From: Rhodobacteraceae bacterium HLUCCO07
Lineage (GTDB): Bacteria > Pseudomonadota > Alphaproteobacteria > Rhodobacterales > Rhodobacteraceae
DNA: 64,000 nucleotides
Assembly: GCA_001314705.1 (NCBI GenBank)
Contig: LJSU01000018.1
Span: 120,308-184,307, forward strand
Direction: 5' to 3'
Shown here: in pieces, positions 1-64,000 of the stretch
How positions within the stretch are numbered: position 1 is the first letter of the stretch
Layout: the number at the start of each line of letters is the position of its first letter
The notes under the pieces: model-generated
The model's database searches: none
The model's input: the letters and a program-made list of their open reading frames with translations, nothing else
Told to the model about the DNA's origin: nothing
Program-made: the position numbers and the translations under genes

Positions 1-21
1 TCCAGCCCCAAAACACCGACC

Positions 22-912
22 ATGAGCGCCCTGATCCCCTTCCCCGACATCTCGCCCGAGATCTTCTCGATCACGCTGTTTGGCATAGATTTTGCGTTAC
101 GCTGGTATGCGCTCGCCTATATATTGGGGATCATCATCGCGTGGCGCCTGACCCTGCGCGCCCTGCGCCGCCCCGCGCTCTGGCCCGGCGACAGCCCCCC
201 GATGCGCCCCGAACTGGTCGACGACCTGCTCACGTGGATCATCCTGGGGGTGATTCTGGGCGGGCGGCTGGGCTACGTGATCTTCTACAACCCGGGCTAT
301 TTCCTTGAAAACCCTTCGCAAATCCCGATGGTCTGGCAGGGCGGCATGGCCTTTCACGGCGGCTTCCTGGGCGTTGCACTCGCGATCTGGCTCTTCACCC
401 TGCGCCACCATCTCCCCAAGCTCTCCACCGCCGACGCCATCGCGCTTGGCGTGCCCTGGGGGCTGATGCTGGGACGTATCGCGAACTTCATCAATGCCGA
501 GCTTTGGGGGCGGCCCACAACCCTGCCCTGGGGGGTCGTCTTTCCCGGCCAGGCGGCACAGGATTGTCCCGATATCACAGGGGTTTGCGCGCGGCACCCG
601 TCACAGCTCTACGAGGCCGCACTCGAAGGTCTGATCCTTGGATTGCTGCTCCTGTGGCTGGTCTGGCGGCGCGGCGGGTTCAAGTATCCGGGCCTGATTT
701 CAGGCACGTTCTTTGCCGGATACGGCGCCGCGCGCTTCTTTGTCGAATTCTTTCGCCAGCCCGATGCACAGTTCGTCACCCCCGGCAATCCGCTGGGCCA
801 TGCGCTCCAGATCGGCACAACCGGCCTCACCATGGGACAGCTTCTGTCCCTGCCCATGCTGGCGCTTGGCCTTGGATTGATTGCCTATTCCCGGCGCTCG
901 CGCGTGGCATGA
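22..912 (+). CDS. lgt: Prolipoprotein diacylglyceryl transferase
   Basis: Transfers diacylglyceryl from phosphatidylglycerol to the lipobox cysteine of prolipoproteins; an essential inner-membrane enzyme. The 296-residue polytopic protein carries the family signature [14 protein letters not shown] (about residues 151-164), the [10 protein letters not shown] segment holding the conserved His (105-114), the RHPSQLYEA segment (about 191-199) and the C-terminal [11 protein letters not shown] (238-248). The length is normal for the family. The stop codon overlaps the next start (ATGA), so it is coupled to the methyltransferase gene. The start is the first ATG of the ORF, 22 bases into the window, so its promoter lies outside. 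Confidence 0.97.
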
Positions 913-1970
913 AGGAATTGGAAACCATTTTGCGCGACCGTATCCTCGCGCAAGGGCCGATCCCGGTCGCGGATTTCATGGCGGAATGTCTGCTCAACCC
1001 GCGATTCGGCTATTACACCACGCGCGATCCGCTGGGCGCTGCCGGTGATTTCACCACCGCGCCCGAAATTTCCCAGATGTTCGGCGAACTTCTGGGGCTG
1101 AGCCTTGCACAAGCCTGGCTCGATCAGGGCGCGCCCGCGCCCTTCACCCTGGCCGAGCTCGGACCGGGGCGCGGTACTCTCATGGCTGACATCCTGCGCG
1201 CCACGCGCACCGTGCCCGGCTTTCACGACGCAGCAAATATCTGGCTGGTCGAGGCGTCTGAGCCCTTGCGCAGCGCACAGGAATCGACCCTCGCCGGACA
1301 CAGGGTCGAATGGACCGACCGCATCGCAACCCTGCCCGACCACCCGCTTTTTCTTGTCGCGAACGAGTTTTTCGACGCCCTGCCCATCCACCAGTTCATC
1401 CGCCACGGCGACGGCTGGCGCGAACGCCGGATCGGGTTCGAAGATGGCCAGTTCACCTTCGTCCTCGCCCCGCCCGCCCCTGAGCCCATGCTCTCGCACC
1501 GGCTGTCCGATACGCGCGACGGCGATCTGGTCGAGGTTGCACCCGCCGCCGCCGCCCTCTCCAAATCCATCGGCCATGGGATCGAAGCCCATGGCGGTGC
1601 CGCGCTCGTCATCGATTATGGCGACTGGCACAGCCTCGGCGACACGCTTCAGGCGCTGCACCGGCACAAACCCTCCAACCCACTGGAAAACATGGGAGAC
1701 TCCGACCTCACCGCGCATGTCGATTTCGAGGTTCTGGCACGGGCGAGCCCGTCCGCCCACACCCGCCTCACGCCACAGGGGGTCTTTCTCGAACGGCTCG
1801 GCATCACCCAACGCGCGAAAGCATTGGCCGAACACCTGGACGCAAAGCCCCTGCAATCCCACATCGCCGCGCATCGGCGGTTGACGCACCCGTCTGAAAT
1901 GGGGACGCTCTTCAAGGTGCTGGGGCTATATCCGAAATCCGCCAAGCCCCCGCCGGGATTGGAACCATGA
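909..1970 (+). CDS. SAM-dependent methyltransferase, MidA/NDUFAF7 family
   Basis: Class I SAM-dependent methyltransferase of the MidA/NDUFAF7 family; the mitochondrial member methylates an arginine of the complex I subunit NDUFS2, and a similar role on the bacterial homologue is inferred. I trimmed the 488-codon ORF to the ATG at 909, which overlaps the lgt stop by four bases and gives a normal 353-residue protein. The family motif [15 protein letters not shown] lies at residues 46-60 and the SAM-binding loop [15 protein letters not shown] at 83-97. An acidic segment NEFFDALP follows in the middle of the protein. It overlaps the next gene by four bases. The order lgt, midA-like, pgeF is common in alphaproteobacteria. 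Confidence 0.92.
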
Positions 1971-2722
1971 CGCTGGAAGCCATCACATCGCCGCTGCTCC
2001 ACCCCCTGCGCCACGGGTTTTTCACCCGCAAGGGCGGCAGTTCGTCAGGCGTGTTCGCCGGGCTCAACTGTGGCCCCGGCTCCTCGGACCAGGCCGAGGC
2101 CGTGACGGTGAACCGTGCCCGCGTTGCGCATGAAATCAATGTCTTGCCCGACAACCTGGTAACACTCCATCAGGTCCATTCCGCCGATGTGGTCACGCTG
2201 AACGGGCCACCTGAAACACGTCTGCAAGCCGATGCGCTGGTCACATCGACGCCCGGCCTCGCACTCGGCGTTCTGACCGCCGATTGCCAGCCTGTTCTCC
2301 TTGCCGACTCCGAGGCCGGGGTCGTCGGCGCGGCCCATGCCGGTTGGAAAGGCGCGCTTTCCGGCGTGTTGGAGGCGACGCTTGATGCCATGGAATCCCT
2401 TGGCGCCAAACGCGAAAACACCCAAGCGGTGATTGGCCCGACGATCAGCCAGGCAGCTTATGAAGTCGGCCCGGAATTTCTCGACCAATTTCTCGCCGAC
2501 GATCCCGGGAACCACCGCTTTTTTGCCAATGGCACCGGTGACCGCTATCATTTCGACCTTCCCGGTTACGGGCTGCACCGTCTGCGCGAGGCCGGTGTGG
2601 GTTCGGCCGAATGGACCCGCCATTGCACCTATAACGACCCGGTCCGTTTCTACAGTTACCGCCGCACGACACATGCGGGCGAAGCCGATTACGGCCGCCT
2701 CATGTCGGTGATCCGCCTGTGA
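1967..2722 (+). CDS. pgeF: Peptidoglycan editing factor PgeF (YfiH/multicopper polyphenol oxidase family)
   Basis: Family DUF152/YfiH protein, 251 residues. Family members act as purine nucleoside phosphorylases/adenosine deaminases in vitro, and in E. coli the protein prevents misincorporation of amino acids into peptidoglycan precursors. The metal ligands of the family are visible: H71 in LHQVHSADV, C107 in LTADCQPVLL and H124 in AAHAGWKGAL. The segment IGPTISQAAYEVG and the C-terminal CTYNDPVRFYSYRR are also typical. The start ATG overlaps the upstream stop (ATGA). It is the last gene of the lgt operon; a gene-poor stretch of about 240 bases follows, with no obvious terminator directly behind the stop. 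Confidence 0.93.
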   Translation: MTLEAITSPLLHPLRHGFFTRKGGSSSGVFAGLNCGPGSSDQAEAVTVNRARVAHEINVLPDNLVTLHQVHSADVVTLNGPPETRLQADALVTSTPGLALGVLTADCQPVLLADSEAGVVGAAHAGWKGALSGVLEATLDAMESLGAKRENTQAVIGPTISQAAYEVGPEFLDQFLADDPGNHRFFANGTGDRYHFDLPGYGLHRLREAGVGSAEWTRHCTYNDPVRFYSYRRTTHAGEADYGRLMSVIRL

Positions 2723-2984
2723 AGGCCCATCCCGGCCACAGCTCCGCCCCATTCATGTCGGAAACGATCGCTTGCTTCTCGTGACCGTGACCCGGAAGCG
2801 CATGTTTTTCCAAGGTTTTTGCCCCGGCCCATCCGCCCCACCGGTTTGTGTTCACCGACGCATGAATGCCGTCGCGCGGCCCTTGTCAAACCCGTAAAGC
2901 GCCCTTCCGGAGCCAAATCTTTGTCCGAATCCTCTGGCAAGAATGGAGGAAAGCGCCACGATGGGCCAAGGCAGGAGAAACAGG

Positions 2985-3128
2985 ATGAAGAAGCAGCGCC
3001 GTTGGATCAAATCGGTCATCGAAACCGCACAGCGTGAAACCACGACACTGCCCTGGCAACGCGGAACGCGACGCCAGGCCATGATCGCCAAACGCCGCAA
3101 CAACACACTCAAGAGCCAGACCGCCTGA
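2985..3128 (+). CDS. Small basic conserved-type protein of unknown function (47 aa)
   Basis: A 47-residue, strongly basic protein rich in Arg, Lys and Gln. The ORF track starts at 2943, but the ATG at 2985 has the better ribosome binding site (AGGAG about seven bases upstream); an ATG at 2961 with GGAGGA upstream is the alternative (55 aa). The charged sequence (segments such as RRWIKSVIE and RGTRRQAMIAKRR) has no signal peptide or membrane segment. It stands alone between pgeF and a strong Rho-independent terminator, which supports it as an expressed unit. I recall similar short ORFs in Rhodobacterales but know no function. Its charge would fit RNA or ribosome binding; that is a guess. Confidence 0.6.
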   Translation: MKKQRRWIKSVIETAQRETTTLPWQRGTRRQAMIAKRRNNTLKSQTA

Positions 3129-3190
3129 CCCCTTTCAGGATCATCCGGGCCGGCAACATTTCTTGCCAGTAGCCCACGCTTACGAGTAGG

Positions 3191-3220
3191 AACCGGGCCG
3201 CTTTTCATGGCGGCCCGGTT
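3191..3220 (+). terminator. Rho-independent terminator after the 47-aa gene
   Basis: A perfect 11-bp inverted repeat, AACCGGGCCGC / GCGGCCCGGTT, encloses an 8-base loop and is followed by CTCCTTT. It lies 62 bases after the stop of the small gene and is the clearest terminator in the window. The 305-base gene-free stretch 3129-3433 holds this terminator and a candidate promoter further on; I see nothing else in it. Confidence 0.85.
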
Positions 3221-3323
3221 CTCCTTTCCGAATCGCAATGTGGCAGGACCTGACACAAACTGGAAACAATCCCATCGTGTTCCTGGTATTGATATGCGCT
3301 CACACACCGATGTTTCACATACT

Positions 3324-3351
3324 TTGACAGTTCGACAAATATCCATACATT
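3324..3351 (+). promoter_or_regulatory. Candidate sigma-70 promoter of the Hint-domain gene
   Basis: TTGACA at 3324-3329 and TACATT at 3346-3351 are separated by 16 bases in an AT-rich stretch about 80 bases upstream of the Hint-domain start. The -35 box matches consensus; the -10 is imperfect. This is a sequence match only. Confidence 0.4.
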
Positions 3352-3433
3352 CCGTGTTCGTAGTTTAACTAGTCCTTCTGTCGTTGTCGGTGGGGGCCGA
3401 CGCGGATGTGACCACCAAAAGCAGGTGATACAC

Positions 3434-4258
3434 ATGACGACCCCTCCTGAGGCCGGATATTCACCGGCCGAAGCAACGCACTGTTTCTCGACGGCGCGGG
3501 CTCTCTCAAATCGTCCCTCCCCCGCGTCGAGACCCACCCGGCGAAGTCCATCAGAACAGCCTCAGCGCAACAAGTCACTCATGCGCAGGGTCGAAGTCAC
3601 CGCCCTGTTGCCCGACGGGGCCCTCCGCCACTCTCAGCATATCGCCCCGGCCACAGCCGCTTTCGAAGGTGCGTTCTCGGCCTTTGCCCGTGGCACCATG
3701 ATACAGACCACGAAAGGTCCATGTGCGATCGAGGATCTGAGCCCCGGCGATATGCTGGAGGTGGTGAATGAGAAACCACAACCCGTTGTCTGGATCGGGT
3801 CCATGTCGCTCGTACCCACCGCGCCGGTCGAACAGCCCGAGCTGACCCGGCTAACACGGATCATGGCCGATACGCTCGGCCTGTCACGTCCCATGCACGA
3901 TCTCGTTCTCGGCCCGGGGGCACGTCTCTTGCGCAAGCCCTCTGCATCGCACGACCTGGCGACACAACCCCAGCTTCTGACACCGGCCCGGGCCATCGCT
4001 GACGGGCTCAGCATCTTCGAGATCACGCCACCGACACCGGTCAAGGTCTATCATCTTTGCCTGCCGCATCACGCGATCATCTCGGCCGGGGGTATCGAGG
4101 TGGAAAGCTATCATCCAGGCAGGTCGCTCCTGCGTGACATGGGCAGCAACATGCGCGCTCTGTTCCTGTCACTTTTCCCACATGTTTCCCAGCCCGACGA
4201 TTTTGGGCCCCTGGCCTGCCCGCGGGCTGATCAGGTTTCGCTCGAGCACTTGATGTGA
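3434..4258 (+). CDS. Hint-domain protein lacking the Cys nucleophile
   Basis: A 274-residue protein with a Hedgehog/intein (Hint) fold of the kind found in many copies in Rhodobacterales. The Hint start is FARGTMIQTTKGPCAIEDLSPGD (about residues 84-106), which matches block A of the fold except that the usual catalytic Cys or Ser before the ARGT segment is Phe. A degenerate block B (MHDLVLGPGARLL) and a C-terminal histidine-containing segment (YHLCLPHHAII) follow. No signal peptide or toxin domain is evident. The ATG at 3434 has AGGTGA upstream; an ATG at 3581 (MRRVEVTALLPDG) would remove a low-complexity N-terminus. The gene converges on the HlyD gene with 17 bases between the stops. The role is unknown. 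Confidence 0.75.
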   Translation: MTTPPEAGYSPAEATHCFSTARALSNRPSPASRPTRRSPSEQPQRNKSLMRRVEVTALLPDGALRHSQHIAPATAAFEGAFSAFARGTMIQTTKGPCAIEDLSPGDMLEVVNEKPQPVVWIGSMSLVPTAPVEQPELTRLTRIMADTLGLSRPMHDLVLGPGARLLRKPSASHDLATQPQLLTPARAIADGLSIFEITPPTPVKVYHLCLPHHAIISAGGIEVESYHPGRSLLRDMGSNMRALFLSLFPHVSQPDDFGPLACPRADQVSLEHLM

Positions 4259-4275
4259 ATCTGAGATCACCGCGC

Positions 4276-5526
4276 TCAACGCCCCTCGACCCGGCGTTGT
4301 GCGACCCGCACGCCATCTGACAGGGTGGCCGAGGGATAAATCACGATACGCTCGCCCTCGGACAGACCGTCGGCGATCGCGGCCGAGATGTTGTTGTTCG
4401 CAGCGACCTTGACGATCCGTTTCTCGACGCGCCCTGCGGGGGTGACATGGAACACGGCCCAATCCTCACCCGAGCGGAACAGGCTCGATGCGGGAACGGT
4501 CAGCGCATTGTCGGTTTCCCAGACCACGATCCGCACCTCGACGCGGAACCCATGGCCCAAACCCTCGCGGGCCTCGATCGGGCTCTGGAAACCGATGGTC
4601 ACCCGTACGCGCTGCTCCTCCACCCCAAGTGCAGAAAACTTGGTAAAGCCCCAGGGGTCCACCCGCTTGACCGCACCTTCAAGCGCGTTTTCCCCGCCCC
4701 AGTTCTCGATAATGACCGGCGCCCCTTCTTCAATTCGCACGGCGTCCGTGCTCAGCAACTCCGCCACTATTTCAAGATCATCAGAAACGTTTCCGATCTC
4801 CACGACCGGCGTACCGGCGGATAGAGTCGTTTCACTTTCCTGCATGATGCGAAGGATCACACCATCGGTTGGCGCCCTCAGCGGTGTTGCCTCTTCGGCC
4901 CGATTTGCGATCGCCCGGGCCAGCCCCTGATCGTCAAACCCGATCAACTGCGCCTGTGCATTGTTCAACTCGGCAATCCGCATCGAGATCGCGGCTCGCG
5001 CGGTATCCACGTTGGCCTGTGCCAAGCGAAGTGCAGTCTCATCCCTCTCCAGCGCCGCCTTGCTGGCAATACCATTCTCGAAGAGCCGCCGGGTGCGCTC
5101 GAGGTTGCCCTCGGCCAATGCCTGGTCCGCCAGCGCCCTGTTCATATCGGCCTGCGCCACGCGCAGCGCCGCGTCGGCCGCGGTCACGTTCGCATTGGCC
5201 TGCTCCCGCGTACGCGCGTCGAGCGCCGAAGGACTGATCGGCAACATCCGGGCCACCACTGTCTTGCCCTGCTCGACCCTGTCACCGGGCTCCGCCGTTA
5301 CGCGCATCAGACGACCCGCCACCGGGGTCGAGACCACAAATGTATTGTGTACCTGTGTGCGACCCTCCTCGTCGATGGTCACATGCATCGGGCGACGCTC
5401 GACCTTGCCGATATCGACGAGAACAGGCCGAGGCCAGAATGCGTAGACCAGTGCACCAACGAGGACCGCAACCGCCAAAGCGGTGAACAAGACGCGTGAA
5501 TTCCGTTTGCGTGGCATCACCGTCAT
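4276..5526 (-). CDS. HlyD-family periplasmic adaptor of an ABC exporter
   Basis: A 416-residue membrane-fusion protein. An N-terminal membrane anchor (about residues 12-31) is followed by a barrel/lipoyl-like half with the segment VVSTPVAGRLMRV, a long Ala/Glu/Arg-rich coiled coil (about 95-200), the second lipoyl half (LRAPTDGVILRI) and a beta-barrel C-terminus. It is the last gene of an ATPase-permease-adaptor operon; its ATG overlaps the permease stop (ATGA). Together the three resemble MacAB-like exporters, which move lipids, peptides or drugs from the inner membrane or periplasm. No outer-membrane TolC-type channel is encoded beside it. The substrate is not readable from sequence. Confidence 0.88.
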   Translation of the reverse strand: MTVMPRKRNSRVLFTALAVAVLVGALVYAFWPRPVLVDIGKVERRPMHVTIDEEGRTQVHNTFVVSTPVAGRLMRVTAEPGDRVEQGKTVVARMLPISPSALDARTREQANANVTAADAALRVAQADMNRALADQALAEGNLERTRRLFENGIASKAALERDETALRLAQANVDTARAAISMRIAELNNAQAQLIGFDDQGLARAIANRAEEATPLRAPTDGVILRIMQESETTLSAGTPVVEIGNVSDDLEIVAELLSTDAVRIEEGAPVIIENWGGENALEGAVKRVDPWGFTKFSALGVEEQRVRVTIGFQSPIEAREGLGHGFRVEVRIVVWETDNALTVPASSLFRSGEDWAVFHVTPAGRVEKRIVKVAANNNISAAIADGLSEGERIVIYPSATLSDGVRVAQRRVEGR

Positions 5527-7886
5527 TCCCTTGTATTCAAGGCCGCAACAAGATCGAGCCGATCCATATCACGTTTGACAATCCAACCCGAGATCAAAGC
5601 GGCCAGAACGACGGCGATGATCGCGACACCGCAGGCTTGCGGCGAAAAGACCACTGGAATCTGATAGATGTCGGTACTGAACCCGGCGACCATCGCGAAG
5701 GTCATATAGTATCCCAGAACAAGCCCGATCGGTATGGCAGCCAGGGTAACAACAGCCAATTCGCCCAAGAGAACGAAGCCCGCCTCATCCCTGGTAAACC
5801 CCAGCACTCTCAGGCTGGCCAGTTCGCGCATGCGCTCGGCCATGGCGATGCGTGCCGCGTTATAGACGATACCAAAAACGATGATCGCGGCCACGACGGT
5901 CATGATGTAGCGCGTGGCGCCCGGCCCTGTGTTCATGAGGTCGACCAACGCGCGGCGCGCATCCTCTTTTTGCGCCACCCCGGCCACGACCGGCATGGAT
6001 TTTATCGCGGAGATGAGCGTATCACGCTGGTTGTCGTCAATACTCAGGTAAGCGCCGGAAATCCGCCCCGGCTCTTTCAGCACCCGGTTAAGTGCGTCGA
6101 TCTCCATGAAGGCCGACGCGCCCAGAAGTGTCTGCGCAATGCCGATCACCGGGATATCCAGAACAGGGCGTCGACCCTCGCGCACTTCGACCGTCAGGAT
6201 ATCGCCCACATCCAACCCGAGAATGGCCGCCAGTGGCTCGGCCAGGATGATACCCTCGCGACGCATCCCGATCGGCTGGACGCCGGCTCCGATCACCCGG
6301 TTCAGCCGTGGCCACTCAAGCCGCCCTTCCACCGCACCGTTATAGGTGTTCAGCCCGTTGCGCAGGATCGCGGGAACGACCCGCACCGGCTCGACATGCA
6401 GAACTCCGGGCTGGCGGGTCAACGCATGCTCGGCACCGGGCGCGAGAGGCGAAACAAATGTCAGGGACATGTCCGACCGGTCAATCTCGTCAAAAGTCAG
6501 ATCGACCGCCCGTTCAAACCCTGCCATCATCATCAGCGTCGTCACCGAAAGCGCCATTCCCGCACCGATCCCGATGACCGACCCGGCCATGCGACCGGGG
6601 TGGCGCATGATGCGTCGCAGGATCATTCGGCCCGGTTGATCGAGCCAGCGCCGCGCCCAGCCTGCCATCTGCCCGGTGCCCGAATAATCGGCGGGCGCCG
6701 GCGGGCGCATGGCGACGGCCGGGGTCAATCCGAAAACTCCTCGCAAGACAAACAGGCTGCCGCCGGACGCCGCAAGGATCGAGACCAGAAACCCGATCGC
6801 GAAGCTGCTCTTGTCGAGTTGGAATACCAGGAAAGGGAACTTGAAATAGCTCTGATAGAACACCGCTAGCGCGCGCCCTGACACGATTCCTCCCAAGGCC
6901 CCAAGGCATGCGCCGACAAGTGCGATGACCACCACGAATTTGAGATAGTGCAACCCGACTTCCGCGCTGGAATAGCCAAACGCTTTCAGCAGGCCAATCT
7001 GCTCGCGTTCGGCCTGAACCATGCGCGATATCACGATATATAGCAGGAATGCCGCCACGGCGAGAAAGATCGGCGGCACAACGGCGGACGTCACCCGCAA
7101 CCCCTTGATTTCCTCGCTCACGAACCGGTTCGACGCCTGTGTGTCGAGACCATAGGCCCCGGCGGCCCCATAGGCATCGAGAAGCCGATCCAGCGCCGCC
7201 TTGACTCCACCGGCACTGGCCCCCCTGCTCAATCCCACCAAAGCCTCGTTGAAAGCTCCGTTCATGTCATACGCCGCCGAGAGCGCCGCGCGCCGCATCC
7301 AGATCACCGCAAAGCGCGCCTCGTCCGGCACCAGTTCGCCAGGCGCGGTCGTGTAAAGAAACTCGGGCGACTCGACCAGACCCACGACCCGGAACAGGCG
7401 CTTTGATCCGTTCATCGTCGCCTCGATACGGTCACCCGGCACCAGGTCGCGCGCTTTTGCGAATCCGGCCAACAACATGATCTCGTCACCATGCCCCGGG
7501 CTCGGCAGACGCCCCTGCACCAGATATACATCATTCAGCCTTGGCCCCCCCGTATCGGGAATGGAAACCACCCGAGCCCGCACCGGCAGGGCATTTTCCT
7601 CCAGATCGACAAGCGCATTGCCCGTAACCCGCGCCTCGACGTTCGCGACCCCCGGGATCTCCGCGATGCGCGCAAGGACATGGTTCGGTGCACGCACCAC
7701 GGGGGCAAACACGTCAGCCAGCCGATAACGGTCGTAATAGGTCGCGCGAGTCTCATCGAGGGTGTTGACCAAGCCACCCATCATCACCTGCAAAAGCACA
7801 CCCAGGCCAATCACAACCGAAATCGCCGCCGCCTGCCCCTTCATCCGCACAAGATCGCGCAACAGCTTGCGGTCAAGCGGGCTCAC
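5523..7886 (-). CDS. ABC transporter permease, FtsX/MacB-like (two FtsX domains)
   Basis: Inner-membrane permease, 787 residues from a GTG at 7886 that overlaps the ATPase stop (GTGA). The ORF extends further upstream, but that part is the ATPase gene in another frame. A hydrophobic segment near the N-terminus ([18 protein letters not shown]) is followed by a large periplasmic MacB-type domain and three further membrane helices. A second half begins near [14 protein letters not shown] with another helix, another periplasmic domain and three C-terminal helices. The duplicated FtsX layout fits LolCE/MacB-type mechanotransmission rather than a classic channel permease. It is coupled to the adaptor downstream. 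The substrate is unknown. Confidence 0.88.
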
Positions 7887-8605
7887 CACTCGATCTCCTC
7901 GGGCATCAATTTGCTTTCGTTCAAAATCTCCTCGCGAATCGCGCCATCCGCAAAATGCAGCACACGGTCGGCCATCTGCGCCGTGGCCGCCGCATGGGTC
8001 ACGATCAGGACCGTGGCTCCCAACGTCTCGTTCACATCCTTCAACACCTGCAAGACCGTCCGCCCCGTGGTGCTGTCCAGCGCCCCGGTCGGCTCGTCGC
8101 AAAACAGGACCGTCGGGCGCTTGGCCACGGCGCGGGCAATCGCCACCCGCTGCTGCTCGCCGCCTGAAAGCTGCGCTGGAAAATGATGCACCCGCTCTTT
8201 CAGGCCGACCAGCGCCAGCGCTTCGGCCGGATCCATCGGGTCGGTTGCGATCTCGGTGACAAGTTCGACATTCTCAAGCGCGGTCAGGCTGGGCATCAGG
8301 TTGTAGGACTGAAACACAAACCCGATATGGTCACGACGATAGCGTGTCAGTTCCGCCTCGCCCATCGTGGTCAGGTCCTGCCCCGCGAAACGCGCGGTAC
8401 CGCTCGTCGCGCTGTCGAGCCCTCCAAGAATATTCAGGAGGGTCGATTTCCCGCTGCCCGAAGGCCCCAGCAGCACCACGATCTCGCCCTTGGGCAGATC
8501 CAGATCAACCCCGCGCAGCGCATGGACCGCCGCCGCACCCTCGCCGTAGGTCTTGGTCAGGCCCCGTACAGTAAACGCGGCAACGAAGTCTTGCTTCTGA
8601 TCCAT
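7883..8605 (-). CDS. ABC transporter ATP-binding protein, LolD/MacB type
   Basis: Cytoplasmic ATPase (240 residues) energising the permease and adaptor encoded downstream. Visible motifs are Walker A (GPSGSGKST), the Q-loop region ([19 protein letters not shown]), the signature [14 protein letters not shown], Walker B with catalytic Glu ([11 protein letters not shown]) and the H-loop (VTHAA). These are typical of the LolD/MacB/FtsE group. It is the first gene of the three-gene operon and overlaps the permease start by four bases. The 101 bases upstream, up to the AEC gene, should hold the promoter, but no convincing -35/-10 pair is visible. Confidence 0.93.
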
Positions 8606-8706
8606 GGCAACTGGCCCGGGCCTTCCTGCATCATGCCAATCATGACGTCCTCAGCCTCTATAAGCAAACGCCACGCCCGTCCTTGCGCCGGATCAAGTCA
8701 GACCGT

Positions 8707-9636
8707 TCAAGGCAGCGCCCCCAACCACAGCCAGACCGTCAGGATCGACAATGCCGTACCGACAAGGACGCTTGATGCCGCCACTTTCTGCGCCCGGCCA
8801 TAGATCGAAGCGAAGACATAGATGTTGATCCCGGGCGCCATCGATGCGGTCAGCACCGCCGAACGGAATGCCTCTTGTCCAAGGTCAAACCACCGGCCCA
8901 TGATCCAGACCACTGCCGGATGCAGCGCGAGAGCAGACAGGCAGACATAGACGATCACCTTGACGTCTCCGCGCGGGCGATAGCGTACCATGACGCCGCC
9001 CATCCCGAACAGTGCGACCGGCAGCGCCGCCCGCGTCAATAGCTCGATCGCATCCATCGCGGCCACGGGCATCGGCACCGACAAGATGTTGACGATAAAA
9101 CCCAGCCCGATCCCGATCACTAGCGCATTGCGAAACATTGCCCGCAACACCGTTCCCGGCAGCCGGGTCAGCGACTGCCCCCGCGCCCGCGCAATCTCCA
9201 TCGCGGTGATCCCAAGCCCATAGCAGAAGGGAGAGTGCACGGCGACAATTGCATAGTTCGGCCCCAGGGAATCCGCGCCAAATGCGCGCTCGGTGATTGG
9301 CAATCCCAGCATCAACGAGTTGGCGAAAAGCCCGGCAAACCCGATGGCGACCGCATCTTCCCAATCGCGCCGGAACAGGAGCCGTGCGCCCAATAGGCAA
9401 AACAGGAAACTTGCCGTCGATCCTGTATAGAAGCTCACCAACAGGCCCGTATCGAAGGTCTCGCCCAGATCGAGCCGCGCAATTGCTTGAAACAGGAGAG
9501 CCGGGAACACGAAATTCTGCGAGAACCTCATCAGCCCGTCAATATCGGCCCCGCTCAGGAACCCCCGCCAGACTGCGGCATAACCAAAGCCGATGACCAG
9601 AAAGACCGGAAGGATGACATCGAGAAGCGCCTGCAT
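8707..9636 (-). CDS. AEC (auxin efflux carrier) family transporter
   Basis: A 309-residue polytopic membrane protein with about ten hydrophobic segments. The N-terminus (ILPVFLVIGFGYAAVWRGFLS), the segment NFVFPALLFQAIARLD and the C-terminal repeat (TASMAPGINIYVFASIYG) are typical of the AEC/malonate-permease group of the BART superfamily. Family members move small carboxylates or other anions, but substrate cannot be assigned. It is a single gene on the minus strand, between the ABC exporter and the metallo-hydrolase gene with short gaps on both sides. Confidence 0.85.
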   Translation of the reverse strand: MQALLDVILPVFLVIGFGYAAVWRGFLSGADIDGLMRFSQNFVFPALLFQAIARLDLGETFDTGLLVSFYTGSTASFLFCLLGARLLFRRDWEDAVAIGFAGLFANSLMLGLPITERAFGADSLGPNYAIVAVHSPFCYGLGITAMEIARARGQSLTRLPGTVLRAMFRNALVIGIGLGFIVNILSVPMPVAAMDAIELLTRAALPVALFGMGGVMVRYRPRGDVKVIVYVCLSALALHPAVVWIMGRWFDLGQEAFRSAVLTASMAPGINIYVFASIYGRAQKVAASSVLVGTALSILTVWLWLGALP

Positions 9637-9704
9637 CGGTCAAATGCCCAGCTGCCTGCCCGCGACCAGCACACAACAATCGGGCAAGGGGCGCTTCCGC
9701 GCGC

Positions 9705-10502
9705 TCATGCCGGAAAGCTCAGTACCATCCCGTCATAAGCCGGGGTGATATGCTCGGGCGTCTCCGCCGCGAGCGTCGCGTAATCGAGGTCAATATGCAT
9801 GTTGGTCAACACCGCGCGCTTGGGTGCCGCCCGCGCAATCCAGTCCAGCGATTGCTCCAGATGCGAATGGGTTGGGTGCGGTGTGCGCCGCAATGCGTCC
9901 AGAATCCAGCACTCCAGCCCCTCGACCGCGCCCCAGGCTTCATCCGTCATCTGCGCCACATCGGGCAGGTAGGCCAGCCCGCCAATGCGGAACCCCAGCG
10001 CATCAATCGCCCCGTGACCCACCCTGAACGGCCTGAGCGTCACCGCACCGCCCGCGCCTTCGATCACCACATCCCCCTTGATCGTGTGCATGTCGAGGAT
10101 CGGCGGGTAGGGGCTGTCCTCGGGCTGCACAAAGGCATAGCCGAAACGCGAAAACAAATCGTTCTGCGTGTCGCCATCGGCCCAGGCAGGCAAGCGGCGC
10201 CGCATGTTGAAAACGATCATCCGCAGATCATCGAGCCCATGCACATGGTCGGCATGGCTATGGGTCCAGATGACCCCATCAAGCTCGCCCACACCCGCAT
10301 CCAGCAATTGCTGACGCAGATCAGGCGATGTATCGATAAGTACCCGAGTGATGCCGCTTCCGTCGACCCGCTCCACCAGCATGGAACAACGGCGGCGTTG
10401 GTTCCTCGGATTGGCCGGGTCGCACGCGCCCCAATGCCCGCCCAAACGCGGCACGCCGCCCGACGAGCCACACCCCAGAATGGTAAACCGCATCTCGGCC
10501 AT
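9705..10502 (-). CDS. MBL-fold metallo-hydrolase, PhnP-like
   Basis: A metallo-beta-lactamase-fold hydrolase of 265 residues, closest in pattern to the PhnP group of cyclic phosphodiesterases. It opens with FTILGCGSSGGVPRLGG, has a Cys/Asn/Arg-rich insertion (GACDPANPRNQRRRC) and the metal motif THSHADHVHG; a further His pair (THSHLEQS) and LTNMHIDLDY occur near the C-terminus. The gene is coupled to tatD (stop and start overlap by one base, TAATG). The association with tatD and holB is frequent in alphaproteobacteria. The cellular substrate is not known; a housekeeping nucleotide or phosphoester role is likely. Confidence 0.85.
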   Translation of the reverse strand: MAEMRFTILGCGSSGGVPRLGGHWGACDPANPRNQRRRCSMLVERVDGSGITRVLIDTSPDLRQQLLDAGVGELDGVIWTHSHADHVHGLDDLRMIVFNMRRRLPAWADGDTQNDLFSRFGYAFVQPEDSPYPPILDMHTIKGDVVIEGAGGAVTLRPFRVGHGAIDALGFRIGGLAYLPDVAQMTDEAWGAVEGLECWILDALRRTPHPTHSHLEQSLDWIARAAPKRAVLTNMHIDLDYATLAAETPEHITPAYDGMVLSFPA

Positions 10503-11308
10503 TAACGGGCCACCTCCTGTTGCACGGTCTTGACGAACAACCGCTCGAAATTGGCCTCGGTCTGGGCGGCAAAGGCGGCATAATCCATGCCGAAAACCTC
10601 GGCCCCAACGCGCGCCGTATGGGCCGTGAAAGCGGGTTCATTGCGCTTGCCACGATGGGGTGGCGGCGCCAGGTAGGGTGCATCGGTCTCGACCAGCACG
10701 CGCTCGACCGGCGCCGCAGCGAAGATTTCGCGCAGTTCACCACTTTTCGGAAAGGCCGCGATCCCCGACATCGAAAGATAAAACCCCAGATCAAGCGCCA
10801 CACGGGCCAACTCCGGCCCCGACGAGAAACAATGCATGACACAGGAATAGCCGCCGTTGCGGTATTCCTCACTCAGGATTCGCGCCATGTCATCATCAGC
10901 TGCGCGCGCATGGATGATCAACGGCAGCCCGGTTTCCCGCGCCGCGGTGATGTGTACCCGAAGGCTCTGCTTCTGCACATCCGCACTTTCGGAGGTGTAA
11001 TGATAATCCAGACCGCTCTCGCCGATCCCCACGAATTTGGGATGCTGCGCCAATGCGAGCAGTTCATCAACCGTTACCATCGGTTCCTCAGCCGCACTCA
11101 TCGGATGAGTGCCTGCAGCATAGAAGACCGGCGCATGGGCCTCGGCGATGGCGCGCACCGCTGGTTCATTGCGCAGCCGCGTGCAGATGGTCACCATCCG
11201 GTGCACCCCCGCTCGCGCGGCCCGCGCCAATATCGCGTCCAATTCCCCTTCGAAATCCGGGAAATCAAGGTGGCAATGGCTGTCTGTGATCTGCGCTTGC
11301 TCGGTCAT
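10502..11308 (-). CDS. TatD-family metal-dependent hydrolase
   Basis: TatD/YcfH-type metal-dependent deoxyribonuclease-like hydrolase, 268 residues, TIM-barrel fold. Visible motifs are the first metal site (DSHCHLDFPDFEGE), GESGLDYHY with the bridging Glu, HARAADDD, the HCFSSG segment and ETDAPYLAPPPHRGKRNEP with the catalytic Asp. E. coli TatD acts as a 3'-5' exonuclease in DNA repair; YcfH-type members lie beside holB and tmk in many genomes, as here. It starts at 11308, 20 bases after the holB stop, and probably belongs to one operon with tmk, holB and the MBL hydrolase. Confidence 0.92.
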   Translation of the reverse strand: MTEQAQITDSHCHLDFPDFEGELDAILARAARAGVHRMVTICTRLRNEPAVRAIAEAHAPVFYAAGTHPMSAAEEPMVTVDELLALAQHPKFVGIGESGLDYHYTSESADVQKQSLRVHITAARETGLPLIIHARAADDDMARILSEEYRNGGYSCVMHCFSSGPELARVALDLGFYLSMSGIAAFPKSGELREIFAAAPVERVLVETDAPYLAPPPHRGKRNEPAFTAHTARVGAEVFGMDYAAFAAQTEANFERLFVKTVQQEVAR

Positions 11309-11328
11309 GACCTGCCCCTTTTCCGGGT

Positions 11329-12486
11329 CTAGCGCCCGCCGGTTTCTTGAATCCTGAAGACCGTATCAAGGATCAGTGCAGCAGGGTCAAGATTGACGGC
11401 CCGTCCATGCCGCAGTCGTGCCCCCAGCGCGTCGGCCAACTCGGCCCATTCTCGCGCCTTGCGCATATCCGGTGCCAGCCGTTTCATCAAATCGGCCTCC
11501 CCCGGTGCAGCTTCGGGCATCGGCGCTTTTCCCATTGCCCCGGTCTTCGCGAGGCGCGCCAGGAAAAGCTCGATCAACCCGGTCAAAAGGTCGAGCCTTG
11601 TTTCTTCTCCCCTGACCGCCACGCCTTCGGCAATGCGCAGCGCATGCGCCCTGTTCATGCGCGGCAACTCCGCAAAAAGATCGATCAGCGCCGCATAGTT
11701 TCCCGGTCCGTCCAGTTTCAGGAGTCTTACTGCCTCGCCGACCGATCCCGCCGAAAGTGCGACCAGCGCATCGCTCATTTCCGGACCATCCGTCAACACC
11801 TGTTCCAGCGCGATGCGCATATCCTCGCCGCCCAGCGGCGAAAGCCGCAATTCACGGCATCGCGACCGGATCGTCGGCAAGAGCCGCGAGGGTTGATGCG
11901 AAACGAGGAAGAACATGGTTCGCGCAGGCGGTTCTTCCAACAGCTTCAACAGCCCGTTCGCGGCCTGCGTGTTCATGTCGTCGGCGGAATCCACGATCAC
12001 CACACGGCGCCCGCCCTCGGTCGCGCTCAGATGCGCAAACCGTGACAACTCGCGGATCTCGTGAATACGAATTTCCTGGGAAAACCGTCCCTCGCTCCAT
12101 GCCTTTTCGCGCTCGCGCTCATTTGCTCCCGCGCCCCCGCGCCGGATGAGTTTGAGCCCGGGCTCTGAACCTGCCATGATCCTGCGCACGACCGGGTGAT
12201 CAGGGTCGATGTCGATACGGTCAGGCGCCGGTTCCGGATCGCCGAAAAGACCGGGCCCTTCATCCTCCGGCGTGGCCAATAGAAACTTGGCCAGCGCCCA
12301 TGCCAAAGTCGCCTTGCCCACGCCGCGCGGGCCGGTCAGTAGCCATGCATGATGCAAGCGTCCCGAGTTGTAGGCATCAAGGAACCCGGACACAGCGCCG
12401 TCCTGTCCGATGATACGCGCCGCCTCGCGCGGATGGGGCGCGCCTTCGATCCGGTCCGGCTCAACGAACTCGGAACTGTTCGTCAT
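11329..12486 (-). CDS. holB: DNA polymerase III subunit delta'
   Basis: Clamp-loader subunit delta' (385 residues), an AAA+ protein that works with tau/gamma and delta to load the beta clamp. It has the P-loop LTGPRGVGKATLAWALA near residue 50, the NGLLKLLEEPPARTMFFLVS segment (sensor/SRC region) and the SRC-type motif IRSRCRELRL. The zinc-binding Cys cluster of E. coli delta' is not evident, as I would expect for the alphaproteobacterial type. The start overlaps the tmk stop by four bases. The order tmk, holB, tatD is conserved widely. Confidence 0.92.
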   Translation of the reverse strand: MTNSSEFVEPDRIEGAPHPREAARIIGQDGAVSGFLDAYNSGRLHHAWLLTGPRGVGKATLAWALAKFLLATPEDEGPGLFGDPEPAPDRIDIDPDHPVVRRIMAGSEPGLKLIRRGGAGANEREREKAWSEGRFSQEIRIHEIRELSRFAHLSATEGGRRVVIVDSADDMNTQAANGLLKLLEEPPARTMFFLVSHQPSRLLPTIRSRCRELRLSPLGGEDMRIALEQVLTDGPEMSDALVALSAGSVGEAVRLLKLDGPGNYAALIDLFAELPRMNRAHALRIAEGVAVRGEETRLDLLTGLIELFLARLAKTGAMGKAPMPEAAPGEADLMKRLAPDMRKAREWAELADALGARLRHGRAVNLDPAALILDTVFRIQETGGR

Positions 12487-13109
12487 CGCAGATGCTCCAG
12501 AACAATCCGACCGACATCCCGAGCCACCGCTTCAATGTCCCGACCTGCATCGAGGACCCGGAAACGGTCGGGAAATTCAAATGCCAGTTCGAGAAAGCCC
12601 TGCCGCATCTGCGCCTGCAAGCCTTCACCAAAATCCTCGAAACGGTCTTCGGCGGTATTGCGCGCCTTGGCGCGCGCGTGGCCAAGGCCCGGCTCCATGT
12701 CGAACAAGAGCGTAAGGTCAGCCTCGACCCCGATCATCAGCTTGTGCAGCGCATCAACCTGTGCACGCAGATCGCCACGACTCAGCCCCTGATACATCCG
12801 CGTGCTATCGACGAAGCGGTCACAGACCACCACCTTGCCAGCCTCCAGCGCAGGCCAGATGGTACGTTCAAGATGATCACGCCGCGCCGCGGTAAACAGC
12901 AGGATCTCGGTTTCCGCAGACCACCTGTCCGGATCGCCTTCAAGCACAAGCGCACGTATCTCCTCGGCTCCCGGCGATCCACCCGGCTCACGCGTCAGGA
13001 CGACCTCAAAACCCTCCACACGCAGCCGGTCGGCCAGATGACGCGCCTGCGTCGACTTGCCCGAGCCGTCGATCCCTTCCAGTGTTATAAACTTGCCACC
13101 GTCACTCAA
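12483..13109 (-). CDS. tmk: Thymidylate kinase
   Basis: Phosphorylates dTMP to dTDP for DNA synthesis. The 208-residue protein has the P-loop LEGIDGSGKSTQ at residues 9-20, the LTREPGGSPGAEEIR segment, the CDRFVDSTRMYQG motif (DRY/DRF site) and a C-terminal LID region. Start and stop overlap the neighbours by four bases each (ATGA), so it is translationally coupled to the carboxypeptidase gene upstream and holB downstream. Length and motifs are standard for the family. Confidence 0.96.
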   Translation of the reverse strand: MSDGGKFITLEGIDGSGKSTQARHLADRLRVEGFEVVLTREPGGSPGAEEIRALVLEGDPDRWSAETEILLFTAARRDHLERTIWPALEAGKVVVCDRFVDSTRMYQGLSRGDLRAQVDALHKLMIGVEADLTLLFDMEPGLGHARAKARNTAEDRFEDFGEGLQAQMRQGFLELAFEFPDRFRVLDAGRDIEAVARDVGRIVLEHLR

Positions 13110-14275
13110 GACGCGCCCTCAGGCCCCTTGGTCAAGCGATCGAACAGGATCCCGGACACCGTTTTCATGCGGACCATGAATCCACCCCGAGATACATCGC
13201 GATCGGCGACCAGCGGCACGCGCGTCTCTTCGAGCCCGTCGGGCCGGATGATCAGTTGAGCCAGTTCTTGGCCCTTTTCGATCGGTGCACGAAAGGGACC
13301 ATCATAGACGATCTCCGACGGAACCGTTTTTCCAATCATGACCGGCAGAAGCGTGGTGAAGTCATCTTGTGCAGCCAGCCCCACGCTGGACGCATCGCCC
13401 ATCCAGACATCGGCCTCCGCCAATACCTCACCTGCCCTGAGCACCTGTCGCTCGGTGAATTGCCGCAATGCCCAGTTGACGATGGCCTCAGCCTCTTCGG
13501 CGCGCTCAGCGGCGGTCTCCAGTCCGGAAATCACAAAAACCACCCGCCGATCTCCCTGCTTTGCCGACCCTGCAAGACTATAACCCGCCTCCTCCGTATG
13601 CCCGGTCTTCAGGCCGTCGGCCCCGATTCCCAGCCCCAGTAACGGGTTCCTGTTGCCAACATTCTGCGGCGAACGGTTGTCAAAGGCGAATTCGCGTTCC
13701 GCAAACATTTTGTAGAACTCTGGAAAGTCGTTGATGATCCGGTTCGAAATCAGCGCAAGATCACGCATGCTCATACGATGCCCATCAGCGGGCCAGCCAT
13801 TGGAATTCTTGAATGTCGAATTCGTCATCCCGAGCTGCTGCGCGCGCTGGGTCATGAAATTCGCGAACCCCGCCTCGGTGCCATCCGGGCTAAGGGCCTC
13901 GGCAATGACCGCGCAGGCATCGTTGCCCGACAAGACGATGATCCCGCGCAACAGGTCCTCAACGCTCACGCGGTCAGTGGTGTCAAGAAACATCGTAGAA
14001 CCACCGTAACTCATCGCATGGCGCGATACGGGCAGGCGTTCGTCGAGTGACAGACGACCATCACGTATCGCCTCGAAGGCCACGTAAAGCGTCATCAGTT
14101 TGCTCATCGACGCCGGGGGAAGCGGCACATCCGCATTCTTGGAAAACAACACCGTACCGCTCTTGTGGTCCATCACGAACGCGGCCTCTGCGCGCGTGTC
14201 GAACGCGGCGGCGGGCGAAGCGATGACAAAGGCCGCGAAAAACCAGGCGATAGGGTTGAAAAGAGCACGTGACAT
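13106..14275 (-). CDS. D-alanyl-D-alanine carboxypeptidase (PBP5/6 family)
   Basis: Periplasmic low-molecular-weight penicillin-binding protein that trims the terminal D-Ala of peptidoglycan stem peptides. The 389-residue precursor has an N-terminal signal peptide (hydrophobic AWFFAAFVIASPAAA). Active-site motifs are SMSK (SxxK nucleophile, in PPASMSKLMTLY), SGNDA (SxN) and KTGHTEEAG (KTG). The C-terminal PBP5-type beta domain (about 290 onward) ends in an amphipathic segment that could hold it to the membrane. It lies between the SPOR lipoprotein gene and tmk in the same orientation, with 12 bases to the former. Confidence 0.94.
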   Translation of the reverse strand: MSRALFNPIAWFFAAFVIASPAAAFDTRAEAAFVMDHKSGTVLFSKNADVPLPPASMSKLMTLYVAFEAIRDGRLSLDERLPVSRHAMSYGGSTMFLDTTDRVSVEDLLRGIIVLSGNDACAVIAEALSPDGTEAGFANFMTQRAQQLGMTNSTFKNSNGWPADGHRMSMRDLALISNRIINDFPEFYKMFAEREFAFDNRSPQNVGNRNPLLGLGIGADGLKTGHTEEAGYSLAGSAKQGDRRVVFVISGLETAAERAEEAEAIVNWALRQFTERQVLRAGEVLAEADVWMGDASSVGLAAQDDFTTLLPVMIGKTVPSEIVYDGPFRAPIEKGQELAQLIIRPDGLEETRVPLVADRDVSRGGFMVRMKTVSGILFDRLTKGPEGAS

Positions 14276-14287
14276 TGGCGCCTCAGA

Positions 14288-15181
14288 TCAGTTGTCTACA
14301 AAATATGCGTCGGAAAAGCCCGCCGCCTTGATCTTCTTCAACAGTTCCTCGCGTTCCGAACTGTTTGTCGCCGGGCCAACAAGGACCCGCCAGAACGTCT
14401 TGCCCTGAAGTTGCTGCTCTTTCACCGTGGGCACCATACCCGATTGGCGCATCGCAACGGCAGTGTTTTCGGCATTTTTCTCAACGCTGAAGATACCGAG
14501 CTGGATGAAAGGTTTATCCAGGTCTGAGGTTTTGGGCTCCGGTTCAGACGCGACCGGCTTGTCATCGTCCGCCTCCTCGGCTGACGCAATCGCAGCCGCA
14601 GCGTCTTCGGCGACTGGATCGAGCGCTTGCGTCTCAACGTCATCAGGTGCACTGAGCGCCGCTTCCTCGTCAACCTCGGATTCTTCTTCGACCTCGGAGT
14701 CCTGCTCCGTTTCGTCGCGACGCAGGGCTGTCACGTTGAGTTCCTCAGGTTGCCCCGCCAGCATACCAAGCGCCTCGGCGGCATCCGAGGACACCTGCAA
14801 CCGCGGACCCGGGTTTTCACGTTCGCGCCGGAACAGAGCGCCGACAACGAACTTGTCGCTCGAGGTATTGCGGATGATCACCCGCTCAGGGTCCTTGACG
14901 TCGGGATGCGCCACCCAGACACCGCCCAGCGACGGTCGCCCATCCCAAAGCCCCGCTTCGGTAACCTCGAAAATCTCGGGCGCCTCTACGTCACGCTCGA
15001 CAGTTCGCCGTTCTTCGTCAGTGGTGTCAGCGGATGTCGTCGCGTCCTGATCGGCCGTTTTCTGAAACAGATTGAAGTCGACTCCGTCCTCGCAACCTGC
15101 CAATGCAATCACCAACCCGAACGCAAATACGATACGTCCGGCACGATCCGGACCGACACCCTTCATTCTCACGAAACCCAT
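14288..15181 (-). CDS. SPOR-domain lipoprotein
   Basis: Predicted lipoprotein with a C-terminal SPOR domain, which binds denuded glycan strands at the division site. I chose the ATG at 15181, which has GAGG about seven bases upstream; the ORF reaches 15238. The resulting 297-residue protein has a lipobox (ALAGC, near residue 34), a middle region very rich in Glu, Asp, Ala and Ser that is probably disordered, and the SPOR domain in the last 75 residues (FIQLGIFSVEKNAENTA to FWRVLVGPA). It is followed by the D,D-carboxypeptidase gene, so both are likely used in septal peptidoglycan remodelling. Confidence 0.87.
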   Translation of the reverse strand: MGFVRMKGVGPDRAGRIVFAFGLVIALAGCEDGVDFNLFQKTADQDATTSADTTDEERRTVERDVEAPEIFEVTEAGLWDGRPSLGGVWVAHPDVKDPERVIIRNTSSDKFVVGALFRRERENPGPRLQVSSDAAEALGMLAGQPEELNVTALRRDETEQDSEVEEESEVDEEAALSAPDDVETQALDPVAEDAAAAIASAEEADDDKPVASEPEPKTSDLDKPFIQLGIFSVEKNAENTAVAMRQSGMVPTVKEQQLQGKTFWRVLVGPATNSSEREELLKKIKAAGFSDAYFVDN

Positions 15182-15354
15182 TCCATTTCCTCTGCCCGCT
15201 CCGGCCCCTTGCCCCGATTCGACCGGGTTTTTGGCCATGCCTGTGAAATCCCGTCAGCCGTATTCCGCCTTGGGAAAGCTGTCGCAGTGTAACCCGACCG
15301 CGCTGTCATTGAAAGCATACGCCTACTCTTGGGCGGAAATTCCCTTCACCCGAG

Positions 15355-16272
15355 TCAGCGCAGAAATCCATGATGCTCGATCACCGTCACGAGGTCTGAA
15401 ACCGATTGCTCAACCGTGCGCCCGGAGGTTTCGATCTGGGCCATTGCCTTTTCATAAAGCGGCTCTCGGCTCGACAGGATCGCTTCGAGTTGCTCCATTG
15501 CTTCGGCATTGCCTGCCATCGGGCGTTCATCGCCTTGCTCACGCACCCGGCTCATATGTTCCTCAGGCGAGGTTCGTATCCAGATCGTGTAAAAATGGTT
15601 GAGAAGAAGCTCAAATGTTTCCGGTTCGGCAACAATACCCCCCGCCACGGCAAGGATCAGCGTATCGTGTTTTTCGATCACGCGGCGCACCGCCTGCGCT
15701 TCAAGATTGCGGTAACCATCCTGCCCATAGAAGGCCATCACCTCGTCGATGGGCATGCCACTGTGATCCTCGATATCACGGTTCAACTCGACGAATGGAA
15801 CGCCCAGCGCCTCACCACCCAGCCGCCCCAATGTTGATTTTCCCGCCCCCCGCAATCCGATAAGGCAAACGCGTTGGGCGCGGCTGGTCATGCTTTCGGT
15901 GGTATTCAGCTTTTCGAGAACCGCTTGCTGTACGTCCGAATTCGCGACCCGAAACAAGCGCGCGACCCGCAGCGCATCCGAGGTCCACGGATCCTCCTCA
16001 CCGACCAGCCATTCGATACGGTGGTCGAGCGCCGTTGCAACACGCTGTAGCAAGCCGATCGAAATATTCCCCGCTCCGGCCTCAAGCTGCGCGAGATAGC
16101 GCGGCGAGACCCCAGACCTTTCCGACAGCACCCGGCGCGGAATACCCTTGCGCTCGCGGGCTCGGCGCACACGCTCACCGACGCGCCTGAGCAATGCATC
16201 GGCCGCGCAGTCCGCAAGGGTGTCGGTGTCGGGCTTTGCCACCTCACCCCTGAAATTGGTGATCTCGGTCAT
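15355..16272 (-). CDS. boxR: BoxR: XRE regulator fused to a shikimate-kinase-like effector domain
   Basis: A 305-residue transcriptional regulator of the BzdR/BoxR family. It has an XRE helix-turn-helix (about residues 32-92; RVRRARERKGIPRRVLSERS) and a C-terminal shikimate-kinase-like domain (about 133-305) with an intact P-loop, GLRGAGKST at 139-147, and an ELNRDIE segment. In Azoarcus, BzdR and BoxR repress benzoate genes and respond to benzoyl-CoA; by homology this should repress the box genes here. It is the last gene in the box direction. A TGCA-containing half-operator lies just upstream (16285-16298), so autoregulation is plausible. Some roles could overlap with a true shikimate kinase, but the HTH fusion argues against that. 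Confidence 0.9.
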   Translation of the reverse strand: MTEITNFRGEVAKPDTDTLADCAADALLRRVGERVRRARERKGIPRRVLSERSGVSPRYLAQLEAGAGNISIGLLQRVATALDHRIEWLVGEEDPWTSDALRVARLFRVANSDVQQAVLEKLNTTESMTSRAQRVCLIGLRGAGKSTLGRLGGEALGVPFVELNRDIEDHSGMPIDEVMAFYGQDGYRNLEAQAVRRVIEKHDTLILAVAGGIVAEPETFELLLNHFYTIWIRTSPEEHMSRVREQGDERPMAGNAEAMEQLEAILSSREPLYEKAMAQIETSGRTVEQSVSDLVTVIEHHGFLR

Positions 16273-16284
16273 TCACCACTCACA

Positions 16285-16298
16285 GGAAAAATAATGCA
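16285..16298 (-). promoter_or_regulatory. Candidate BoxR half-operator upstream of boxR
   Basis: Plus-strand GGAA-AAATAA-TGCA shares the spacer AAATAA and one TGCA arm with the site upstream of boxC; the other arm is absent. It lies 13 bases upstream of the boxR start, at a position where it could interfere with transcription or translation initiation. Autoregulation is inferred. Confidence 0.4.
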
Positions 16299-16364
16299 TA
16301 AACTCTAGCCGCTTGGCCGGTTCAAATCAATTGACACCCTCCGCTTAAGGTGCGGACTGCACTA

Positions 16365-16808
16365 TTATTCCGGCCCCCCGACCAACAGAGGTTCGACAAC
16401 CGCACGAATTTCTGGCGGTGCTGCGCGCGACGTGAACTCCTTCGCGACGATAAAAACACAGACGAACCGGCCCTCGAAGCAGAGTTTGCCATCCTGATAT
16501 CCCTCGACACGAAACTCGATCGACTTGGTGCCGAGCCGGGTCGGCGCGACCTTGCAGATCAGTCTGTGGCGCGGCGTGATCACATGCCGGAAATCCAGAC
16601 TCATATGCACGAACGGTGTGCCATAACCACGGTCCAGTTCCATCTGGAACCACCCGTCGCCATCAAGGTGATGCTCCCACCAGGCATTGATCGCGTCCAG
16701 CGCCCAGTTCGGGATGCGGCCCGTATAAGCGATGCGCGCCGGATCGCAGTCACCCCATGCGACGCGGATTTCGTGTTCAAAGGGCGGCAGGCCCGATTTC
16801 GTTTTCAT
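16365..16808 (-). CDS. Hotdog-fold acyl-CoA thioesterase of the box cluster
   Basis: A 147-residue 4-hydroxybenzoyl-CoA thioesterase-family protein. The characteristic N-terminal active-site segment is present (RVAWGDCDPARIAYTGR, with the catalytic Asp in GDCDP), as is a hotdog helix (WALDAINAWWEHHL). Its start lies two bases after the boxA stop, so it is in the same transcript. A role in hydrolysing dead-end or excess aromatic CoA esters to free CoA is inferred from context and family; the substrate could be benzoyl-CoA or a pathway intermediate. Confidence 0.87.
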   Translation of the reverse strand: MKTKSGLPPFEHEIRVAWGDCDPARIAYTGRIPNWALDAINAWWEHHLDGDGWFQMELDRGYGTPFVHMSLDFRHVITPRHRLICKVAPTRLGTKSIEFRVEGYQDGKLCFEGRFVCVFIVAKEFTSRAAPPEIRAVVEPLLVGGPE

Positions 16809-16810
16809 GC

Positions 16811-17992
16811 TTAGTAGGTTTCCACGTGATAGCGCCCTTCACTGCGCATCACGTCACGCAGGGTAGCCCAAGGTTGTCCAATGCTTTCGGCGATATTGGT
16901 CAGCGCGTGTTCGACACCATCCTCCATCCCCTTCAGGCCGCATATGTAGATATGCGTGGCAGGGTCCGTCAACATCTCGGCAACCGCTTCTTCGCGAGCC
17001 ATCATCCGATCTTGCACGTATTCCTTGGCCTGCCCATCCAGGCGGGAATAAACCAGTTCCTGCTTGAGCAGGTTTTCAGGCACCTTCTTGAGCGGTCCGA
17101 AATAGGGCAGGCTTTCGGGATTACGGGCTCCGAAAAACATCAGCATCCCGCCCGACTTGCCGCCAACCGCACGTTGACGGCGCATGGTGAAGGCCCGCAT
17201 CGGCGCGCTTCCAGTGCCGGTGCAGATCATCAGAAGCCGCGCCTCGGCATCGTCGGGCAACAGGAAGGTCGCCCCGAACGGCCCGGTCAAGTTCAGCTCG
17301 GCCCCCTTCTCGAGATCACATAGGTAATTCGAACACAGCCCATCCGGCTCCCGCTTCACGGTCAGCGAAATATTGTTGTAATTCGGTCGCTCGCCGTCGC
17401 GCGGGCTCGAAACGGAATAAAGTCGTGGCAGATGCGGCTTGCCGTTCTCGTCCTCACCCGGCGGGATGACACCCACGCTCTGCCCCTCCAGCACTGGAAA
17501 AGGCAGTCCCCCCATATCGAGGATGATATGGCGCACATCGTGCTCCGGGTCATCGGTCAGCCGGTAATTGCCCTGCACCTTCGCCACGGCCGGTTTTGCC
17601 AGTGTATAAAGGTTGATCGCGGGCCTGGCCGCCGATTTCGGCGCCACCGCCTTGCCCCCCGCACCGGCATGCGCTTCGGCCAGAAGCGCGGCCATCGCCT
17701 CGTCAAGGGCCTCCATCCCGGTTTCGGCCTCGCCCAGATCCTCCTGTGGCGGCAATTCGGACCAGCCGAACTGTTCCTCCAGCGAATAGGGCGTGTTCAC
17801 CACCCGCCACTCGTCGATCGAACCGGTAGGACAGACCGGAATGCAGTCCATACAGAAATTGCACTTGTCCGCATCCACCACGACATTCATGTCATCATGG
17901 GTGATCGCCTCGATCGGACAGGTCATCTCGCAGGTATAGCAGCGAATACAGATTTCCGGGTCGATGAGATGCTGTTTGACGGGTGTATTCAT
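16811..17992 (-). CDS. boxA: BoxA, reductase component of benzoyl-CoA 2,3-epoxidase
   Basis: NADPH-dependent FAD/iron-sulfur reductase that delivers electrons to BoxB. The ORF reaches 18130 but the real start is the ATG at 17992, overlapping the preceding small gene by four bases; this gives 393 residues. Two ferredoxin-type [4Fe-4S] motifs are at C15-C18-C21-C25 (CIRCYTCEMTCP) and C44-C47-C50-C54 (CNFCMDCIPVCP). A ferredoxin-NADP reductase module follows: LYSVSSPRDGE for FAD, the NADP-binding CTGTGSAPMRAF and the C-terminal SEGRYHVETY. An Ala/Glu-rich linker joins the two halves. It is encoded with boxB and boxC, as in known box clusters. Confidence 0.95.
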   Translation of the reverse strand: MNTPVKQHLIDPEICIRCYTCEMTCPIEAITHDDMNVVVDADKCNFCMDCIPVCPTGSIDEWRVVNTPYSLEEQFGWSELPPQEDLGEAETGMEALDEAMAALLAEAHAGAGGKAVAPKSAARPAINLYTLAKPAVAKVQGNYRLTDDPEHDVRHIILDMGGLPFPVLEGQSVGVIPPGEDENGKPHLPRLYSVSSPRDGERPNYNNISLTVKREPDGLCSNYLCDLEKGAELNLTGPFGATFLLPDDAEARLLMICTGTGSAPMRAFTMRRQRAVGGKSGGMLMFFGARNPESLPYFGPLKKVPENLLKQELVYSRLDGQAKEYVQDRMMAREEAVAEMLTDPATHIYICGLKGMEDGVEHALTNIAESIGQPWATLRDVMRSEGRYHVETY

Positions 17993-18171
17993 GCCGACTC
18001 GCGCGTACTCTTCAGGATCAGTTCGGGCAAAGTCATCATCTCGATAAGCTCCTTGCAAAGCCCGCGGCAATTCTTGCAACCGACGCAAGGAGTGCCCAGT
18101 TGGGTCACCTTGGCCGCCAAAGCCCTGCAACGTTCGGTTTCGGCCTTGCTTCTGGTGATGCTGATGGTCAT
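17989..18171 (-). CDS. 60-aa Cys-rich protein with a ferredoxin-like CxxCxxCxxxC motif
   Basis: A 60-residue protein between boxB and boxA. I chose the ATG at 18171 (GGGAG about ten bases upstream) over the ORF start at 18189. It has five cysteines; four form C29-x2-C32-x2-C35-x3-C39 (CVGCKNCRGLC), the spacing of one [4Fe-4S] cluster of a bacterial ferredoxin, without the usual following Pro. The rest is charged and probably helical, with no signal peptide. Its stop overlaps the boxA start (ATGA), so translation is coupled. A small electron carrier or an iron-sulfur accessory factor for BoxA/BoxB is inferred. I do not recognise a named family. Confidence 0.75.
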   Translation of the reverse strand: MTISITRSKAETERCRALAAKVTQLGTPCVGCKNCRGLCKELIEMMTLPELILKSTRESA

Positions 18172-18193
18172 GCCCCGTCTCCCTTTCATCGCT

Positions 18194-18220
18194 GCCGGGA
18201 CGCGTTTGCCACGCCCCGGC
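18194..18220 (-). other. Intercistronic hairpin between boxB and the 60-aa gene
   Basis: GCCGGG (18194-18199) and CCCGGC (18215-18220) can form a 6-bp stem, extended by two more pairs after one mismatch, in the 81-base gap. There is no T-run, so mRNA stability or attenuation is more likely than termination. Based on base pairing by eye. Confidence 0.3.
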
Positions 18221-18252
18221 TCATGCTGCCTTGCGTCAGATCAAGCCATGGG

Positions 18253-19704
18253 TCATGCCATGTGCAGTTTCACATATTCGAAATCGCCCGGTTTGTTGTC
18301 GATCCCGACCTTGGGTGGCGCGATCCAACTGGCGTATTTGCCCGGTTCATAAACCGGCTTCATCAGGGACTGGATGTAGTCACCATCGGCATGGCTGGGC
18401 AGCCATTTCTTCATGCCCTCATCATATTCGGCGCCCGTGATGAACCGGCCTTCCGGATCGATCAGCTTGTCAGCGAAGACGCCAATCTTGCGATGGAATG
18501 CCTCGTGCGGCAGCTTCAGCTGGAAATCGATCCCGGCCTTCTCGATGATCTTGTTCCAGCGGCCCACGCCACCTGCCGCATCGCGGGTATAGTCGTCGCG
18601 CAGCCGCATGTTGATCGCGGTGAGCGCGGGCACCTCTTTCTGCACCACCTTGCCATCGACGATATCCCACACCGTATAGGTGTCGCCGGTCAGCTTGTGA
18701 TCATCGGTCAGCCGGTTTTCCTGATAGCGTCCCTTGATCCCCGCATTGAACGCATTGGCGGCATTGGTCGAAACCTCCTGTCCGAAAAGATCAAGCGAAA
18801 GCGTGTAATGCAGGTTCAGCTTCTTCTGGATCAGCGGCAGGTCGATGACGCCCAGCGCACGGATGCGGTCGGTGTCATAAGGATCGTCGATCCCGTTTTC
18901 CTTCATCACCTCGCAGGTGCGCTGAATCGTCCGGCCCACGCCGGTCTCTCCCACGAACATGTGGTGCGCTTCTTCGGTCAGCATGAAGCGGCAGGTGCGC
19001 GACAACGGATCGAACCCGGACTGCGCCAGTGATTCCAACTGCATCTTGCCATCGCGGTCGGTGAAATATGTGAACATGAAGAATGACAGCCAATCCGGCG
19101 TTTCCTCGTTGAACGCGCCCAGCATCCGCGGAGCCTCTTCACTGCCCGACTGGCGCCGCAACAGATCATCGGCCTCTTCCCGGCCATCGCGACCGAAATA
19201 TTTGTGCAGCAGATAGACCATCGCCCACAGGTGGCGGCCCTCCTCGACGTTCACCTGGAAAAGGTTGCGCATGTCGTAAAGCGACGGCGCCGTCAGCGCC
19301 AGCAGGCGTTGCTGCTCGACCGATGCGGGCTCGGTATCGCCCTGGATCACGATCAGCCGCTTGAGCATGTTGCGATACTCGCCCGGCACCTCCTGCCACG
19401 CCGGCTGACCCGCATGTTCGCCGCACGGGATACGACGATCTTCGACCTGCGGCGCCAGCAGAACGCCCCAGCGGTATTCCGGCATCTTCACATAGTCGAA
19501 CTTGGCCCAACCCTTGGGATCGACCGAAACGGCGGTGCGTAGATAGACCAGCGATTCCTGGAAATTCTGGGGGATGAGCTTGTTCCACCAGTCGATATAG
19601 CCCGGGTGCCATTTCTCAAGCGCCTTGAGCACCTTCTTGTCCGAACTCAGCCCCACATTGTTGGGGATCTGGGTATCGTAACTCACATTGATCACGTCGA
19701 GCAT
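18253..19704 (-). CDS. boxB: BoxB, benzoyl-CoA 2,3-epoxidase oxygenase subunit
   Basis: Di-iron oxygenase that converts benzoyl-CoA to 2,3-epoxybenzoyl-CoA using electrons from BoxA. The start is the ATG at 19704, preceded by AGGAGG at six bases, giving 483 residues. Two ExxH iron-binding motifs are visible: E155-GR-H158 in NVEEGRHLW and E245-AH-H248 in LTEEAHHMF. By the spacing known for Azoarcus BoxB, E125 and D216 would complete the site. The length matches the family. It follows boxC after 90 bases and precedes the Cys-rich 60-residue gene and boxA. Confidence 0.96.
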   Translation of the reverse strand: MLDVINVSYDTQIPNNVGLSSDKKVLKALEKWHPGYIDWWNKLIPQNFQESLVYLRTAVSVDPKGWAKFDYVKMPEYRWGVLLAPQVEDRRIPCGEHAGQPAWQEVPGEYRNMLKRLIVIQGDTEPASVEQQRLLALTAPSLYDMRNLFQVNVEEGRHLWAMVYLLHKYFGRDGREEADDLLRRQSGSEEAPRMLGAFNEETPDWLSFFMFTYFTDRDGKMQLESLAQSGFDPLSRTCRFMLTEEAHHMFVGETGVGRTIQRTCEVMKENGIDDPYDTDRIRALGVIDLPLIQKKLNLHYTLSLDLFGQEVSTNAANAFNAGIKGRYQENRLTDDHKLTGDTYTVWDIVDGKVVQKEVPALTAINMRLRDDYTRDAAGGVGRWNKIIEKAGIDFQLKLPHEAFHRKIGVFADKLIDPEGRFITGAEYDEGMKKWLPSHADGDYIQSLMKPVYEPGKYASWIAPPKVGIDNKPGDFEYVKLHMA

Positions 19705-19794
19705 ATCATTCCTCCTTGTCGCCGGGTTGGCGGGATGAATATGCCCCACGCCCGGATTTGCATCGGGTCGGGACTCAGCCCGGCCCGCCCTCCA

Positions 19795-21456
19795 TCACAC
19801 ACGCTCCATGTTGAAGCCACCGCGCACACCGCTGCCATACCGCTGCAAGGCCCCGTCCGGGCCGACCGCGTTCGGCCGGTTGAAAATCCAGTTCTGCCAC
19901 GCGGTCAGACGGCCAAAGATGCGCGTCTCCATCGTCTCGGGCCCGGCGAAACGCAGATTCGCCTCCATTCCCGTCATGGCGTCGGGGCTAAAGCTCGCAC
20001 GCTCCTCCATGAAGATGCGGATCTCGTCCTCCCAGTCGATATCGTCGAGGATATAGGTCACCAACCCCAGCTCGTCCGCCTCTTCGGCCTCCAGGGCTTC
20101 GCCGATCTGGGCGCGTGCCGCCTCGACCGATGCCTCGTCGCCGATAAACCGCGTCGCGAGCCGGCTCAGGTCATTGCCCATCGGATATTGTCCGAAATTG
20201 CTCTGCGAGAGCGTCACCGTCGCCATCGGGCGATTGTCGCCCTCGAACTCGTCCTCCATCATGTAGGACCGATCGACCGCGAAAAGAAGCTCGGCCAGAA
20301 CCCCCGCGAAACACGATCCGTGCTCGACAAGCGCAACAAGGCTGCGCGAGGTCACGTCGACCCGCTTCAACACCCGCTTCCACAATTGCAGAACCTCGTT
20401 GGCGAGCCAGTGATCGCGATTGTCCAGCAGCAATGCCTCATGCGCCATGACCTGCGCAGGATCGCCCTGGGTGCGGATCACCCACAGTCCCAACTCCATT
20501 TCGTTGAGGCGCAGGTGCAGGATCGCATCCTCCAACTCGCGTGCCGCGCGCAGCATCCACGCCTCGGCCCCCTGCGCGATGAAAGCCTCCATATCCGCTG
20601 GCGCGCCACCCTCCGGCCCCTTCACCGTGATCGTGGCCTTGCGCCCCTTGCGGTCAAGTTCGACCTCGACAGCCGAATAGGTCAACGCATCCGCCCCGAT
20701 CTCACGCTTGAGCGGGGTCAGTTCGATCCCCTTCGCGTCATCCGGCCGGGACGATGCGGCGGCGAATTCGCGCGCCCGCTCGGCCACCGTCTCGTCAAAA
20801 CGCGAATTCGGCACCACTTCGTCAACCAGCTTCCATTCCTTGGCGCGCTTGCCCCGGATACCCTCTTCCATGGCACAGAACACATCGGCCCGGTCGCGCC
20901 GCATCTGCCGCTTGTCCGTCACCCGCGTCAGACCGCCGGTACCCGGCAACACCGCGAGAAGCGGGACCTCGGGCAGCGCCACGTTCGAGGTGCTGTCATC
21001 GGTGAGCATGATGTAGTTGCAGGCCAGTGCCAACTCGTATCCGCCCCCGGCGCACGACCCCTTGATGGCAGCAATGTATTTCTGCCCGCTATCGGCCTCG
21101 GCCGCCTCATAGGTGTTGCGGGTCTCGTTGGTGAACTTGCAGAAATTCACCTTGTGGGAATGTGCCGCCCCGCCCAGCATACGGATATTCGCCCCGGCGC
21201 AGAACACGTTGTCCTTGCCCGACCGCATCACCACAACCTTGACCTCGGGATGCTCGAAACGCATCCGCTGCACGATATCGTTCAACTCGATATCCACGCC
21301 CAGGTCATAGGAATTGAGCTTGAGCTGATAGCCTTCGAAGAGCCCCCCATCCTCGTCCACGTCCATGTAGAGATTGGCAACGGGTCCGTCATACTCCACC
21401 CGCCAATGGCGGTATTTCGACGGATCGGTCTGAAAGTCGATCATCTTCTCGGTCAT
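19795..21456 (-). CDS. boxC: BoxC, benzoyl-CoA-dihydrodiol lyase (ring-cleaving)
   Basis: Cleaves and hydrolyses 2,3-epoxybenzoyl-CoA to 3,4-dehydroadipyl-CoA semialdehyde and formate. The 553-residue protein belongs to the crotonase superfamily in a long, two-part form. The crotonase oxyanion segments are seen as SGKDNVFCAGANIRML and GSCAGGGYELALACNY, with a second crotonase-like half around SLVALVEHGSCFAGVLAELLFAVD. The length is typical of BoxC. The upstream gap of 108 bases is AT-rich and contains a candidate BoxR operator, so boxC may head an internal transcript for boxC-boxB-orf60-boxA. Confidence 0.96.
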   Translation of the reverse strand: MTEKMIDFQTDPSKYRHWRVEYDGPVANLYMDVDEDGGLFEGYQLKLNSYDLGVDIELNDIVQRMRFEHPEVKVVVMRSGKDNVFCAGANIRMLGGAAHSHKVNFCKFTNETRNTYEAAEADSGQKYIAAIKGSCAGGGYELALACNYIMLTDDSTSNVALPEVPLLAVLPGTGGLTRVTDKRQMRRDRADVFCAMEEGIRGKRAKEWKLVDEVVPNSRFDETVAERAREFAAASSRPDDAKGIELTPLKREIGADALTYSAVEVELDRKGRKATITVKGPEGGAPADMEAFIAQGAEAWMLRAARELEDAILHLRLNEMELGLWVIRTQGDPAQVMAHEALLLDNRDHWLANEVLQLWKRVLKRVDVTSRSLVALVEHGSCFAGVLAELLFAVDRSYMMEDEFEGDNRPMATVTLSQSNFGQYPMGNDLSRLATRFIGDEASVEAARAQIGEALEAEEADELGLVTYILDDIDWEDEIRIFMEERASFSPDAMTGMEANLRFAGPETMETRIFGRLTAWQNWIFNRPNAVGPDGALQRYGSGVRGGFNMERV

Positions 21457-21529
21457 TCGCGCTCACCCCTTTCGGGGCCTCCCTGTCATCGCATCATAAT
21501 TCCAAAGTCAACGACTGTAAACTTGCCAG

Positions 21530-21543
21530 TGCAAAATAATGCT
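21530..21543 (-). promoter_or_regulatory. Candidate BoxR operator upstream of boxC
   Basis: Plus strand TGCA-AAATAA-TGCT: two TGC arms 6 bases apart, about 74 bases upstream of the boxC start. It matches the sites upstream of the benzoate-CoA ligase gene in arms, spacing and AT-rich spacer. Azoarcus BzdR is known to bind operators with TGCA repeats; binding here is inferred. Confidence 0.55.
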
Positions 21544-21563
21544 AAATACAAGTGTATGTTTTC

Positions 21564-21582
21564 TTTATACTTCCCGTATAAA
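21564..21582. repeat. Perfect 7-bp palindrome TTTATAC-N5-GTATAAA
   Basis: An inverted repeat with arms TTTATAC and GTATAAA around a 5-base spacer sits at the DUF309 stop codon, between two candidate BoxR operators. It could be a protein-binding site or a weak hairpin. The function is unknown. Confidence 0.45.
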
Positions 21583-22074
21583 CTTGGAAAATCGCGCACA
21601 TGATTTATGCATAATATTGCACATCCTCGAATCGCCATCACCCTGTTCATCACGCAAGGCCATCGCCGCCGCGCGCATTTCCGCACCATGAATGCCCATC
21701 ACCGGCCCCGCGGTTTCATCGCACAACGCCTCGACCTGATCGGCCAGCCGCGCGGCCGCACCCGGCCACCCCATCCTCAGCTTCAGTGCCCCGTTGGCCA
21801 GTTGGATCACCGCCTGTGCCATACGCCGCTCAGCCGAATTGGGCGGCAACGCCATCCAGACCGGCTCGATCACCTCATGCGCCTCCCAGAAGTACCCATT
21901 TGCCAGGAACCAGAGGCCGCCGCGCCACGCATCCGACCCGGCCAGCGCTTTGGCGCTCATCCCCGGCCGCGCCGTCGCGCGCAGACGGTCGAACGCCCCT
22001 TCGGGATGTCGCGGTCCCTGCCCCGGAACATAGGCCCGGTCCGGTAGCGCGATATCTGCCACCACCTTCACCAT
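21565..22074 (-). CDS. DUF309-family protein in the box operon
   Basis: A 169-residue protein with the DUF309 signature (GYFWEAHEVIEPVWMALPP, about residues 60-78, and a QAVIQLANGALKLRMG segment). No enzymatic activity is established for the family. It overlaps the upstream hydrolase gene by seven bases and so is co-transcribed with it and the benzoate-CoA ligase. The last codons are AT-rich and contain candidate regulatory sites for boxC. A role in benzoate metabolism is suggested only by position. Confidence 0.85.
   Translation of the reverse strand: MVKVVADIALPDRAYVPGQGPRHPEGAFDRLRATARPGMSAKALAGSDAWRGGLWFLANGYFWEAHEVIEPVWMALPPNSAERRMAQAVIQLANGALKLRMGWPGAAARLADQVEALCDETAGPVMGIHGAEMRAAAMALRDEQGDGDSRMCNIMHKSCARFSKFIREV
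21608..21621 (-). promoter_or_regulatory. Candidate BoxR operator inside the 3' end of the DUF309 gene
   Basis: TGCA-TAATAT-TGCA, a perfect pair of TGCA arms separated by six bases, lies within the last codons of the DUF309 gene, 78 bases (centre to centre) upstream of the other boxC site. With that site and the palindrome between them it forms an AT-rich regulatory stretch in an otherwise GC-rich region. Confidence 0.5.
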
Positions 22075-22856
22075 CCGACCCGCCGCGACAGGAACTCACC
22101 CATTGCCGCCAGAACCACCTCCGCTTGGTCGAATTGCGGCGCATGCCCGCAATCGGGCAGGATCAACCGATCCAATGGGACGCGCGCTCGCTTCTCGATC
22201 TCCTCGATCTGCGCCAATGTACCATATTCGTCCCCCTCACCCTGAACAGCGAGGATCGGCACACCGATACCGTCGATCGCATCGGCCACGTTCCAGTCTC
22301 GAAACCCCGCGGCCAGCCACGCATCGTTCCAACCACGAAAGGCATTGTCCGGGTCACGGTGATATTTCGCCATCCGCTGGCGCAAACCGCCCGCATCATA
22401 GGCGCACTTGGCCTCGGCAATTGCGGCAAGACCCAAGGGCTCGGTAAAGAAATGCGGCGCCATCAGGATCACGCCCTTTACCCGCGAATCCTCCACTTTC
22501 CCCGCGTGAATCGCAGCGATCGTCGCCCCGTCGCTATGCCCCATCAGGACGACCCGTTCCGCGCCCACCGCGTCCAGAACCCGCGGCAACACCTCACAGG
22601 CTTCGCGCGTCATATAATGCAGCGGTCGGGGCAGCGGCACACCGTCCGACTGCCCGTATCCAGCCCGCGAATAGGCAAAGATCCCCAGCCCCGTTACCGC
22701 CGCCAGACGCTCCGGGAAATCCCGCCACAACGCGACACAGCCCAGCCCCTCGTGCAGCAGCACGATCACGGGGCCATCACGCGGGCCGATCATCCGGTAT
22801 TCCAACCAATAACCATCGACCTCGATGGCCCCGGCACCTTCCCCGCGGGCAAGCAT
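22068..22856 (-). CDS. Alpha/beta hydrolase of the box operon
   Basis: A 262-residue alpha/beta-hydrolase-fold enzyme. The start at 22856 lies two bases after the ligase stop; the upstream extension of the ORF overlaps the ligase gene and was removed. The oxyanion segment is LLHEGLGC, the nucleophile elbow is MGHSDG (Ser) and the C-terminal GHAPQFDQ supplies the catalytic His; an acidic residue in the segment ILAVQGEGDEYG is probably the third member. The closest general pattern is C-C hydrolases, lactonases and esterases. Tight coupling to benzoate-CoA ligase suggests it acts on a benzoate precursor ester or a pathway intermediate; the substrate is unknown. Confidence 0.85.
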   Translation of the reverse strand: MLARGEGAGAIEVDGYWLEYRMIGPRDGPVIVLLHEGLGCVALWRDFPERLAAVTGLGIFAYSRAGYGQSDGVPLPRPLHYMTREACEVLPRVLDAVGAERVVLMGHSDGATIAAIHAGKVEDSRVKGVILMAPHFFTEPLGLAAIAEAKCAYDAGGLRQRMAKYHRDPDNAFRGWNDAWLAAGFRDWNVADAIDGIGVPILAVQGEGDEYGTLAQIEEIEKRARVPLDRLILPDCGHAPQFDQAEVVLAAMGEFLSRRVGW

Positions 22857-22858
22857 CG

Positions 22859-24400
22859 TCACGCGTCCTTGCGCAACTTGAACCGCTGGATCTTGCCCGT
22901 CGGGGTCTTCGGCAACTCGTCCACCACCTCGATCCAGCGGGGATATTTCCATTTGCCGATGCGCTCCTTGACGAATTCTTTCAACTCCGCCAGAGGCGCC
23001 TCGTCCGCGCCGCCCTTGAGCACGACAAAGGCCTTGGGCTTTTCCAGTTCCTCCGCGTCGCGCCAGGCAACCACCGCCGCTTCCAGAACCTTGGGATGCG
23101 ACATCAGCGCCTGTTCCACCTCGAACGGGCTGACCCAGATGCCCGAAACCTTGAACATGTCATCTGTGCGGCCACAGTAAATGAAACGTCCCGCCTCGTT
23201 GCGCTCGTACTTGTCGCCTGTGCGGGTCCATTCCCCCTCGAAGGTCGCCCGGCTCTTGCCGCGCTGGTTCCAGTATCCTTCCGCTGCCGAGGCGCCCCGC
23301 ACCAGAAGCTCGCCCACCTCGCGAGGGCCGACCTCTTCGCCCGCCTCATCGACGAGCCTCACATCGTATCCCGGCACCGCCGTCCCCGAGGTGCCGTATT
23401 CGATATCCCCGGGCTTGTTGGACAGAAAGATGTGCAGCATCTCGGTCGATCCTACGCCGTCCATGATGTCGGTCCCGCACATCGCCTGCCATTTCCGCCC
23501 GATCTCGGCCGGAAGAGCCTCGCCGGCGGAAATCGAGGTGCGCAACGGCGCATCGGGGCATGTTCCACCCAACTCCCAATGATGCAGCAGCGCAGCATAG
23601 AGCGTCGGCACCCCGCAAAACACCGTCGGCTGCTCGTCTCGCAGAATGGCCGACACCGACTCGGGCGTCGGTCGCCCGCTGAACAGGATCGTCGTCGCCC
23701 CCACCGACATCGGGAATGTCATCGCGTTGCCCAGCCCATAGGCAAAGAAGATCTTCGCCGCCGAGAACACCACGTCATCCTCACGTATCTGCAAGACCTG
23801 CGCGCCATAGCTGTCCGACGTGGCCCTGAGCGCCCCATGCACATGCTTGACCCCCTTGGGCCGCCCGGTCGAGCCACTGGAGTAGAGCCAGAAGGCGATT
23901 TCATCCTCGCAGGCCACCACCGGCGCCAAAGACTCGGCCCCCTCCATGAAATCTTCGAAAGAGGTCGTGCCTTCGGGCGAATCGCCCCCCACCACGACCA
24001 CAGTCCGGATGAACGGGTTGAGGGGCAGTGCGGGTTTGATCGTTTCGTAAAGTTCGGCCGACACGAACAGCGCCGAGGCGCGGCTGTCATGGAAAATCTC
24101 GTCGTAGACCGACGCCGCCAACAAGGTGTTGAGCGGGATCGGCACCACCCCCGCCCGGATCGCCCCCCAGAACGCCACGGGCAAATCATTGGTATCAAGC
24201 ATCAGGAGAAGAATGCGCTCCTCACGGCGGATGCCCGCCTTGCCCAACGCACCGGCAAAGCGCGCGCTCTGATCGGCAAGCCGGCCGTAACTTAATTCGC
24301 GTTTCGCACCCGCCGTCTCTCGGAACACGGGCTTGTCGGCCCGCCCCTCGGCAATATGGCGATCAACGAAATAGATTGCTGCATTCTGGTTGTCAGACAT
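22859..24400 (-). CDS. bclA: Benzoate-CoA ligase
   Basis: Activates benzoate with ATP and CoA to benzoyl-CoA, the first step of the box pathway. The ORF extends to 24580, but the ATG at 24400 with GGAGG seven bases upstream gives the normal 513 residues. Adenylation motifs are visible: P-loop YSSGSTGRPKGVKH (173-186), GVGSTEMLH, GEWTRTGDKY, GRTDDMFKVSGIWVSPFEVE and the C-terminal KTPTGKIQRFKL with the catalytic Lys. The pattern matches benzoate/4-hydroxybenzoate-CoA ligases. It is the promoter-proximal gene of the operon, with two operator-like repeats overlapping its predicted promoter. Confidence 0.94.
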   Translation of the reverse strand: MSDNQNAAIYFVDRHIAEGRADKPVFRETAGAKRELSYGRLADQSARFAGALGKAGIRREERILLLMLDTNDLPVAFWGAIRAGVVPIPLNTLLAASVYDEIFHDSRASALFVSAELYETIKPALPLNPFIRTVVVVGGDSPEGTTSFEDFMEGAESLAPVVACEDEIAFWLYSSGSTGRPKGVKHVHGALRATSDSYGAQVLQIREDDVVFSAAKIFFAYGLGNAMTFPMSVGATTILFSGRPTPESVSAILRDEQPTVFCGVPTLYAALLHHWELGGTCPDAPLRTSISAGEALPAEIGRKWQAMCGTDIMDGVGSTEMLHIFLSNKPGDIEYGTSGTAVPGYDVRLVDEAGEEVGPREVGELLVRGASAAEGYWNQRGKSRATFEGEWTRTGDKYERNEAGRFIYCGRTDDMFKVSGIWVSPFEVEQALMSHPKVLEAAVVAWRDAEELEKPKAFVVLKGGADEAPLAELKEFVKERIGKWKYPRWIEVVDELPKTPTGKIQRFKLRKDA

Positions 24401-24477
24401 CCGGTTTCCTCCCTGTCCTGCCGACCGCCTGTCCCGCCCCCTCCCGGACGGTGCCGCATCACCGCGACTCGCGATTA

Positions 24478-24520
24478 TGCTATATAATGCACATCGCCTT
24501 GATGCGTGCAAGATAATGCG
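24478..24520 (-). promoter_or_regulatory. bclA promoter overlapped by two candidate BoxR operators
   Basis: On the minus strand, TTGCAC (-35; plus coordinates 24506-24511) and TTATAT (-10; 24482-24487) are 18 bases apart, about 80-110 bases upstream of the bclA start. Two repeats overlap them: TGCA-AGATAA-TGCG at 24507-24520 over the -35 and TGCT-ATATAA-TGCA at 24478-24491 over the -10, 29 bases centre to centre. This is the layout expected for repression by BoxR. The rest of the 364-base gap 24401-24764 holds only a LexA-like box near the divergent SOS gene. Confidence 0.6.
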
Positions 24521-24712
24521 CACGCCGAGCGGCGACAGGCAGAATGTGTCGGCCTGCAAGCCGGATTGCCCCGGTTTCATTGTTCAATGTGAATTTGCGC
24601 AATCCCGATGCACGGCGCCGCTGAAATCAGCCTACGAGAGGCATCCCGGCACCAGGACAAATGGACGCCAAAGCAAATGCAGCATGCGCACGACCCTTCT
24701 CAGATCACGGTT

Positions 24713-24727
24713 GTTCTGGTAATGTCC
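24713..24727 (+). promoter_or_regulatory. LexA (SOS) box upstream of the mutagenesis cassette
   Basis: GTTC-N7-GTCC, one mismatch from the alphaproteobacterial LexA consensus GTTC-N7-GTTC, lies 37 bases upstream of the SRAP/HMCES start. The genes downstream are typical SOS genes, which makes the match meaningful despite its small size. Confidence 0.7.
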
Positions 24728-24764
24728 CGGGCCTTTACCCATGATGCAGTCGAAAGCACTACAT

Positions 24765-25439
24765 ATGTGCAACCTCTACTCCCAGACCAAGAGCCAGGAC
24801 GCGGTGCGCCACCTCTTCGAGGAAGTTCTGACCGGCGCAATGAATGACCAGACCGGCAACCTGCCATCTCAGCCAGGCATCTATCCGGATTATTCGGCAC
24901 CAATCGTCCGACATGCACCGTCTGGAGGCTGGCAACTGGCCATGGCGCGATGGGGCATGCCATCACCCGCGAAAGCTCTGGAGGGCAAACGCACCGATAG
25001 GGGGGTAACCAATATCCGTAATCTGGGCTCATCCCACTGGCGTCGCTGGCTGGGGATCGCGCATCGCTGCCTTGTGCCCTTCACCAGCTTTGCCGAACCC
25101 GACGGCCGTCCCGGTGCCCTCCACAATTCGCCGGTCTGGTTCGCACTGGGCGAGGATCGCCCGCTCGCTTTCTTCGCCGGGCTCCGCACCGAATGGACCT
25201 CTGTGCGCAAGCTCAAGGAAGGCGAGGTGACGGCAGACCTGTTCGGCTTTCTCACCTGTTCGCCCAATGCCGAAGTGCGCCCTGTCCATCCCAAGGCCAT
25301 GCCGGTCATCCTGACCAAGCCTGAAGAATGGCAGCGCTGGCTGACTGCTCCGACCGAGGATGCGCTCGGGCTCCAGCGCCCGCTGCCGGATGGTGTGCTG
25401 AAGATCGTGGCTGAAGGCGTGCGTGAAGATGCGGCCTGA
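24765..25439 (+). CDS. SOS response-associated peptidase (SRAP/HMCES/YedK family)
   Basis: A 224-residue SRAP protein. Family members form a thiazolidine DNA-protein crosslink with abasic sites in single-stranded DNA through Cys2, which needs removal of the initiator Met. I placed the start at 24765 because it puts Cys at position 2 (MCNLYSQ); the ORF begins eight codons earlier. Other active-site candidates are N83 (VTNIRN), E111 (FTSFAEPDG) and H175 (RPVHPKAMPVIL). The WGLIP and NARxE motifs are in a divergent form (ARWGMPSP; NIRNLGSSHW). It heads the imuA-imuB-dnaE2 cassette behind a LexA-like box, so SOS-induced shielding of abasic sites during translesion synthesis is inferred. Confidence 0.88.
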   Translation: MCNLYSQTKSQDAVRHLFEEVLTGAMNDQTGNLPSQPGIYPDYSAPIVRHAPSGGWQLAMARWGMPSPAKALEGKRTDRGVTNIRNLGSSHWRRWLGIAHRCLVPFTSFAEPDGRPGALHNSPVWFALGEDRPLAFFAGLRTEWTSVRKLKEGEVTADLFGFLTCSPNAEVRPVHPKAMPVILTKPEEWQRWLTAPTEDALGLQRPLPDGVLKIVAEGVREDAA

Positions 25440-26031
25440 GTTCGTGCAAGAACAATTGTTCCGCTTGAGGTCGGCACGGGTGCATGAGGTGGAAGGACGC
25501 GGCCGTCGCGCCTTCGCACTGTTCCAGGCAGCGCACCATGCCGGTCCCCTGATCTGGATTCTGCCTCCACGGGCGCGCCATCTGCCGATGCTGCGCGGTT
25601 TGCCCGAGGGTGTAGGACAACGTCTGCACGTCATCCGTCCCATCACCGAGATCGATCTTTTGTGGACGGTCGAGGAAGCCCTGCGCAGCCCTGCTGTTGG
25701 GCTGGTGATCGCCGAGCCTTCGAGTCAGTTGTCGCTCACGGCGGGGCGGCGGCTTCAATTGGCGGCCGAGACGGGCCAAACCACCGGGGTGATGCTGATC
25801 CGCGAAGGCCAGGGCAGCAACGCCGCTGAGACGCGCTGGCATTGCGATCCGATTGCCAGCACGGACATTGCCAGCGCGGACCATGACTCGACTCTGCATC
25901 ACTGGTCCCTTAATAAGAACAAAAAGGGAACAACGGGAAGCTGGATACTGCATTGGAATGGCGCGACGGCTGCTTTCAACCTGGTTTCCGAGGCTGGCCA
26001 GCGACACCATGCTGCGGAGGCGTCCGGCTGA
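25429..26031 (+). CDS. imuA: ImuA, translesion mutagenesis accessory protein
   Basis: A 200-residue ImuA (RecA/SulA-like) protein that works with ImuB and DnaE2 in damage-induced mutagenesis. The start at 25429 overlaps the SRAP stop; a GTG two codons earlier is an alternative. The core pattern PLIWILPPR, a Glu-containing segment around TEIDLLWTVEEALRSPAVGLVIAE, and LTAGRRLQLAAETGQTTGVMLI resembles RecA-fold strands and helices, without a clear Walker A. The C-terminal 40 residues overlap the imuB start region in another frame. Identification rests on weak homology plus conserved gene order. Confidence 0.87.
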   Translation: MRPEFVQEQLFRLRSARVHEVEGRGRRAFALFQAAHHAGPLIWILPPRARHLPMLRGLPEGVGQRLHVIRPITEIDLLWTVEEALRSPAVGLVIAEPSSQLSLTAGRRLQLAAETGQTTGVMLIREGQGSNAAETRWHCDPIASTDIASADHDSTLHHWSLNKNKKGTTGSWILHWNGATAAFNLVSEAGQRHHAAEASG

Positions 26032-27442
26032 AGGGCCTTTTGCCCTGGTCCACCGGTCGAGGAATACGGAACATCTGCATTGCCTGAACGAGATCGCTGA
26101 GCGGAGCGGGCTGCATCGCGGCATGACGCTCGCGGATGCGCGCGCGATCTGCCCGGATCTCATCACCCGGCCTGCGGATATCGTCCGAGAGGCCGCTGCG
26201 CTAGCCGCGCTCCACCGCTGGATGGGGCGCTATGCGCCGATGGTGGCGCGGGACGGATCGGATGGCCTGATCGCTGATATTACGGGCGTGCCGCATCTGT
26301 TCGGAGGTGAGCAAGACCTTCGGGCCGATCTGCATGCGCGCATGGCGCGTGCCGGGCTCTCCGTGGTCAGCGCCATTGCCGGGACCCGCGGCGCGGCGCA
26401 TGCGTTGGCGCGTCACGGTGGTGGAATCATCCCAGAAGGCCGACTTGTCGACAAGATCGGCCCCCTGCCGGTCAGCGCCTTGCGGATCGATACGGAGACG
26501 ACACAGGCACTTGGGCGCATGGGATTGACCCGGATCGCCGATCTGATCACTCAGCCGCGGGCACCGCTGGCACGCCGGTTCGGGTCCGGCCTCATCCTGC
26601 GGCTCGATCAGGCGCTTGGGCATCAGCCGGAACCCGTTGCCGCAGAAACGGAAGCGCCGCATTTCGGGGTGCGCATGACCCTGCCGGAGCCGATTGGCTT
26701 GCAGGCCGACGTGATGGCGGGGCTTACCCGCCTGCTGGAACGTCTTTGCCACACGTTGGGCCAACACCATATGGGCGCCCGGCGCTTGCGCCTCGATCTG
26801 CACCGGGTGGACCGGGAAATCGCGCGGGTCGAGATCGGTCTTGCCCGCCCGATGCGCAACCCTGAGCGAATCGCGGCGCTTTTCAGCAAGGGAATCGCGG
26901 ATGTCGAGGCCGGGTTCGGCATCGAGGCGATGCGGCTGGAGGCCCATGTGACCGAGAGTCTGCCGCCTGAGCAAATCGGGGGCGGGCAGGCCATGCGTCA
27001 CGAGGATGCGCTCGCTGATCTCTTCTCCCGGCTTGGCAATCGGTTGGGGTTCGAGCGGGTGTTGCGCCTTCTGCCCGCCGAAAGCACGATTCCCGAGCGC
27101 AGCTTCCTGCTGGCGCCTGCGGCCTATAGCGAGGCGGCCCCCCCGCCACCGCGAACAGGACCGGAACGCCCGATCATCATTTTTCCGCCCGAGCCCGTGG
27201 CGATTCGCGGCATGGACCACCCTGGGCATCCGCCTGTGCGGTTCCGTTGGCGGCGGATGCAGTTTACCACGATGCGCGCCACGGGACCGGAACGCATCGC
27301 ACCGGAATGGTGGCTCATTGATCCCGACTGGCAGTCTGGATTGCGTGACTATTGGCGCATCGAGACGCGTGAGGGGCCACGACTCTGGCTTTTTCATACA
27401 CCGCAATCGCCGGCGTGGTCGGTGCAGGGAGAGTTCGCATGA
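25958..27442 (+). CDS. imuB: ImuB, Y-family polymerase-like mutagenesis factor
   Basis: A 494-residue Y-family DNA polymerase homologue that bridges the beta clamp, ImuA and DnaE2. The ATG at 25958 yields the expected N-terminus MARRLLSTWFPRLASD; the ORF start at 25853 lies within imuA. Recognisable parts are the palm-like segment GMTLADARAICPDL, the GLIADITGVPHLFGGE block where a catalytic polymerase would have SxDE-type acidic residues, the helix-hairpin-helix region (ALGRMGLTRIADLI) and the little-finger region. The catalytic acidic set looks incomplete, as in known ImuB. It overlaps dnaE2 by four bases (ATGA). Confidence 0.93.
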   Translation: MARRLLSTWFPRLASDTMLRRRPAEGPFALVHRSRNTEHLHCLNEIAERSGLHRGMTLADARAICPDLITRPADIVREAAALAALHRWMGRYAPMVARDGSDGLIADITGVPHLFGGEQDLRADLHARMARAGLSVVSAIAGTRGAAHALARHGGGIIPEGRLVDKIGPLPVSALRIDTETTQALGRMGLTRIADLITQPRAPLARRFGSGLILRLDQALGHQPEPVAAETEAPHFGVRMTLPEPIGLQADVMAGLTRLLERLCHTLGQHHMGARRLRLDLHRVDREIARVEIGLARPMRNPERIAALFSKGIADVEAGFGIEAMRLEAHVTESLPPEQIGGGQAMRHEDALADLFSRLGNRLGFERVLRLLPAESTIPERSFLLAPAAYSEAAPPPPRTGPERPIIIFPPEPVAIRGMDHPGHPPVRFRWRRMQFTTMRATGPERIAPEWWLIDPDWQSGLRDYWRIETREGPRLWLFHTPQSPAWSVQGEFA

Positions 27443-30400
27443 CCGCTTATGCCGAGCTGTGCGTGACCACGAACTTCACCTTCTTGCATGGCGCCTCGCA
27501 TCCCGAGGAGCTGGTCACGCGCGCGGCCGAACTGGGCCTTGCCGCCATTGCCATCACCGACCGCAATTCGGTGGCGGGCGTGGTACGCGCCTTTTCTGCC
27601 CTCAAGGAACTGGACCGGCTGCACAACGAGGCGCGCGAAGCAGCGGGCGCATTACAGGATGCACCCGACATTCGCTCGCGTCGGACCACCGATCATTCCA
27701 GCCGTCAGATCCTGAACCCGACACCTCTGGATGATGGTCCTCGGATCAACCTCGACCAGCCCCTGCCCAGGTTGATCCCTGGCGCGCGGATCGCGCTGAG
27801 CGATAGCCCTGTCGAATGGCTGGCCCTGCCACGGGATGTTGTCGCCTGGTCGCGTCTGACACGGCTCCTCTCGCTGGGCAAACGCCGGGCCGGAAAGGGC
27901 GCGTGTCATCTCACACGAAAGGATCTGGTGAACTGGGGGAGTGGTATGGTTCTGGTCGCACTGCCCCCAGATCCGATGGAGGGGTCGGGGCAGGCAAACC
28001 TGTCGGTCGAGCTGCGCGACATGCGGCGCACCTTTCCCGGCCAGTGCTTTCTCGGGGCTGCACCAATCTATGATGGGCGCGACCAGCCACGCCTCGACCG
28101 GCTGGCACGACTTTCGCAGGTTTCCGGCCTGCCTATGGTGGCGGTCGGTGATGTGCTGATGCATCGTTCGGCCCGGCGCCCGCTTGCCGATGTTCTGACC
28201 TGCCTGCGCGAGGGCTGCACCATCGACACGATCGGCGCCCGCCGCCTGACCCATGGCGAGCACCGGCTCAAATCCGGCACCGAGATGGGCCGCATGTTCC
28301 ATCGTTATCCCGCCGCGATCCGCCGTACCCTGGAGATCACCGATCAATGCGCCTTTCGCCTCGACGACCTGCGTTATCAGTATCCCGACGAGGCCCGGGA
28401 GGGCGAACCGGCCCAGAACCGGCTCGACCGGCTTGCGCGCGAGGGGCTGCGCTGGCGTTACCCGGACGGGCCACCCGCCAAGATCGCCGCACGTGTCGAC
28501 AAGGAACTGAAACTCATCGACGAGATGGGCTATGCGCCTTATTTCCTGACCGTGCATGACATCGTGGCCTTCGCCCGGTCGCGTGGCATCCTGTGCCAGG
28601 GGCGCGGATCAGCGGCCAATTCGGTGGTCTGTTACCTCTTGGGCGTGACCGAGGTTCCCCCCGAGAGCATCACGCTGATCTTCGAGCGGTTCATCAGCAA
28701 GGAGCGTGGTGAACCACCCGACATCGACGTGGATTTCGAGCATGAGCGGCGCGAAGAAGTGATCCAGTGGATCTATGAGCGCTACGGCCGCCATCGCGCC
28801 GGGCTGACCGCCACCGTGATCCATTTCCGCTCACGCGCCGCAATCCGCGAGGTCGGCAAGGTCATGGGGCTGAGCCAGGACGTGATCGCCCGGCTTTCCG
28901 GGCAGATCTGGGGCTGGTCCTCCAGCGCACCGAATGAGGACCGGATGCGTGATGCCGGCATTGATCCGGCGGACAGGCGCGTGGCGCTGGCGGCCAGGTT
29001 GATCGGTGAAATCATCGGCTTTCCCCGGCATCTCAGCCAGCATGTCGGCGGATTTGTCATCACCCATGGACGGCTCGATGAACTCTGCCCGATCGAGAAC
29101 GCGGCGATGGAAGATCGCACCATCATCGAATGGGACAAGGATGACATCGACGCACTTGGCCTGTTGAAGGTCGATGTGCTGGGCCTTGGTATGCTGACCT
29201 GTATCCGCAAGGCGTTCGGGCTGTTGCGGGACCATCGCCAGAAACACCTGACACTGGCCAACGTGCCCCCCGAAGACGCCCGCGTCTATGACATGCTGTG
29301 CCGGGCCGATGCCATCGGCGTGTTCCAGGTGGAAAGCCGGGCGCAGCTCAACTTCCTGCCCCGGATGCGGCCGCGCAAGTTCTATGATCTGGTTTGCGAG
29401 GTGGCCATTGTCCGTCCCGGCCCGATCCAGGGCGGCATGGTGCACCCCTTCATCAACCGCCGCCAGGGCAAGGAGAAGGTCGAGGATCTCGGCCCCGCGA
29501 TGATGGAGGTACTGGGGCGCACTTATGGCGTGCCGCTGTTTCAGGAACAGGCGATGCAGATCGCGGTGGTCGCCGCCGGTTTTTCGGCGGCCGAGGCCGA
29601 CCGGCTGCGCCGCAGCCTCGCCACGTTCAAGCGGATGGGCACCATCGGCGCGTTTCGGGATCGCTTCGTCTCGGGGATGCTCTCGCGTGGGTACGCCGCG
29701 GATTTCGCCGAGCGGTGCTTTGCCCAGATCGAGGGCTTCGGTTCCTATGGATTTCCCGAAAGCCACGCGGCAAGCTTCGCGCGGCTGGTCTATATCTCGG
29801 CCTGGCTCAAATGCCATCACCCGGCGGTCTTTACCTGTGCGCTCCTGAACAGCCAGCCGATGGGATTTTACGCCCCTGCGCAACTCGTGCGCGATGCGCG
29901 TGAGCACGGGGTCGAGGTGCGGCCCGTTTCGATCAACCATTCGGAATGGGATTGCACGCTGGAGCCGCGCGCGGATGGGGAACTGGCCGTGCGCCTGGGA
30001 TTTCGTCAGATCAAGGGACTGCGCGAGGAGGACGCCACCTGGATCGTTGCCGCGCGGGGCAATGGCTATGCGGATGTCGAAAGCCTCTGGCGCCGGGCGG
30101 GGGTGCATCCCGATATGCTTGAACGGCTGGCCGAGGCCGATGCCTTTGCCGTGCTCAGGCTCACGCGCCGCGATGCGCTTTGGGCTGTCCGGGCCTTGCG
30201 CGCGCCGAAGCCGCTGCCACTGTTCGGAAGGGATGGCGAGGGCGGCACAGAGCCCCCCGTCGATCTGCCTGCCATGACGCTCGGGCAGGAGGTGATCGAG
30301 GACTATCTCGCCCTGCGCCTTTCACTGCGCGCTCATCCGCTGGAACTTCTGCGACCACGCCTGCCCGAGAGCATCCCCCATGAACGGCTGGCACAGGCCA

Positions 30401-30795
30401 GAGGCCGGGTCACCGTCACCGGCCTCGTCATCACCCGCCAGCGCCCCGGCACGGCCTCGGGCGTGATCTTCCTGACGCTGGAGGACGAGACCGGCGTGGC
30501 CAATGTCATGGTCTGGCGCAAGATCTACGAAACCTTCCGCAAGGCGGTGATCGCCGGGCGCTTGCTGTGCGTGACCGGCCGGATCGAACGGGAGGGCCAG
30601 GTCACGCACCTGATTGCCGAACGGATCGAAGACCTCTCGCCAATGCTTTCAACCCTCGGTCGGCCTGCACCGAGCGGCACGCATGACGGGCAAGCGCATG
30701 AAACAGGGCTGCCCGCCGCTGGCAACAACCGCCCCTCGGCCAGGCACCCGAGGGAACAGGCGAAAAAGCTCTTCCCGAGCCGGGATTTTCATTGA
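27439..30795 (+). CDS. dnaE2: Error-prone DNA polymerase DnaE2
   Basis: Alternative C-family replicative polymerase (1,118 residues) that performs translesion synthesis in the ImuAB-DnaE2 mutasome. The start at 27439 overlaps the imuB stop. Domain order is an N-terminal PHP domain (FTFLHGASHPEELV, ITDRNSVAG), palm with PDIDVDFEH (around residue 427; catalytic Asp pair), fingers (EEQAMQIAVVAAGFS, RRSLATFKRMG), helix-hairpin-helix and an OB fold (VTVTGLVITRQRPGTASG). An LPLF segment near residue 926 resembles a beta-clamp-binding motif. It is the last gene of the SOS cassette. Confidence 0.96.
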   Translation: MTAYAELCVTTNFTFLHGASHPEELVTRAAELGLAAIAITDRNSVAGVVRAFSALKELDRLHNEAREAAGALQDAPDIRSRRTTDHSSRQILNPTPLDDGPRINLDQPLPRLIPGARIALSDSPVEWLALPRDVVAWSRLTRLLSLGKRRAGKGACHLTRKDLVNWGSGMVLVALPPDPMEGSGQANLSVELRDMRRTFPGQCFLGAAPIYDGRDQPRLDRLARLSQVSGLPMVAVGDVLMHRSARRPLADVLTCLREGCTIDTIGARRLTHGEHRLKSGTEMGRMFHRYPAAIRRTLEITDQCAFRLDDLRYQYPDEAREGEPAQNRLDRLAREGLRWRYPDGPPAKIAARVDKELKLIDEMGYAPYFLTVHDIVAFARSRGILCQGRGSAANSVVCYLLGVTEVPPESITLIFERFISKERGEPPDIDVDFEHERREEVIQWIYERYGRHRAGLTATVIHFRSRAAIREVGKVMGLSQDVIARLSGQIWGWSSSAPNEDRMRDAGIDPADRRVALAARLIGEIIGFPRHLSQHVGGFVITHGRLDELCPIENAAMEDRTIIEWDKDDIDALGLLKVDVLGLGMLTCIRKAFGLLRDHRQKHLTLANVPPEDARVYDMLCRADAIGVFQVESRAQLNFLPRMRPRKFYDLVCEVAIVRPGPIQGGMVHPFINRRQGKEKVEDLGPAMMEVLGRTYGVPLFQEQAMQIAVVAAGFSAAEADRLRRSLATFKRMGTIGAFRDRFVSGMLSRGYAADFAERCFAQIEGFGSYGFPESHAASFARLVYISAWLKCHHPAVFTCALLNSQPMGFYAPAQLVRDAREHGVEVRPVSINHSEWDCTLEPRADGELAVRLGFRQIKGLREEDATWIVAARGNGYADVESLWRRAGVHPDMLERLAEADAFAVLRLTRRDALWAVRALRAPKPLPLFGRDGEGGTEPPVDLPAMTLGQEVIEDYLALRLSLRAHPLELLRPRLPESIPHERLAQARGRVTVTGLVITRQRPGTASGVIFLTLEDETGVANVMVWRKIYETFRKAVIAGRLLCVTGRIEREGQVTHLIAERIEDLSPMLSTLGRPAPSGTHDGQAHETGLPAAGNNRPSARHPREQAKKLFPSRDFH

Positions 30796-30839
30796 CGCAG
30801 CGCCATATTCCGGCCCCACCCTTGGTTTAATGAAGCGCC

Positions 30840-31358
30840 ATGGTCGGCGGTTGCAATATCATATGCCTTCGCCACAGGCGTGCGAAACGCAGGGCGTCGC
30901 GGCTGATTGGTCCCGGCTTACTTGTCCTTGCCCTTCTGGCGCTGGCGCCTCGACCGTTGGGCATGGCGGGTTCGAATATCGATCATGAAGTGTCACCTGC
31001 ACCAAGCACCACGATCCTGCGCGGCGGTGATGCCTGGAAAGGCATCAACCGAAAGAGCCAGAATGCGAAGCCTTCTGGACGATCAATCGAAGGCCGCGTC
31101 ACGCATGTGCGCGACGGCGACACGATCGAAGTCGCGCAGGTTCCAATCAGGATCGCTGACCTCGACTGCGCCGAAATCGGCAGTATGGAGGGCAACAAGG
31201 CGACCCGACGCATGCGTGAGCTTGTGCGTTCGCAAACGGTATCATGCAGCTTGAGTGGCAAGATGTCGTATGAGCGACATGTCGGCACCTGCTCTCTCAC
31301 CGACGGGCGAAATATCGGTCATATCCTCCACACTGAGCGCATCTGCCATCAGTGGTGA
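30840..31358 (+). CDS. Secreted thermonuclease-like (SNase-fold) protein
   Basis: A 172-residue protein with an N-terminal hydrophobic segment (LIGPGLLVLALLALAPRPLG) after a basic start, probably a signal peptide or anchor. The C-terminal domain follows the staphylococcal nuclease pattern: GRVTHVRDGDTIEV, VPIRIADLDCAEIGS and a short YERHVG-containing end. Asp, Glu and Arg at the catalytic positions seem kept (DGDT, DCAE, YERH), but the C-terminal helix region is shorter than in active nucleases. It lies 44 bases after dnaE2 and may be read from the SOS transcript. Activity is uncertain. Confidence 0.75.
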   Translation: MVGGCNIICLRHRRAKRRASRLIGPGLLVLALLALAPRPLGMAGSNIDHEVSPAPSTTILRGGDAWKGINRKSQNAKPSGRSIEGRVTHVRDGDTIEVAQVPIRIADLDCAEIGSMEGNKATRRMRELVRSQTVSCSLSGKMSYERHVGTCSLTDGRNIGHILHTERICHQW

Positions 31359-31466
31359 CAATTGGCGGCAGGAAAATCTTCTGACGGCTCGCGGCTGTTT
31401 CATAACGCACGCCATAATGCCCCACCCACCTGAAACCACGCCGCGGGAGGAACAGCCATCAGCGTC

Positions 31467-32060
31467 TCAATCGAATGAACGCGCATGGATCGCCTGAGCC
31501 ACTTCATCGGCGGTTTTCAGGGTTCGCACAACAAGCGGCACAAGCAAAGCGATCATGTTGCGGTCAAGCCCCCGCGCCCGCTGAGCCTGGCGGACATCCT
31601 GAAATACCGAGAGAACAAGCGGAATGAAACGCAGGCACAGGGACACGCCGAGCGCAATCTGGTTCTTAGGAACCCAGGATGGTGCGAACCTCAACCCGGC
31701 CAGAATACCGTCAACCATTTCGCTGGTCCGGGTCGTCGCGGTGACCACTGTCGCCGCAAGGATAAGGACCGCGAAGCGGAATACCACGAATGATGCGAAA
31801 AGGATGTCGGTCAAATAGGTCTGGACCAGGAAGATCACGAGCAGGATCCACAAGGCAGGTCGGAGCGCCGCGACGACATGACGGAGGCGCAAACCGGACA
31901 GGGCGAAACAAAGGGCAACCAAGGCTCCGCCAAGGCTCACCATCGGCCAGCCTTCAAGGATGAAAAGCAGGGTGCAAACGAGAACCAGCGCCAGGATCTT
32001 CACGCCCGGGCGGATGCGGTGGAGCGGGCTGTCGCCGAAAACGTAGAGATCCGTCAGCAT
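31467..32060 (-). CDS. bioN: BioN, energy-coupling factor transmembrane protein (biotin uptake)
   Basis: EcfT-type transmembrane subunit of the biotin importer BioMNY. The start at 32060 (MLTDLYVFGDS) overlaps bioM by seven bases and gives 197 residues; the longer ORF runs back into bioM. It has four to five hydrophobic segments and the cytoplasmic coupling motifs AQRARGL (canonical ARG) and IHARSF (variant). It is the last gene of the operon. The length fits BioN, which is shorter than group II EcfT proteins. Confidence 0.92.
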   Translation of the reverse strand: MLTDLYVFGDSPLHRIRPGVKILALVLVCTLLFILEGWPMVSLGGALVALCFALSGLRLRHVVAALRPALWILLVIFLVQTYLTDILFASFVVFRFAVLILAATVVTATTRTSEMVDGILAGLRFAPSWVPKNQIALGVSLCLRFIPLVLSVFQDVRQAQRARGLDRNMIALLVPLVVRTLKTADEVAQAIHARSFD

Positions 32061-32725
32061 CGAGAGCTTGCAATATAGCCATCGATCACCGATGCCGGAT
32101 CTCCGTCGGCCACGATCCGTCCCGCTTCGATGTGCAAGATCCGGTCGAAACCTCGTAGAAGCTCGAGATCGTGGGAAACAACGACGACATGTTGCGGCAG
32201 GTCCGTGATCATTGCCATGAACGTCTGCTTGTTCCAAAGATCGAGAAGCGTGGTCGGCTCGTCGAACACGATCATCCGTGGGCGCATCACCAGCACCCCG
32301 ACGAGCGCGATCATCTGCTTCTCGCCGCCGCTCAGCTGATGGGTAAACCGATTTCGCAGATGTTCGAGCCCGAGCTGGCGCATGGCATCGACGATCCGTT
32401 CTTCGATCTCGGTCTTCGAAAGCTTGAGATTCCTGAGTCCGAACGCCAGATCTTCCTCGACGATCGGATAGACGATCTGGTTGTCCGGGTTTTGGAACAC
32501 GAAACCGACATGCCGCCTGAGGTTCTTTCGTTCGGGCACCCCGTCCAGCAGCAATTTGCCGGATGTCGGCGTCTCGATGCCGTTGAAAAGCCGTGCGAAG
32601 GTGCTCTTGCCCGATCCGTTGCGGCCGATCACGCCGACACGACGTTCTGAAAGACGGATGGATATGTCCTCAAGGACGATGACATCGCCCTTTTTCACTG
32701 TGACATCTGCGAATTCGATATTCAC
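32054..32725 (-). CDS. bioM: BioM, ATPase of the biotin ECF transporter
   Basis: A 223-residue ABC ATPase that energises BioNY. Motifs are Walker A (GRNGSGKST), Q-loop (VGFVFQNPDNQIV), signature LSGGEKQMIAL, Walker B (MIVFDEPTTLLD) and the H-loop (VVSHDLELL). The FVFQNPDNQ segment is typical of ECF ATPases. It starts at 32725, overlapping the bioY stop, and its stop overlaps bioN, so the three are translationally coupled in the order bioY, bioM, bioN. Confidence 0.94.
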   Translation of the reverse strand: MNIEFADVTVKKGDVIVLEDISIRLSERRVGVIGRNGSGKSTFARLFNGIETPTSGKLLLDGVPERKNLRRHVGFVFQNPDNQIVYPIVEEDLAFGLRNLKLSKTEIEERIVDAMRQLGLEHLRNRFTHQLSGGEKQMIALVGVLVMRPRMIVFDEPTTLLDLWNKQTFMAMITDLPQHVVVVSHDLELLRGFDRILHIEAGRIVADGDPASVIDGYIASSRC

Positions 32726-33339
32726 TCGGGTCCGCCGGGCCGTCCCGCACTGTCGGCCTGCGTCCGGGGCTGGATGATCGGATAGGAGCGTTTCACGGTC
32801 ATGATCACCCCAGCTGCGATCAGCGCCTTCACGATGTCACCGGGGATGAAGGACAGCGAGCCGGTCAGCGCCGTCCAAAGCGGGATCTTGGCAACGAATG
32901 CCACCCATGGCACGCCGATGGCATAGAGCACGATCACACCACCAAGGATGCAGATCGTGAAGGCAAGGACAAAGTTGAGCCGATCCCACAACCACTCGGT
33001 CATGTAGCCGATCGCGAAAGCCGCACCAATCCAGCCAATCAGGAACCCCCCGGTCGGCCCGAGAAACACGCCGAACCCACCTCGTCCACCAGGCAGAAGC
33101 GGCAGTCCGATCGCCACAAGGAGAAGAAACAGGACAATCGCAAGACCACCCCGAACCGCGCCGATTACGCCACCCGCCAGCATGACCCCGAGGGTTTGCG
33201 CCGTGATCGGAACGCCCGCCAGGGGAAGCGTGATCGGGGGGAAGGCGGCAAGCGACGCGACAATCGCGGCAAACAGAGCGATGAAAACCACGTCACGGGT
33301 TTCCAGAAGCGACCCCGACTCCGCCCGAAGTATAGCCAT
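32722..33339 (-). CDS. bioY: BioY, biotin-binding S component
   Basis: A 205-residue membrane protein with six hydrophobic segments that binds biotin and imports it with BioMN. The pattern FPPITLPLAGVPITAQTLGVMLAGGVIGAVRGGLAI is diagnostic for BioY, and GPTGGFLIGW matches the family. It heads the bioYMN operon. The 140 bases upstream contain no TTATnnATAA-like BioR palindrome that I can see. Its position beside the biotin-dependent carboxylase block is suggestive: those enzymes need biotin. Confidence 0.95.
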   Translation of the reverse strand: MAILRAESGSLLETRDVVFIALFAAIVASLAAFPPITLPLAGVPITAQTLGVMLAGGVIGAVRGGLAIVLFLLLVAIGLPLLPGGRGGFGVFLGPTGGFLIGWIGAAFAIGYMTEWLWDRLNFVLAFTICILGGVIVLYAIGVPWVAFVAKIPLWTALTGSLSFIPGDIVKALIAAGVIMTVKRSYPIIQPRTQADSAGRPGGPE

Positions 33340-33479
33340 GGCAGTTTATCCCGTATTGGCAATCATTGAATGGTACCGCCCAAAGGGACGGCCATATTCG
33401 CGGTAAGGAGGGTCCATATTCGCCCGATACGACAAATTCAATCCATTGTCAGTTTGCGGCGGCCGCACTCTACGCGAGG

Positions 33480-34373
33480 TCACCCGAACCGTCGATCGAG
33501 CGCCGGGCCGATCTCGTCAAGACTGCTTGCGATCTCGGCACCCGACTCTTTCAACAACTCGATCTTCGCGCTGGCGCTGTCTGCTTCATCGCCGATCATT
33601 GCCGCGACATGGCCGAAACTGACCCCTCTGGGGTGATTTTCCTGGAAGCGCCCGGCGACGATCGCCACCACAGGTTTGCGCAATCGCCCAGACCGTAACG
33701 CGGCTGCGACCTCGGCCTCGTTGCCTGTCCCTGGTTCACCGTAGATGACCATTGCATCGGTTTGCTCATCGGCATCAAAGAGTTCGAGATATTCACACAT
33801 GGATCGCCCGGTTGTCCGGTCTCCCCCCATCGAAACCGCGGTCGAAACACCATGTCCAGAAGCCTTCAGCGCCATGGCGATCTCGGCCGACATGCCTCCG
33901 GAGCGTGAAACCACACCAATGCGTCCCGCCGGATAGAGAGCGTCGGGGTCATCTCCTCCGATCCCACCGATCTTGCACTTGCCCGGAGAGATCACGCCAT
34001 TCGTATTGAAACCGACCAACCATGCCCCCGCCTCTCTCGCAGCGGCCACGGCCCGGACCGCATCATGCCGTGGGACATTCTCGGTCGTCGCGAGAATCAC
34101 CCCAATCCCGGCCTCGGCCGCCTCGGTGACAGCATCGCATACACCGTTCACGGGGACATAGAGGACAGCGGCATTCGCATCCGTTTTGGCGACCGCCGCG
34201 GCCACGGTATCGAACACGGGCACGCCCTCAACCTTCTCACCGCCCCGACCAGGCGTTACGCCGGCAACGATATTCACGCCGTAATCGAGCGCGAGGCGCG
34301 TATCATAGCGCCCTTGGTTGCCCGTAATGCCCTGCACGACCACGCGGGTCGACTTGTCGATCAGGATGCTCAT
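33480..34373 (-). CDS. Succinyl-CoA ligase alpha-like subunit (SucD/MtkB family)
   Basis: A 297-residue alpha subunit of the succinate/malate-CoA ligase family, which joins an acid to CoA with ATP or runs in reverse to make ATP. A Rossmann CoA-binding domain comes first (VQGITGNQGRYDTRLALDYG), then FNTNGVISPGKCKIGGIGG, GVVSRSGGMSAE and the phosphohistidine segment FGHVAAMIG, which replaces the usual GHAGAI but keeps the His. It overlaps the beta subunit gene by four bases. Divergence from housekeeping SucD and its setting in a catabolic block suggest a dedicated substrate; malate-CoA ligase is one alternative. Confidence 0.85.
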   Translation of the reverse strand: MSILIDKSTRVVVQGITGNQGRYDTRLALDYGVNIVAGVTPGRGGEKVEGVPVFDTVAAAVAKTDANAAVLYVPVNGVCDAVTEAAEAGIGVILATTENVPRHDAVRAVAAAREAGAWLVGFNTNGVISPGKCKIGGIGGDDPDALYPAGRIGVVSRSGGMSAEIAMALKASGHGVSTAVSMGGDRTTGRSMCEYLELFDADEQTDAMVIYGEPGTGNEAEVAAALRSGRLRKPVVAIVAGRFQENHPRGVSFGHVAAMIGDEADSASAKIELLKESGAEIASSLDEIGPALDRRFG

Positions 34374-35572
34374 GCCGTGGCCCCCTCGTCTTGTTGTGCA
34401 CTGACTTTCCGGGTCGCCTCGACAATCGCGCGGGCACCGTCCAACAGCGAAGCACCGGATGGCAGATAGGTAACGCCACCGATTTGCGCCGCGAGCGCCC
34501 TTGCCTCGGCCTCACGTGGGCCGAGGAGCCGCAGGATGATCGGAAATCGTGATGTGTCCACCTTGTTGCGCTGCACTGAATTGGCGAGCGCCTCAACCAC
34601 CCTGTCCACCGGTGCCATCTGAAGATGGTTGTAGCCGATCAGAAGGCTCCGGCTGCGCGGGTTGGTGAATACGGCATCAAGCACGGCCTCGGTCTTGACG
34701 GTGCCGGGGGCGGGGCTGATGTCGGAATGGTTGGCAGGTCGTCCGCCAAGATCGACGATCATGTCATGCTGAAGAAGCCCCGCACCACCGCCAGCGACAA
34801 GCAAACCTATATCGCCATCGAGTTCCACATAGCGCGCATCCCCACCCGGGTTTGCCCGGTTGACATCGTTGACCATTCGTTCACGGGGATTGTCGGGCCG
34901 TTGCGATGGAACCTCCGAGAGTTCCGGATGACGCCCGAGCGCACCGTCATCTATTTCGATCATCGTGCCCACCATCGAAAGGCGCCCGTCTGCATCTACC
35001 GCAAGCGGGTTGATTTCCATCATTTCAGCGTCCAGCTCCACAAACGCGCGCCAGAGCCTTGCCGTGAGGCGTCCGACATCGGCAAGCGAGCGACCTTTCA
35101 ATCCGGCTCGTGACCAAAGGTCGATGGCTTCCCATGGCCGCAATCCCTTCAAGGGGTCGATTGGCGTCGTGACGATCCGTTCGGGCGTGGTCGCATGGAC
35201 CTGTTCGATCTCGACGCCACCGGCTGTTGAGATCGTGATCATCGGCACCCGGTCGGAAAAGCTGAATGCGAGATAGAATTCCTGCGCAATCTCGGCACCT
35301 TTCTCGACATAGATCCGATCCACATAGCCCAGATCGGTTTGCCGCCCCAGCATCTCGGATGCGGCGTCTTCCGCATCGGCAGCCCCGACCAGGCGCACAA
35401 GACCACTCTTGCCTCGCCTGCCCGTTGGCAAAAGCGCCTTCAAGGCAACCGTTCCCCCGAACTCCGAGGCCAGTTCCCCGACCCTGGCCGCCGTTTCGGC
35501 CGGTGCACCTTCCGGCACCGGGAGTTTCAGTCGCCGCATGAGGCTTTTCGCAATATCTTCCGTGAGTTTCAT
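34370..35572 (-). CDS. Succinyl-CoA ligase beta-like subunit (SucC/MtkA family)
   Basis: A 400-residue ATP-grasp beta subunit paired with the SucD-like gene downstream (ATGA overlap). The N-terminal ATP-grasp fold includes FGGTVALKALLPTGRRGKSGLV and a metal-site segment MMEINPLAVDADG; the C-terminal CoA-ligase domain starts near GDIGLLVAGGGAGLLQHDMI. The sequence departs from canonical SucC in several blocks, so a specialised acyl substrate is inferred. The promoter is predicted upstream (35644-35673), with a TGTTAACA palindrome between -35 and -10. Confidence 0.83.
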   Translation of the reverse strand: MKLTEDIAKSLMRRLKLPVPEGAPAETAARVGELASEFGGTVALKALLPTGRRGKSGLVRLVGAADAEDAASEMLGRQTDLGYVDRIYVEKGAEIAQEFYLAFSFSDRVPMITISTAGGVEIEQVHATTPERIVTTPIDPLKGLRPWEAIDLWSRAGLKGRSLADVGRLTARLWRAFVELDAEMMEINPLAVDADGRLSMVGTMIEIDDGALGRHPELSEVPSQRPDNPRERMVNDVNRANPGGDARYVELDGDIGLLVAGGGAGLLQHDMIVDLGGRPANHSDISPAPGTVKTEAVLDAVFTNPRSRSLLIGYNHLQMAPVDRVVEALANSVQRNKVDTSRFPIILRLLGPREAEARALAAQIGGVTYLPSGASLLDGARAIVEATRKVSAQQDEGATA

Positions 35573-35643
35573 GCAACCTCCCAGTCATTTTCTCATGTCG
35601 CTGTCGCCAGGCGAGCGTTCAGGATGGACATTCCCTTTAGGGT

Positions 35644-35675
35644 ATTAAAGAATGTTAACAAAAGCATTGTCAAAC
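35644..35675. promoter_or_regulatory. Divergent promoter region sucC-like / carboxyltransferase 1 with GntR-type operator
   Basis: On the minus strand TTGACA (plus 35668-35673) and TTTAAT (35644-35649) are 18 bases apart, a good sigma-70 promoter for the sucC-like gene. Between them is the palindrome TGTTAACA (35653-35660, in AATGTTAACAAA), close to the TGTTGACA core at 40283, 48920 and 53318. A repressor bound here would block the promoter. The carboxyltransferase start on the other strand is 28 bases beyond. Confidence 0.55.
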
Positions 35676-35702
35676 AAAAAGCCGCAGCAAAGGAGATCGC
35701 AT

Positions 35703-37262
35703 ATGTCGTGGCAACCGGAAGTGGATGAAATCGCGAAGCGAAGCGCATGGGCCGAAGAGATGGGAGGACGCGAGGGCGTCACCCGCCAGAAAGCCCGTGG
35801 ACGCCAGACGATTCGCGAACGAATCGCCGCCCTCGTTGATCCGGGGTCGTTCCGGGAAGTGGGCAAACTGGCAGGAACAGGTGAATATGCCGACGGCAAA
35901 CCTGTCTCGGTCACGCCGTCCTCCTATGTCATGGGATTGGCAAGGATCGACGGACGCGACGTCGCAATTGGCGGCGAGGATTTCACCGTGCGCGGTGGGA
36001 CCGGATCGACCGCACGCCGCAAGGGCGGACAAGGCGGGTTTGTCGAGGACCTAGCCCATGAATACCGGATTCCCCTGGTCAACCTGATCGACGGCGCGGG
36101 GGGATCGGTCACCTCGCTCAAGCGCCGCGGCTACGCGCCGATGCCGGGGACGGATGATTTCGGGCGCTCGGTCGAGCTTCTGGGCGAGGTTCCCGTGGTC
36201 ACCTCCGTGTTGGGAACGGCGGCCGGCGGGCCGGCGGCACGGGCGATGCTGGCGCATTTCTCCATGATGGTCCGGGAAACGTCACAGGTATTCGCCGCAG
36301 GTCCGGCTGTGGTCGAACGCGCGCTGGGCGAGACCCTGACTGCCGATGAACTGGGCGGGGCTTCGGTCGCGGTGGATATCGCGGGGTCAATCGACAATGC
36401 GTACCCGTCAGAAGCCGAGAGCTTTGAAGCCATACGCAGGTTCCTCGGTTACATGCCGCAAAATGCCTGGTCGGCACCGCCCTTCGTCGAGACCGACGAT
36501 CCGGTAGACAGGCGCGATGACAGGCTCTTGTCACTGGTCCCACGCAACCGGCGGCAGGCCTACAGCATGCACAAACTGATGTCGATCATCGCGGACGAGG
36601 GATCAACCTTCGAGATCCAGCCCACTTTCGGCAGATCCATCATCACCCAGTTCGCACGTTTCGGTGGCCATGTCGCAGGGCTGATCGGAAACAACCCGAT
36701 GCATTATGGTGGCGCACTCGATGCGGACGGCGCACAGAAGATGACCCACTTCATAGATCTGTGCAATCAGTTCGGCATCCCGATCATCTATCTGGCCGAC
36801 GTCCCGGGCTTCATGATCGGCTCCGCCGCGGAACGTTCCGGCGTGTTGCGGGCAGGGGTGCGCGCGGTATATGCCGGGCTTCAGGCCAGCGTGCCATGCA
36901 TGACCGTCATCATCCGCAAATGCTACGGCATGGCCGGGATGGCGATGGTCAATCAGAAGGGGCTGAACCTGAAACTCGCCTGGCCATCAGGTGAATGGGG
37001 ATCGTTGCCGGTCGAAGGCGGCGTGGCGGTCGCCTTTCGGCGCGAAATCGCGACGGCGCCCGATCCGGCCGCGCGAGAGGCGGAGCTCGAGGCGGAATTC
37101 CGCACCTACGCCAATCCCTTCAGAACCGCAGAGGCTTTTGCCGTGGAAGACATCATTGATCCGCGCGACACACGGTTCCACCTCTGCCGCCAGATCGAGG
37201 CGGCACAGGAAAGGTTGCGCACCGACCGGGGTCCGCGCCCGCAAGTCGGGGTCCGGCCATGA
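35703..37262 (+). CDS. Acyl-CoA carboxylase carboxyltransferase subunit 1
   Basis: A 519-residue biotin-dependent carboxyltransferase (crotonase-like beta subunit). The ATG at 35703 has AAGGAG upstream; the ORF starts earlier. The N-half has IPLVNLIDGAGGSVTSLKRRG and TSVLGTAAGGPAARAML (oxyanion loop); the C-half has IIYLADVPGFMIGSAAE, RKCYGMAGMAM and a LAWPSGEWGSLPVEGG segment, ending with IIDPRDTR. Its N-terminus (MSWQPEVDEIAKR) closely resembles that of subunit 2 (MSWQKEVDEIARR), so the two may form a heteromer or be recent paralogues. It is a single gene converging on the biotin carboxylase gene. The acyl substrate is unknown. Confidence 0.88.
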   Translation: MSWQPEVDEIAKRSAWAEEMGGREGVTRQKARGRQTIRERIAALVDPGSFREVGKLAGTGEYADGKPVSVTPSSYVMGLARIDGRDVAIGGEDFTVRGGTGSTARRKGGQGGFVEDLAHEYRIPLVNLIDGAGGSVTSLKRRGYAPMPGTDDFGRSVELLGEVPVVTSVLGTAAGGPAARAMLAHFSMMVRETSQVFAAGPAVVERALGETLTADELGGASVAVDIAGSIDNAYPSEAESFEAIRRFLGYMPQNAWSAPPFVETDDPVDRRDDRLLSLVPRNRRQAYSMHKLMSIIADEGSTFEIQPTFGRSIITQFARFGGHVAGLIGNNPMHYGGALDADGAQKMTHFIDLCNQFGIPIIYLADVPGFMIGSAAERSGVLRAGVRAVYAGLQASVPCMTVIIRKCYGMAGMAMVNQKGLNLKLAWPSGEWGSLPVEGGVAVAFRREIATAPDPAAREAELEAEFRTYANPFRTAEAFAVEDIIDPRDTRFHLCRQIEAAQERLRTDRGPRPQVGVRP

Positions 37263-37272
37263 GCCGGACCCC
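37248..37272. terminator. Hairpin between convergent carboxyltransferase 1 and biotin carboxylase genes
   Basis: A perfect 10-bp stem GGGGTCCGGC / GCCGGACCCC with a 5-base loop spans the stop codon of the plus-strand gene in the 27-base convergent gap. It could end transcription in both directions, though no T-run follows. Confidence 0.5.
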
Positions 37273-37289
37273 CCGTCCTCGACAGGCGC

Positions 37290-38648
37290 TCACGCCATAA
37301 GGGACTTGCGCCTTTCCTCGACAAAGCCGGTCCAGATCTCACCGGCCCTGAAATCGGGATCGTTCAGAACCGCGATGAGAAACGCGCGGTTCGTCGCAGG
37401 CCCTTCGACCCGGGTCGCCTCGAGCGCGGCGCGCAGACGATCAATTGCGATGGCACGATCCTCGCCCCAGGCGATGAGCTTGGCAATCATCGGGTCATAA
37501 TAGGGCGTGATCGTATCTCCGATTCGCACCCCGGCATCGACCCTGATGCCTTCCATCTTGTCGGGAAGATCGAATGCCGCAAGCTTGCCCGGCGATGGCA
37601 GGAAGTTCTTCGCCGGGTTCTCGGCGTAGAGGCGACATTCGATCGCCACGCCGGAGCTCGAGACCGAGGCGAGCGTATCATGCAACTCCTCGCCCGCCGC
37701 AAGCCGCAACTGCAACCCCACGAGATCGCACCCGGTAACCATCTCCGTAACCGGGTGCTCAACCTGGATGCGGGTGTTCATCTCGAGAAAGAAATACTCG
37801 CCGGTTTCCGCATCAGCCACGAACTCGACCGTTCCGGCCCCGGTATAGTTCTGTGACGCGGCAAGCGCGCGTGCCGATTCCGCCATTCCGGCCACTGACT
37901 CGGCCGAGAAGCCCGGGGCCGGACTTTCCTCGATGATCTTCTGGAATCGCCGTTGCAACGAGCAGTCACGCTCGAACAGGTGAACGGCACGTCCATCGCC
38001 GAAGCCGAAGACCTGGATTTCGATATGCCTGGCCTTGGGAATGAACCGCTCCAGATAGACCGAGCCATCGCCGAAGCTGCGCTCGGCCATGGACTGCGTC
38101 GCCTCGACGGTCTTGCGCAGCTTCTCCACGCTGTCCACACGCCGCATGCCGATACCGCCCCCGCCGGCCGCAGCCTTGACCAGAAGAGGATAGCCGACAG
38201 CTTCGGCCATCTCTTCGAGGCCATCCAGACCTCCGGGCAGTAGCCGGTCGGATCCTTGCGCAACCGGAACACCCGCCTTCTGGGCGAGTTGGCGGGCACG
38301 CTGCTTGTCACCCATGGCCTCGATCGTTTCCGGACGCGGGCCGACCCAGATCAATCCAGCGTCCATGACCGCACGGGCGAAATCCGCGTTCTCGGCCATG
38401 AAACCATAGCCGGGATGGATCGCATCGGCTCCCGTTTCCTGTGCCGCGGCAAGAATCGCATCCTGCCGAAGATAGCTCTCGGCAGCAGGCGGCGGGCCGA
38501 TCCGCACAGACGCATCGGCCATTTCGACATGCATCGCATCCGCATCCGCGTCCGAATGGACCGCGACAGCCTCAAGCCCGAGATTCCGGGCGGCCCGGAT
38601 CACGCGACAGGCGATCTCGCCTCGATTGGCAACCAGTATTCGTTTCAT
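37290..38648 (-). CDS. Biotin carboxylase subunit of the acyl-CoA carboxylase
   Basis: A 452-residue ATP-grasp biotin carboxylase that charges biotin with bicarbonate. The start at 38648 (MKRILVANRGEIACRV) follows GGAGCAGGAA. Motifs are HPGYGFMAENADFA, the ATP-binding KAAAGGGGIGMR, EMNTRIQVEHPVTEMVTG (catalytic Glu/Arg region) and a C-terminal AIDRLRAALEATRV. It is a free-standing subunit: there is no fused transcarboxylase-bridging or biotin carrier domain as in PccA. It is the only biotin carboxylase in the block, so it probably serves all three carboxyltransferases or one mixed complex. It starts 13 bases after the carboxyltransferase 2 stop. Confidence 0.92.
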   Translation of the reverse strand: MKRILVANRGEIACRVIRAARNLGLEAVAVHSDADADAMHVEMADASVRIGPPPAAESYLRQDAILAAAQETGADAIHPGYGFMAENADFARAVMDAGLIWVGPRPETIEAMGDKQRARQLAQKAGVPVAQGSDRLLPGGLDGLEEMAEAVGYPLLVKAAAGGGGIGMRRVDSVEKLRKTVEATQSMAERSFGDGSVYLERFIPKARHIEIQVFGFGDGRAVHLFERDCSLQRRFQKIIEESPAPGFSAESVAGMAESARALAASQNYTGAGTVEFVADAETGEYFFLEMNTRIQVEHPVTEMVTGCDLVGLQLRLAAGEELHDTLASVSSSGVAIECRLYAENPAKNFLPSPGKLAAFDLPDKMEGIRVDAGVRIGDTITPYYDPMIAKLIAWGEDRAIAIDRLRAALEATRVEGPATNRAFLIAVLNDPDFRAGEIWTGFVEERRKSLMA

Positions 38649-38661
38649 TTCCTGCTCCCTG

Positions 38662-40218
38662 TCAAATGCGAATCGTGCGGCTCTTGACGCCCAACTGCTC
38701 AGGCAGCAGCCGCCAGGCATCATCCAGCCATTCGTTCAACAAGGAACGCGTTTCGCGGGGGTCGATGATATCGGGAACCTTGAACCGTTCGGCCGTGAGG
38801 AACGGTGATTCAAGATGATCATACATCTGTTCCAGCTCGGCCAGCCGCGCGGCGCGATCCTCCGGTGACAGCGCCTCGAGCTCCTTGCGATAGGCCGCTT
38901 CCACACCGCCGCTGACCGGGATCGACCCCCAGCGCGCCGACGGCCAGGCATAGTGAAGGTTCAGCCCCTGAAGGCGCCCATATGTCGTTCCGGCCAGTCC
39001 ATAGAGGCGCCGGACGATGATCGCACACCAGGGCACCTGGCTTTGTTCGATCGCCGAAACGACGCGAACGGATCCCTTGACCGTTCCCTGAAGCTCGGCC
39101 TCGGGGCCCACAACGGTGCCCGGCTGATCGACGAAATTCACCACCGGAAGATGGAACGTGTCGCAAAGGTCGATGAAGGTCTCCATCTTCTCCGCAGCAC
39201 CCCGGGTCAGGCCACCGCCATAGTGCATCGGGTCATTGGCGATCACGCCCACGGGCCGCCCGTCGAGCCGGGCAAAGCAGGTCACGACCGACCGGCCGTA
39301 ATGCCTGGTCAGTTCGAAAACCGAACCCTTGTCCATGACCAGTTCGATCAGGCGCCGAGGCTTGTAGATGCGCCGCCGGTCGCGCGGGATGATCGAGAGA
39401 AGCTCCTCTTCGCGGCGGTCGCGCGGATCGTCACATTCGGTGACGGGCGGAATCTCAAAGACGCTGGAGGGCAGATAGGACAGGAACTTGCGCACCATCT
39501 CGAAGGCTTCTTCCTCGGATTCGGCCTCGTTGCCGATCACGCCGCTGCCCCGCACATGGACCTTCGAGCCGCCGAGGTCTTCCTTGTCGACCTTCACACC
39601 CATGCCCCGCTCGACCACGGGCGGGCCGCCCGCGAAAACCTGCGAGGTTCCCTTGACCATGACCGAGTAATGCGCACAGGCCGCCTTGAGCGCCCCGAGT
39701 CCGGCACAGGGGCCAAGGGCCAGCCCGACAACCGGAATATATCCCAGTTTCGAGGCCATCAGCCATGTCGGATAACCCGGAATCTTGGTCGATGCCTGCT
39801 GTTCCAGGAGGCGCACACTGCCACCAGCACTCTCGACGAGGCGAATCAGTGGGATACGCATCTCGAGAGCATAGTTCTCGGCGTAGATCCATTTCTCCGA
39901 AACAGTCGCCTCCGAGGAACCGCCGCGAATCGTCCAGTCGTCGCCGTCAACCGACACCTTGCGCCCGTTGATCTTGATGGTTCCGATCACAGCGTTGGAT
40001 GGTCTTACCGATACAAGATTGTGGTTCTCGTCATAGGTCGCCTTGCCAGCCAAGGCGCCCAACTCATGAAAACTGCCTGGATCGGCGAGCTTGTCTATAC
40101 GTTCGCGAACTGTGAAACGTCCGGCTGCATGTTGACGCTCGACCGCTTCAGCTCCGCCAAGGTCTTCTGCGATCTTTCTGCGTCTTGCTATTTCATCGAC
40201 TTCTTTTTGCCAGCTCAT
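38662..40218 (-). CDS. Acyl-CoA carboxylase carboxyltransferase subunit 2
   Basis: A 518-residue carboxyltransferase of the same family as subunit 1. Visible features are the N-terminal MSWQKEVDEIARR, VRERIDKLADPGSF, IPLIRLVESAGGSVRLLEQ, VGLALGPCAGLGALKAA, LPVVNFVDQPGTVVGPEAE, RRLYGLAGTTYG and HYAWPSARWGSIPVSGG, and the C-terminal DIIDPRETR. It heads a two-gene unit with the biotin carboxylase. The 125-base intergenic region to subunit 3 carries the ATTGTTGACATT palindrome. Substrate specificity cannot be set from sequence; similarity to methylmalonyl-CoA-type carboxyltransferases is only general. Confidence 0.88.
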   Translation of the reverse strand: MSWQKEVDEIARRRKIAEDLGGAEAVERQHAAGRFTVRERIDKLADPGSFHELGALAGKATYDENHNLVSVRPSNAVIGTIKINGRKVSVDGDDWTIRGGSSEATVSEKWIYAENYALEMRIPLIRLVESAGGSVRLLEQQASTKIPGYPTWLMASKLGYIPVVGLALGPCAGLGALKAACAHYSVMVKGTSQVFAGGPPVVERGMGVKVDKEDLGGSKVHVRGSGVIGNEAESEEEAFEMVRKFLSYLPSSVFEIPPVTECDDPRDRREEELLSIIPRDRRRIYKPRRLIELVMDKGSVFELTRHYGRSVVTCFARLDGRPVGVIANDPMHYGGGLTRGAAEKMETFIDLCDTFHLPVVNFVDQPGTVVGPEAELQGTVKGSVRVVSAIEQSQVPWCAIIVRRLYGLAGTTYGRLQGLNLHYAWPSARWGSIPVSGGVEAAYRKELEALSPEDRAARLAELEQMYDHLESPFLTAERFKVPDIIDPRETRSLLNEWLDDAWRLLPEQLGVKSRTIRI

Positions 40219-40280
40219 ACGGGATTCCCTCTTTGTATCTCCATCACCGGACGCGCCAGTGTGGGGTCAGCGTAACAAGT

Positions 40281-40294
40281 ATTGTTGACATTGT
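40281..40294. promoter_or_regulatory. Candidate GntR operator between carboxyltransferase 2 and 3
   Basis: ATTGTTGACATTGT contains the octamer TGTTGACA (40283-40290) in a near-palindrome. It lies 63 bases upstream of subunit 2 and 50 bases upstream of subunit 3. TTGACA could also be the -35 of the plus-strand promoter, which would place the operator over it. Confidence 0.5.
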
Positions 40295-40343
40295 GAATGA
40301 TTTCATCATCAATCGGAGTCAGATTACGAGCGGAGGAAACACA

Positions 40344-41882
40344 ATGTCCCGACACGAAGAGCTTGCCGATGATCTGGAGACACGCCGCAAGCGCGTTCTT
40401 GAAATGGGTGGCCAGAAAAAACTGGCCGCGCGCAAGGCGGCAGGCCAACTCAATGCACGGGAGCGAATCGATCACCTGTTCGATCCGGAAAGCTTTGCCG
40501 AAACCGGAATGCTCGCCACGTCGCACATCCCCGCGATGCGTGAGAAGTCGCCCGCGGACGGCAAGGTTTGCGGCTATGGGCGGATCGAGGGGCGGCCCGC
40601 AGCGATGGTCTCCTGCGACATCACCACGCTGGGCGCATCATCAAGCCTGACCAATGTTCGCAAGATGGGGCATCTTCGTCGCACCGCCATTCGCAATGGC
40701 ATGCCGATGATCTTCCTGAACGAAACATCCGGTGCGCGCATCCCCGATACCATGGGCGCCCAAGGCACGGGAGCCTTGGGCCAAGACCCCGAACAGTTCA
40801 TCCGCGGCCGTGAAATCCCCTATGTTTCGGCTTGCCTTGGGCCGAGCTACGGCACCGGCACGTGGTACACCATGTTGTCGGATTTCGTGGTGATGCGCAA
40901 AGGTGCATGCCTTGCGGTCTCTTCGCCGCGCGTGACCTCGCTGGCGATTGGCGAAGAGGTGCAACTCGAGGAACTGGGCGGCTGGAAGCTGCACACCGAA
41001 AAGACCGGCCTTGTCGATTACGCGGTGGACAGCGATGAAGAGGCGCTCGATCTGATAAAGCGGTTCCTGTCCTATCTGCCCTCCCACGCCGAGGAGCTTC
41101 CGCCGGCGGTCGAGCCGCCGGACGAAAGCCAGTATGATGGGTCTGCGATCACCGACATCGTTCCGGCCGAGCGCCAGAAGGTCTATGACGTGCGCAAACT
41201 CATCGCCGCGATCGCCGATCCGGACTCGGTTTTCGAGCTCAAACCGCGATTCGGACGGGTCGCCACGACTGCCCTGACGCGCATGGGCGGCAAGGTGGTC
41301 GGTGTGGTGGCCACGAACCCGATGTTCAAGGGGGGGGCCCTCGACCCGGACGGATGCGACAAGATCACCAGCTTTCTGGTCCTCTGCGACAGCTTTCACA
41401 TACCGATCGTGATGCTGACCGATACGCCGGGTTTCCTGATCGGTGTCGAGGGCGAAAGGCGCAAGGCACCGGGGAAAATCATGAACTTCATGTCCGCATT
41501 GCAAATGTGCAGCGTGCCGAAGCTCTCGATCGTGACCCGCAAATCCTATGGGCAGGCCTATCTGAACATGGGCGGCTCGCGCAACTCGGACGAGATGGCA
41601 GCCTGGACGACCGCGGACGTGGGTTTCATGGACCCGAATATCGGTGTCAATGTGATCTACGGGGTGACGGCGGAAAGCGACCCGCAAAAATTCGAGGAAC
41701 TCAAGGCGGAAATATCTCGGGAAACATCGGCCTATGATCTTGCCGCGATCTATTCGGCACAATCGGTCCTTGATCCCCGAGAGACGCGCCAATGGCTGTT
41801 GTCGATGCTGGACGTGCATTCCCGGGGCAGGGATCGCGGCTTTTCGCGTCGGGCACTCGCCACCTGGCCAACCACATTCTGA
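40344..41882 (+). CDS. Acyl-CoA carboxylase carboxyltransferase subunit 3
   Basis: A 512-residue carboxyltransferase, more distant from subunits 1 and 2. The ATG at 40344 follows GGAGGAAAC; the ORF start at 40185 lies inside the neighbour. Features are LNARERIDHLFDPESFAETGM, MIFLNETSGARIPDTMGAQG, SACLGPSYGTGTWYTML, PIVMLTDTPGFLIG, TRKSYGQAYLNMGG and TTADVGFMDPNIGVNVIYG, with C-terminal VLDPRETR. The usual AWPT/AWPS motif before the second oxyanion loop is AWTTADVG here, which points to a different acyl specificity. It is followed after 49 bases by the biotin carrier gene. Confidence 0.88.
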   Translation: MSRHEELADDLETRRKRVLEMGGQKKLAARKAAGQLNARERIDHLFDPESFAETGMLATSHIPAMREKSPADGKVCGYGRIEGRPAAMVSCDITTLGASSSLTNVRKMGHLRRTAIRNGMPMIFLNETSGARIPDTMGAQGTGALGQDPEQFIRGREIPYVSACLGPSYGTGTWYTMLSDFVVMRKGACLAVSSPRVTSLAIGEEVQLEELGGWKLHTEKTGLVDYAVDSDEEALDLIKRFLSYLPSHAEELPPAVEPPDESQYDGSAITDIVPAERQKVYDVRKLIAAIADPDSVFELKPRFGRVATTALTRMGGKVVGVVATNPMFKGGALDPDGCDKITSFLVLCDSFHIPIVMLTDTPGFLIGVEGERRKAPGKIMNFMSALQMCSVPKLSIVTRKSYGQAYLNMGGSRNSDEMAAWTTADVGFMDPNIGVNVIYGVTAESDPQKFEELKAEISRETSAYDLAAIYSAQSVLDPRETRQWLLSMLDVHSRGRDRGFSRRALATWPTTF

Positions 41883-41931
41883 CGAACCGAATCACTCAAC
41901 AGACCAAAGAAAGAAAGGTAGAATAGACACC

Positions 41932-42153
41932 ATGGCTGAAGAAAAAATCTGCTCGGAAATCACCGGAACCGTCTGGAAGATCGAAATGGGCGTGGGCGAT
42001 TCCGTCGAAGAAGACGATGTAATCATGATCCTTGAATCCATGAAAATGGAAATACCGGTACTCGCACCATGCGCGGGCACGCTTAAGGAGTTTCTTGTAG
42101 ATGAAGGAAGCGCAATAGCAGAAGACCAAGTCATTGCCATTGTCGACACCTGA
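41932..42153 (+). CDS. Free-standing biotin carboxyl carrier protein (73 aa)
   Basis: A minimal biotinyl domain of 73 residues. The biotinylation motif ESMKMEIP (target Lys between the two Met) sits in the middle, with the flanking lipoyl-fold strands (GTVWKIEMGVGDSV and GTLKEFLVDEGSAI). It has no linker or dimerisation domain of the AccB type. It is the only biotin acceptor in the block and would carry carboxybiotin from the biotin carboxylase to the carboxyltransferases. It is co-transcribed with subunit 3 and followed by the GntR gene. Its base composition looks lower in GC than its neighbours. Confidence 0.92.
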   Translation: MAEEKICSEITGTVWKIEMGVGDSVEEDDVIMILESMKMEIPVLAPCAGTLKEFLVDEGSAIAEDQVIAIVDT

Positions 42154-42183
42154 TTCTATAGGTCGTGCTCAGATAAACAATGA

Positions 42184-42936
42184 GTGTTTCGACTGGAATC
42201 TGATGTGACCTTGGGAAGTGTAAATCGTCTTGAACACAGTTTGGGATCAATCCGCCCGGGCCTGACGGAAGGGCCACAGGCCCTTTCGCTTGCCGAGCAA
42301 ATCGCGACGCAACTCGCGGAATCGATCATAAACGAGGAATACGCGCCTGGAGCCCGAATACACGAGATTGCCGTTTCCGAGCAATTTCAGGTGAGTCGGG
42401 GACCAGTGCGTGAGGCATTGCGCATTCTCGAAAACGCCGGCCTGGTCTCGATCCAGCCAAGGCGCGGCGCCATCGTGACCAACCTGACGGTGGCGGAAGT
42501 CGATGACATTTTCGAAATCCGCGCCGTTCTCGTCGGACTGGCGGCGCGGCGCCTGGCGCGCAGCTCCCCGCCCAAGAACCTGTCCCAGATCGAAGAACGG
42601 ATCGCGAAGCTCCAGCATCTGACAACGCAGGCCGATCAGGATGCAGCGCGCTATGTCACGATCAGTCAGGAGTTGAGCTTTCTTCTCTGCGCGGGCACAG
42701 GAAGCGAACAGCTCACGTCGATCGTCTATTCCCTGTTCCACCAGACCATTCGTTACACACGCATCGGCCTGTCAACGCCCGAGCGGCGACAGACCTCGGC
42801 CAAGACCTGGGCAAAATTGCTGGAGTATATTCGCGCCGGCGCAGAAGACGACGCGGAAAGGACCGCCCGCGAACTGGTCGATAATTCGCGGGCAATGGCG
42901 ATCAAGATGCTGCGCAGCGAAGAGGGCACCAGCTGA
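42184..42936 (+). CDS. GntR-family regulator with FCD domain
   Basis: A 250-residue regulator. The winged helix-turn-helix (about residues 40-110) includes EQFQVSRGPVREALRILENAGLVSIQPRRGAIV; a helical FCD ligand-binding domain fills the C-terminus (IFEIRAVLVGLAARRL onwards). The start is a GTG directly after an in-frame TGA at 42181; no good ribosome binding site is visible, so translation may be coupled to the carrier gene 30 bases upstream, or a later GTG at 42205 is used. FadR/FCD regulators bind near-palindromic operators and respond to organic acids. The repeated TGTTGACA palindromes in the block are the best candidates for its sites; this is inferred. Confidence 0.87.
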   Translation: MFRLESDVTLGSVNRLEHSLGSIRPGLTEGPQALSLAEQIATQLAESIINEEYAPGARIHEIAVSEQFQVSRGPVREALRILENAGLVSIQPRRGAIVTNLTVAEVDDIFEIRAVLVGLAARRLARSSPPKNLSQIEERIAKLQHLTTQADQDAARYVTISQELSFLLCAGTGSEQLTSIVYSLFHQTIRYTRIGLSTPERRQTSAKTWAKLLEYIRAGAEDDAERTARELVDNSRAMAIKMLRSEEGTS

Positions 42937-42943
42937 GCTTGCC

Positions 42944-45160
42944 TCAACCGGCACCGTCCTGATCCACCGACTGCCGGACACTCACCCAGGATGACATCGC
43001 CCCAAGTGCGCGTGCGGCCTCTGGCAACTCGTCGAACACTGCAAGACCGGCCTTTCGCGCGCGTTCCTTGTCGCTACGTTGCCGCGCGTCGGTTGCCTCG
43101 GACCCGTCGGACCGCAACACGAGCACGATACGCGGCGCCTCTGGCAGCGCGCTGACGCGCACCGCCTCGCGCACCAACCCGCCGATCACGTCGACGGACT
43201 GGTTGGCCGAGCTGGTGAATACCGGCAGGTTCACATGCACGACGATGGCATCATAGGCGCCTGCGCCGGCAAGAATATCAAGAATCTCGCCAGCCACCGC
43301 ACCGTCCCGATGGCGCAACGTGCCGGCCGGCGTATCGACGGGATTGGAAAGCCCGGTCCCGGGCGGAAGCCCGAGTTTTTCCAGTTCCTGCAACGCTTTC
43401 CGCGGCACCTCCGGTGTGGTCAGCCCGGCCCGGGAAAAGGCGTCGGCCGCCAGGACACTGGTGCCACCGCCATTGCCGAACAACGCCACTCGCCGCAGCG
43501 GTCGCGCGGGGCGATCGGCCTCGGTCTGACAGATCAACAAGGCATCGAGGAAATCATCCAGTGTCTCGGCGATCATCATGCCCGTCTGCTGGGCGATGCC
43601 ATCCCACAGACGCGCCTCGGCGGCCAGTGCGCCGGTGTGAGATGCCGCCGCCCGGCGACCTTCCGCAGTCCGCCCGCCAACCAGCAAGACAACCGGCTTG
43701 CGCGCACCGGCCTGCCGCAGGCGCGCCACGAAACGGCGACCGTCCCGGACGTCCTCGACATAAAGCCCGATCACCTTGGTCTCGGGATCGCACAGATGAT
43801 ATTCCAGCAGATCGGCAGGGCCGAGATCGGCACTGTTGCCAAGCGTGGTCACGGCCGAATATCTCAGTCCGCGCTGCTCACCGCGCAGGATCACATCGAC
43901 CGCAAGCCCCCCGGATTGCGAGATCACGGCGACACCACCGGGTTCCGGGGTGGAACCGCCGACAAAGGTCAACCCGCCGCGGGGGCTGTGTATGCCCAGG
44001 CAGTTCGGCCCGATCAGTCTCGTTCCGGCGTCGCGCGCCGCCTCGAGAAGGCGGGCCTCCCGGTCCTGGCCGTCCTCGGCCTCGCCAAAGCCCGAGGACA
44101 TCACCTGAACGAAGCGCGCCCGCCCCGGGGCCGCGGCAATGGCGTCGATCGCCGCTTCCGCGGCAACTGCGACATAGGCGAAATCGACCGGCTCGGGCAG
44201 GTCGGCAAGCGTGGGAACCGCCGCGAACCCCTCCACCTCGGCGGCCTTGGGATGCACGGGTTGAATCCGCCCCTTGTAACCATAGGCAAGGCTATGGCGG
44301 ATCACCTCGTTTCCGAAGCTCGTTCCCGACGCAGAGGCGCCAAGCACCGCGATCGACTGCGGCCGGAACAGGGGCCGGAATGTCTTTTGAACGGCTTCGG
44401 GATCGAGAGGCGGCGGTTCGGGCACCGGCTGGAGAGGGGTGGGCGCAAGGAGAATGCGTGCATCCACCGCAATGGCGCCGTCGCCATGCACGATCAGCGG
44501 ATTGATGTCGATGGCACTCGCCTGACCGTCCAGCGCAGACATCAACCCATCGCGCCCGCCCAAGGCCAGAAGCGCGGAAATGATCGCCCCTTCGTCACAG
44601 GGTGCCATTCCACGCGCGCCGCGCAGCAGCGGCGCCGAGCGCAGGGCATCGATCATGCCGCGTGCATCCGCCTCGGTGATCGGACAGGCCCGAAAGGCGA
44701 CGTCCTCAAAGATTTCCACGAAGACACCGCCAAGCCCGAGCATCACGCAAGGCCCAAGCCGGGCATCCCAGAACCCGCCAAGCACCATCTCCAGACCGGG
44801 CGCGCTTTGCTCCTCGACGAGAAACCCGTCAATGGCGGCCCCGGCGCGGTCGGCGGCCTTGGCGATCTCGTCGAGCGCATCGCGTGTCTCCGCCGCGGTC
44901 TCAAGGCCGAGCCTGACGCCACCGAAGTCCGATTTATGGGCGCCATCACGGGTCAGGACCTTGGCAACCATGGGCGCACGCAAGCCTGCAAGTGCGGATT
45001 CGGTGGCGTCCTGCGGAGTGCGCAGTCGCCGCCCCTGCGGCGCCGGAATCCCGGCGGCCCGCAAAAGCGCCTTGGCTTCGAGCTCCGAAATCGCGGTCGC
45101 CCCTGCCTCACGCGCCGCATCGGCTGCGCGTGTCGCGGTCTCGATCAGCGAAATTTCCAT
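42944..45160 (-). CDS. ADP-forming acyl-CoA synthetase (acetate-CoA ligase family)
   Basis: A 738-residue fused alpha/beta enzyme that forms acyl-CoA with ATP through a phosphohistidine, or makes ATP in reverse. The ATP-grasp half is N-terminal (ISELEAKALLRAAGIPAPQ to INPLIVHGDGAIAVDAR), followed by the CoA-binding domain (AVLGASASGTSFGNEVIRHS), GPNCLGIHSPRGG, ISQSGGLAVDVI and the phosphohistidine motif SHTGALAAEARLWDG. The order is the permuted one seen in some bacterial pimeloyl/acetyl-CoA ligase-like proteins. Its start overlaps the enoyl-CoA hydratase stop by 16 bases, so they are co-transcribed behind the TRAP genes. It is a good candidate for activating the imported acid. Confidence 0.88.
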   Translation of the reverse strand: MEISLIETATRAADAAREAGATAISELEAKALLRAAGIPAPQGRRLRTPQDATESALAGLRAPMVAKVLTRDGAHKSDFGGVRLGLETAAETRDALDEIAKAADRAGAAIDGFLVEEQSAPGLEMVLGGFWDARLGPCVMLGLGGVFVEIFEDVAFRACPITEADARGMIDALRSAPLLRGARGMAPCDEGAIISALLALGGRDGLMSALDGQASAIDINPLIVHGDGAIAVDARILLAPTPLQPVPEPPPLDPEAVQKTFRPLFRPQSIAVLGASASGTSFGNEVIRHSLAYGYKGRIQPVHPKAAEVEGFAAVPTLADLPEPVDFAYVAVAAEAAIDAIAAAPGRARFVQVMSSGFGEAEDGQDREARLLEAARDAGTRLIGPNCLGIHSPRGGLTFVGGSTPEPGGVAVISQSGGLAVDVILRGEQRGLRYSAVTTLGNSADLGPADLLEYHLCDPETKVIGLYVEDVRDGRRFVARLRQAGARKPVVLLVGGRTAEGRRAAASHTGALAAEARLWDGIAQQTGMMIAETLDDFLDALLICQTEADRPARPLRRVALFGNGGGTSVLAADAFSRAGLTTPEVPRKALQELEKLGLPPGTGLSNPVDTPAGTLRHRDGAVAGEILDILAGAGAYDAIVVHVNLPVFTSSANQSVDVIGGLVREAVRVSALPEAPRIVLVLRSDGSEATDARQRSDKERARKAGLAVFDELPEAARALGAMSSWVSVRQSVDQDGAG

Positions 45161-45930
45161 TCCGGCGTCCTTTTCTCGTTGAAGGCGCGCACGCCCTCGG
45201 CCCGATCATCGCTGGCCGATAGACGTTGATGAACGGAGACTTCCAATGCCAGGCCAACCTTGAGCGGCGCATCAATGCCACCATCCATCGCCCGCTTCGC
45301 GCCTTGGACTGCAAGCGGTGCGTTGGCCGCGATCCGCCGCGCCACGGCGATCGCGGCCTCCAGTTCTTCCCCCGGCGGATGCAGCGCGTTGACAAGCCCC
45401 CAATCATGCGCCTCGCGCGCAGAGAACTTCTCGCCCGTGAGGATCAACTCCTTGGCGCGGCGCAGGCCGAGGGCGCGCGGCAAAAGCTGCGTGCCGCCCG
45501 CGCCGGGCATGATTCCAAGCGTGATCTCGGGCAAACCGAAAACCGCGTTCTCGGCCGCATGAACGAAATCCGCACCAAGGGCGAGTTCGCACCCGCCCCC
45601 GAGCGCATAACCGCGAACCGCGGCGATGACGGGCCAGGGAAAGTTCCACAGGCTTTCGAAGGTATCGCGGTAAAGCGCGTGCTGCTTGCGCCATGCGTCG
45701 TTCGACATCCCGGCGCGTTCCTTGAGATCCGCGCCCACGCTGAAGGCCCGCTCCCCCGCGCCGGTCAGCACCACGGCGCGGATGTCGTCGCGCCGCCTGA
45801 GCGTCGTGCCGAAAAGCGCGAGCATCTCTTCGGCCATGGCGGTGTCGAACGCGTTCATCGCCTGCGGGCGATCCAGGGTGACGACGACAACGCCGCCCCC
45901 TGTCTCGGAAAGCTGCAATCGCCGTGTCAA
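45145..45930 (-). CDS. Enoyl-CoA hydratase/isomerase family protein
   Basis: A 261-residue crotonase. Both catalytic glutamates are in place: in ALGGGCELALGAD and GLPEITLGIMPGAGG, with the oxyanion segments AFSVGADLKERA and AVRGYALGGG. These support true hydratase activity. The start appears to be a TTG at 45930 that overlaps the dctM stop; no better ATG or GTG exists nearby. It lies between the TRAP transporter and the acyl-CoA synthetase, which argues for hydration of an unsaturated acyl-CoA made by the pathway. The substrate is unknown. Confidence 0.9.
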   Translation of the reverse strand: MTRRLQLSETGGGVVVVTLDRPQAMNAFDTAMAEEMLALFGTTLRRRDDIRAVVLTGAGERAFSVGADLKERAGMSNDAWRKQHALYRDTFESLWNFPWPVIAAVRGYALGGGCELALGADFVHAAENAVFGLPEITLGIMPGAGGTQLLPRALGLRRAKELILTGEKFSAREAHDWGLVNALHPPGEELEAAIAVARRIAANAPLAVQGAKRAMDGGIDAPLKVGLALEVSVHQRLSASDDRAEGVRAFNEKRTPEWKFR

Positions 45931-47195
45931 CGCAACACCCCCGGCAGCCAGGTTGCCAGCCCCGGCAGGAAGATCATGAGGATCGCATAGCCAACACCGA
46001 CCGCGACGAACATCATTGCACTGCCGAAGGCCCGATCCGCAGAGAGGTTGATCACACTGGACGCGGTGTAGAGCCCGACACAGACCGGTGGGGTCAGCAA
46101 CCCGAGACCGGCAAAGGCCGTGAACACGATGTAGAGATGCGTCAGCGGTATGTCGAGGCTGACCGCGACTGCCATGAACACCGGGACTGTCAGATAGAAC
46201 ACCGGAACGATCTCGATAAACGTGCCCAGGATCAGGCAGACGACCCCGACCACGAAGAGGAACATGATCGGCGTCACGCCATATTCGACGAAGAAGGTGG
46301 TGAGCTTCTGCGGTGCCTGGGTATAGGTCAGCACGACCGACAAGAAGGTCGCCATCGCGATGATCGAAAAGATCACGGCCGTGGTAACCGCCGTTCCCTG
46401 TAGTGACTGCCAGAGCGTCTTGTAGGTCAGTTCACGGTGAACCGTGAACCCCAGGAAGATCGCCCAGATTGAGGCGACGGCCGCCGTTTCCGATGGTGTC
46501 AGCAACCCGCTGTAAATTCCGCCCAGGATGATCACCGGTGTCAGCAAGCCGGGCAGCGCCTCGCGAAACGTGCTGAGCCGATGGGCGAGGCTTGCACGCG
46601 TTTCCCGCTCCATGTGCCAACAGCGGATCACCACGACGATGATGAGGATCACGAGAAGCGTCAGGCCGGGGAATACTCCAGCGGCGAAAGTGTCCGATAC
46701 CGGCACACCGGTGAGCGCCGAATAGATGATCGCGGCGTTTGACGGGGGGATCAGGGCCTCAAGCAGGCCCGCCGCCGCGGCAAGTGCCACGGTGAAGGGC
46801 GCGGAATACCCCTTGCGCAACATCTGCGGCATCATGATCGAACCGACCGCCGTGATCGCGGCGAGGATCGAACCGCAAAACGCGGCGAAAAAGCCCATCG
46901 TGATGACCATCGCAACCCCGAGCCCGCCGGGCCAGTGCCCGACAAGCGCCATTGCGAAGTCGACCAGCCGCCGGGCAACACCGGAACGCAGCATGACGAG
47001 GCCGGCAAAGACGAACAGCGGAATGGCGAGCAGCACCTGCTTGGTGACCGCGCCAAACGCGATCTGGATCAGTGTGGACCAGGGAAGGTCCAGACCCTGG
47101 GTTGCGACCGCGCTCGAACCGATACCGAAGACAAGGAAAATCGGGAGCGAAAGGAAAAGAAGAACGAGCGACAGCCCGATGACGACAGGGACCAT
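45927..47195 (-). CDS. TRAP transporter large permease DctM
   Basis: A 422-residue, about twelve-helix DctM-type subunit of a tripartite ATP-independent periplasmic transporter, driven by sodium or proton gradient. Typical features are GLLEALIPPSNAAIIYSALTG, FFAAFCGSILAAITAVG, LTPSETAAVASIWAI and the C-terminal GLGLLTPPVCVGLY. The start at 47195 is three bases after the dctQ stop. With dctQ and dctP it forms a complete importer for an organic acid or related solute. Confidence 0.93.
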   Translation of the reverse strand: MVPVVIGLSLVLLFLSLPIFLVFGIGSSAVATQGLDLPWSTLIQIAFGAVTKQVLLAIPLFVFAGLVMLRSGVARRLVDFAMALVGHWPGGLGVAMVITMGFFAAFCGSILAAITAVGSIMMPQMLRKGYSAPFTVALAAAAGLLEALIPPSNAAIIYSALTGVPVSDTFAAGVFPGLTLLVILIIVVVIRCWHMERETRASLAHRLSTFREALPGLLTPVIILGGIYSGLLTPSETAAVASIWAIFLGFTVHRELTYKTLWQSLQGTAVTTAVIFSIIAMATFLSVVLTYTQAPQKLTTFFVEYGVTPIMFLFVVGVVCLILGTFIEIVPVFYLTVPVFMAVAVSLDIPLTHLYIVFTAFAGLGLLTPPVCVGLYTASSVINLSADRAFGSAMMFVAVGVGYAILMIFLPGLATWLPGVLR

Positions 47196-47198
47196 GGA

Positions 47199-47738
47199 TC
47201 ATGCCTCCGCTTGGTTGGATTGCGTTGCGGAAACGTCGGGATCAGTGTCCCCGACAATTGCTTTCAGGAGATTCTCCAGCGCGAAGCTGGTCAGGATGGC
47301 AAAGCCAACCGGGAAGGACAGGTAGATCCACCAGATCGGGAAGGCCCACTCCATCTCGGTCTTCTGTCCAACCGTCTTGAACACTGTCGTGGCGTCAAAA
47401 CCGGCGTAACAGAACACGACACCAGCCCCGATCGCGATGAGTGCGACGATGGCACGCAGCGCGCGGGCGGGTCGCGGAGACAATCGCTCGGGCAGGAAAT
47501 CGACCGCGATATGCGATCCGCTGCGCATGAGGATGCCGGCAACCGGAAAGATCAGCCAGGGCATGAGGATCGGCGGCAGCTCCATCACCATGTTGTATCC
47601 GATGCCGGTCACATACCGGGTGACCGCTCCACCAAACACCGTCAGGACCATGAAGCCGACCAGGATCCCTGCAAATGTCTTGACGACGATCTCAAGAATG
47701 TTGTTGAGCCCGACAAGGGCGCGCAGCGCGGATGTCAT
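47199..47738 (-). CDS. TRAP transporter small permease DctQ
   Basis: A 179-residue four-helix DctQ-type subunit. The ATG at 47738 follows GGGGAG; the ORF start at 47783 is too early. Features are VLTVFGGAVTRYVTGIGYNMVMELPPILMPW and GSHIAVDFLPERLSPR, characteristic of the family, plus a C-terminal VGFAILTSFALENLL helix. It is encoded between dctP and dctM, close to both. Confidence 0.91.
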   Translation of the reverse strand: MTSALRALVGLNNILEIVVKTFAGILVGFMVLTVFGGAVTRYVTGIGYNMVMELPPILMPWLIFPVAGILMRSGSHIAVDFLPERLSPRPARALRAIVALIAIGAGVVFCYAGFDATTVFKTVGQKTEMEWAFPIWWIYLSFPVGFAILTSFALENLLKAIVGDTDPDVSATQSNQAEA

Positions 47739-47810
47739 TGGAATCTCCCCGAAAATGAATTCAGTATGGGGGCTGCTCCGCACATGGCGGAGCAGCGCCG
47801 ATATGGTGGT

Positions 47811-48842
47811 CTACTGGCTGGAATATTCCAGCACGGCCTCCATCACCTCGGGGTCGATCATCTTGCGCAACCCGGGAAAGACTTCCTCCCTGTTGATGCG
47901 CTCGAACTCCTCCTGCGCTTCTTCGCTCAAGGTGTCCACCTGGCCGCCTCGTTCTTCGAATTCCTCCAGAACCTCGTCCGAGAAGGCCATGATCGATTCC
48001 GTGGATTCCTCCGAGATTTCCTCACCCACTTCGGTCAGCAGGTCCTGAACGTCTTCGGGAAGCCCGTCCCACCAGGCCTGATTGGCGAGGATGAACGAAT
48101 CCGCGTAGAACTGGTGAGGCAGTTCCGCATACTTGATATGGTCCCACCAGCTATAAGCCTTGATGGCCGAGGGCACGGTCGCGAAAGTGTCGATCATCCC
48201 GTTCTGAAGCGCCGTGTAGACCTCGCCTGTGGGCATCGAGACCGCATCCGCGCCAAGAGCGCTCCAGCGCGGCCGTTCGACACCACTGAGATAGCGTGCC
48301 TTGAGACCGTCATAGGCGTCGGGCGAGGTCAACGGACGCTTGGCCGTGAAGGACATGAACGGTCCGGTGGGATTGTAGGCGATGAACTTGGTGCGCGTCC
48401 GGGTGAGCACATCATTCCAGATCTCCTGGCCCACCTCGGTTTCACGGAAGAAATTGCGAAGATGATCGAAGTCCTCGAAAACCCCCGGAAGCGCTTCGAC
48501 GTTATAGTTCTGGTTCACCGGCGGGAAGCTCACCGTTCCGACAACGCCGCCAAGCTGGACAGAGCCCGAAGTCAACGCGCCCATGATCTCGCGAATGCCG
48601 AAAAGCTGCCCGGACGGAAAGGTTTCGATCCGGATCTTGCCTTCGCCTCTCTCATTCACCCGGTCGGCGAATTCCTGGCTGTATATAGCGCTGTGGTGTT
48701 TGGGGGCCCAGTGATAGCTGAGTCGCGCAACAATCTCTTCGGCCGATGCGACGGGGGCCCAAACGACTCCCGCGACAAGGCCAAGCCCCAGGGTTGTGGC
48801 GGCACGGACCCGCCGCAGCGTGTTTGCAATATTCTCTGACAT
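47811..48842 (-). CDS. TRAP transporter solute-binding protein DctP
   Basis: A 343-residue periplasmic solute receptor. A signal peptide (ATTLGLGLVAGVVWAPVASA, cleaved near residue 33) precedes the binding domain, which begins ARLSYHWAPKHHSAI. The conserved segments EVYTALQNGMIDTFATV and YADSFILANQAWWDGLP are present; a conserved Arg in the MSFTAKRPLTSPDAYDGLKARYL region would bind a carboxylate, as in the family. It has a good ribosome binding site (GGAGG). It heads the dctPQM-hydratase-synthetase operon, 75 bases from the palindrome at 48917. The ligand is unknown; a carboxylate is likely. Confidence 0.92.
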   Translation of the reverse strand: MSENIANTLRRVRAATTLGLGLVAGVVWAPVASAEEIVARLSYHWAPKHHSAIYSQEFADRVNERGEGKIRIETFPSGQLFGIREIMGALTSGSVQLGGVVGTVSFPPVNQNYNVEALPGVFEDFDHLRNFFRETEVGQEIWNDVLTRTRTKFIAYNPTGPFMSFTAKRPLTSPDAYDGLKARYLSGVERPRWSALGADAVSMPTGEVYTALQNGMIDTFATVPSAIKAYSWWDHIKYAELPHQFYADSFILANQAWWDGLPEDVQDLLTEVGEEISEESTESIMAFSDEVLEEFEERGGQVDTLSEEAQEEFERINREEVFPGLRKMIDPEVMEAVLEYSSQ

Positions 48843-48916
48843 GTTTCCTCCCTACGTCCAGTTCTGGACTGCTTAGCGTCGCAATCCAAGGCAGGGCCAA
48901 AGATTCGACTACTGAT

Positions 48917-48930
48917 GAATGTTGACATTC
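48917..48930. promoter_or_regulatory. Candidate GntR operator between dctP and the SDR gene
   Basis: GAATGTTGACATTC is a palindrome except for its central TG; its octamer TGTTGACA (48920-48927) is identical to those at 40283 and 53318 (reverse). It lies 49 bases upstream of the SDR and 75 bases upstream of dctP. Confidence 0.55.
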
Positions 48931-48978
48931 TTAATTTCCTTACGTCAACTCCTCTTTGTCCAAACAGGAGGGAAAACA

Positions 48979-49752
48979 ATGCTGCGCACCGATTTTCAGA
49001 GCGATATCGTACTGGTCACGGGGGCGACGGCGGGCTTCGGGCTCGCAATAGCCCGCAAGTTCCATTCGGCCGGCGCCCGAGTCGTCGCCGTCGGTCGCCG
49101 TAAGGACCGGCTCGCAACCCTGCAGGAAGAACTGGGTGACCGCCTCTTGCCGCTGGCACTCGATGTCGGGAACATTGCCGATATCGCACGGGAAATGGAA
49201 CAACTTCCTGCGGATTTCCGTGATCTCACCTTGCTTGTGAACAACGCCGGGTTCGGCACCGACCGGGGTGCGGTCCAGGATGCGGCGCTCGCGGATTGGG
49301 ACGACATGGTGAACGTCAATATCCGGGGCCTGCTGCACATGACCCACCACGCGCTCCCCGGAATGCTCGCGCGGGGCCGTGGCCAGATCATCAATATCGG
49401 CTCGGTTGCGGGCCGGGCCGTCGGGCCGACCAACGCCGTCTACAGCGCGACGAAATCCTTCGTCCTTCAATTCACCAAGGCCCTGAAAACCGATCTGATC
49501 GGCACGCCGGTCCGCGCAAGCTACATCGCGCCCGGTGCGGCCGAGACCGAGTTCTCGCTGGTCCGCTGGCAGGGTGACGAGGGCCGGGCGGCCAAGGCTT
49601 ATGCCGGGTATCAACCGCTGACCGCCGAAGACATCGCCGAGGCCGTCTTCTTCTCGGCGGCGATGCCCGCGCATGTCGATGTCACCGAGCTGGAGCTGAT
49701 GCCGCATCAACAGGGGTTCGGGCCGCGCATCTTCGCGCGCGACCAAGGCTGA
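48979..49752 (+). CDS. SDR-family oxidoreductase, YdfG-like
   Basis: A 257-residue short-chain dehydrogenase. The start at 48979 follows CAGGAGG; the ORF start is earlier. Motifs are TGATAGFG (nucleotide binding), AVGRRKDRL with Arg pairs suggesting NADP, NNAG, and the catalytic Ser-Tyr-Lys as IGSVAGRAVGPTNAVYSATK. The overall pattern (NIADIAREMEQLPADFRDLTLLVNNAG, LELMPHQQ near the end) matches YdfG-type enzymes that oxidise 3-hydroxy acids such as 3-hydroxyisobutyrate or L-allo-threonine. It is divergent from dctP around a palindrome, so it likely works in the same pathway. Confidence 0.88.
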   Translation: MLRTDFQSDIVLVTGATAGFGLAIARKFHSAGARVVAVGRRKDRLATLQEELGDRLLPLALDVGNIADIAREMEQLPADFRDLTLLVNNAGFGTDRGAVQDAALADWDDMVNVNIRGLLHMTHHALPGMLARGRGQIINIGSVAGRAVGPTNAVYSATKSFVLQFTKALKTDLIGTPVRASYIAPGAAETEFSLVRWQGDEGRAAKAYAGYQPLTAEDIAEAVFFSAAMPAHVDVTELELMPHQQGFGPRIFARDQG

Positions 49753-49764
49753 CGGCGGCCCGGA

Positions 49765-50523
49765 TCAGGCCCCGCCACCGACATCGAGCGTCGAGCCCGT
49801 GATATAGGAGGCCTCGTCCGACAACAGCCAGACAATCGCGTGGGCGACCTCGTCGGGGGTGCCCGCGCGCCCCATCGGCATCCTTGGCCCGACCTTCTCG
49901 ATCCTGCCGGCCATCCCCGCGCGCGCGTGAATGGGCGTGTCGATCAGGCCGGGACGCACCGACATGACCCTGATCCCCTCGCGCGCCACTTCCAGCGCGA
50001 AACCATGGGTAAAGGCATCGAGCGCCGCTTTCGAGGCCGCGTAGTGCACATAGAGTTTCGGAGCGCCATGAACGGCCGCAAGCGACGAGACATTGACGAT
50101 CGTGCCCCCCGGACCGCCTCTTTCGGTCGACAGCCGTGCCGCGGCCTCGCGGGCGGCGATCATCGCCCCGGTGACATTCACACGCATCAAACCGTCGATC
50201 TCGTCGCCATCCATCTCCTCGAGACGCATGGCGCGCGCAGCAACCCGCGCCGCGTTGTTCACGAGGCCACCAAGCGGCGGCAAGGCGGCGTCCACGGCGC
50301 GAAACAGCTCGATCACTTCTTCCTCTTTGCCCATGTCGGCGTGAAAGGCCTGCGCCACCCCGCCCGCATCGACGATATCGGCGACGACCTTCTGCGCGCC
50401 CTCCCGACCGGACCTGTAGTGAACGGCAACGGCCCATCCTCGCGAGGCGGCAAGCAGGGCGGTCGCGGCGCCGATTCCGCCCGCCGCACCGGTAACGATC
50501 ACGGTCTTCTGAGTCATGGTCAT
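49765..50523 (-). CDS. SDR-family oxidoreductase, classical type
   Basis: A 252-residue classical SDR. Motifs are TGAAGGIG, AVHYRSGREGAQ, NNAARV, NVSSLAAV and YAASKAALDAF (catalytic Tyr/Lys), with a C-terminal GSTLDVGGGA. The HYRSGRE segment after the second strand suggests NADPH. The start at 50523 has AAGGAG upstream and overlaps the MFS stop (ATGA). It is the last gene of the three-gene unit with the MFS and FAD genes, and is convergent with the YdfG-like gene 12 bases away. The substrate is unknown. Confidence 0.88.
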   Translation of the reverse strand: MTMTQKTVIVTGAAGGIGAATALLAASRGWAVAVHYRSGREGAQKVVADIVDAGGVAQAFHADMGKEEEVIELFRAVDAALPPLGGLVNNAARVAARAMRLEEMDGDEIDGLMRVNVTGAMIAAREAAARLSTERGGPGGTIVNVSSLAAVHGAPKLYVHYAASKAALDAFTHGFALEVAREGIRVMSVRPGLIDTPIHARAGMAGRIEKVGPRMPMGRAGTPDEVAHAIVWLLSDEASYITGSTLDVGGGA

Positions 50524-51746
50524 GCTTCTGTCTCCTTCTCGATTGCCTCTGTTCCCCGGACGACGACCACCGCGCTCACCGCGAACGCAACGGCAAGGCA
50601 GACGATGCCCGGCGTGTAGCTCCCGGTTGCCAGCACCGACATGCTCAGCAAGGCAGGGCCAAAGAGCCCCCCCAGATAGGCAAAGACCATCGACCCCGCG
50701 GTCGCGGACAGAACCCCGCCCTGGCCGCCGCGTGCCTCACCGGCGCGCGCCACCTCGGCGAGCAACACCCCGCTCCAGCCCATCGGCACAAAGCCCAGCG
50801 CGATACTGATCAGGGCGATGGCCACCCATGGCCATTCCGGCCCCAGGAAAAGCAGGATCATCAGCAGCCCCGCCCCCGACCAGGCAAGCCATGACAGAAC
50901 CTGCCGCGGGCGCCCCGAGTCCGCGCGCCATCCCCAGTAGAGCCGGCCGAAAATGCTCGCCGTCATCGTCAGCGAAAGCATCGCCGCTGCGCCTTCGGGT
51001 GGCAGCTGGCTTTCGCGCCAGATCATCGCGATATAGACCGACATGAACCCGAACTGCGCCATCGAGAACGCAAAGACCGCAATCGCCAGACCGCGTTGCA
51101 CCGGATCGGCCAGCACGTCCCGCGCCGGCGCGAAGGGCAGCTTGAACCGGATCGACACGCCCGCTAGCCCGTCCTGCCCGAGCCTGTTGCCGACAAGCGG
51201 TGACAACCCCGCAACCAGGATCGCCAGTGCCATGGTGGCGATTGCCGCCATGCGCCAGTCCGACATCAGCACGATAACAGGCAGGACAAAGCCCGCCGCC
51301 GCACCGCCGATCGCCACGCTCGATTGCTTGAACGAGAACACGAGGTTCCGGTGCCGGCCGACCGCGATCCGATTGAGCAGCCGCGACCCGATCGGGTTGA
51401 CCGGTCCATAGCCGATCCCGATCAGGATCGCGCCCAGCACAACCAGCACCGGCCCGTTCGCAAGCGCAAGGGCCAGCGCACCGAGGGCGACGACGGCAAG
51501 CGATGCCGACGCGCCATTGAACGACCCCCATCTTGCCACGACTCCGGCCGTCCCGGTCGACGAGACCAGCGCCGTTGCAAATATGATCGCTGTGAAAATC
51601 CCGATGAAATCGGCATCAAGGCCAAGCCCCAGCGCCGCGAATGGGGCCAGTACAGGGGCGGTTTGCACCGCCGCCACCACCGCCGTCTGGTAAATCAGCA
51701 CAAAGCCGATTCCAAGAACGGCATTCTGGGGTGATGGCTTGCTCAT
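50520..51746 (-). CDS. MFS transporter
   Basis: A 408-residue major facilitator superfamily protein with twelve hydrophobic segments; ATG at 51746 chosen, with a GTG at 51770 also possible. Features are the loop GVVARWGSFNG between helices 2 and 3, GIGYGPVNPIGSRLL, and a second-half GRLYWGWRADSGRPR. It lies between the FAD-protein and SDR genes. It may import or export a pathway compound alongside the TRAP system; the substrate cannot be assigned. Confidence 0.88.
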   Translation of the reverse strand: MSKPSPQNAVLGIGFVLIYQTAVVAAVQTAPVLAPFAALGLGLDADFIGIFTAIIFATALVSSTGTAGVVARWGSFNGASASLAVVALGALALALANGPVLVVLGAILIGIGYGPVNPIGSRLLNRIAVGRHRNLVFSFKQSSVAIGGAAAGFVLPVIVLMSDWRMAAIATMALAILVAGLSPLVGNRLGQDGLAGVSIRFKLPFAPARDVLADPVQRGLAIAVFAFSMAQFGFMSVYIAMIWRESQLPPEGAAAMLSLTMTASIFGRLYWGWRADSGRPRQVLSWLAWSGAGLLMILLFLGPEWPWVAIALISIALGFVPMGWSGVLLAEVARAGEARGGQGGVLSATAGSMVFAYLGGLFGPALLSMSVLATGSYTPGIVCLAVAFAVSAVVVVRGTEAIEKETEA

Positions 51747-51828
51747 GTGATCATGCTCCGCCAGACCCACGGTCCGTGCCGGGCAGGATGGCGCGGGTTC
51801 ACGCCCAGGATCGAGCGATCTTCTTTCA

Positions 51829-53271
51829 TCAGGTAACCTCGCGCAATGACGGGCGCTTGGCGCCGCCGAGCGCCCGGCCCAGGGCCGGAAGGCTTCGGTG
51901 CAGGCGAAAGGCGATCTGGGGAATGGCCGTCATGTCGCCGAACCGCCCGCGTGTCAGCAAGCCGAAAGCCCAGATGCTCTCCTGCGCGCGCCCGTCATCG
52001 TCCAGAACGCGCCCGTCGCCATCGACCTCGAGACCCAGGCCCATGCTGTCGCGCTTCGCCAACCCGAGATCGCACAAGGCGCCGACGAACGGATCATCCG
52101 ACAGGGTCTTCGGCCCGGTGCAATTGATCACGGTGTCAAAGCTCTTGCAGGTCGTCGTCCGGTCGCGCCCCACCAGCTGCGCCTCGAGGCGGTCGCCGCG
52201 CGCCTCCAGCCCCGCCAGGCGAGCCACGCGAAATTCCAGCTGACCGGCTTGCTCCATCGCCGCGACGATGGCGCCGGTCTGCGGCACCATTCGATACCGG
52301 TTGACGTCATACCACGGCTTGAGGTGGCGCAGGAACCGGCGCTTCTCGGTCTCGCTGAAATTCGGCCAGAGCCAGCCCGCGGCATCCCGCGCCTCGTCGA
52401 ACGGGGCCTTCAGGTCGCGCCCTTCCGCGATGGCCGCCGCCATGTCCCGGCGCAGGGCCCGAACGGCAGCCCGGAGCGTCAGCCTCTCGCCGTGGCGCTC
52501 GATGAAACGCGGCATCGGCCGCGCCAGCCGCTGCATCAGCGCCGCCACGTCCGGCGCCTCGCCCTGGGGCTGGGGCAAGAGCCCCCTGCGCGATATCGCC
52601 GTGATCGGCCCGCGATGCCCCTGGCGCGACAGGGTCGCCACGACATCCGCCGCGGTCAGGCCCGTGCCGACAAGCAGAACCGCGTTATCGGGTGAAATCG
52701 CTGATACCGCCTCCGTGTCGAACGGATCACCGACATATCCGGGGTGGCTGCGCGCATCGGTCGTGACCGGCCCGGGCGGCGACGGGCGCTGCCCGCCAAA
52801 CGCGAGGATGGTCAGATCGGGCTCGAGGGTGCGCCCCGAGGCCAGCGCGATCTGCACCCCGTGATCGACGCGGCGCGCGCCAACCGCGCGATCCCGGACA
52901 TGGCGAACCGTGGACCCGTGGGGATTCGCCGCAAGCGTCTTCTGCAAGGTGTCGTTCATGTAACGGCGGACATCGGATCGGCGGACATATCGGACCCCTG
53001 ACTCGGCGCGCGCCTCCGGATCCCGTGCCGAGGCCCCCGCAGCCTCGTACCAGCGCGCGAAATGACCTATGTCATCCGGAAAGAGAACCAGGAGTTCATG
53101 GGTGCCGTTCACCCGGTGGTCGGGATCATCGCCGCCATAGGCAAGACCCCCGCCCAGTTCCTCACGCGGCTCCACGACCGTGATGCTCAGTTGCGCCGGC
53201 ACGCTGGCGCAAAGTCGAATTGCAACAGCGGTCCCGGTAAAGCCGCCTCCGATGATCGCTATTTTCCGCAT
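51829..53271 (-). CDS. FAD/NAD(P)-binding protein (NAD_binding_9 type)
   Basis: A 480-residue flavoprotein of the HpyO/YdhS-like FAD-NAD(P)-binding family. The N-terminal dinucleotide fold is IIGGGFTGTAVAIRL; EPREELGGGLAYGGDDPDHRVNGTHE is the typical second segment and LLVGTGLTAADVVATLS the NAD(P) fold; VINCTGPKTLSDD and WAFGLLTRGRFGDMTAIPQI are near the C-terminus. The exact reaction is unknown; relatives include N-hydroxylases and uncharacterised oxidoreductases. It heads a unit with the MFS and SDR2 genes, 44 bases from the palindrome at 53315. Confidence 0.83.
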   Translation of the reverse strand: MRKIAIIGGGFTGTAVAIRLCASVPAQLSITVVEPREELGGGLAYGGDDPDHRVNGTHELLVLFPDDIGHFARWYEAAGASARDPEARAESGVRYVRRSDVRRYMNDTLQKTLAANPHGSTVRHVRDRAVGARRVDHGVQIALASGRTLEPDLTILAFGGQRPSPPGPVTTDARSHPGYVGDPFDTEAVSAISPDNAVLLVGTGLTAADVVATLSRQGHRGPITAISRRGLLPQPQGEAPDVAALMQRLARPMPRFIERHGERLTLRAAVRALRRDMAAAIAEGRDLKAPFDEARDAAGWLWPNFSETEKRRFLRHLKPWYDVNRYRMVPQTGAIVAAMEQAGQLEFRVARLAGLEARGDRLEAQLVGRDRTTTCKSFDTVINCTGPKTLSDDPFVGALCDLGLAKRDSMGLGLEVDGDGRVLDDDGRAQESIWAFGLLTRGRFGDMTAIPQIAFRLHRSLPALGRALGGAKRPSLREVT

Positions 53272-53314
53272 GCCATGTCTCCGCCTCGCACACAGACTGA
53301 CGCGAAAATATTAT

Positions 53315-53328
53315 TATTGTCAACATTA
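53315..53328. promoter_or_regulatory. Candidate GntR operator upstream of the FAD-protein gene
   Basis: TATTGTCAACATTA (reverse TAATGTTGACAATA) carries the shared octamer TGTTGACA, 44 bases upstream of the FAD-protein start. On the minus strand TTGACA could be the -35 of its promoter. The remaining gap to ureD (53329-53537) shows nothing else clear. Confidence 0.5.
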
Positions 53329-53537
53329 GTAACTTCTGACGTCCTCATGCTGCATACCCCCCGATCCCGTCTCCGCACGACCGGCGCTTTCACGAAACGC
53401 CCACATGGCAGGCGATCCGCCTGAAAATCAGGCATAATCGCATTGGACTGGCGGCGCAGAGCGCGCCGTCCCAGGCTCCGACTGGCTGTTGCGGGCCACG
53501 ACGATAGCCTCGGGCCACCAGTGACAAGAGACCCGCG

Positions 53538-54371
53538 ATGATCGCCCGCACCGCCCCACCGTCCACGCATCAACGCAGCCAGGGTGCGGCGCATGTCACG
53601 CTGTTGCCCGGGCCGAACGGCGGGCGGCTCGACCGGCGGCATCAGGCTGGATCGGCCAAGGCATTCGTGCATCCCGGCCAGCCGGGACCGGAGATCGTCC
53701 TGCTCAACACCTCGGGCGGGCTGACCGGCGGCGACCGGCTCAGCTATCGCATCGACCTTGCCCCGGGATGTCGCGCCACGGGCACGACCCAGACCGCCGA
53801 GCGCGCCTATCGCAGCGCCACAGGCGCGGCCGAGGTCACGGTGCACCACGCGGTCGGCGCGGGCGGGCATCTCGACTGGCTGCCGCAGGAAACCATCCTG
53901 TTCGAGGGCAGTCATCTTGCGCGGGAAACCGGGATCGACCTCGCGGCGGATGCCTCCTGCCTCCTGCTGGAAGCCGTCGTGCTGGGCCGCGCCGCCATGG
54001 GCGAGACGCTGGCCCGTGTCACGCTGAAAGACACGCGGCGCATCCACCGCGCGGGCCGGCCGGTGCTGGTCGAACCGCTGCACCTGGGCAGCGCCGCGCT
54101 GACCGCAGGGCCGGCAATCCTCAACGGCGCGCGCGCCTTTGCGACGCTGGCGCTGGTGTCGCGGGGCAGCGAAGACGCGATCGGCCCGGTCCGCGCTGCT
54201 CTCGACGAACCCGGCGTGAGCGGGGGGGCCTCGGGCTTCGACGGCAAGCTGGTGATCCGGCTGATGGCCGCCGACGGCTGGCCCCTGCGCCGACAGATCA
54301 TGCGCCTTTTGCACATCCTGCGCCCCGGGCCCCTGCCCCGCGTCTGGCAGATCCAGGAGAGACGACAATGA
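53538..54371 (+). CDS. ureD: Urease accessory protein UreD
   Basis: A 277-residue UreD that binds apo-urease and, with UreF and UreG, delivers nickel and CO2 to the active site. Diagnostic segments are [52 protein letters not shown] and the central [20 protein letters not shown]. Its start follows AAGAGA at about nine bases. It is the first gene of ureDA-orf-BCEFG and overlaps ureA by four bases. Confidence 0.94.
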
Positions 54372-54670
54372 ACCTCACCCCCCGCGAGAAAGACAAGCTC
54401 CTGATCTCGCTCGCCGCGATGGTGGCGCGCGGGCGGCTTGCACGTGGCGTCAAGCTCAACCACCCCGAGGCGGTGGCGCTGATCACCGATTTCGTGGTCG
54501 AAGGCGCCCGCGAAGGGCGCTCTGTCGCCGACCTGATGGAGGCCGGCGCCCATGTTCTGACGCCCGAGCAATGCATGGAGGGCATCCCGCAGATGATCCG
54601 TTCCGTGCAGGTTGAGGCCACCTTTCCCGACGGCACCAAGCTCGTCACCGTCCACGACCCGATCCGCTGA
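54368..54670 (+). CDS. ureA: Urease subunit gamma
   Basis: A 100-residue gamma subunit. It shows the family sequence [13 protein letters not shown], a [20 protein letters not shown] block and the C-terminal [17 protein letters not shown]. It is 100 residues, as normal, and not fused to beta. The start ATG overlaps the ureD stop (ATGA). In the ORF track it is the C-terminal part of the ORF 53768-54670; the true start is at 54368. Confidence 0.96.
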
Positions 54671-54683
54671 AAGGACCATCTCC

Positions 54684-54842
54684 ATGCGCCATATCCTTCC
54701 CGCCCTGCTGCTGACGCCCTCATTCGCCCATGCCCATCCAGGCCCGCACCTGCACCCGCACGGAATCGACGCCATTTGGCTGGTGGTGGTGACCCTGCTG
54801 GCCCTCGCGGGCGGGTATTTCATCGGCCGGGGCCGCAAATGA
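54684..54842 (+). CDS. Small His-rich membrane peptide between ureA and ureB (52 aa)
   Basis: A 52-residue peptide with a signal-like start ([17 protein letters not shown]), a short His/Pro-rich segment ([10 protein letters not shown], five His after the likely cleavage site), one membrane helix ([21 protein letters not shown]) and a basic tail (RGRK). The start at 54684 was chosen to give this layout; the ORF begins 24 codons earlier inside ureA. Its stop overlaps the ureB start (ATGA) and it sits 13 bases after ureA, so it is part of the urease transcript. Metal (nickel) binding at the periplasmic face is inferred. No named family is recognised. Confidence 0.7.
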
Positions 54843-55144
54843 TCCCCGGAGAGATCATCCCCGCCCCCGGTGACATCACCCTCAACGCCGATGCCCCGGT
54901 CAAGGTTCTCGAAGTCGCCAATACCGGCGATCGGCCCGTGCAGGTGGGCAGCCATTACCATTTCGCCGAGGCGAATAGCGGGCTTTCCTTCGACCGTGCC
55001 GCCGCCCGTGGACAACGCCTCGACATCCCCGCCGGCACCGCCGTGCGCTTCGAGCCGGGCCAGACCCGCGAGGTGCGGCTCGTGCCCTATGGCGGCGCGC
55101 GACGGGTGTTCGGCTTCAATCAGCAGGTCATGGGGGAGCTTTGA
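54839..55144 (+). CDS. ureB: Urease subunit beta
   Basis: A 101-residue beta subunit of urease. Typical features are [17 protein letters not shown], the segment [18 protein letters not shown] and [27 protein letters not shown]. The start ATG overlaps the stop of the small His-rich gene. It is followed by ureC after one base. Confidence 0.96.
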
Positions 55145-55145
55145 C

Positions 55146-56852
<1,707 letters not shown>

Positions 56853-56861
56853 GGTGCTTTC

Positions 56862-57338
56862 ATGACCGATCTGCCCGTTGCCCGTGACCTGCTCTCCGCG
56901 GCCCCCGAAACCATCGCCGATACCGTCGTGCTCGACTACGACGCGCGGCTGATGCGGCGCAAGCGGCTGGTGGGCCGTGGCGGGCTGGCCTTTCTCGTCG
57001 ATCTGGCCGAGGTCACCAACCTTGACGATCACTGGGGCTTCGCCCTCGAAGATGGCCGCGCCGTGGGGGTGGAAGCCGCGCCCGAAGACCTTGTCGAAGT
57101 GCGCGGCGACCTCGCGCGCCTTGCATGGCATATCGGCAACCGCCACACGCCCTGCCAGATCGGCGCCGACCACCTGACGATCCGCCGCGACCACGTGATC
57201 GAGGCGATGCTGACCCATCTCGGCGCCGTGCTGACCCCGGTCAAGGGGCCGTTCCTCCCCGAGGGCGGCGCTTATGGCAAGGGGCGCACGATGGGGCATG
57301 ATCATGGCCACACACATCACACCCACACCCATGCCTGA
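56862..57338 (+). CDS. ureE: Urease accessory protein UreE
   Basis: A 158-residue nickel metallochaperone. The N-terminal peptide-binding domain leads into the metal-binding domain with AWHIGNRHTPCQI (the conserved His region) and a His-rich C-terminal tail (GHDHGHTHHTHTHA) for nickel. The stop overlaps the ureF start (TGATG). Confidence 0.95.
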   Translation: MTDLPVARDLLSAAPETIADTVVLDYDARLMRRKRLVGRGGLAFLVDLAEVTNLDDHWGFALEDGRAVGVEAAPEDLVEVRGDLARLAWHIGNRHTPCQIGADHLTIRRDHVIEAMLTHLGAVLTPVKGPFLPEGGAYGKGRTMGHDHGHTHHTHTHA

Positions 57339-57966
57339 TGCTGACACCCGCGCATCTCACCCTGATCCAATGGCTGTCGCCCGCCTTTCCGACCGGGGCC
57401 TTCGCCTATTCCCACGGGCTGGAACACGAGATCGCGACCGGCATCGTCCATGACGCTGCCAGCCTCGAAAGCTGGCTGACGAATATCCTGCGCTTCGGCG
57501 CGGGCTGGCAGGACGCGGTGCTCCTGGCCCACGCGCTGCGGGATGACCGCGAGGCGCTGGACGACCTCGCCCGCGCGCTTTCACCCTGTGCCGAGCGCTT
57601 GCAGGAGGGGCTGGAACAGGGCGCGGCGCTGGCCCGCGCGGTCGCTTGCATCACCGGGCGCACCCTGCCCCCCCGGATGCTCCCGGTCGCCCTCGGCGAG
57701 GCGGCCACCGCGCTCGACCTACCCGAGGGGGACGTGATCGCGCTTTATTTGCAAGGCTTTGCCGGAAACCTCGTCACCATCGCGATCCGCCACGTTCCGC
57801 TGGGCCAGACCGAGGGGCAGGCCGTGCTGCACCACCTCGCGCCGCTGATCCACTGTCTCGCCAACCGCGCCGCCATGGCACCCCTGGGCGCGCTTGGCAC
57901 CTGCGCGCTGGCCGGCGACCTTGCCGCGCTCTGCCATGAAACCCAAGAGGTAAGGATATTTCGCAC

Positions 57967-57970
<4 letters not shown>
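57338..57970 (+). CDS. ureF: Urease accessory protein UreF
   Basis: A 210-residue all-helical UreF that couples UreG to UreD-urease. Family features are [25 protein letters not shown], the LPLALGE-like segment [10 protein letters not shown] and a C-terminal [13 protein letters not shown]. It overlaps ureG by four bases. Length and order are normal. Confidence 0.95.
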
Positions 57971-58641
<671 letters not shown>

Positions 58642-58715
58642 CCGGGATCGCACCGCGCGGGTCGGGCCCGGATGGCGTGCGCACGACGCGGCCGCACTCC
58701 CAGCGGCAGGGCGCC

Positions 58716-59777
58716 TCAAGTCTGCAGCGGCGGGTTGTCGCTTGCCCGCGGCGGTGGCGGATCAATCAGCCCGGGCGAGAAGAAGGTGTGACAGGCCCGC
58801 CCCCGCCGTTTCGAGGCATAAAGCGCCGTATCCGCGTCCGCCATGATCCGCTCGGCCTCGGGCGTGTCGTAATCACTCGAAAGGGCGGTGCCGCAACTGG
58901 CCGAGATCCGGCAGACATGACCCTCGAACGGAATCGGCTTTTCCATCTCCTCGATGATCCGGCTCGCCACGCGAGCCAGCGCCGCGCGGTCGGTCAGCCC
59001 CTCGAACAGGATCACGAACTCGTCGCCCCCGGTTCGCGCCACCGTGTCCACACCGCGGCGCGTGGCAGCCATCATGATCCGGGCGACCTCCTGCAACACG
59101 TGGTCCCCCGCCGCGTGACCCAACCGGTCATTCACCGACTTGAAGAAATCAAGGTCGACATGCATCAGGGCAAAGGGCACCCCCGCCGCGATCACCCGAC
59201 CCAGCACGTGATCCAGCGCCCGCCGGTTCTTGAGCCCGGTCAGCGTGTCGGTGAACGCCTGTTCCTCCGCGGCGATCTTGGCCCCCTGCAGGCGCAGGTT
59301 GAGCAGGCGCGACGCCTCCATTGCCGCCGATTTCGCCTCGACGAGGTAAAGCATCTCGATCGCCAGATCGGTGGCCGCGAAATCGCCGCTGGTCAACCGG
59401 TAGTCGCGCACGGCATCGAGGATCGAGATCCCGAATGAGAGGTTCACGATCGCCCCGCCCCCGCCCGGCAGCGGCATCAGAACACCCTTGAGCCCGGTCG
59501 CGGGCGTGTCGCGAAACCGCAGGTGCAGCTTGATCCCCGACGAGGCCATCAGGTCGGCCATCGACGTCACCCCGCGCGGGCGACGCAGCTCGAACCTGTC
59601 AAGAAACCGCCCCCCGGTGAGTGGCGCGTCGGGGCGCAGTTTGCGCAGGGTCGGACCGGCGTGAACGACATGCCCGCTCGGGTCGAGCACCACATGCATC
59701 GGGCAAAGCGTGTCGAGGACGCCGCGCCACGCCGCCACGTCGGGCCCGGCACGCTCATCTGCCGCCCGGCACGTCAT
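58716..59777 (-). CDS. Diguanylate cyclase with HNOBA-like sensor domain
   Basis: A 353-residue signalling protein. The start is the ATG at 59777, which overlaps the H-NOX-like stop (ATGA). The N-terminal part (about residues 25-150; MHVVLDPSGHVVHAGPTL, LHLRFRD, LKGVLMPLPGGG) looks like a HNOBA (H-NOX-associated PAS-like) domain, followed by a coiled coil (VEAKSAAMEASRLLNLRLQGAKIAAEEQ) and a GGDEF domain. The active site is intact (RTGGDEFVILF), with an inhibitory RxxD site (RGVD) five residues before it, so it should make c-di-GMP and be feedback inhibited. It is paired with the H-NOX-like protein as in other bacteria. Confidence 0.9.
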   Translation of the reverse strand: MTCRAADERAGPDVAAWRGVLDTLCPMHVVLDPSGHVVHAGPTLRKLRPDAPLTGGRFLDRFELRRPRGVTSMADLMASSGIKLHLRFRDTPATGLKGVLMPLPGGGGAIVNLSFGISILDAVRDYRLTSGDFAATDLAIEMLYLVEAKSAAMEASRLLNLRLQGAKIAAEEQAFTDTLTGLKNRRALDHVLGRVIAAGVPFALMHVDLDFFKSVNDRLGHAAGDHVLQEVARIMMAATRRGVDTVARTGGDEFVILFEGLTDRAALARVASRIIEEMEKPIPFEGHVCRISASCGTALSSDYDTPEAERIMADADTALYASKRRGRACHTFFSPGLIDPPPPRASDNPPLQT

Positions 59778-60361
59778 CCCGCCCGCGCCCCCAGGTCGAA
59801 ATCGCGCCCCTCGGCAAACCCGGTCTCGATCAGCGTGATGTCGATCCACTCCTGCTCGTGCCGGGCGCCGCGATGGTCGAGCAGCACAAGCGCGCCGTAA
59901 TCGTCGGCAAGGGAGCGCAGGATTCCCATCATCACGTGCCCGAATCCGTCCCGCGATCCGCGCACCGTCAGGCTGAACCGGTCGGGCGCATGTTCGTGCA
60001 GTTCGAGATCCGGCAAATCGAGGTCCGGCACCGCCAGCCGCGCCCGCTCGGGCAGGTCACCCAGCGAATGCAGGAATTCCACGAAATCCACCCCGCCAAA
60101 GCGTAACAGGCGGCGCAATGCCTCGGCGTTGGGATGGCTCACAAGATAGGTGCCGATATCCTCCAGCACCTCGTCGCGGGGCTTGCCAAGGTCGCCGCAA
60201 ACCGCGTCGAGGACGCGCGGCGTCAGCGCGCTGTCATAGACCAGCATCGCCTCGAAATCGGTGAATCCCAGGTCCACGGACCGGGCCACCTGCGCCCATC
60301 GCTCCGGCCCATAGGTATCGGTCACGAATCTCTGGATCGCCCTGTTGATCAGTCCATGCAT
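59774..60361 (-). CDS. H-NOX-like protein lacking the proximal haem histidine
   Basis: A 195-residue protein with the H-NOX fold pattern (MHGLINRAIQRFVTDTYGPERW at the N-terminus; FVEFLHSLGDL; DGFGHVMMGILRSLADDYG). Ungapped comparison with the guanylate cyclase beta1 H-NOX puts Pro104 (SLGDLPER) where the haem-ligating His should be (NLDALHDH), and VRGSR (133-137) where the YxSxR motif should be; only the final Arg is kept. Haem binding in the normal way is therefore doubtful. It is upstream of and coupled to the HNOBA-GGDEF gene and probably controls that enzyme. It could sense another ligand or bind haem differently, for example through His98. Confidence 0.85.
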   Translation of the reverse strand: MHGLINRAIQRFVTDTYGPERWAQVARSVDLGFTDFEAMLVYDSALTPRVLDAVCGDLGKPRDEVLEDIGTYLVSHPNAEALRRLLRFGGVDFVEFLHSLGDLPERARLAVPDLDLPDLELHEHAPDRFSLTVRGSRDGFGHVMMGILRSLADDYGALVLLDHRGARHEQEWIDITLIETGFAEGRDFDLGARAG

Positions 60362-60429
60362 GAAACACCCGGCAACTTGCTATCGGCACCGAGACTGCCC
60401 CGGCGGACCTTAACAGGAACTCAACGATC

Positions 60430-62220
60430 TCAATTGTCGGGAATTAGTTCCATGTCGCCGATCCGAAGCGCCCGGAGACCGGCCGGAACGATCTCGAAGC
60501 GCCCGTCCAGTGCCGCGCCGATGATCGCCCCGGCACTGCCCCTTACCTGCGCGCCCGAATCGAGATCGCCGCTCATGTCCTGGGCCCCGCCCGTCCGTGA
60601 CAAGACGCCATCGCGCAACACGATGCCCTGCACCTGCAAACGGTCCGCTCCCATATGCAACAGCATGAAACCGTGTTCCTCGCCGATTCCCGGGTGGAAC
60701 GGCCCGGTAACGGCCACGCATCCCGGCCGCCCGTCGCCGATCTCCGTGTCGCAGGCCCGTGCCCATTCGCTCAGCAGAAAGCCCGGCACCCGGTCCAGCG
60801 CCTCGATCGGCACGGTCCGCGCCCCGGGCATGAGCGTCAGCGTCGCACTCACCGTTTCGGCCATTTCGTCGCTGCCGGTCTCGCGGGTGGCCTGCTCGAA
60901 ACCATAGCGCGACCGCGTCTCTCGCGCTTGCGCCACGGCCCGCGTCAGGCTGGCATCACCCTCCGCTTCGGCGCTGGCCGCCACCCGGTCCAGCGCCGCC
61001 TGCCCGGCATGACCCCAAAGCTGCGCCAGTTCCCACAGCGCCATTTCCCGCGGCTCCAGCCCGCCGCTCTCGATCCGCGCAAGCTGGCTCTGGGCGCTGA
61101 TCCGCGTGGCGTCGATCACCGGCGTGAGCCACAGTCCCGCGGCCACCACCACGGCCATCGCCATCCACCTGTTGGCGCCCCGGATGCGCGCCATCCAGCC
61201 CGCGCCGCGCAGCACCGCGCCCGCATAGGCCACCCCGTAGGCCAGCAGGAACACCGCCGCCAGCCCCGCTGCGAGGCGATCCGGGGTCCAGCCATACTGG
61301 TCCACCCGCCGCCATACCGCAAAGACCGCCAACCCCGCCAGGACCGGCAGCATCAGCGCCATCAACCGCCCGGCGTCGCGGATCACGTCACTTTGCGCCG
61401 CGCTCGCATCGTCACGGTCGGTCGCCGTGGAAATCAGCGTGACCGCCGCCAGCGCCACCCCCATCAGCGTGGCCGCCGGCGAAAGCCCCCCGAACAGCCC
61501 GTCCAGCCCCCGAAACGGGATCGCCGCCAGGAACAGTGCCACCACCGGCAACAGCACCGGCAACATCAGCCGCAGAAGGCGGTGGATGACGAAGGGCGAG
61601 ACATAGGCGCGCATCTCGTGCACCACCTGGATCGCCAGCCCCAGCAACAACCCGCTCAGGACATAGGGCACCGGATCGAGGTCGATGAAATCGGCGATGA
61701 TGGTGATCCCCACCAGGTGCAACAACTGGTCCGACAGCATCAGCACCGCCCAGAACAGCGCGGTGAAAAGCACCGCCGCGACATAGCGCACCACGATCAT
61801 CCACGCCGCATCGAACAAGAGCGGATAGCGCCTCCAGCCCCCCCGCTCGGCACAACCTGCGGCGGCGAAAGGCGTGGCGATGAACAGGATCGCGCCCAGC
61901 GCCACCGCCCCGTGCCCGTGTTTCATAAGGTCATGCGCCTGCGGATACCGCAGCGAGGCAAGCCAGATCAGCCCAGCCGCAGGCAACGCGATGCTCAGCG
62001 CGCCCAGCGCCGCACGCCCGATCCGCTCGGGTCCGCCCAGCGCCAGCAGCACACCGAACCCGCCGAGGATCAGCGTGGCCAGCACCAGCAACAGCCGCTG
62101 ATCGTCCAGCGCATCGGGCAGCACATCCACGAACAGCCAAAGCGCCAGCCCCGCCGCCGCGCCGATCACGGCCATCTCCGCCCGGTTGCGCGTGATCCTG
62201 CGATCGCCTGCCCTTGCCAT
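60430..62220 (-). CDS. DUF4153-family polytopic membrane protein
   Basis: A 596-residue protein with about ten to twelve hydrophobic segments in the first 400 residues, then a soluble C-terminal region with a repetitive Ala/Glu/Arg-rich helix and a beta-rich end. The start at 62220 has GAGGAGG upstream; the ORF begins with a GTG at 62241. The membrane part resembles DUF4153 (DUF4173-type) proteins, whose function is unknown. It is a single gene in the H-NOX direction, 68 bases away. The layout suggests a membrane sensor or transporter; no motif decides this. Confidence 0.7.
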   Translation of the reverse strand: MARAGDRRITRNRAEMAVIGAAAGLALWLFVDVLPDALDDQRLLLVLATLILGGFGVLLALGGPERIGRAALGALSIALPAAGLIWLASLRYPQAHDLMKHGHGAVALGAILFIATPFAAAGCAERGGWRRYPLLFDAAWMIVVRYVAAVLFTALFWAVLMLSDQLLHLVGITIIADFIDLDPVPYVLSGLLLGLAIQVVHEMRAYVSPFVIHRLLRLMLPVLLPVVALFLAAIPFRGLDGLFGGLSPAATLMGVALAAVTLISTATDRDDASAAQSDVIRDAGRLMALMLPVLAGLAVFAVWRRVDQYGWTPDRLAAGLAAVFLLAYGVAYAGAVLRGAGWMARIRGANRWMAMAVVVAAGLWLTPVIDATRISAQSQLARIESGGLEPREMALWELAQLWGHAGQAALDRVAASAEAEGDASLTRAVAQARETRSRYGFEQATRETGSDEMAETVSATLTLMPGARTVPIEALDRVPGFLLSEWARACDTEIGDGRPGCVAVTGPFHPGIGEEHGFMLLHMGADRLQVQGIVLRDGVLSRTGGAQDMSGDLDSGAQVRGSAGAIIGAALDGRFEIVPAGLRALRIGDMELIPDN

Positions 62221-62315
62221 GTCCTGCCTCCTCGATTCCACGTCAGACTAGCCGCATTCGCTCGGTTGACGCAGCCCCAAAATCCACAGGCCGTTCCAGC
62301 CCCGTGCGCACTGCA

Positions 62316-63962
62316 TCAATCTGCCCGCACATCCGCGCGCGCCTCCTCGCGCGCAGGCGACGGCACGATGCCCTCCGGGCTCTCGCGAGACCGCTCGATC
62401 CGGTCGAGATGCAACCAGATCCGCCAGACATGGTAATTGACCCGGTGCAACCAGCGCGCGGCATCCATCTGTGCCAGCGCCACGCCGGGGGGATCGCCGT
62501 CCTGTCCTGCCCCGGCCAGAAGCTCATCGCGCAGCCGCCGCTCGCGGGTCTGGACGATTTCCTGCCACCGGCCGAACCACTCGGCCTGCCCGGACTCGTC
62601 CCCCGACAGGCCCCGGATCAGCCCCGCCCGGGTGATCCGCGCCAGCCGCGCCAGGCGCGACGCCCTTTGCAACGTCGCGACGCGCTCGTCCTGCGCCATG
62701 CGATAAGCCAGCCGCGTGAGATGGTCGAGGATATGCAGGATATCGGCATAACGCCACCGCACCGGACCAGTGAGCGTTGCCGAGTCGATGTTGTCGGCGA
62801 ATCCGCGCGTCTCGTCCAGCACGCGCATCGCCTGGCGCAAACGCGCATTGTCGCCTCGTGCCGGCCCCGACGGCGACAGACGCGCGATCAACAGGCCCTG
62901 CATGTGCCGCGCGATATCGCCCACCGTCGCGCCCGCCGCATCCACTGCCACCGCCGGCTGCACCAGAAGCCGGGAATCCAGCCGCGCCGTCAGCGCTTCG
63001 CGCCGCTCGCGCAGCACCGTCCGCACCAGCGCCATGAACGGCCCCAGCACGATCAGGATCGCCGCCACGCCCACGATATTGAAAACGGTGTGAAAGATCA
63101 CCAGCGACAGCCGCGCCGCATCGCGCCCGCCCTCGGCGATCCACGCCTCGGCCAGCGGCGCGAAAGGAATGAGAAGCATGAAGGCCAGCCCCCCGGTCAG
63201 CAGGTTGAACAGGAAATGCGCAAGCCCCGTCTGCCTTGCGGCCACCGTGCCGCCCAGCGTCGCCAGAAGCGCGGTGAATGTGGTGCCGATATTCATGCCG
63301 ATCACCATCACCGCCGCCTGCCCGAACCCGATCGCCCCGGCATCGAGCGCCACCAGCGCCGTCGCCACCCCCGCCGACGAGGATTGCGTCACCACCGTCA
63401 CGACCACCCCGATCAGCAAAAGCTGCGCCCGGCCCAGCGCCGTATCGCCCGGGAACCGCTCGGGCGTGACGACTTCGCCCAGCCCCGCCATTCCCGCCTG
63501 CATCAGGCCCAGCCCCAGGAAAAGAAGAGCGAATCCCGCCAGCGCCCCGCCGCCATGCCGGACCCGCGCCCCGCCGAAAAGCCGCATCATCCCGCCCATG
63601 AACACCAGCGGCAGCGCCAGCATGTCGAGGTCCAGCCGAAACCCCAGCGACGCCACCAGCCAACCGGTCAGCGTCGTGCCGATATTGGCGCCGAACACCA
63701 CCCCCAGCCCCTGCGCGAAGGTCAAGAGGCCCGCGCCGACGAAGCCGATCACCATCACCGTCACCGCCGACGAGCTTTGCAGCGCCGCCGTCACGACCGC
63801 ACCCGCCGCCACGCCGCGCAACGGCGTGCGCGTGAACCGCCGCAAGAGCCGGCGCATCGACTGACCGGCCAGCGCCTGCATGCCTTCGGTGAGCATCGTC
63901 ATGCCCAGAAGGAACAGGCCCACGCCGCCCAATGCCGTCAGGATACCGCTTGTCTCGCCCAT
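62316..63962 (-). CDS. Na/Pi cotransporter-family protein
   Basis: A 548-residue transporter of the NptA/YjbB family. Two inverted Na_Pi_cotrans repeats are seen, each with a QSSSA motif: ALQSSSAVTVMVIGFVGAG and VTQSSSAGVATALVAL, with GANIGTTLTGW and GMNIGTTFTALL following. A C-terminal PhoU-like helical region (about 340-548) is fused. The start is the ATG at 63962, 38 bases from the end of the window. It is probably phosphate export or sodium-coupled uptake; direction is not decided by sequence. Confidence 0.9.
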   Translation of the reverse strand: MGETSGILTALGGVGLFLLGMTMLTEGMQALAGQSMRRLLRRFTRTPLRGVAAGAVVTAALQSSSAVTVMVIGFVGAGLLTFAQGLGVVFGANIGTTLTGWLVASLGFRLDLDMLALPLVFMGGMMRLFGGARVRHGGGALAGFALLFLGLGLMQAGMAGLGEVVTPERFPGDTALGRAQLLLIGVVVTVVTQSSSAGVATALVALDAGAIGFGQAAVMVIGMNIGTTFTALLATLGGTVAARQTGLAHFLFNLLTGGLAFMLLIPFAPLAEAWIAEGGRDAARLSLVIFHTVFNIVGVAAILIVLGPFMALVRTVLRERREALTARLDSRLLVQPAVAVDAAGATVGDIARHMQGLLIARLSPSGPARGDNARLRQAMRVLDETRGFADNIDSATLTGPVRWRYADILHILDHLTRLAYRMAQDERVATLQRASRLARLARITRAGLIRGLSGDESGQAEWFGRWQEIVQTRERRLRDELLAGAGQDGDPPGVALAQMDAARWLHRVNYHVWRIWLHLDRIERSRESPEGIVPSPAREEARADVRAD

Positions 63963-64000
63963 GCCTGCCCGTCGCCCTTCACAACGATCACAAGGCGCTT

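Follow-up and report, generated by a model that had tools for sequence, protein, structure and literature searches.

A small four-cysteine protein encoded between boxB and boxA is a lineage-restricted and probably redox-active accessory of the Rhodobacteraceae Box system

To our knowledge, the components of the Box pathway described so far are BoxA, BoxB and BoxC only. What, then, is the function of the small four-cysteine protein whose gene lies between boxB and boxA in Rhodobacteraceae bacterium HLUCCO07? The window, i.e. the whole stretch of 64,000 nucleotides analysed here (assembly GCA_001314705.1, contig LJSU01000018.1, positions 120,308 to 184,307), contains a complete box cluster, all genes of which are located on one strand together with the small gene (Table 1). 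Their order is ligase, alpha/beta hydrolase, DUF309, boxC, boxB, small gene, boxA, thioesterase and BoxR-like regulator; the small gene, with boxB upstream of it, is a member of a box operon that includes boxA, boxB and boxC. BoxA and BoxB have been described as an oxygenase complex (PMC4498308). The two iron-sulfur clusters ascribed to BoxA in the original prediction agree with the window's BoxA, in which both Fer4 motifs are intact.

Table 1. Features of the box cluster in the window, and flavodoxin genes found behind boxB in three other genomes
Feature	Position	Strand	Details
BoxR-like regulator	15355..16272	-	HTH and shikimate-kinase-like domain
4HBT-type thioesterase	16365..16808	-	
boxA, benzoyl-CoA epoxidase reductase	16811..17992	-	393 aa; TIGR03224, 531 bits; both Fer4 motifs intact
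Small Cys4 protein gene	17989..18171	-	60 aa, ATG start, TGA stop; translated ORF
C29-x2-C32-x2-C35-x3-C39 motif	18055..18087	-	CVGCKNCRGLC; translation and alignment
FNR-type palindrome (candidate)	18231..18244	-	TTGATCTGACGCAA; two mismatches to TTGATN4ATCAA
boxB, benzoyl-CoA 2,3-epoxidase (diiron oxygenase)	18253..19749	-	TIGR03225, 923 bits
boxC, 2,3-epoxybenzoyl-CoA dihydrolase	19795..21456	-	
DUF309 protein	21565..22074	-	common to most box clusters of Rhodobacteraceae
Alpha/beta hydrolase	22068..22952	-	
Benzoate-CoA ligase family protein	22859..24580	-	
Flavodoxin gene, G056	L095:1468-1929		directly after boxB
Flavodoxin gene, G241	L094:1635-2099		directly after boxB
Flavodoxin gene, G140	L091:1662-2120		directly after boxB

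Sequence and conservation of the small gene

The small gene had been proposed to be a 60-residue ORF with a C-x2-C-x2-C-x3-C pattern and a stop codon that overlaps the start of boxA. Translation of 17989-18171 on the minus strand, which gives MTISITRSKAETERCRALAAKVTQLGTPCVGCKNCRGLCKELIEMMTLPELILKSTRESA followed by the stop codon, bears out the ORF and its pattern, and the overlap was confirmed as well: the TGA shares 4 nt with the boxA ATG, as ATGA. A fifth cysteine, C15, varies among relatives in the alignment. The closest named match is an 88% identical copy on a Rhodobacteraceae MAG contig.

The sample consisted of 298 Rhodobacteraceae genomes, 63 of which contain boxB. The gene next 3' of boxB is a motif-bearing small ORF in 42 of these 63 genomes, and a 43rd copy (G009, locus L059) is broken by a frameshift. 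Homologues were counted as ORFs of 45–75 aa with the start codon picked by rule. The length of the gap 3' of boxB is bimodal, at least 190 nt with the small gene and at most 117 nt without it; the sole exception is a gap of 209 nt with no recognisable copy (G110). The ATGA overlap is present in 29 of the 39 clusters in which boxA is adjacent, and nine copies stop 6–333 nt ahead of boxA with no overlap.

In the 36-row alignment (member lengths of 45–67 aa), C29, C32, C35, G37, C39 and P49 are conserved in every row and L53 is nearly invariant; the core of the alignment reads GPCVGCxxCxGLCxxLI. One copy (G017) keeps the cysteines and is divergent elsewhere. Since the search of the boxB gaps itself required the Cys pattern, the conservation argument rests on G37 and P49, the invariance of which lies outside that requirement, and on a pattern-free tblastn search, which recovered nearly the same set of copies. 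Pairwise dN/dS values within the window's genus are 0.14–0.16 (Fisher p 1e-6 to 1e-7). Thus, despite the absence of a database family, the invariant residues and the dN/dS values demonstrate that the gene is under purifying selection as a protein. Together with the homologues that occupy the same slot in relatives, the invariant non-Cys positions and the low dN/dS identify the ORF as a genuine protein gene, beyond chance. The original prediction had made its survival dependent on the cysteines being conserved in relatives, and all four are kept.

Resemblance to ferredoxins and half-ferredoxins

No assignable relative of the small protein was found in Pfam, NCBIfam, the PDB sequences or a plasmid collection. 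Individual members make weak contacts with Fer4-type Pfam families (best E of 0.0019; Fer4_2 in 11 of 36), none of which reaches the cut-off, and the window protein has no Fer4 match at E<1. The best PDB profile matches are the PsaC two-cluster ferredoxin chains (E of 6e-5, driven by the motif). Similar to these 2[4Fe-4S] ferredoxins, the small protein contains C-x2-C-x2-C-x3-C with a hydrophobic residue and a Gly between the first two cysteines, but unlike them, it carries one motif instead of two and, in a weak model, shows helices instead of strands. The AlphaFold2 model, computed for two sequences, is weak (pLDDT of 58) and displays helices around the Cys loop with no strands; a Foldseek search with this low-confidence model found no fold match in the PDB (E of 8.9). 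A two-cluster ferredoxin of the Fer4 type was considered on the basis of the motif and rejected, as there is one motif and no conserved Pro after C39. Given the weak helical model and the lack of a fold match, we do not file the small protein as a ferredoxin. The likeness to BoxA consists of the shared operon, an Fe-S motif of the same type and the BoxB neighbour; BoxA differs in its size, two clusters and FAD/NADPH domains, and no resemblance beyond the motif was seen.

In classical ferredoxins, the first three cysteines of C-x2-C-x2-C-x3-C ligate one cluster and the fourth cysteine ligates the other. The motif had been taken as the ligand spacing of a single [4Fe-4S] cluster; by the classical pattern, the spacing stands but the ligation of one cluster does not. 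Because of this split, one motif can yield two clusters in a homodimer. The small protein would most likely bind [4Fe-4S] via its single motif and may dimerise with itself to reconstitute a ferredoxin-like site with two clusters. Alternatively, a monomer could hold one cluster on all four cysteines with an altered geometry.

Construction of two clusters as a homodimer has been described for designed semidoxins and, in part, for the natural PD1 of Thermoanaerobacter (PMC12648291). The small protein resembles them in being a very small, stand-alone protein with a single four-Cys motif, and as a homodimer it would accommodate two clusters. Proteins of the PD1 type measure about 30 aa, have a predicted beta-alpha-beta fold, 2x(beta-alpha-beta) in the homodimer, and are nearly confined to anaerobes (PMC12648291), whereas the small protein is 45–67 aa long, carries an N-terminal helix-like extension, displays no strands in its low-confidence model and belongs to an oxygen-using pathway.

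Distribution and upstream sites

The presence of the small gene is closely tied to boxB: it is found in 43 of 63 Rhodobacteraceae genomes with boxB (the frameshifted copy counted) versus 5 of 235 without it (p of 9e-31). In the split clusters of G081 and G214, the small gene remains behind boxB, and boxA and the ligase gene are located on another contig. About one third of the Rhodobacteraceae boxB genomes have no small gene, and their BoxA is mostly normal otherwise. In three clusters of this kind (L084, L099 and L103), the second Fe-S motif of BoxA is without its second cysteine (CDHEGSC, CDHEMAC and CDGEMSC, respectively), and the second cluster of these proteins may be altered.

Direct inspection of 29 boxB loci fetched from a class-wide sample (one gene-less Rhodobacteraceae locus and 28 loci from other families) found no copy. 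Outside Rhodobacteraceae, a class-wide profile search, the first filter of which scores some candidates only so that rare distant copies could escape, gave just short, weak, motif-driven matches. The proposal to look for the peptide in other boxB–boxA gaps was therefore rewarded within the family (42 of 63 genomes) and not outside it, and the small gene is not a general constituent of box operons. In many alphaproteobacteria of other families, boxB is not followed by a boxA within the next 1.5 kb (L132, L133, L137–L140, L142–L150 and others), and one genome (G654) has no boxA over the cut-off anywhere.

On the BoxB tree, the presence pattern requires about 13 changes, at least five of them on well supported branches. 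It is most simply explained by one early gain in Rhodobacteraceae followed by repeated loss, although the tree cannot separate gain from loss. Such repeated loss suggests that the small protein is accessory to the Box system. Two other associations were considered and rejected. The DUF309 gene often co-occurs with the small gene and was a candidate for an obligate partner, but four small-gene genomes are without it and several genomes without the small gene still have it. BoxA residues F46 and C47 gave suggestive counts for a match to the presence of the small protein, but a paired comparison that took the tree into account was unable to attain significance.

The window contains a candidate FNR-type palindrome between the boxB stop and the small gene, 59 nt upstream of the ATG of the latter; taken alone, it is within the chance expectation for the window. 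Sites with at most one mismatch are located 54–74 nt upstream of the small gene in 6 of 52 cases versus 0.36 expected (p of 2e-6). Counted by lineage, these sites occur in five lineages (G194 + G940, G269, G070, G282 and G189; p of 4e-5), where they lie between boxB and the small gene or between TRAP genes and the small gene. A two-mismatch form is present in G166 and in the window's genus (three genomes), and in most Rhodobacteraceae members with the small gene no such upstream site was found. The G269 site is identical to the FnrL site published for uspA of R. sphaeroides, and the half-sites in the window are those of the R. sphaeroides hemN FnrL sequence TTGCGCAGGATCAA (PMC4634722). FnrL is encoded in the window's genome (NF045989, 462 bits versus a cut-off of 300). 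As the window's own match does not exceed chance, we infer FnrL control of its gene from the relatives.

Possible roles of the small protein

The small protein probably belongs to the Box system as an accessory redox component. Our best reading of the sequences is a half-ferredoxin-like [4Fe-4S] protein that would support BoxB at low oxygen, and an auxiliary electron carrier to BoxB under these conditions is the most likely of the roles considered, even if it has to be put forward tentatively. Such a protein would supply low-potential electrons to the diiron oxygenase under scarce oxygen, alongside the BoxA reductase; BoxB as its client, the direction of electron flow and the control by FnrL are all putative.

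Three genomes (G056, G140 and G241) bear on this role. They belong to three genera and are not neighbours on the BoxB tree, their clusters contain neither boxA nor the small gene, and a flavodoxin gene (PF00258) is located between boxB and the thioesterase gene (Table 1); none of the three genomes yielded a boxA above the cut-off. Flavodoxins are the proteins that usually substitute for ferredoxins. Replacement of an Fe-S module by a flavodoxin is in line with what is expected if the module carries electrons. The flavodoxin fills the slot of boxA and the small gene and is presumably an electron donor, but it is a flavin protein without an iron-sulfur cluster, unlike the predicted small Fe-S protein. 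As it replaces boxA too, the contribution of the small protein cannot be separated from that of boxA by this swap. The BoxB–flavodoxin arrangement is possibly unrecorded.

Several findings speak against a carrier. The gene is missing from every boxB locus examined outside Rhodobacteraceae and from about one third of those inside, BoxA already has two clusters, copies persist without BoxB, and the poor AlphaFold model suggests helices instead of the beta-alpha-beta fold of ferredoxins. The original prediction of an extra carrier between BoxA and BoxB is thus retained in part: there is a conserved Cys4 protein whose gene is linked to boxB and, in most cases, to boxA by translational coupling, and a redox role would fit the replacement of boxA and the small gene by a flavodoxin in three genera. 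An essential BoxA-to-BoxB carrier is not supported, as a third of the boxB genomes do without the gene and it survives in genomes without BoxB.

A maturation or protection factor, which would provide BoxB or BoxA with iron or Fe-S or guard it and carry no catalytic electrons, appears rather unlikely. It would act as has been suggested for PaaD, the product of a small accessory gene in the phenylacetyl-CoA epoxidase operon, where its neighbours encode a diiron epoxidase of CoA esters and the corresponding reductase; PaaD is needed in vivo and dispensable in vitro for PaaABCE (PMC4498308). The location in an oxygenase operon, the accessory character of a gene that is often lost and yet stays with boxB, and FNR-type sites, which suit iron-sulfur work, would all agree with this role. 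However, PaaD is a DUF59/SufT-like protein, to which the small protein is unrelated in sequence (no DUF59 match), no likeness to known assembly proteins was found in Pfam and NCBIfam, a motif of the ferredoxin type would be more usual in an electron-transfer protein, and the gene is retained in genomes without Box enzymes.

These last copies are an argument for a third and still less likely role, that of a small Fe-S protein (redox or sensing) which is controlled by FnrL, acts independently of Box and resides in the box operon by linkage. An intact small gene is found in six genomes with no BoxB over the cut-off (G194, G940, G107, G943, G269 and G218), and BoxA is also absent from all four of them that were tested. 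In all but the last of the six, the small gene follows TRAP transporter genes of the kind that border box clusters in other genomes, and an AlkZ-like gene, also a box-cluster flank, is located beyond it in three of these five (L062, L063 and L239). Judging by such neighbours, the five loci (L062, L063, L066, L239 and L241) appear to be the remains of lost box clusters. One of these genomes, G269, which has neither boxA nor boxB, retains the DUF309 gene beside the small gene. A near-perfect FNR site is present upstream in G194, G940 and G269. G194 and G940 share the intergenic sequence, which argues for one common arrangement; 25 of 30 core residues are identical between their copies, which is beyond neutrality (simulated p of 0.00015), but the overall dN/dS of 0.59 (Fisher p of 0.08) points to relaxed selection. 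Furthermore, 98% of the boxB-less Rhodobacteraceae genomes are without the small gene, the G240 copy (G240:C1:270491-270661) contains an internal stop codon, and the box loss may be recent. The BoxB-less copies may serve another client or may be in slow decay; both fit.

One last alternative, a small protein that binds zinc or has a structural role, or else a short ORF maintained chiefly to couple the translation of boxA to boxB, is very improbable: the ATGA overlap in most clusters would suit coupling, but coupling alone needs neither purifying selection nor invariant Cys, Gly and Pro and does not fit the nine copies that end ahead of boxA, and four cysteines within 11 residues are unusual for a zinc ribbon.

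The small protein is a previously undescribed, lineage-restricted component of the Rhodobacteraceae box operon. The auxiliary electron carrier could be part of a larger picture, in which a family of natural half-ferredoxins in oxygen-using bacteria, switched on by FnrL under low oxygen, provides a second, oxygen-adapted electron supply for BoxB, is replaced by flavodoxin in other lineages and serves another client in some lineages after Box loss; in this full form, we consider it doubtful. If true, a fourth Fe-S-type component of the Box system would reopen the question of how BoxB obtains its electrons in vivo, and a stand-alone half-ferredoxin outside strict anaerobes would bear on the evolution of ferredoxins from a duplicated half.

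Follow-up and report, generated by a model that had tools for sequence, protein, structure and literature searches.

An H-NOX-fold protein lacking the haem-ligating histidine and its partner diguanylate cyclase: one member of a large Rhodobacteraceae clade

In ordinary H-NOX sensors, NO breaks the bond between the haem iron and a histidine of the protein, and the freed helix alters the activity of a partner. Haem is not present in every H-NOX domain, and the alpha subunit of soluble guanylate cyclase (sGC) has an H-NOX domain without it. The literature accessible to our search contained no biochemistry of an H-NOX protein with proline in place of the proximal histidine, whereas genetic and comparative work on proteins that lack this histidine has been published. 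The H-NOX of P. denitrificans (Pden_3719) has no axial His, as in R. sphaeroides (Kumar & Spiro 2017, PMC5588039, where the Rhodobacter sphaeroides protein lacking His is cited from Iyer et al. 2003); its gene, hnoX, overlaps a GGDEF gene, and biofilm is altered in the mutants, including upon deletion of the H-NOX gene itself. In P. denitrificans, the behaviour of mutants in hnoX and in dgc is consistent with an H-NOX that inhibits the cyclase. Group 5 H-NOX was described as a very large cluster in which fewer than 10% of the members keep the proximal His, most have Pro, and conserved Cys is absent (Lee-Lopez & Yukl 2022, PMC8738867). For Dinoroseobacter shibae, PMC8846402 (a review) and PMC7232146, which relay Bedrunka et al. 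2018, state that NO-bound Hnox (Dshi_2815) inhibits Dgc1, and the former lists Hnox as a haem NO sensor. The V. cholerae H-NOX works as a haem-free redox switch with a Cys/zinc site (PMC7108781).

We analysed a 64,000-nucleotide stretch from Rhodobacteraceae bacterium HLUCCO07 (the window), in which an hnox gene (positions 59774 to 60361, minus strand) encodes a 195-residue protein from an ATG start. The Pfam HNOB profile covers residues 2–156 with 88.9 bits (cut-off 25.5), phmmer aligns the protein to Nostoc H-NOX with an E-value of 5.5e-17, and a profile search identified it as the sole HNOB protein in its genome. The AlphaFold model, with a mean pLDDT of 86, shows the complete H-NOX topology. 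Among solved structures, Foldseek places Nostoc H-NOX and human sGC beta-1 nearest to it (E 1e-13), with TM-scores of 0.80–0.86 against Nostoc H-NOX; the top structural match is 4iae, in which Nostoc H-NOX has the drug BAY 60-2770 bound. The H-NOX descent proposed in a preliminary description of this DNA is therefore borne out by the HNOB score, phmmer, and Foldseek alike. An artefact of chance or reading frame was considered and rejected, as the profile score, the fold, and about 130 orthologous operons are concordant.

Both hallmarks of canonical haem-binding H-NOX proteins, the proximal His and the YxSxR propionate motif, are missing from the window protein. In the phmmer alignment, P104 (codon CCC, 60050 to 60052, minus strand) sits under Nostoc His105, the haem ligand, with 'NLHARV' in Nostoc facing 'DLPERA' in the window protein, and the model places it within helix 93–110, which normally bears the ligand. 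The former YxSxR motif corresponds to codons 133–137 (59951 to 59965, minus strand), which read V R G S R; V133, G135, and R137 align to Tyr134, Ser136, and Arg138 of Nostoc H-NOX, so that Tyr and Ser are gone and Arg is retained (two of the three positions lost). A MAFFT alignment of homologues concurs with phmmer on P104 and on V133/G135/R137. The preliminary description had made both calls by eye, and they stand: the Pro-for-His replacement in the phmmer, MAFFT, and profile alignments, and the broken motif in the first two. No other His was found at the proximal position in these three alignments, which place P104 there with no gaps nearby, and a misalignment concealing another proximal His was rejected on the same grounds. 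The missing ligand gives sound grounds for expecting that the window protein has probably given up conventional NO sensing.

The partner diguanylate cyclase (353 residues; 58716 to 59777, minus strand) comprises an HNOBA/PAS region, a helix (residues 138–174) of the kind found in signalling coiled coils, and a GGDEF domain in which both the GGDEF motif (RTGGDEF) and the RxxD I-site (RGVD) are intact. Its ATG at 59777 overlaps the hnox stop codon by four bases (ATGA) and is the likely start, in place of the GTG at 59849 at which the mechanical ORF list begins the gene. In the window cyclase itself, HNOBA scores 23.0–23.3 bits, 0.1–0.4 below the cut-off of 23.4. The label 'HNOBA-GGDEF' is nevertheless right, because 42 of 45 cyclase orthologues match HNOBA at E ≤ 0.001 and a profile built from the 45 finds the H-NOXA/PAS structures 2p04 and 2p08 along with the PAS region of sGC beta-1. 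The overlap, the motifs, and the orthologue profile together uphold the earlier suggestion of a translationally coupled HNOBA-GGDEF partner with intact GGDEF and I-site.

The divergent H-NOX proteins of this family and their cyclases form an obligate pair. Wherever at least 1.3 kb of DNA follows a divergent copy, an adjacent cyclase with perfect GGDEF and RxxD motifs lies on the same strand (129 of 129), and the ATGA overlap is shared by 91 of these 129 pairs. Among canonical H-NOX genes of the same family, a GGDEF gene adjoins only 2 of 31. The adjacency in all testable relatives lends good support to the proposal that the H-NOX protein serves a dedicated c-di-GMP cyclase.

What had been presented as a peculiarity of one protein turned out to be the norm across a large family of bacteria, and had been published earlier. 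Using 398 evenly drawn genomes of the window organism's family, we recovered an HNOB match in 299 and distinguished two H-NOX classes: a canonical minority with His and YxSxR, and a lower-scoring divergent majority. In a codon-level pattern census of the 398 genomes, 170 had the Pro form and 16 the His form, counts that miss some members, such as the probable D. shibae protein, because the patterns require neighbouring conserved residues; the Pro form is present in 155 of the 353 genera sampled, and the reversed control pattern had no match among the genomes listed. Of 131 distinct divergent proteins, 106 have Pro at the proximal position, 10 have His, 7 have Ser, and 8 have another residue, with P, H, S, N, A, R, Q, and Y all occurring there, and YxSxR is lost in all 131, including those that keep His. 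A signature pattern of the clade matched 3 of 289 class-wide genomes, all three from the same family, and none of about 285 genomes outside it, although the pattern misses some true members, among them the window's own copy.

In the tree, the divergent clade stands apart from canonical H-NOX with an SH-aLRT support of 85. His-type members are scattered, several of them near the base, but support within the clade is weak; the topology calls for at least 10 changes at the proximal position, too poorly supported for us to claim a number of losses. Trp occupies the YxSxR Ser position in 6 of 10 His-type proteins (L062, L038, L050, L036, L034, and L154) versus 4 of 106 Pro-type proteins. A coupling of His with this Trp and with Pro112 (Fisher p 1e-5 and 1e-4) was rejected when it failed a phylogenetic test, there being too few independent pairs. 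One His-type clade member, locus L156 (G244:C24:241161-241622), carries an in-frame TAA and is likely a pseudogene. Locus L035 (G082:C4:118741-119217) is a canonical-type H-NOX with Tyr and Ser intact and Gln for the proximal His; judging by its sequence, this loss of His is apparently a separate event outside the divergent clade.

Positions that never vary across the 131 divergent proteins include the hinge glycines G70 and G146 as well as P117 and F96. H2, E37, E67, D68, R83, R84, and R87 are near-invariant and absent from the family's canonical H-NOX, and the same applies to R106, R149, D153, D154, Y155, and the motif GRxFxL. When the 180 columns are ordered by variability, those of Ser and Arg in the former YxSxR motif stand at 157 and 168, among the most variable, whereas positions of the former pocket (I5, I9, L73, F96, L100, and V143) are hydrophobic. 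This pattern fits a working protein freed of its haem contacts rather than one in decay.

The window protein does not differ in any basic respect from Group 5 H-NOX, of which it is one more member, encoded in an Aquicoccus-like genome: mostly Pro for His, no conserved Cys, conserved hinge glycines, a gene that overlaps or lies beside a GGDEF gene, and the same bacterial family. The subfamily itself has thus already been published, and what we add is the loss of YxSxR even where His is kept, the obligate pairing, the invariant charged residues, and the CtrA-like box described below. Locus L154, probably the D. shibae Hnox, belongs to the divergent clade, has lost YxSxR, and adjoins a GGDEF gene, so it resembles the window system in clade, operon layout, and motif loss; it differs in keeping the proximal His, and the D. 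shibae protein is reported as a haem sensor that inhibits its cyclase when NO-bound. Canonical proteins (Nostoc, Shewanella, and Legionella Hnox1) share the fold, the hinge glycines, the ligand-position helix, and control of c-di-GMP enzymes or kinases, but possess the ligand His and YxSxR that the window protein lacks. The domain order H-NOX, HNOBA/PAS, coiled coil, and nucleotide cyclase is that of sGC, from which the window system differs in being split into two proteins, in its GGDEF output, and in having no haem ligand. The V. cholerae protein shows that haem-free H-NOX signalling is possible in principle, although it has a Cys/zinc site and a proximal His, neither of which is found here.

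The fold, the loss of the ligand residues, an intact cyclase, and an obligate partnership are all observed, and the reading that we consider fairly probable is that the window protein is an H-NOX subunit that works without haem, or binds it in a non-canonical way, and controls the cyclase dedicated to it. Together the two proteins would make up a c-di-GMP switch with the layout of an sGC cut in two and given a diguanylate cyclase output. The H-NOX domain is free-standing, the cyclase has the order PAS(HNOBA)-coiled coil-GGDEF, and a single operon, probably controlled by CtrA, would supply both through translational coupling. The H-NOX would bind its partner at the PAS and coiled-coil region and set the activity of the cyclase, which may be inhibited whenever the H-NOX is 'on', the behaviour reported in D. 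shibae. Iron cannot be tethered by Pro, which leaves NO no Fe-His bond to break at Pro104; the domain would, as a consequence, either rest with its 'tether released', inhibiting the cyclase, or respond to some input that is not NO acting on a His-ligated haem. Among the Foldseek matches of the window model is 2kil, the H103G structure of So H-NOX, which reportedly represents a kinase-inhibiting state mimicking NO. The relaxation of the haem contacts and the charged residues that have newly become invariant favour a haem-independent input. Against this, loss of YxSxR is no proof of haem loss, because the D. shibae Hnox, apparently without the motif, figures in PMC8846402 as a haem NO sensor; and haem might still sit loosely in the residual hydrophobic pocket or be bound there through a different ligand. 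More tentatively, and with more doubt than conviction, we suggest that in the largest Rhodobacteraceae H-NOX lineage the haem pocket may have become that of a haem-free receptor for a different signal, with an NO-type default state, the His- and Pro-type orthologues recording the transition.

One alternative reading is that haem is still bound and NO still sensed, either through another axial ligand (His2, His76, or His98) or with the haem held by the pocket and NO alone. His2 is present in 127 of 131 divergent proteins, where most canonical H-NOX of the family have Lys, and His76 and His98 each occur in 105 of 131; the pocket is still hydrophobic, and the D. shibae Hnox acts in its NO-bound form though its YxSxR appears lost. 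We nonetheless regard this as unlikely: the probable D. shibae protein has no His98, the YxSxR Ser and Arg columns belong to the most variable, and His2 is common to the divergent proteins with or without a proximal His, which makes it unlike a compensating ligand. The conserved hydrophobic pocket residues named above, retained as the haem-specific contacts were lost, could also be read as a site for a different small hydrophobic molecule that is the true signal of the cyclase. That the best structural match carries BAY 60-2770 and that the near-invariant charged residues are new would agree with such a ligand, but a hydrophobic core is conserved in any fold, and we give this possibility rather little credence.

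Decay of the sensor into a protein without a regulatory role would account for the variable ligand position and for the in-frame stop in one His-type copy (G244). This reading is already largely refuted, and we judge it very improbable: dozens of residues are invariant, the Pro form persists in those 155 genera, the pairing with an intact cyclase is obligate, the promoter box is conserved, and deletion of hnox in P. denitrificans alters biofilm. A Cys/zinc redox sensor of the V. cholerae kind would also be haem-independent, yet it needs three or four Cys and the window protein has one (C55), on which account we rejected it for this protein; no alignment column of the divergent clade exceeds 65% Cys, Group 5 has no conserved Cys (PMC8738867), and the chance that this mechanism operates here seems vanishingly small. 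The haem-independent or non-canonical subunit remains our preferred account.

With about three quarters of the sampled genomes of this dominant marine family carrying H-NOX, most of it ligand-less and yet annotated as NO sensors, predictions of NO sensing via H-NOX in the family are unsafe. His-type and Pro-type orthologues share a dedicated cyclase, which makes the question of the Group 5 signal easier to test. NO itself may matter to the window organism, because its genome encodes NnrS, a point that counts against our preferred account; as regards denitrification, no Cu nitrite reductase scored above the cut-off in this genome.

Upstream of the operon, a CtrA-like box, TTGAGTTCCTGTTAA (60410 to 60424, minus strand), matches TTAA-N7-TTAA with one mismatch and starts 63 bases upstream of the hnox ATG. 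A box of this type (at most two mismatches) lies upstream in 124 of 130 relatives, against about 39 expected from shuffles, and starts between -76 and -50 in 102 of those 124. In D. shibae and Phaeobacter inhibens, hnox and dgc belong to the CtrA regulon and are down-regulated in CtrA-pathway mutants (PMC11974857), and the upstream box agrees with this published regulation; CtrA may bind at the candidate box. Across about 100 relatives, the box lies near -60 of the hnox-dgc operon and has a consensus close to TTGGG-N4-T-N-TTAAG, and TTAA-N7-TTAA is also frequent at the same place upstream of the family's canonical hnox genes.

On the other side of the pair, urease accessory genes (UreF-like and UreG; 57338 to 58641, plus strand) converge on the cyclase gene, and no urease accessory homologues were seen near hnox in the 76 relatives examined. 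Directly upstream of hnox and on the same strand lies a gene for a DUF4153 membrane protein (60430 to 62241, minus strand). Of the 76 relatives that have flanks of about 4 kb, 34 carry a DUF4153 homologue on the same strand, hinting at a wider conserved neighbourhood.
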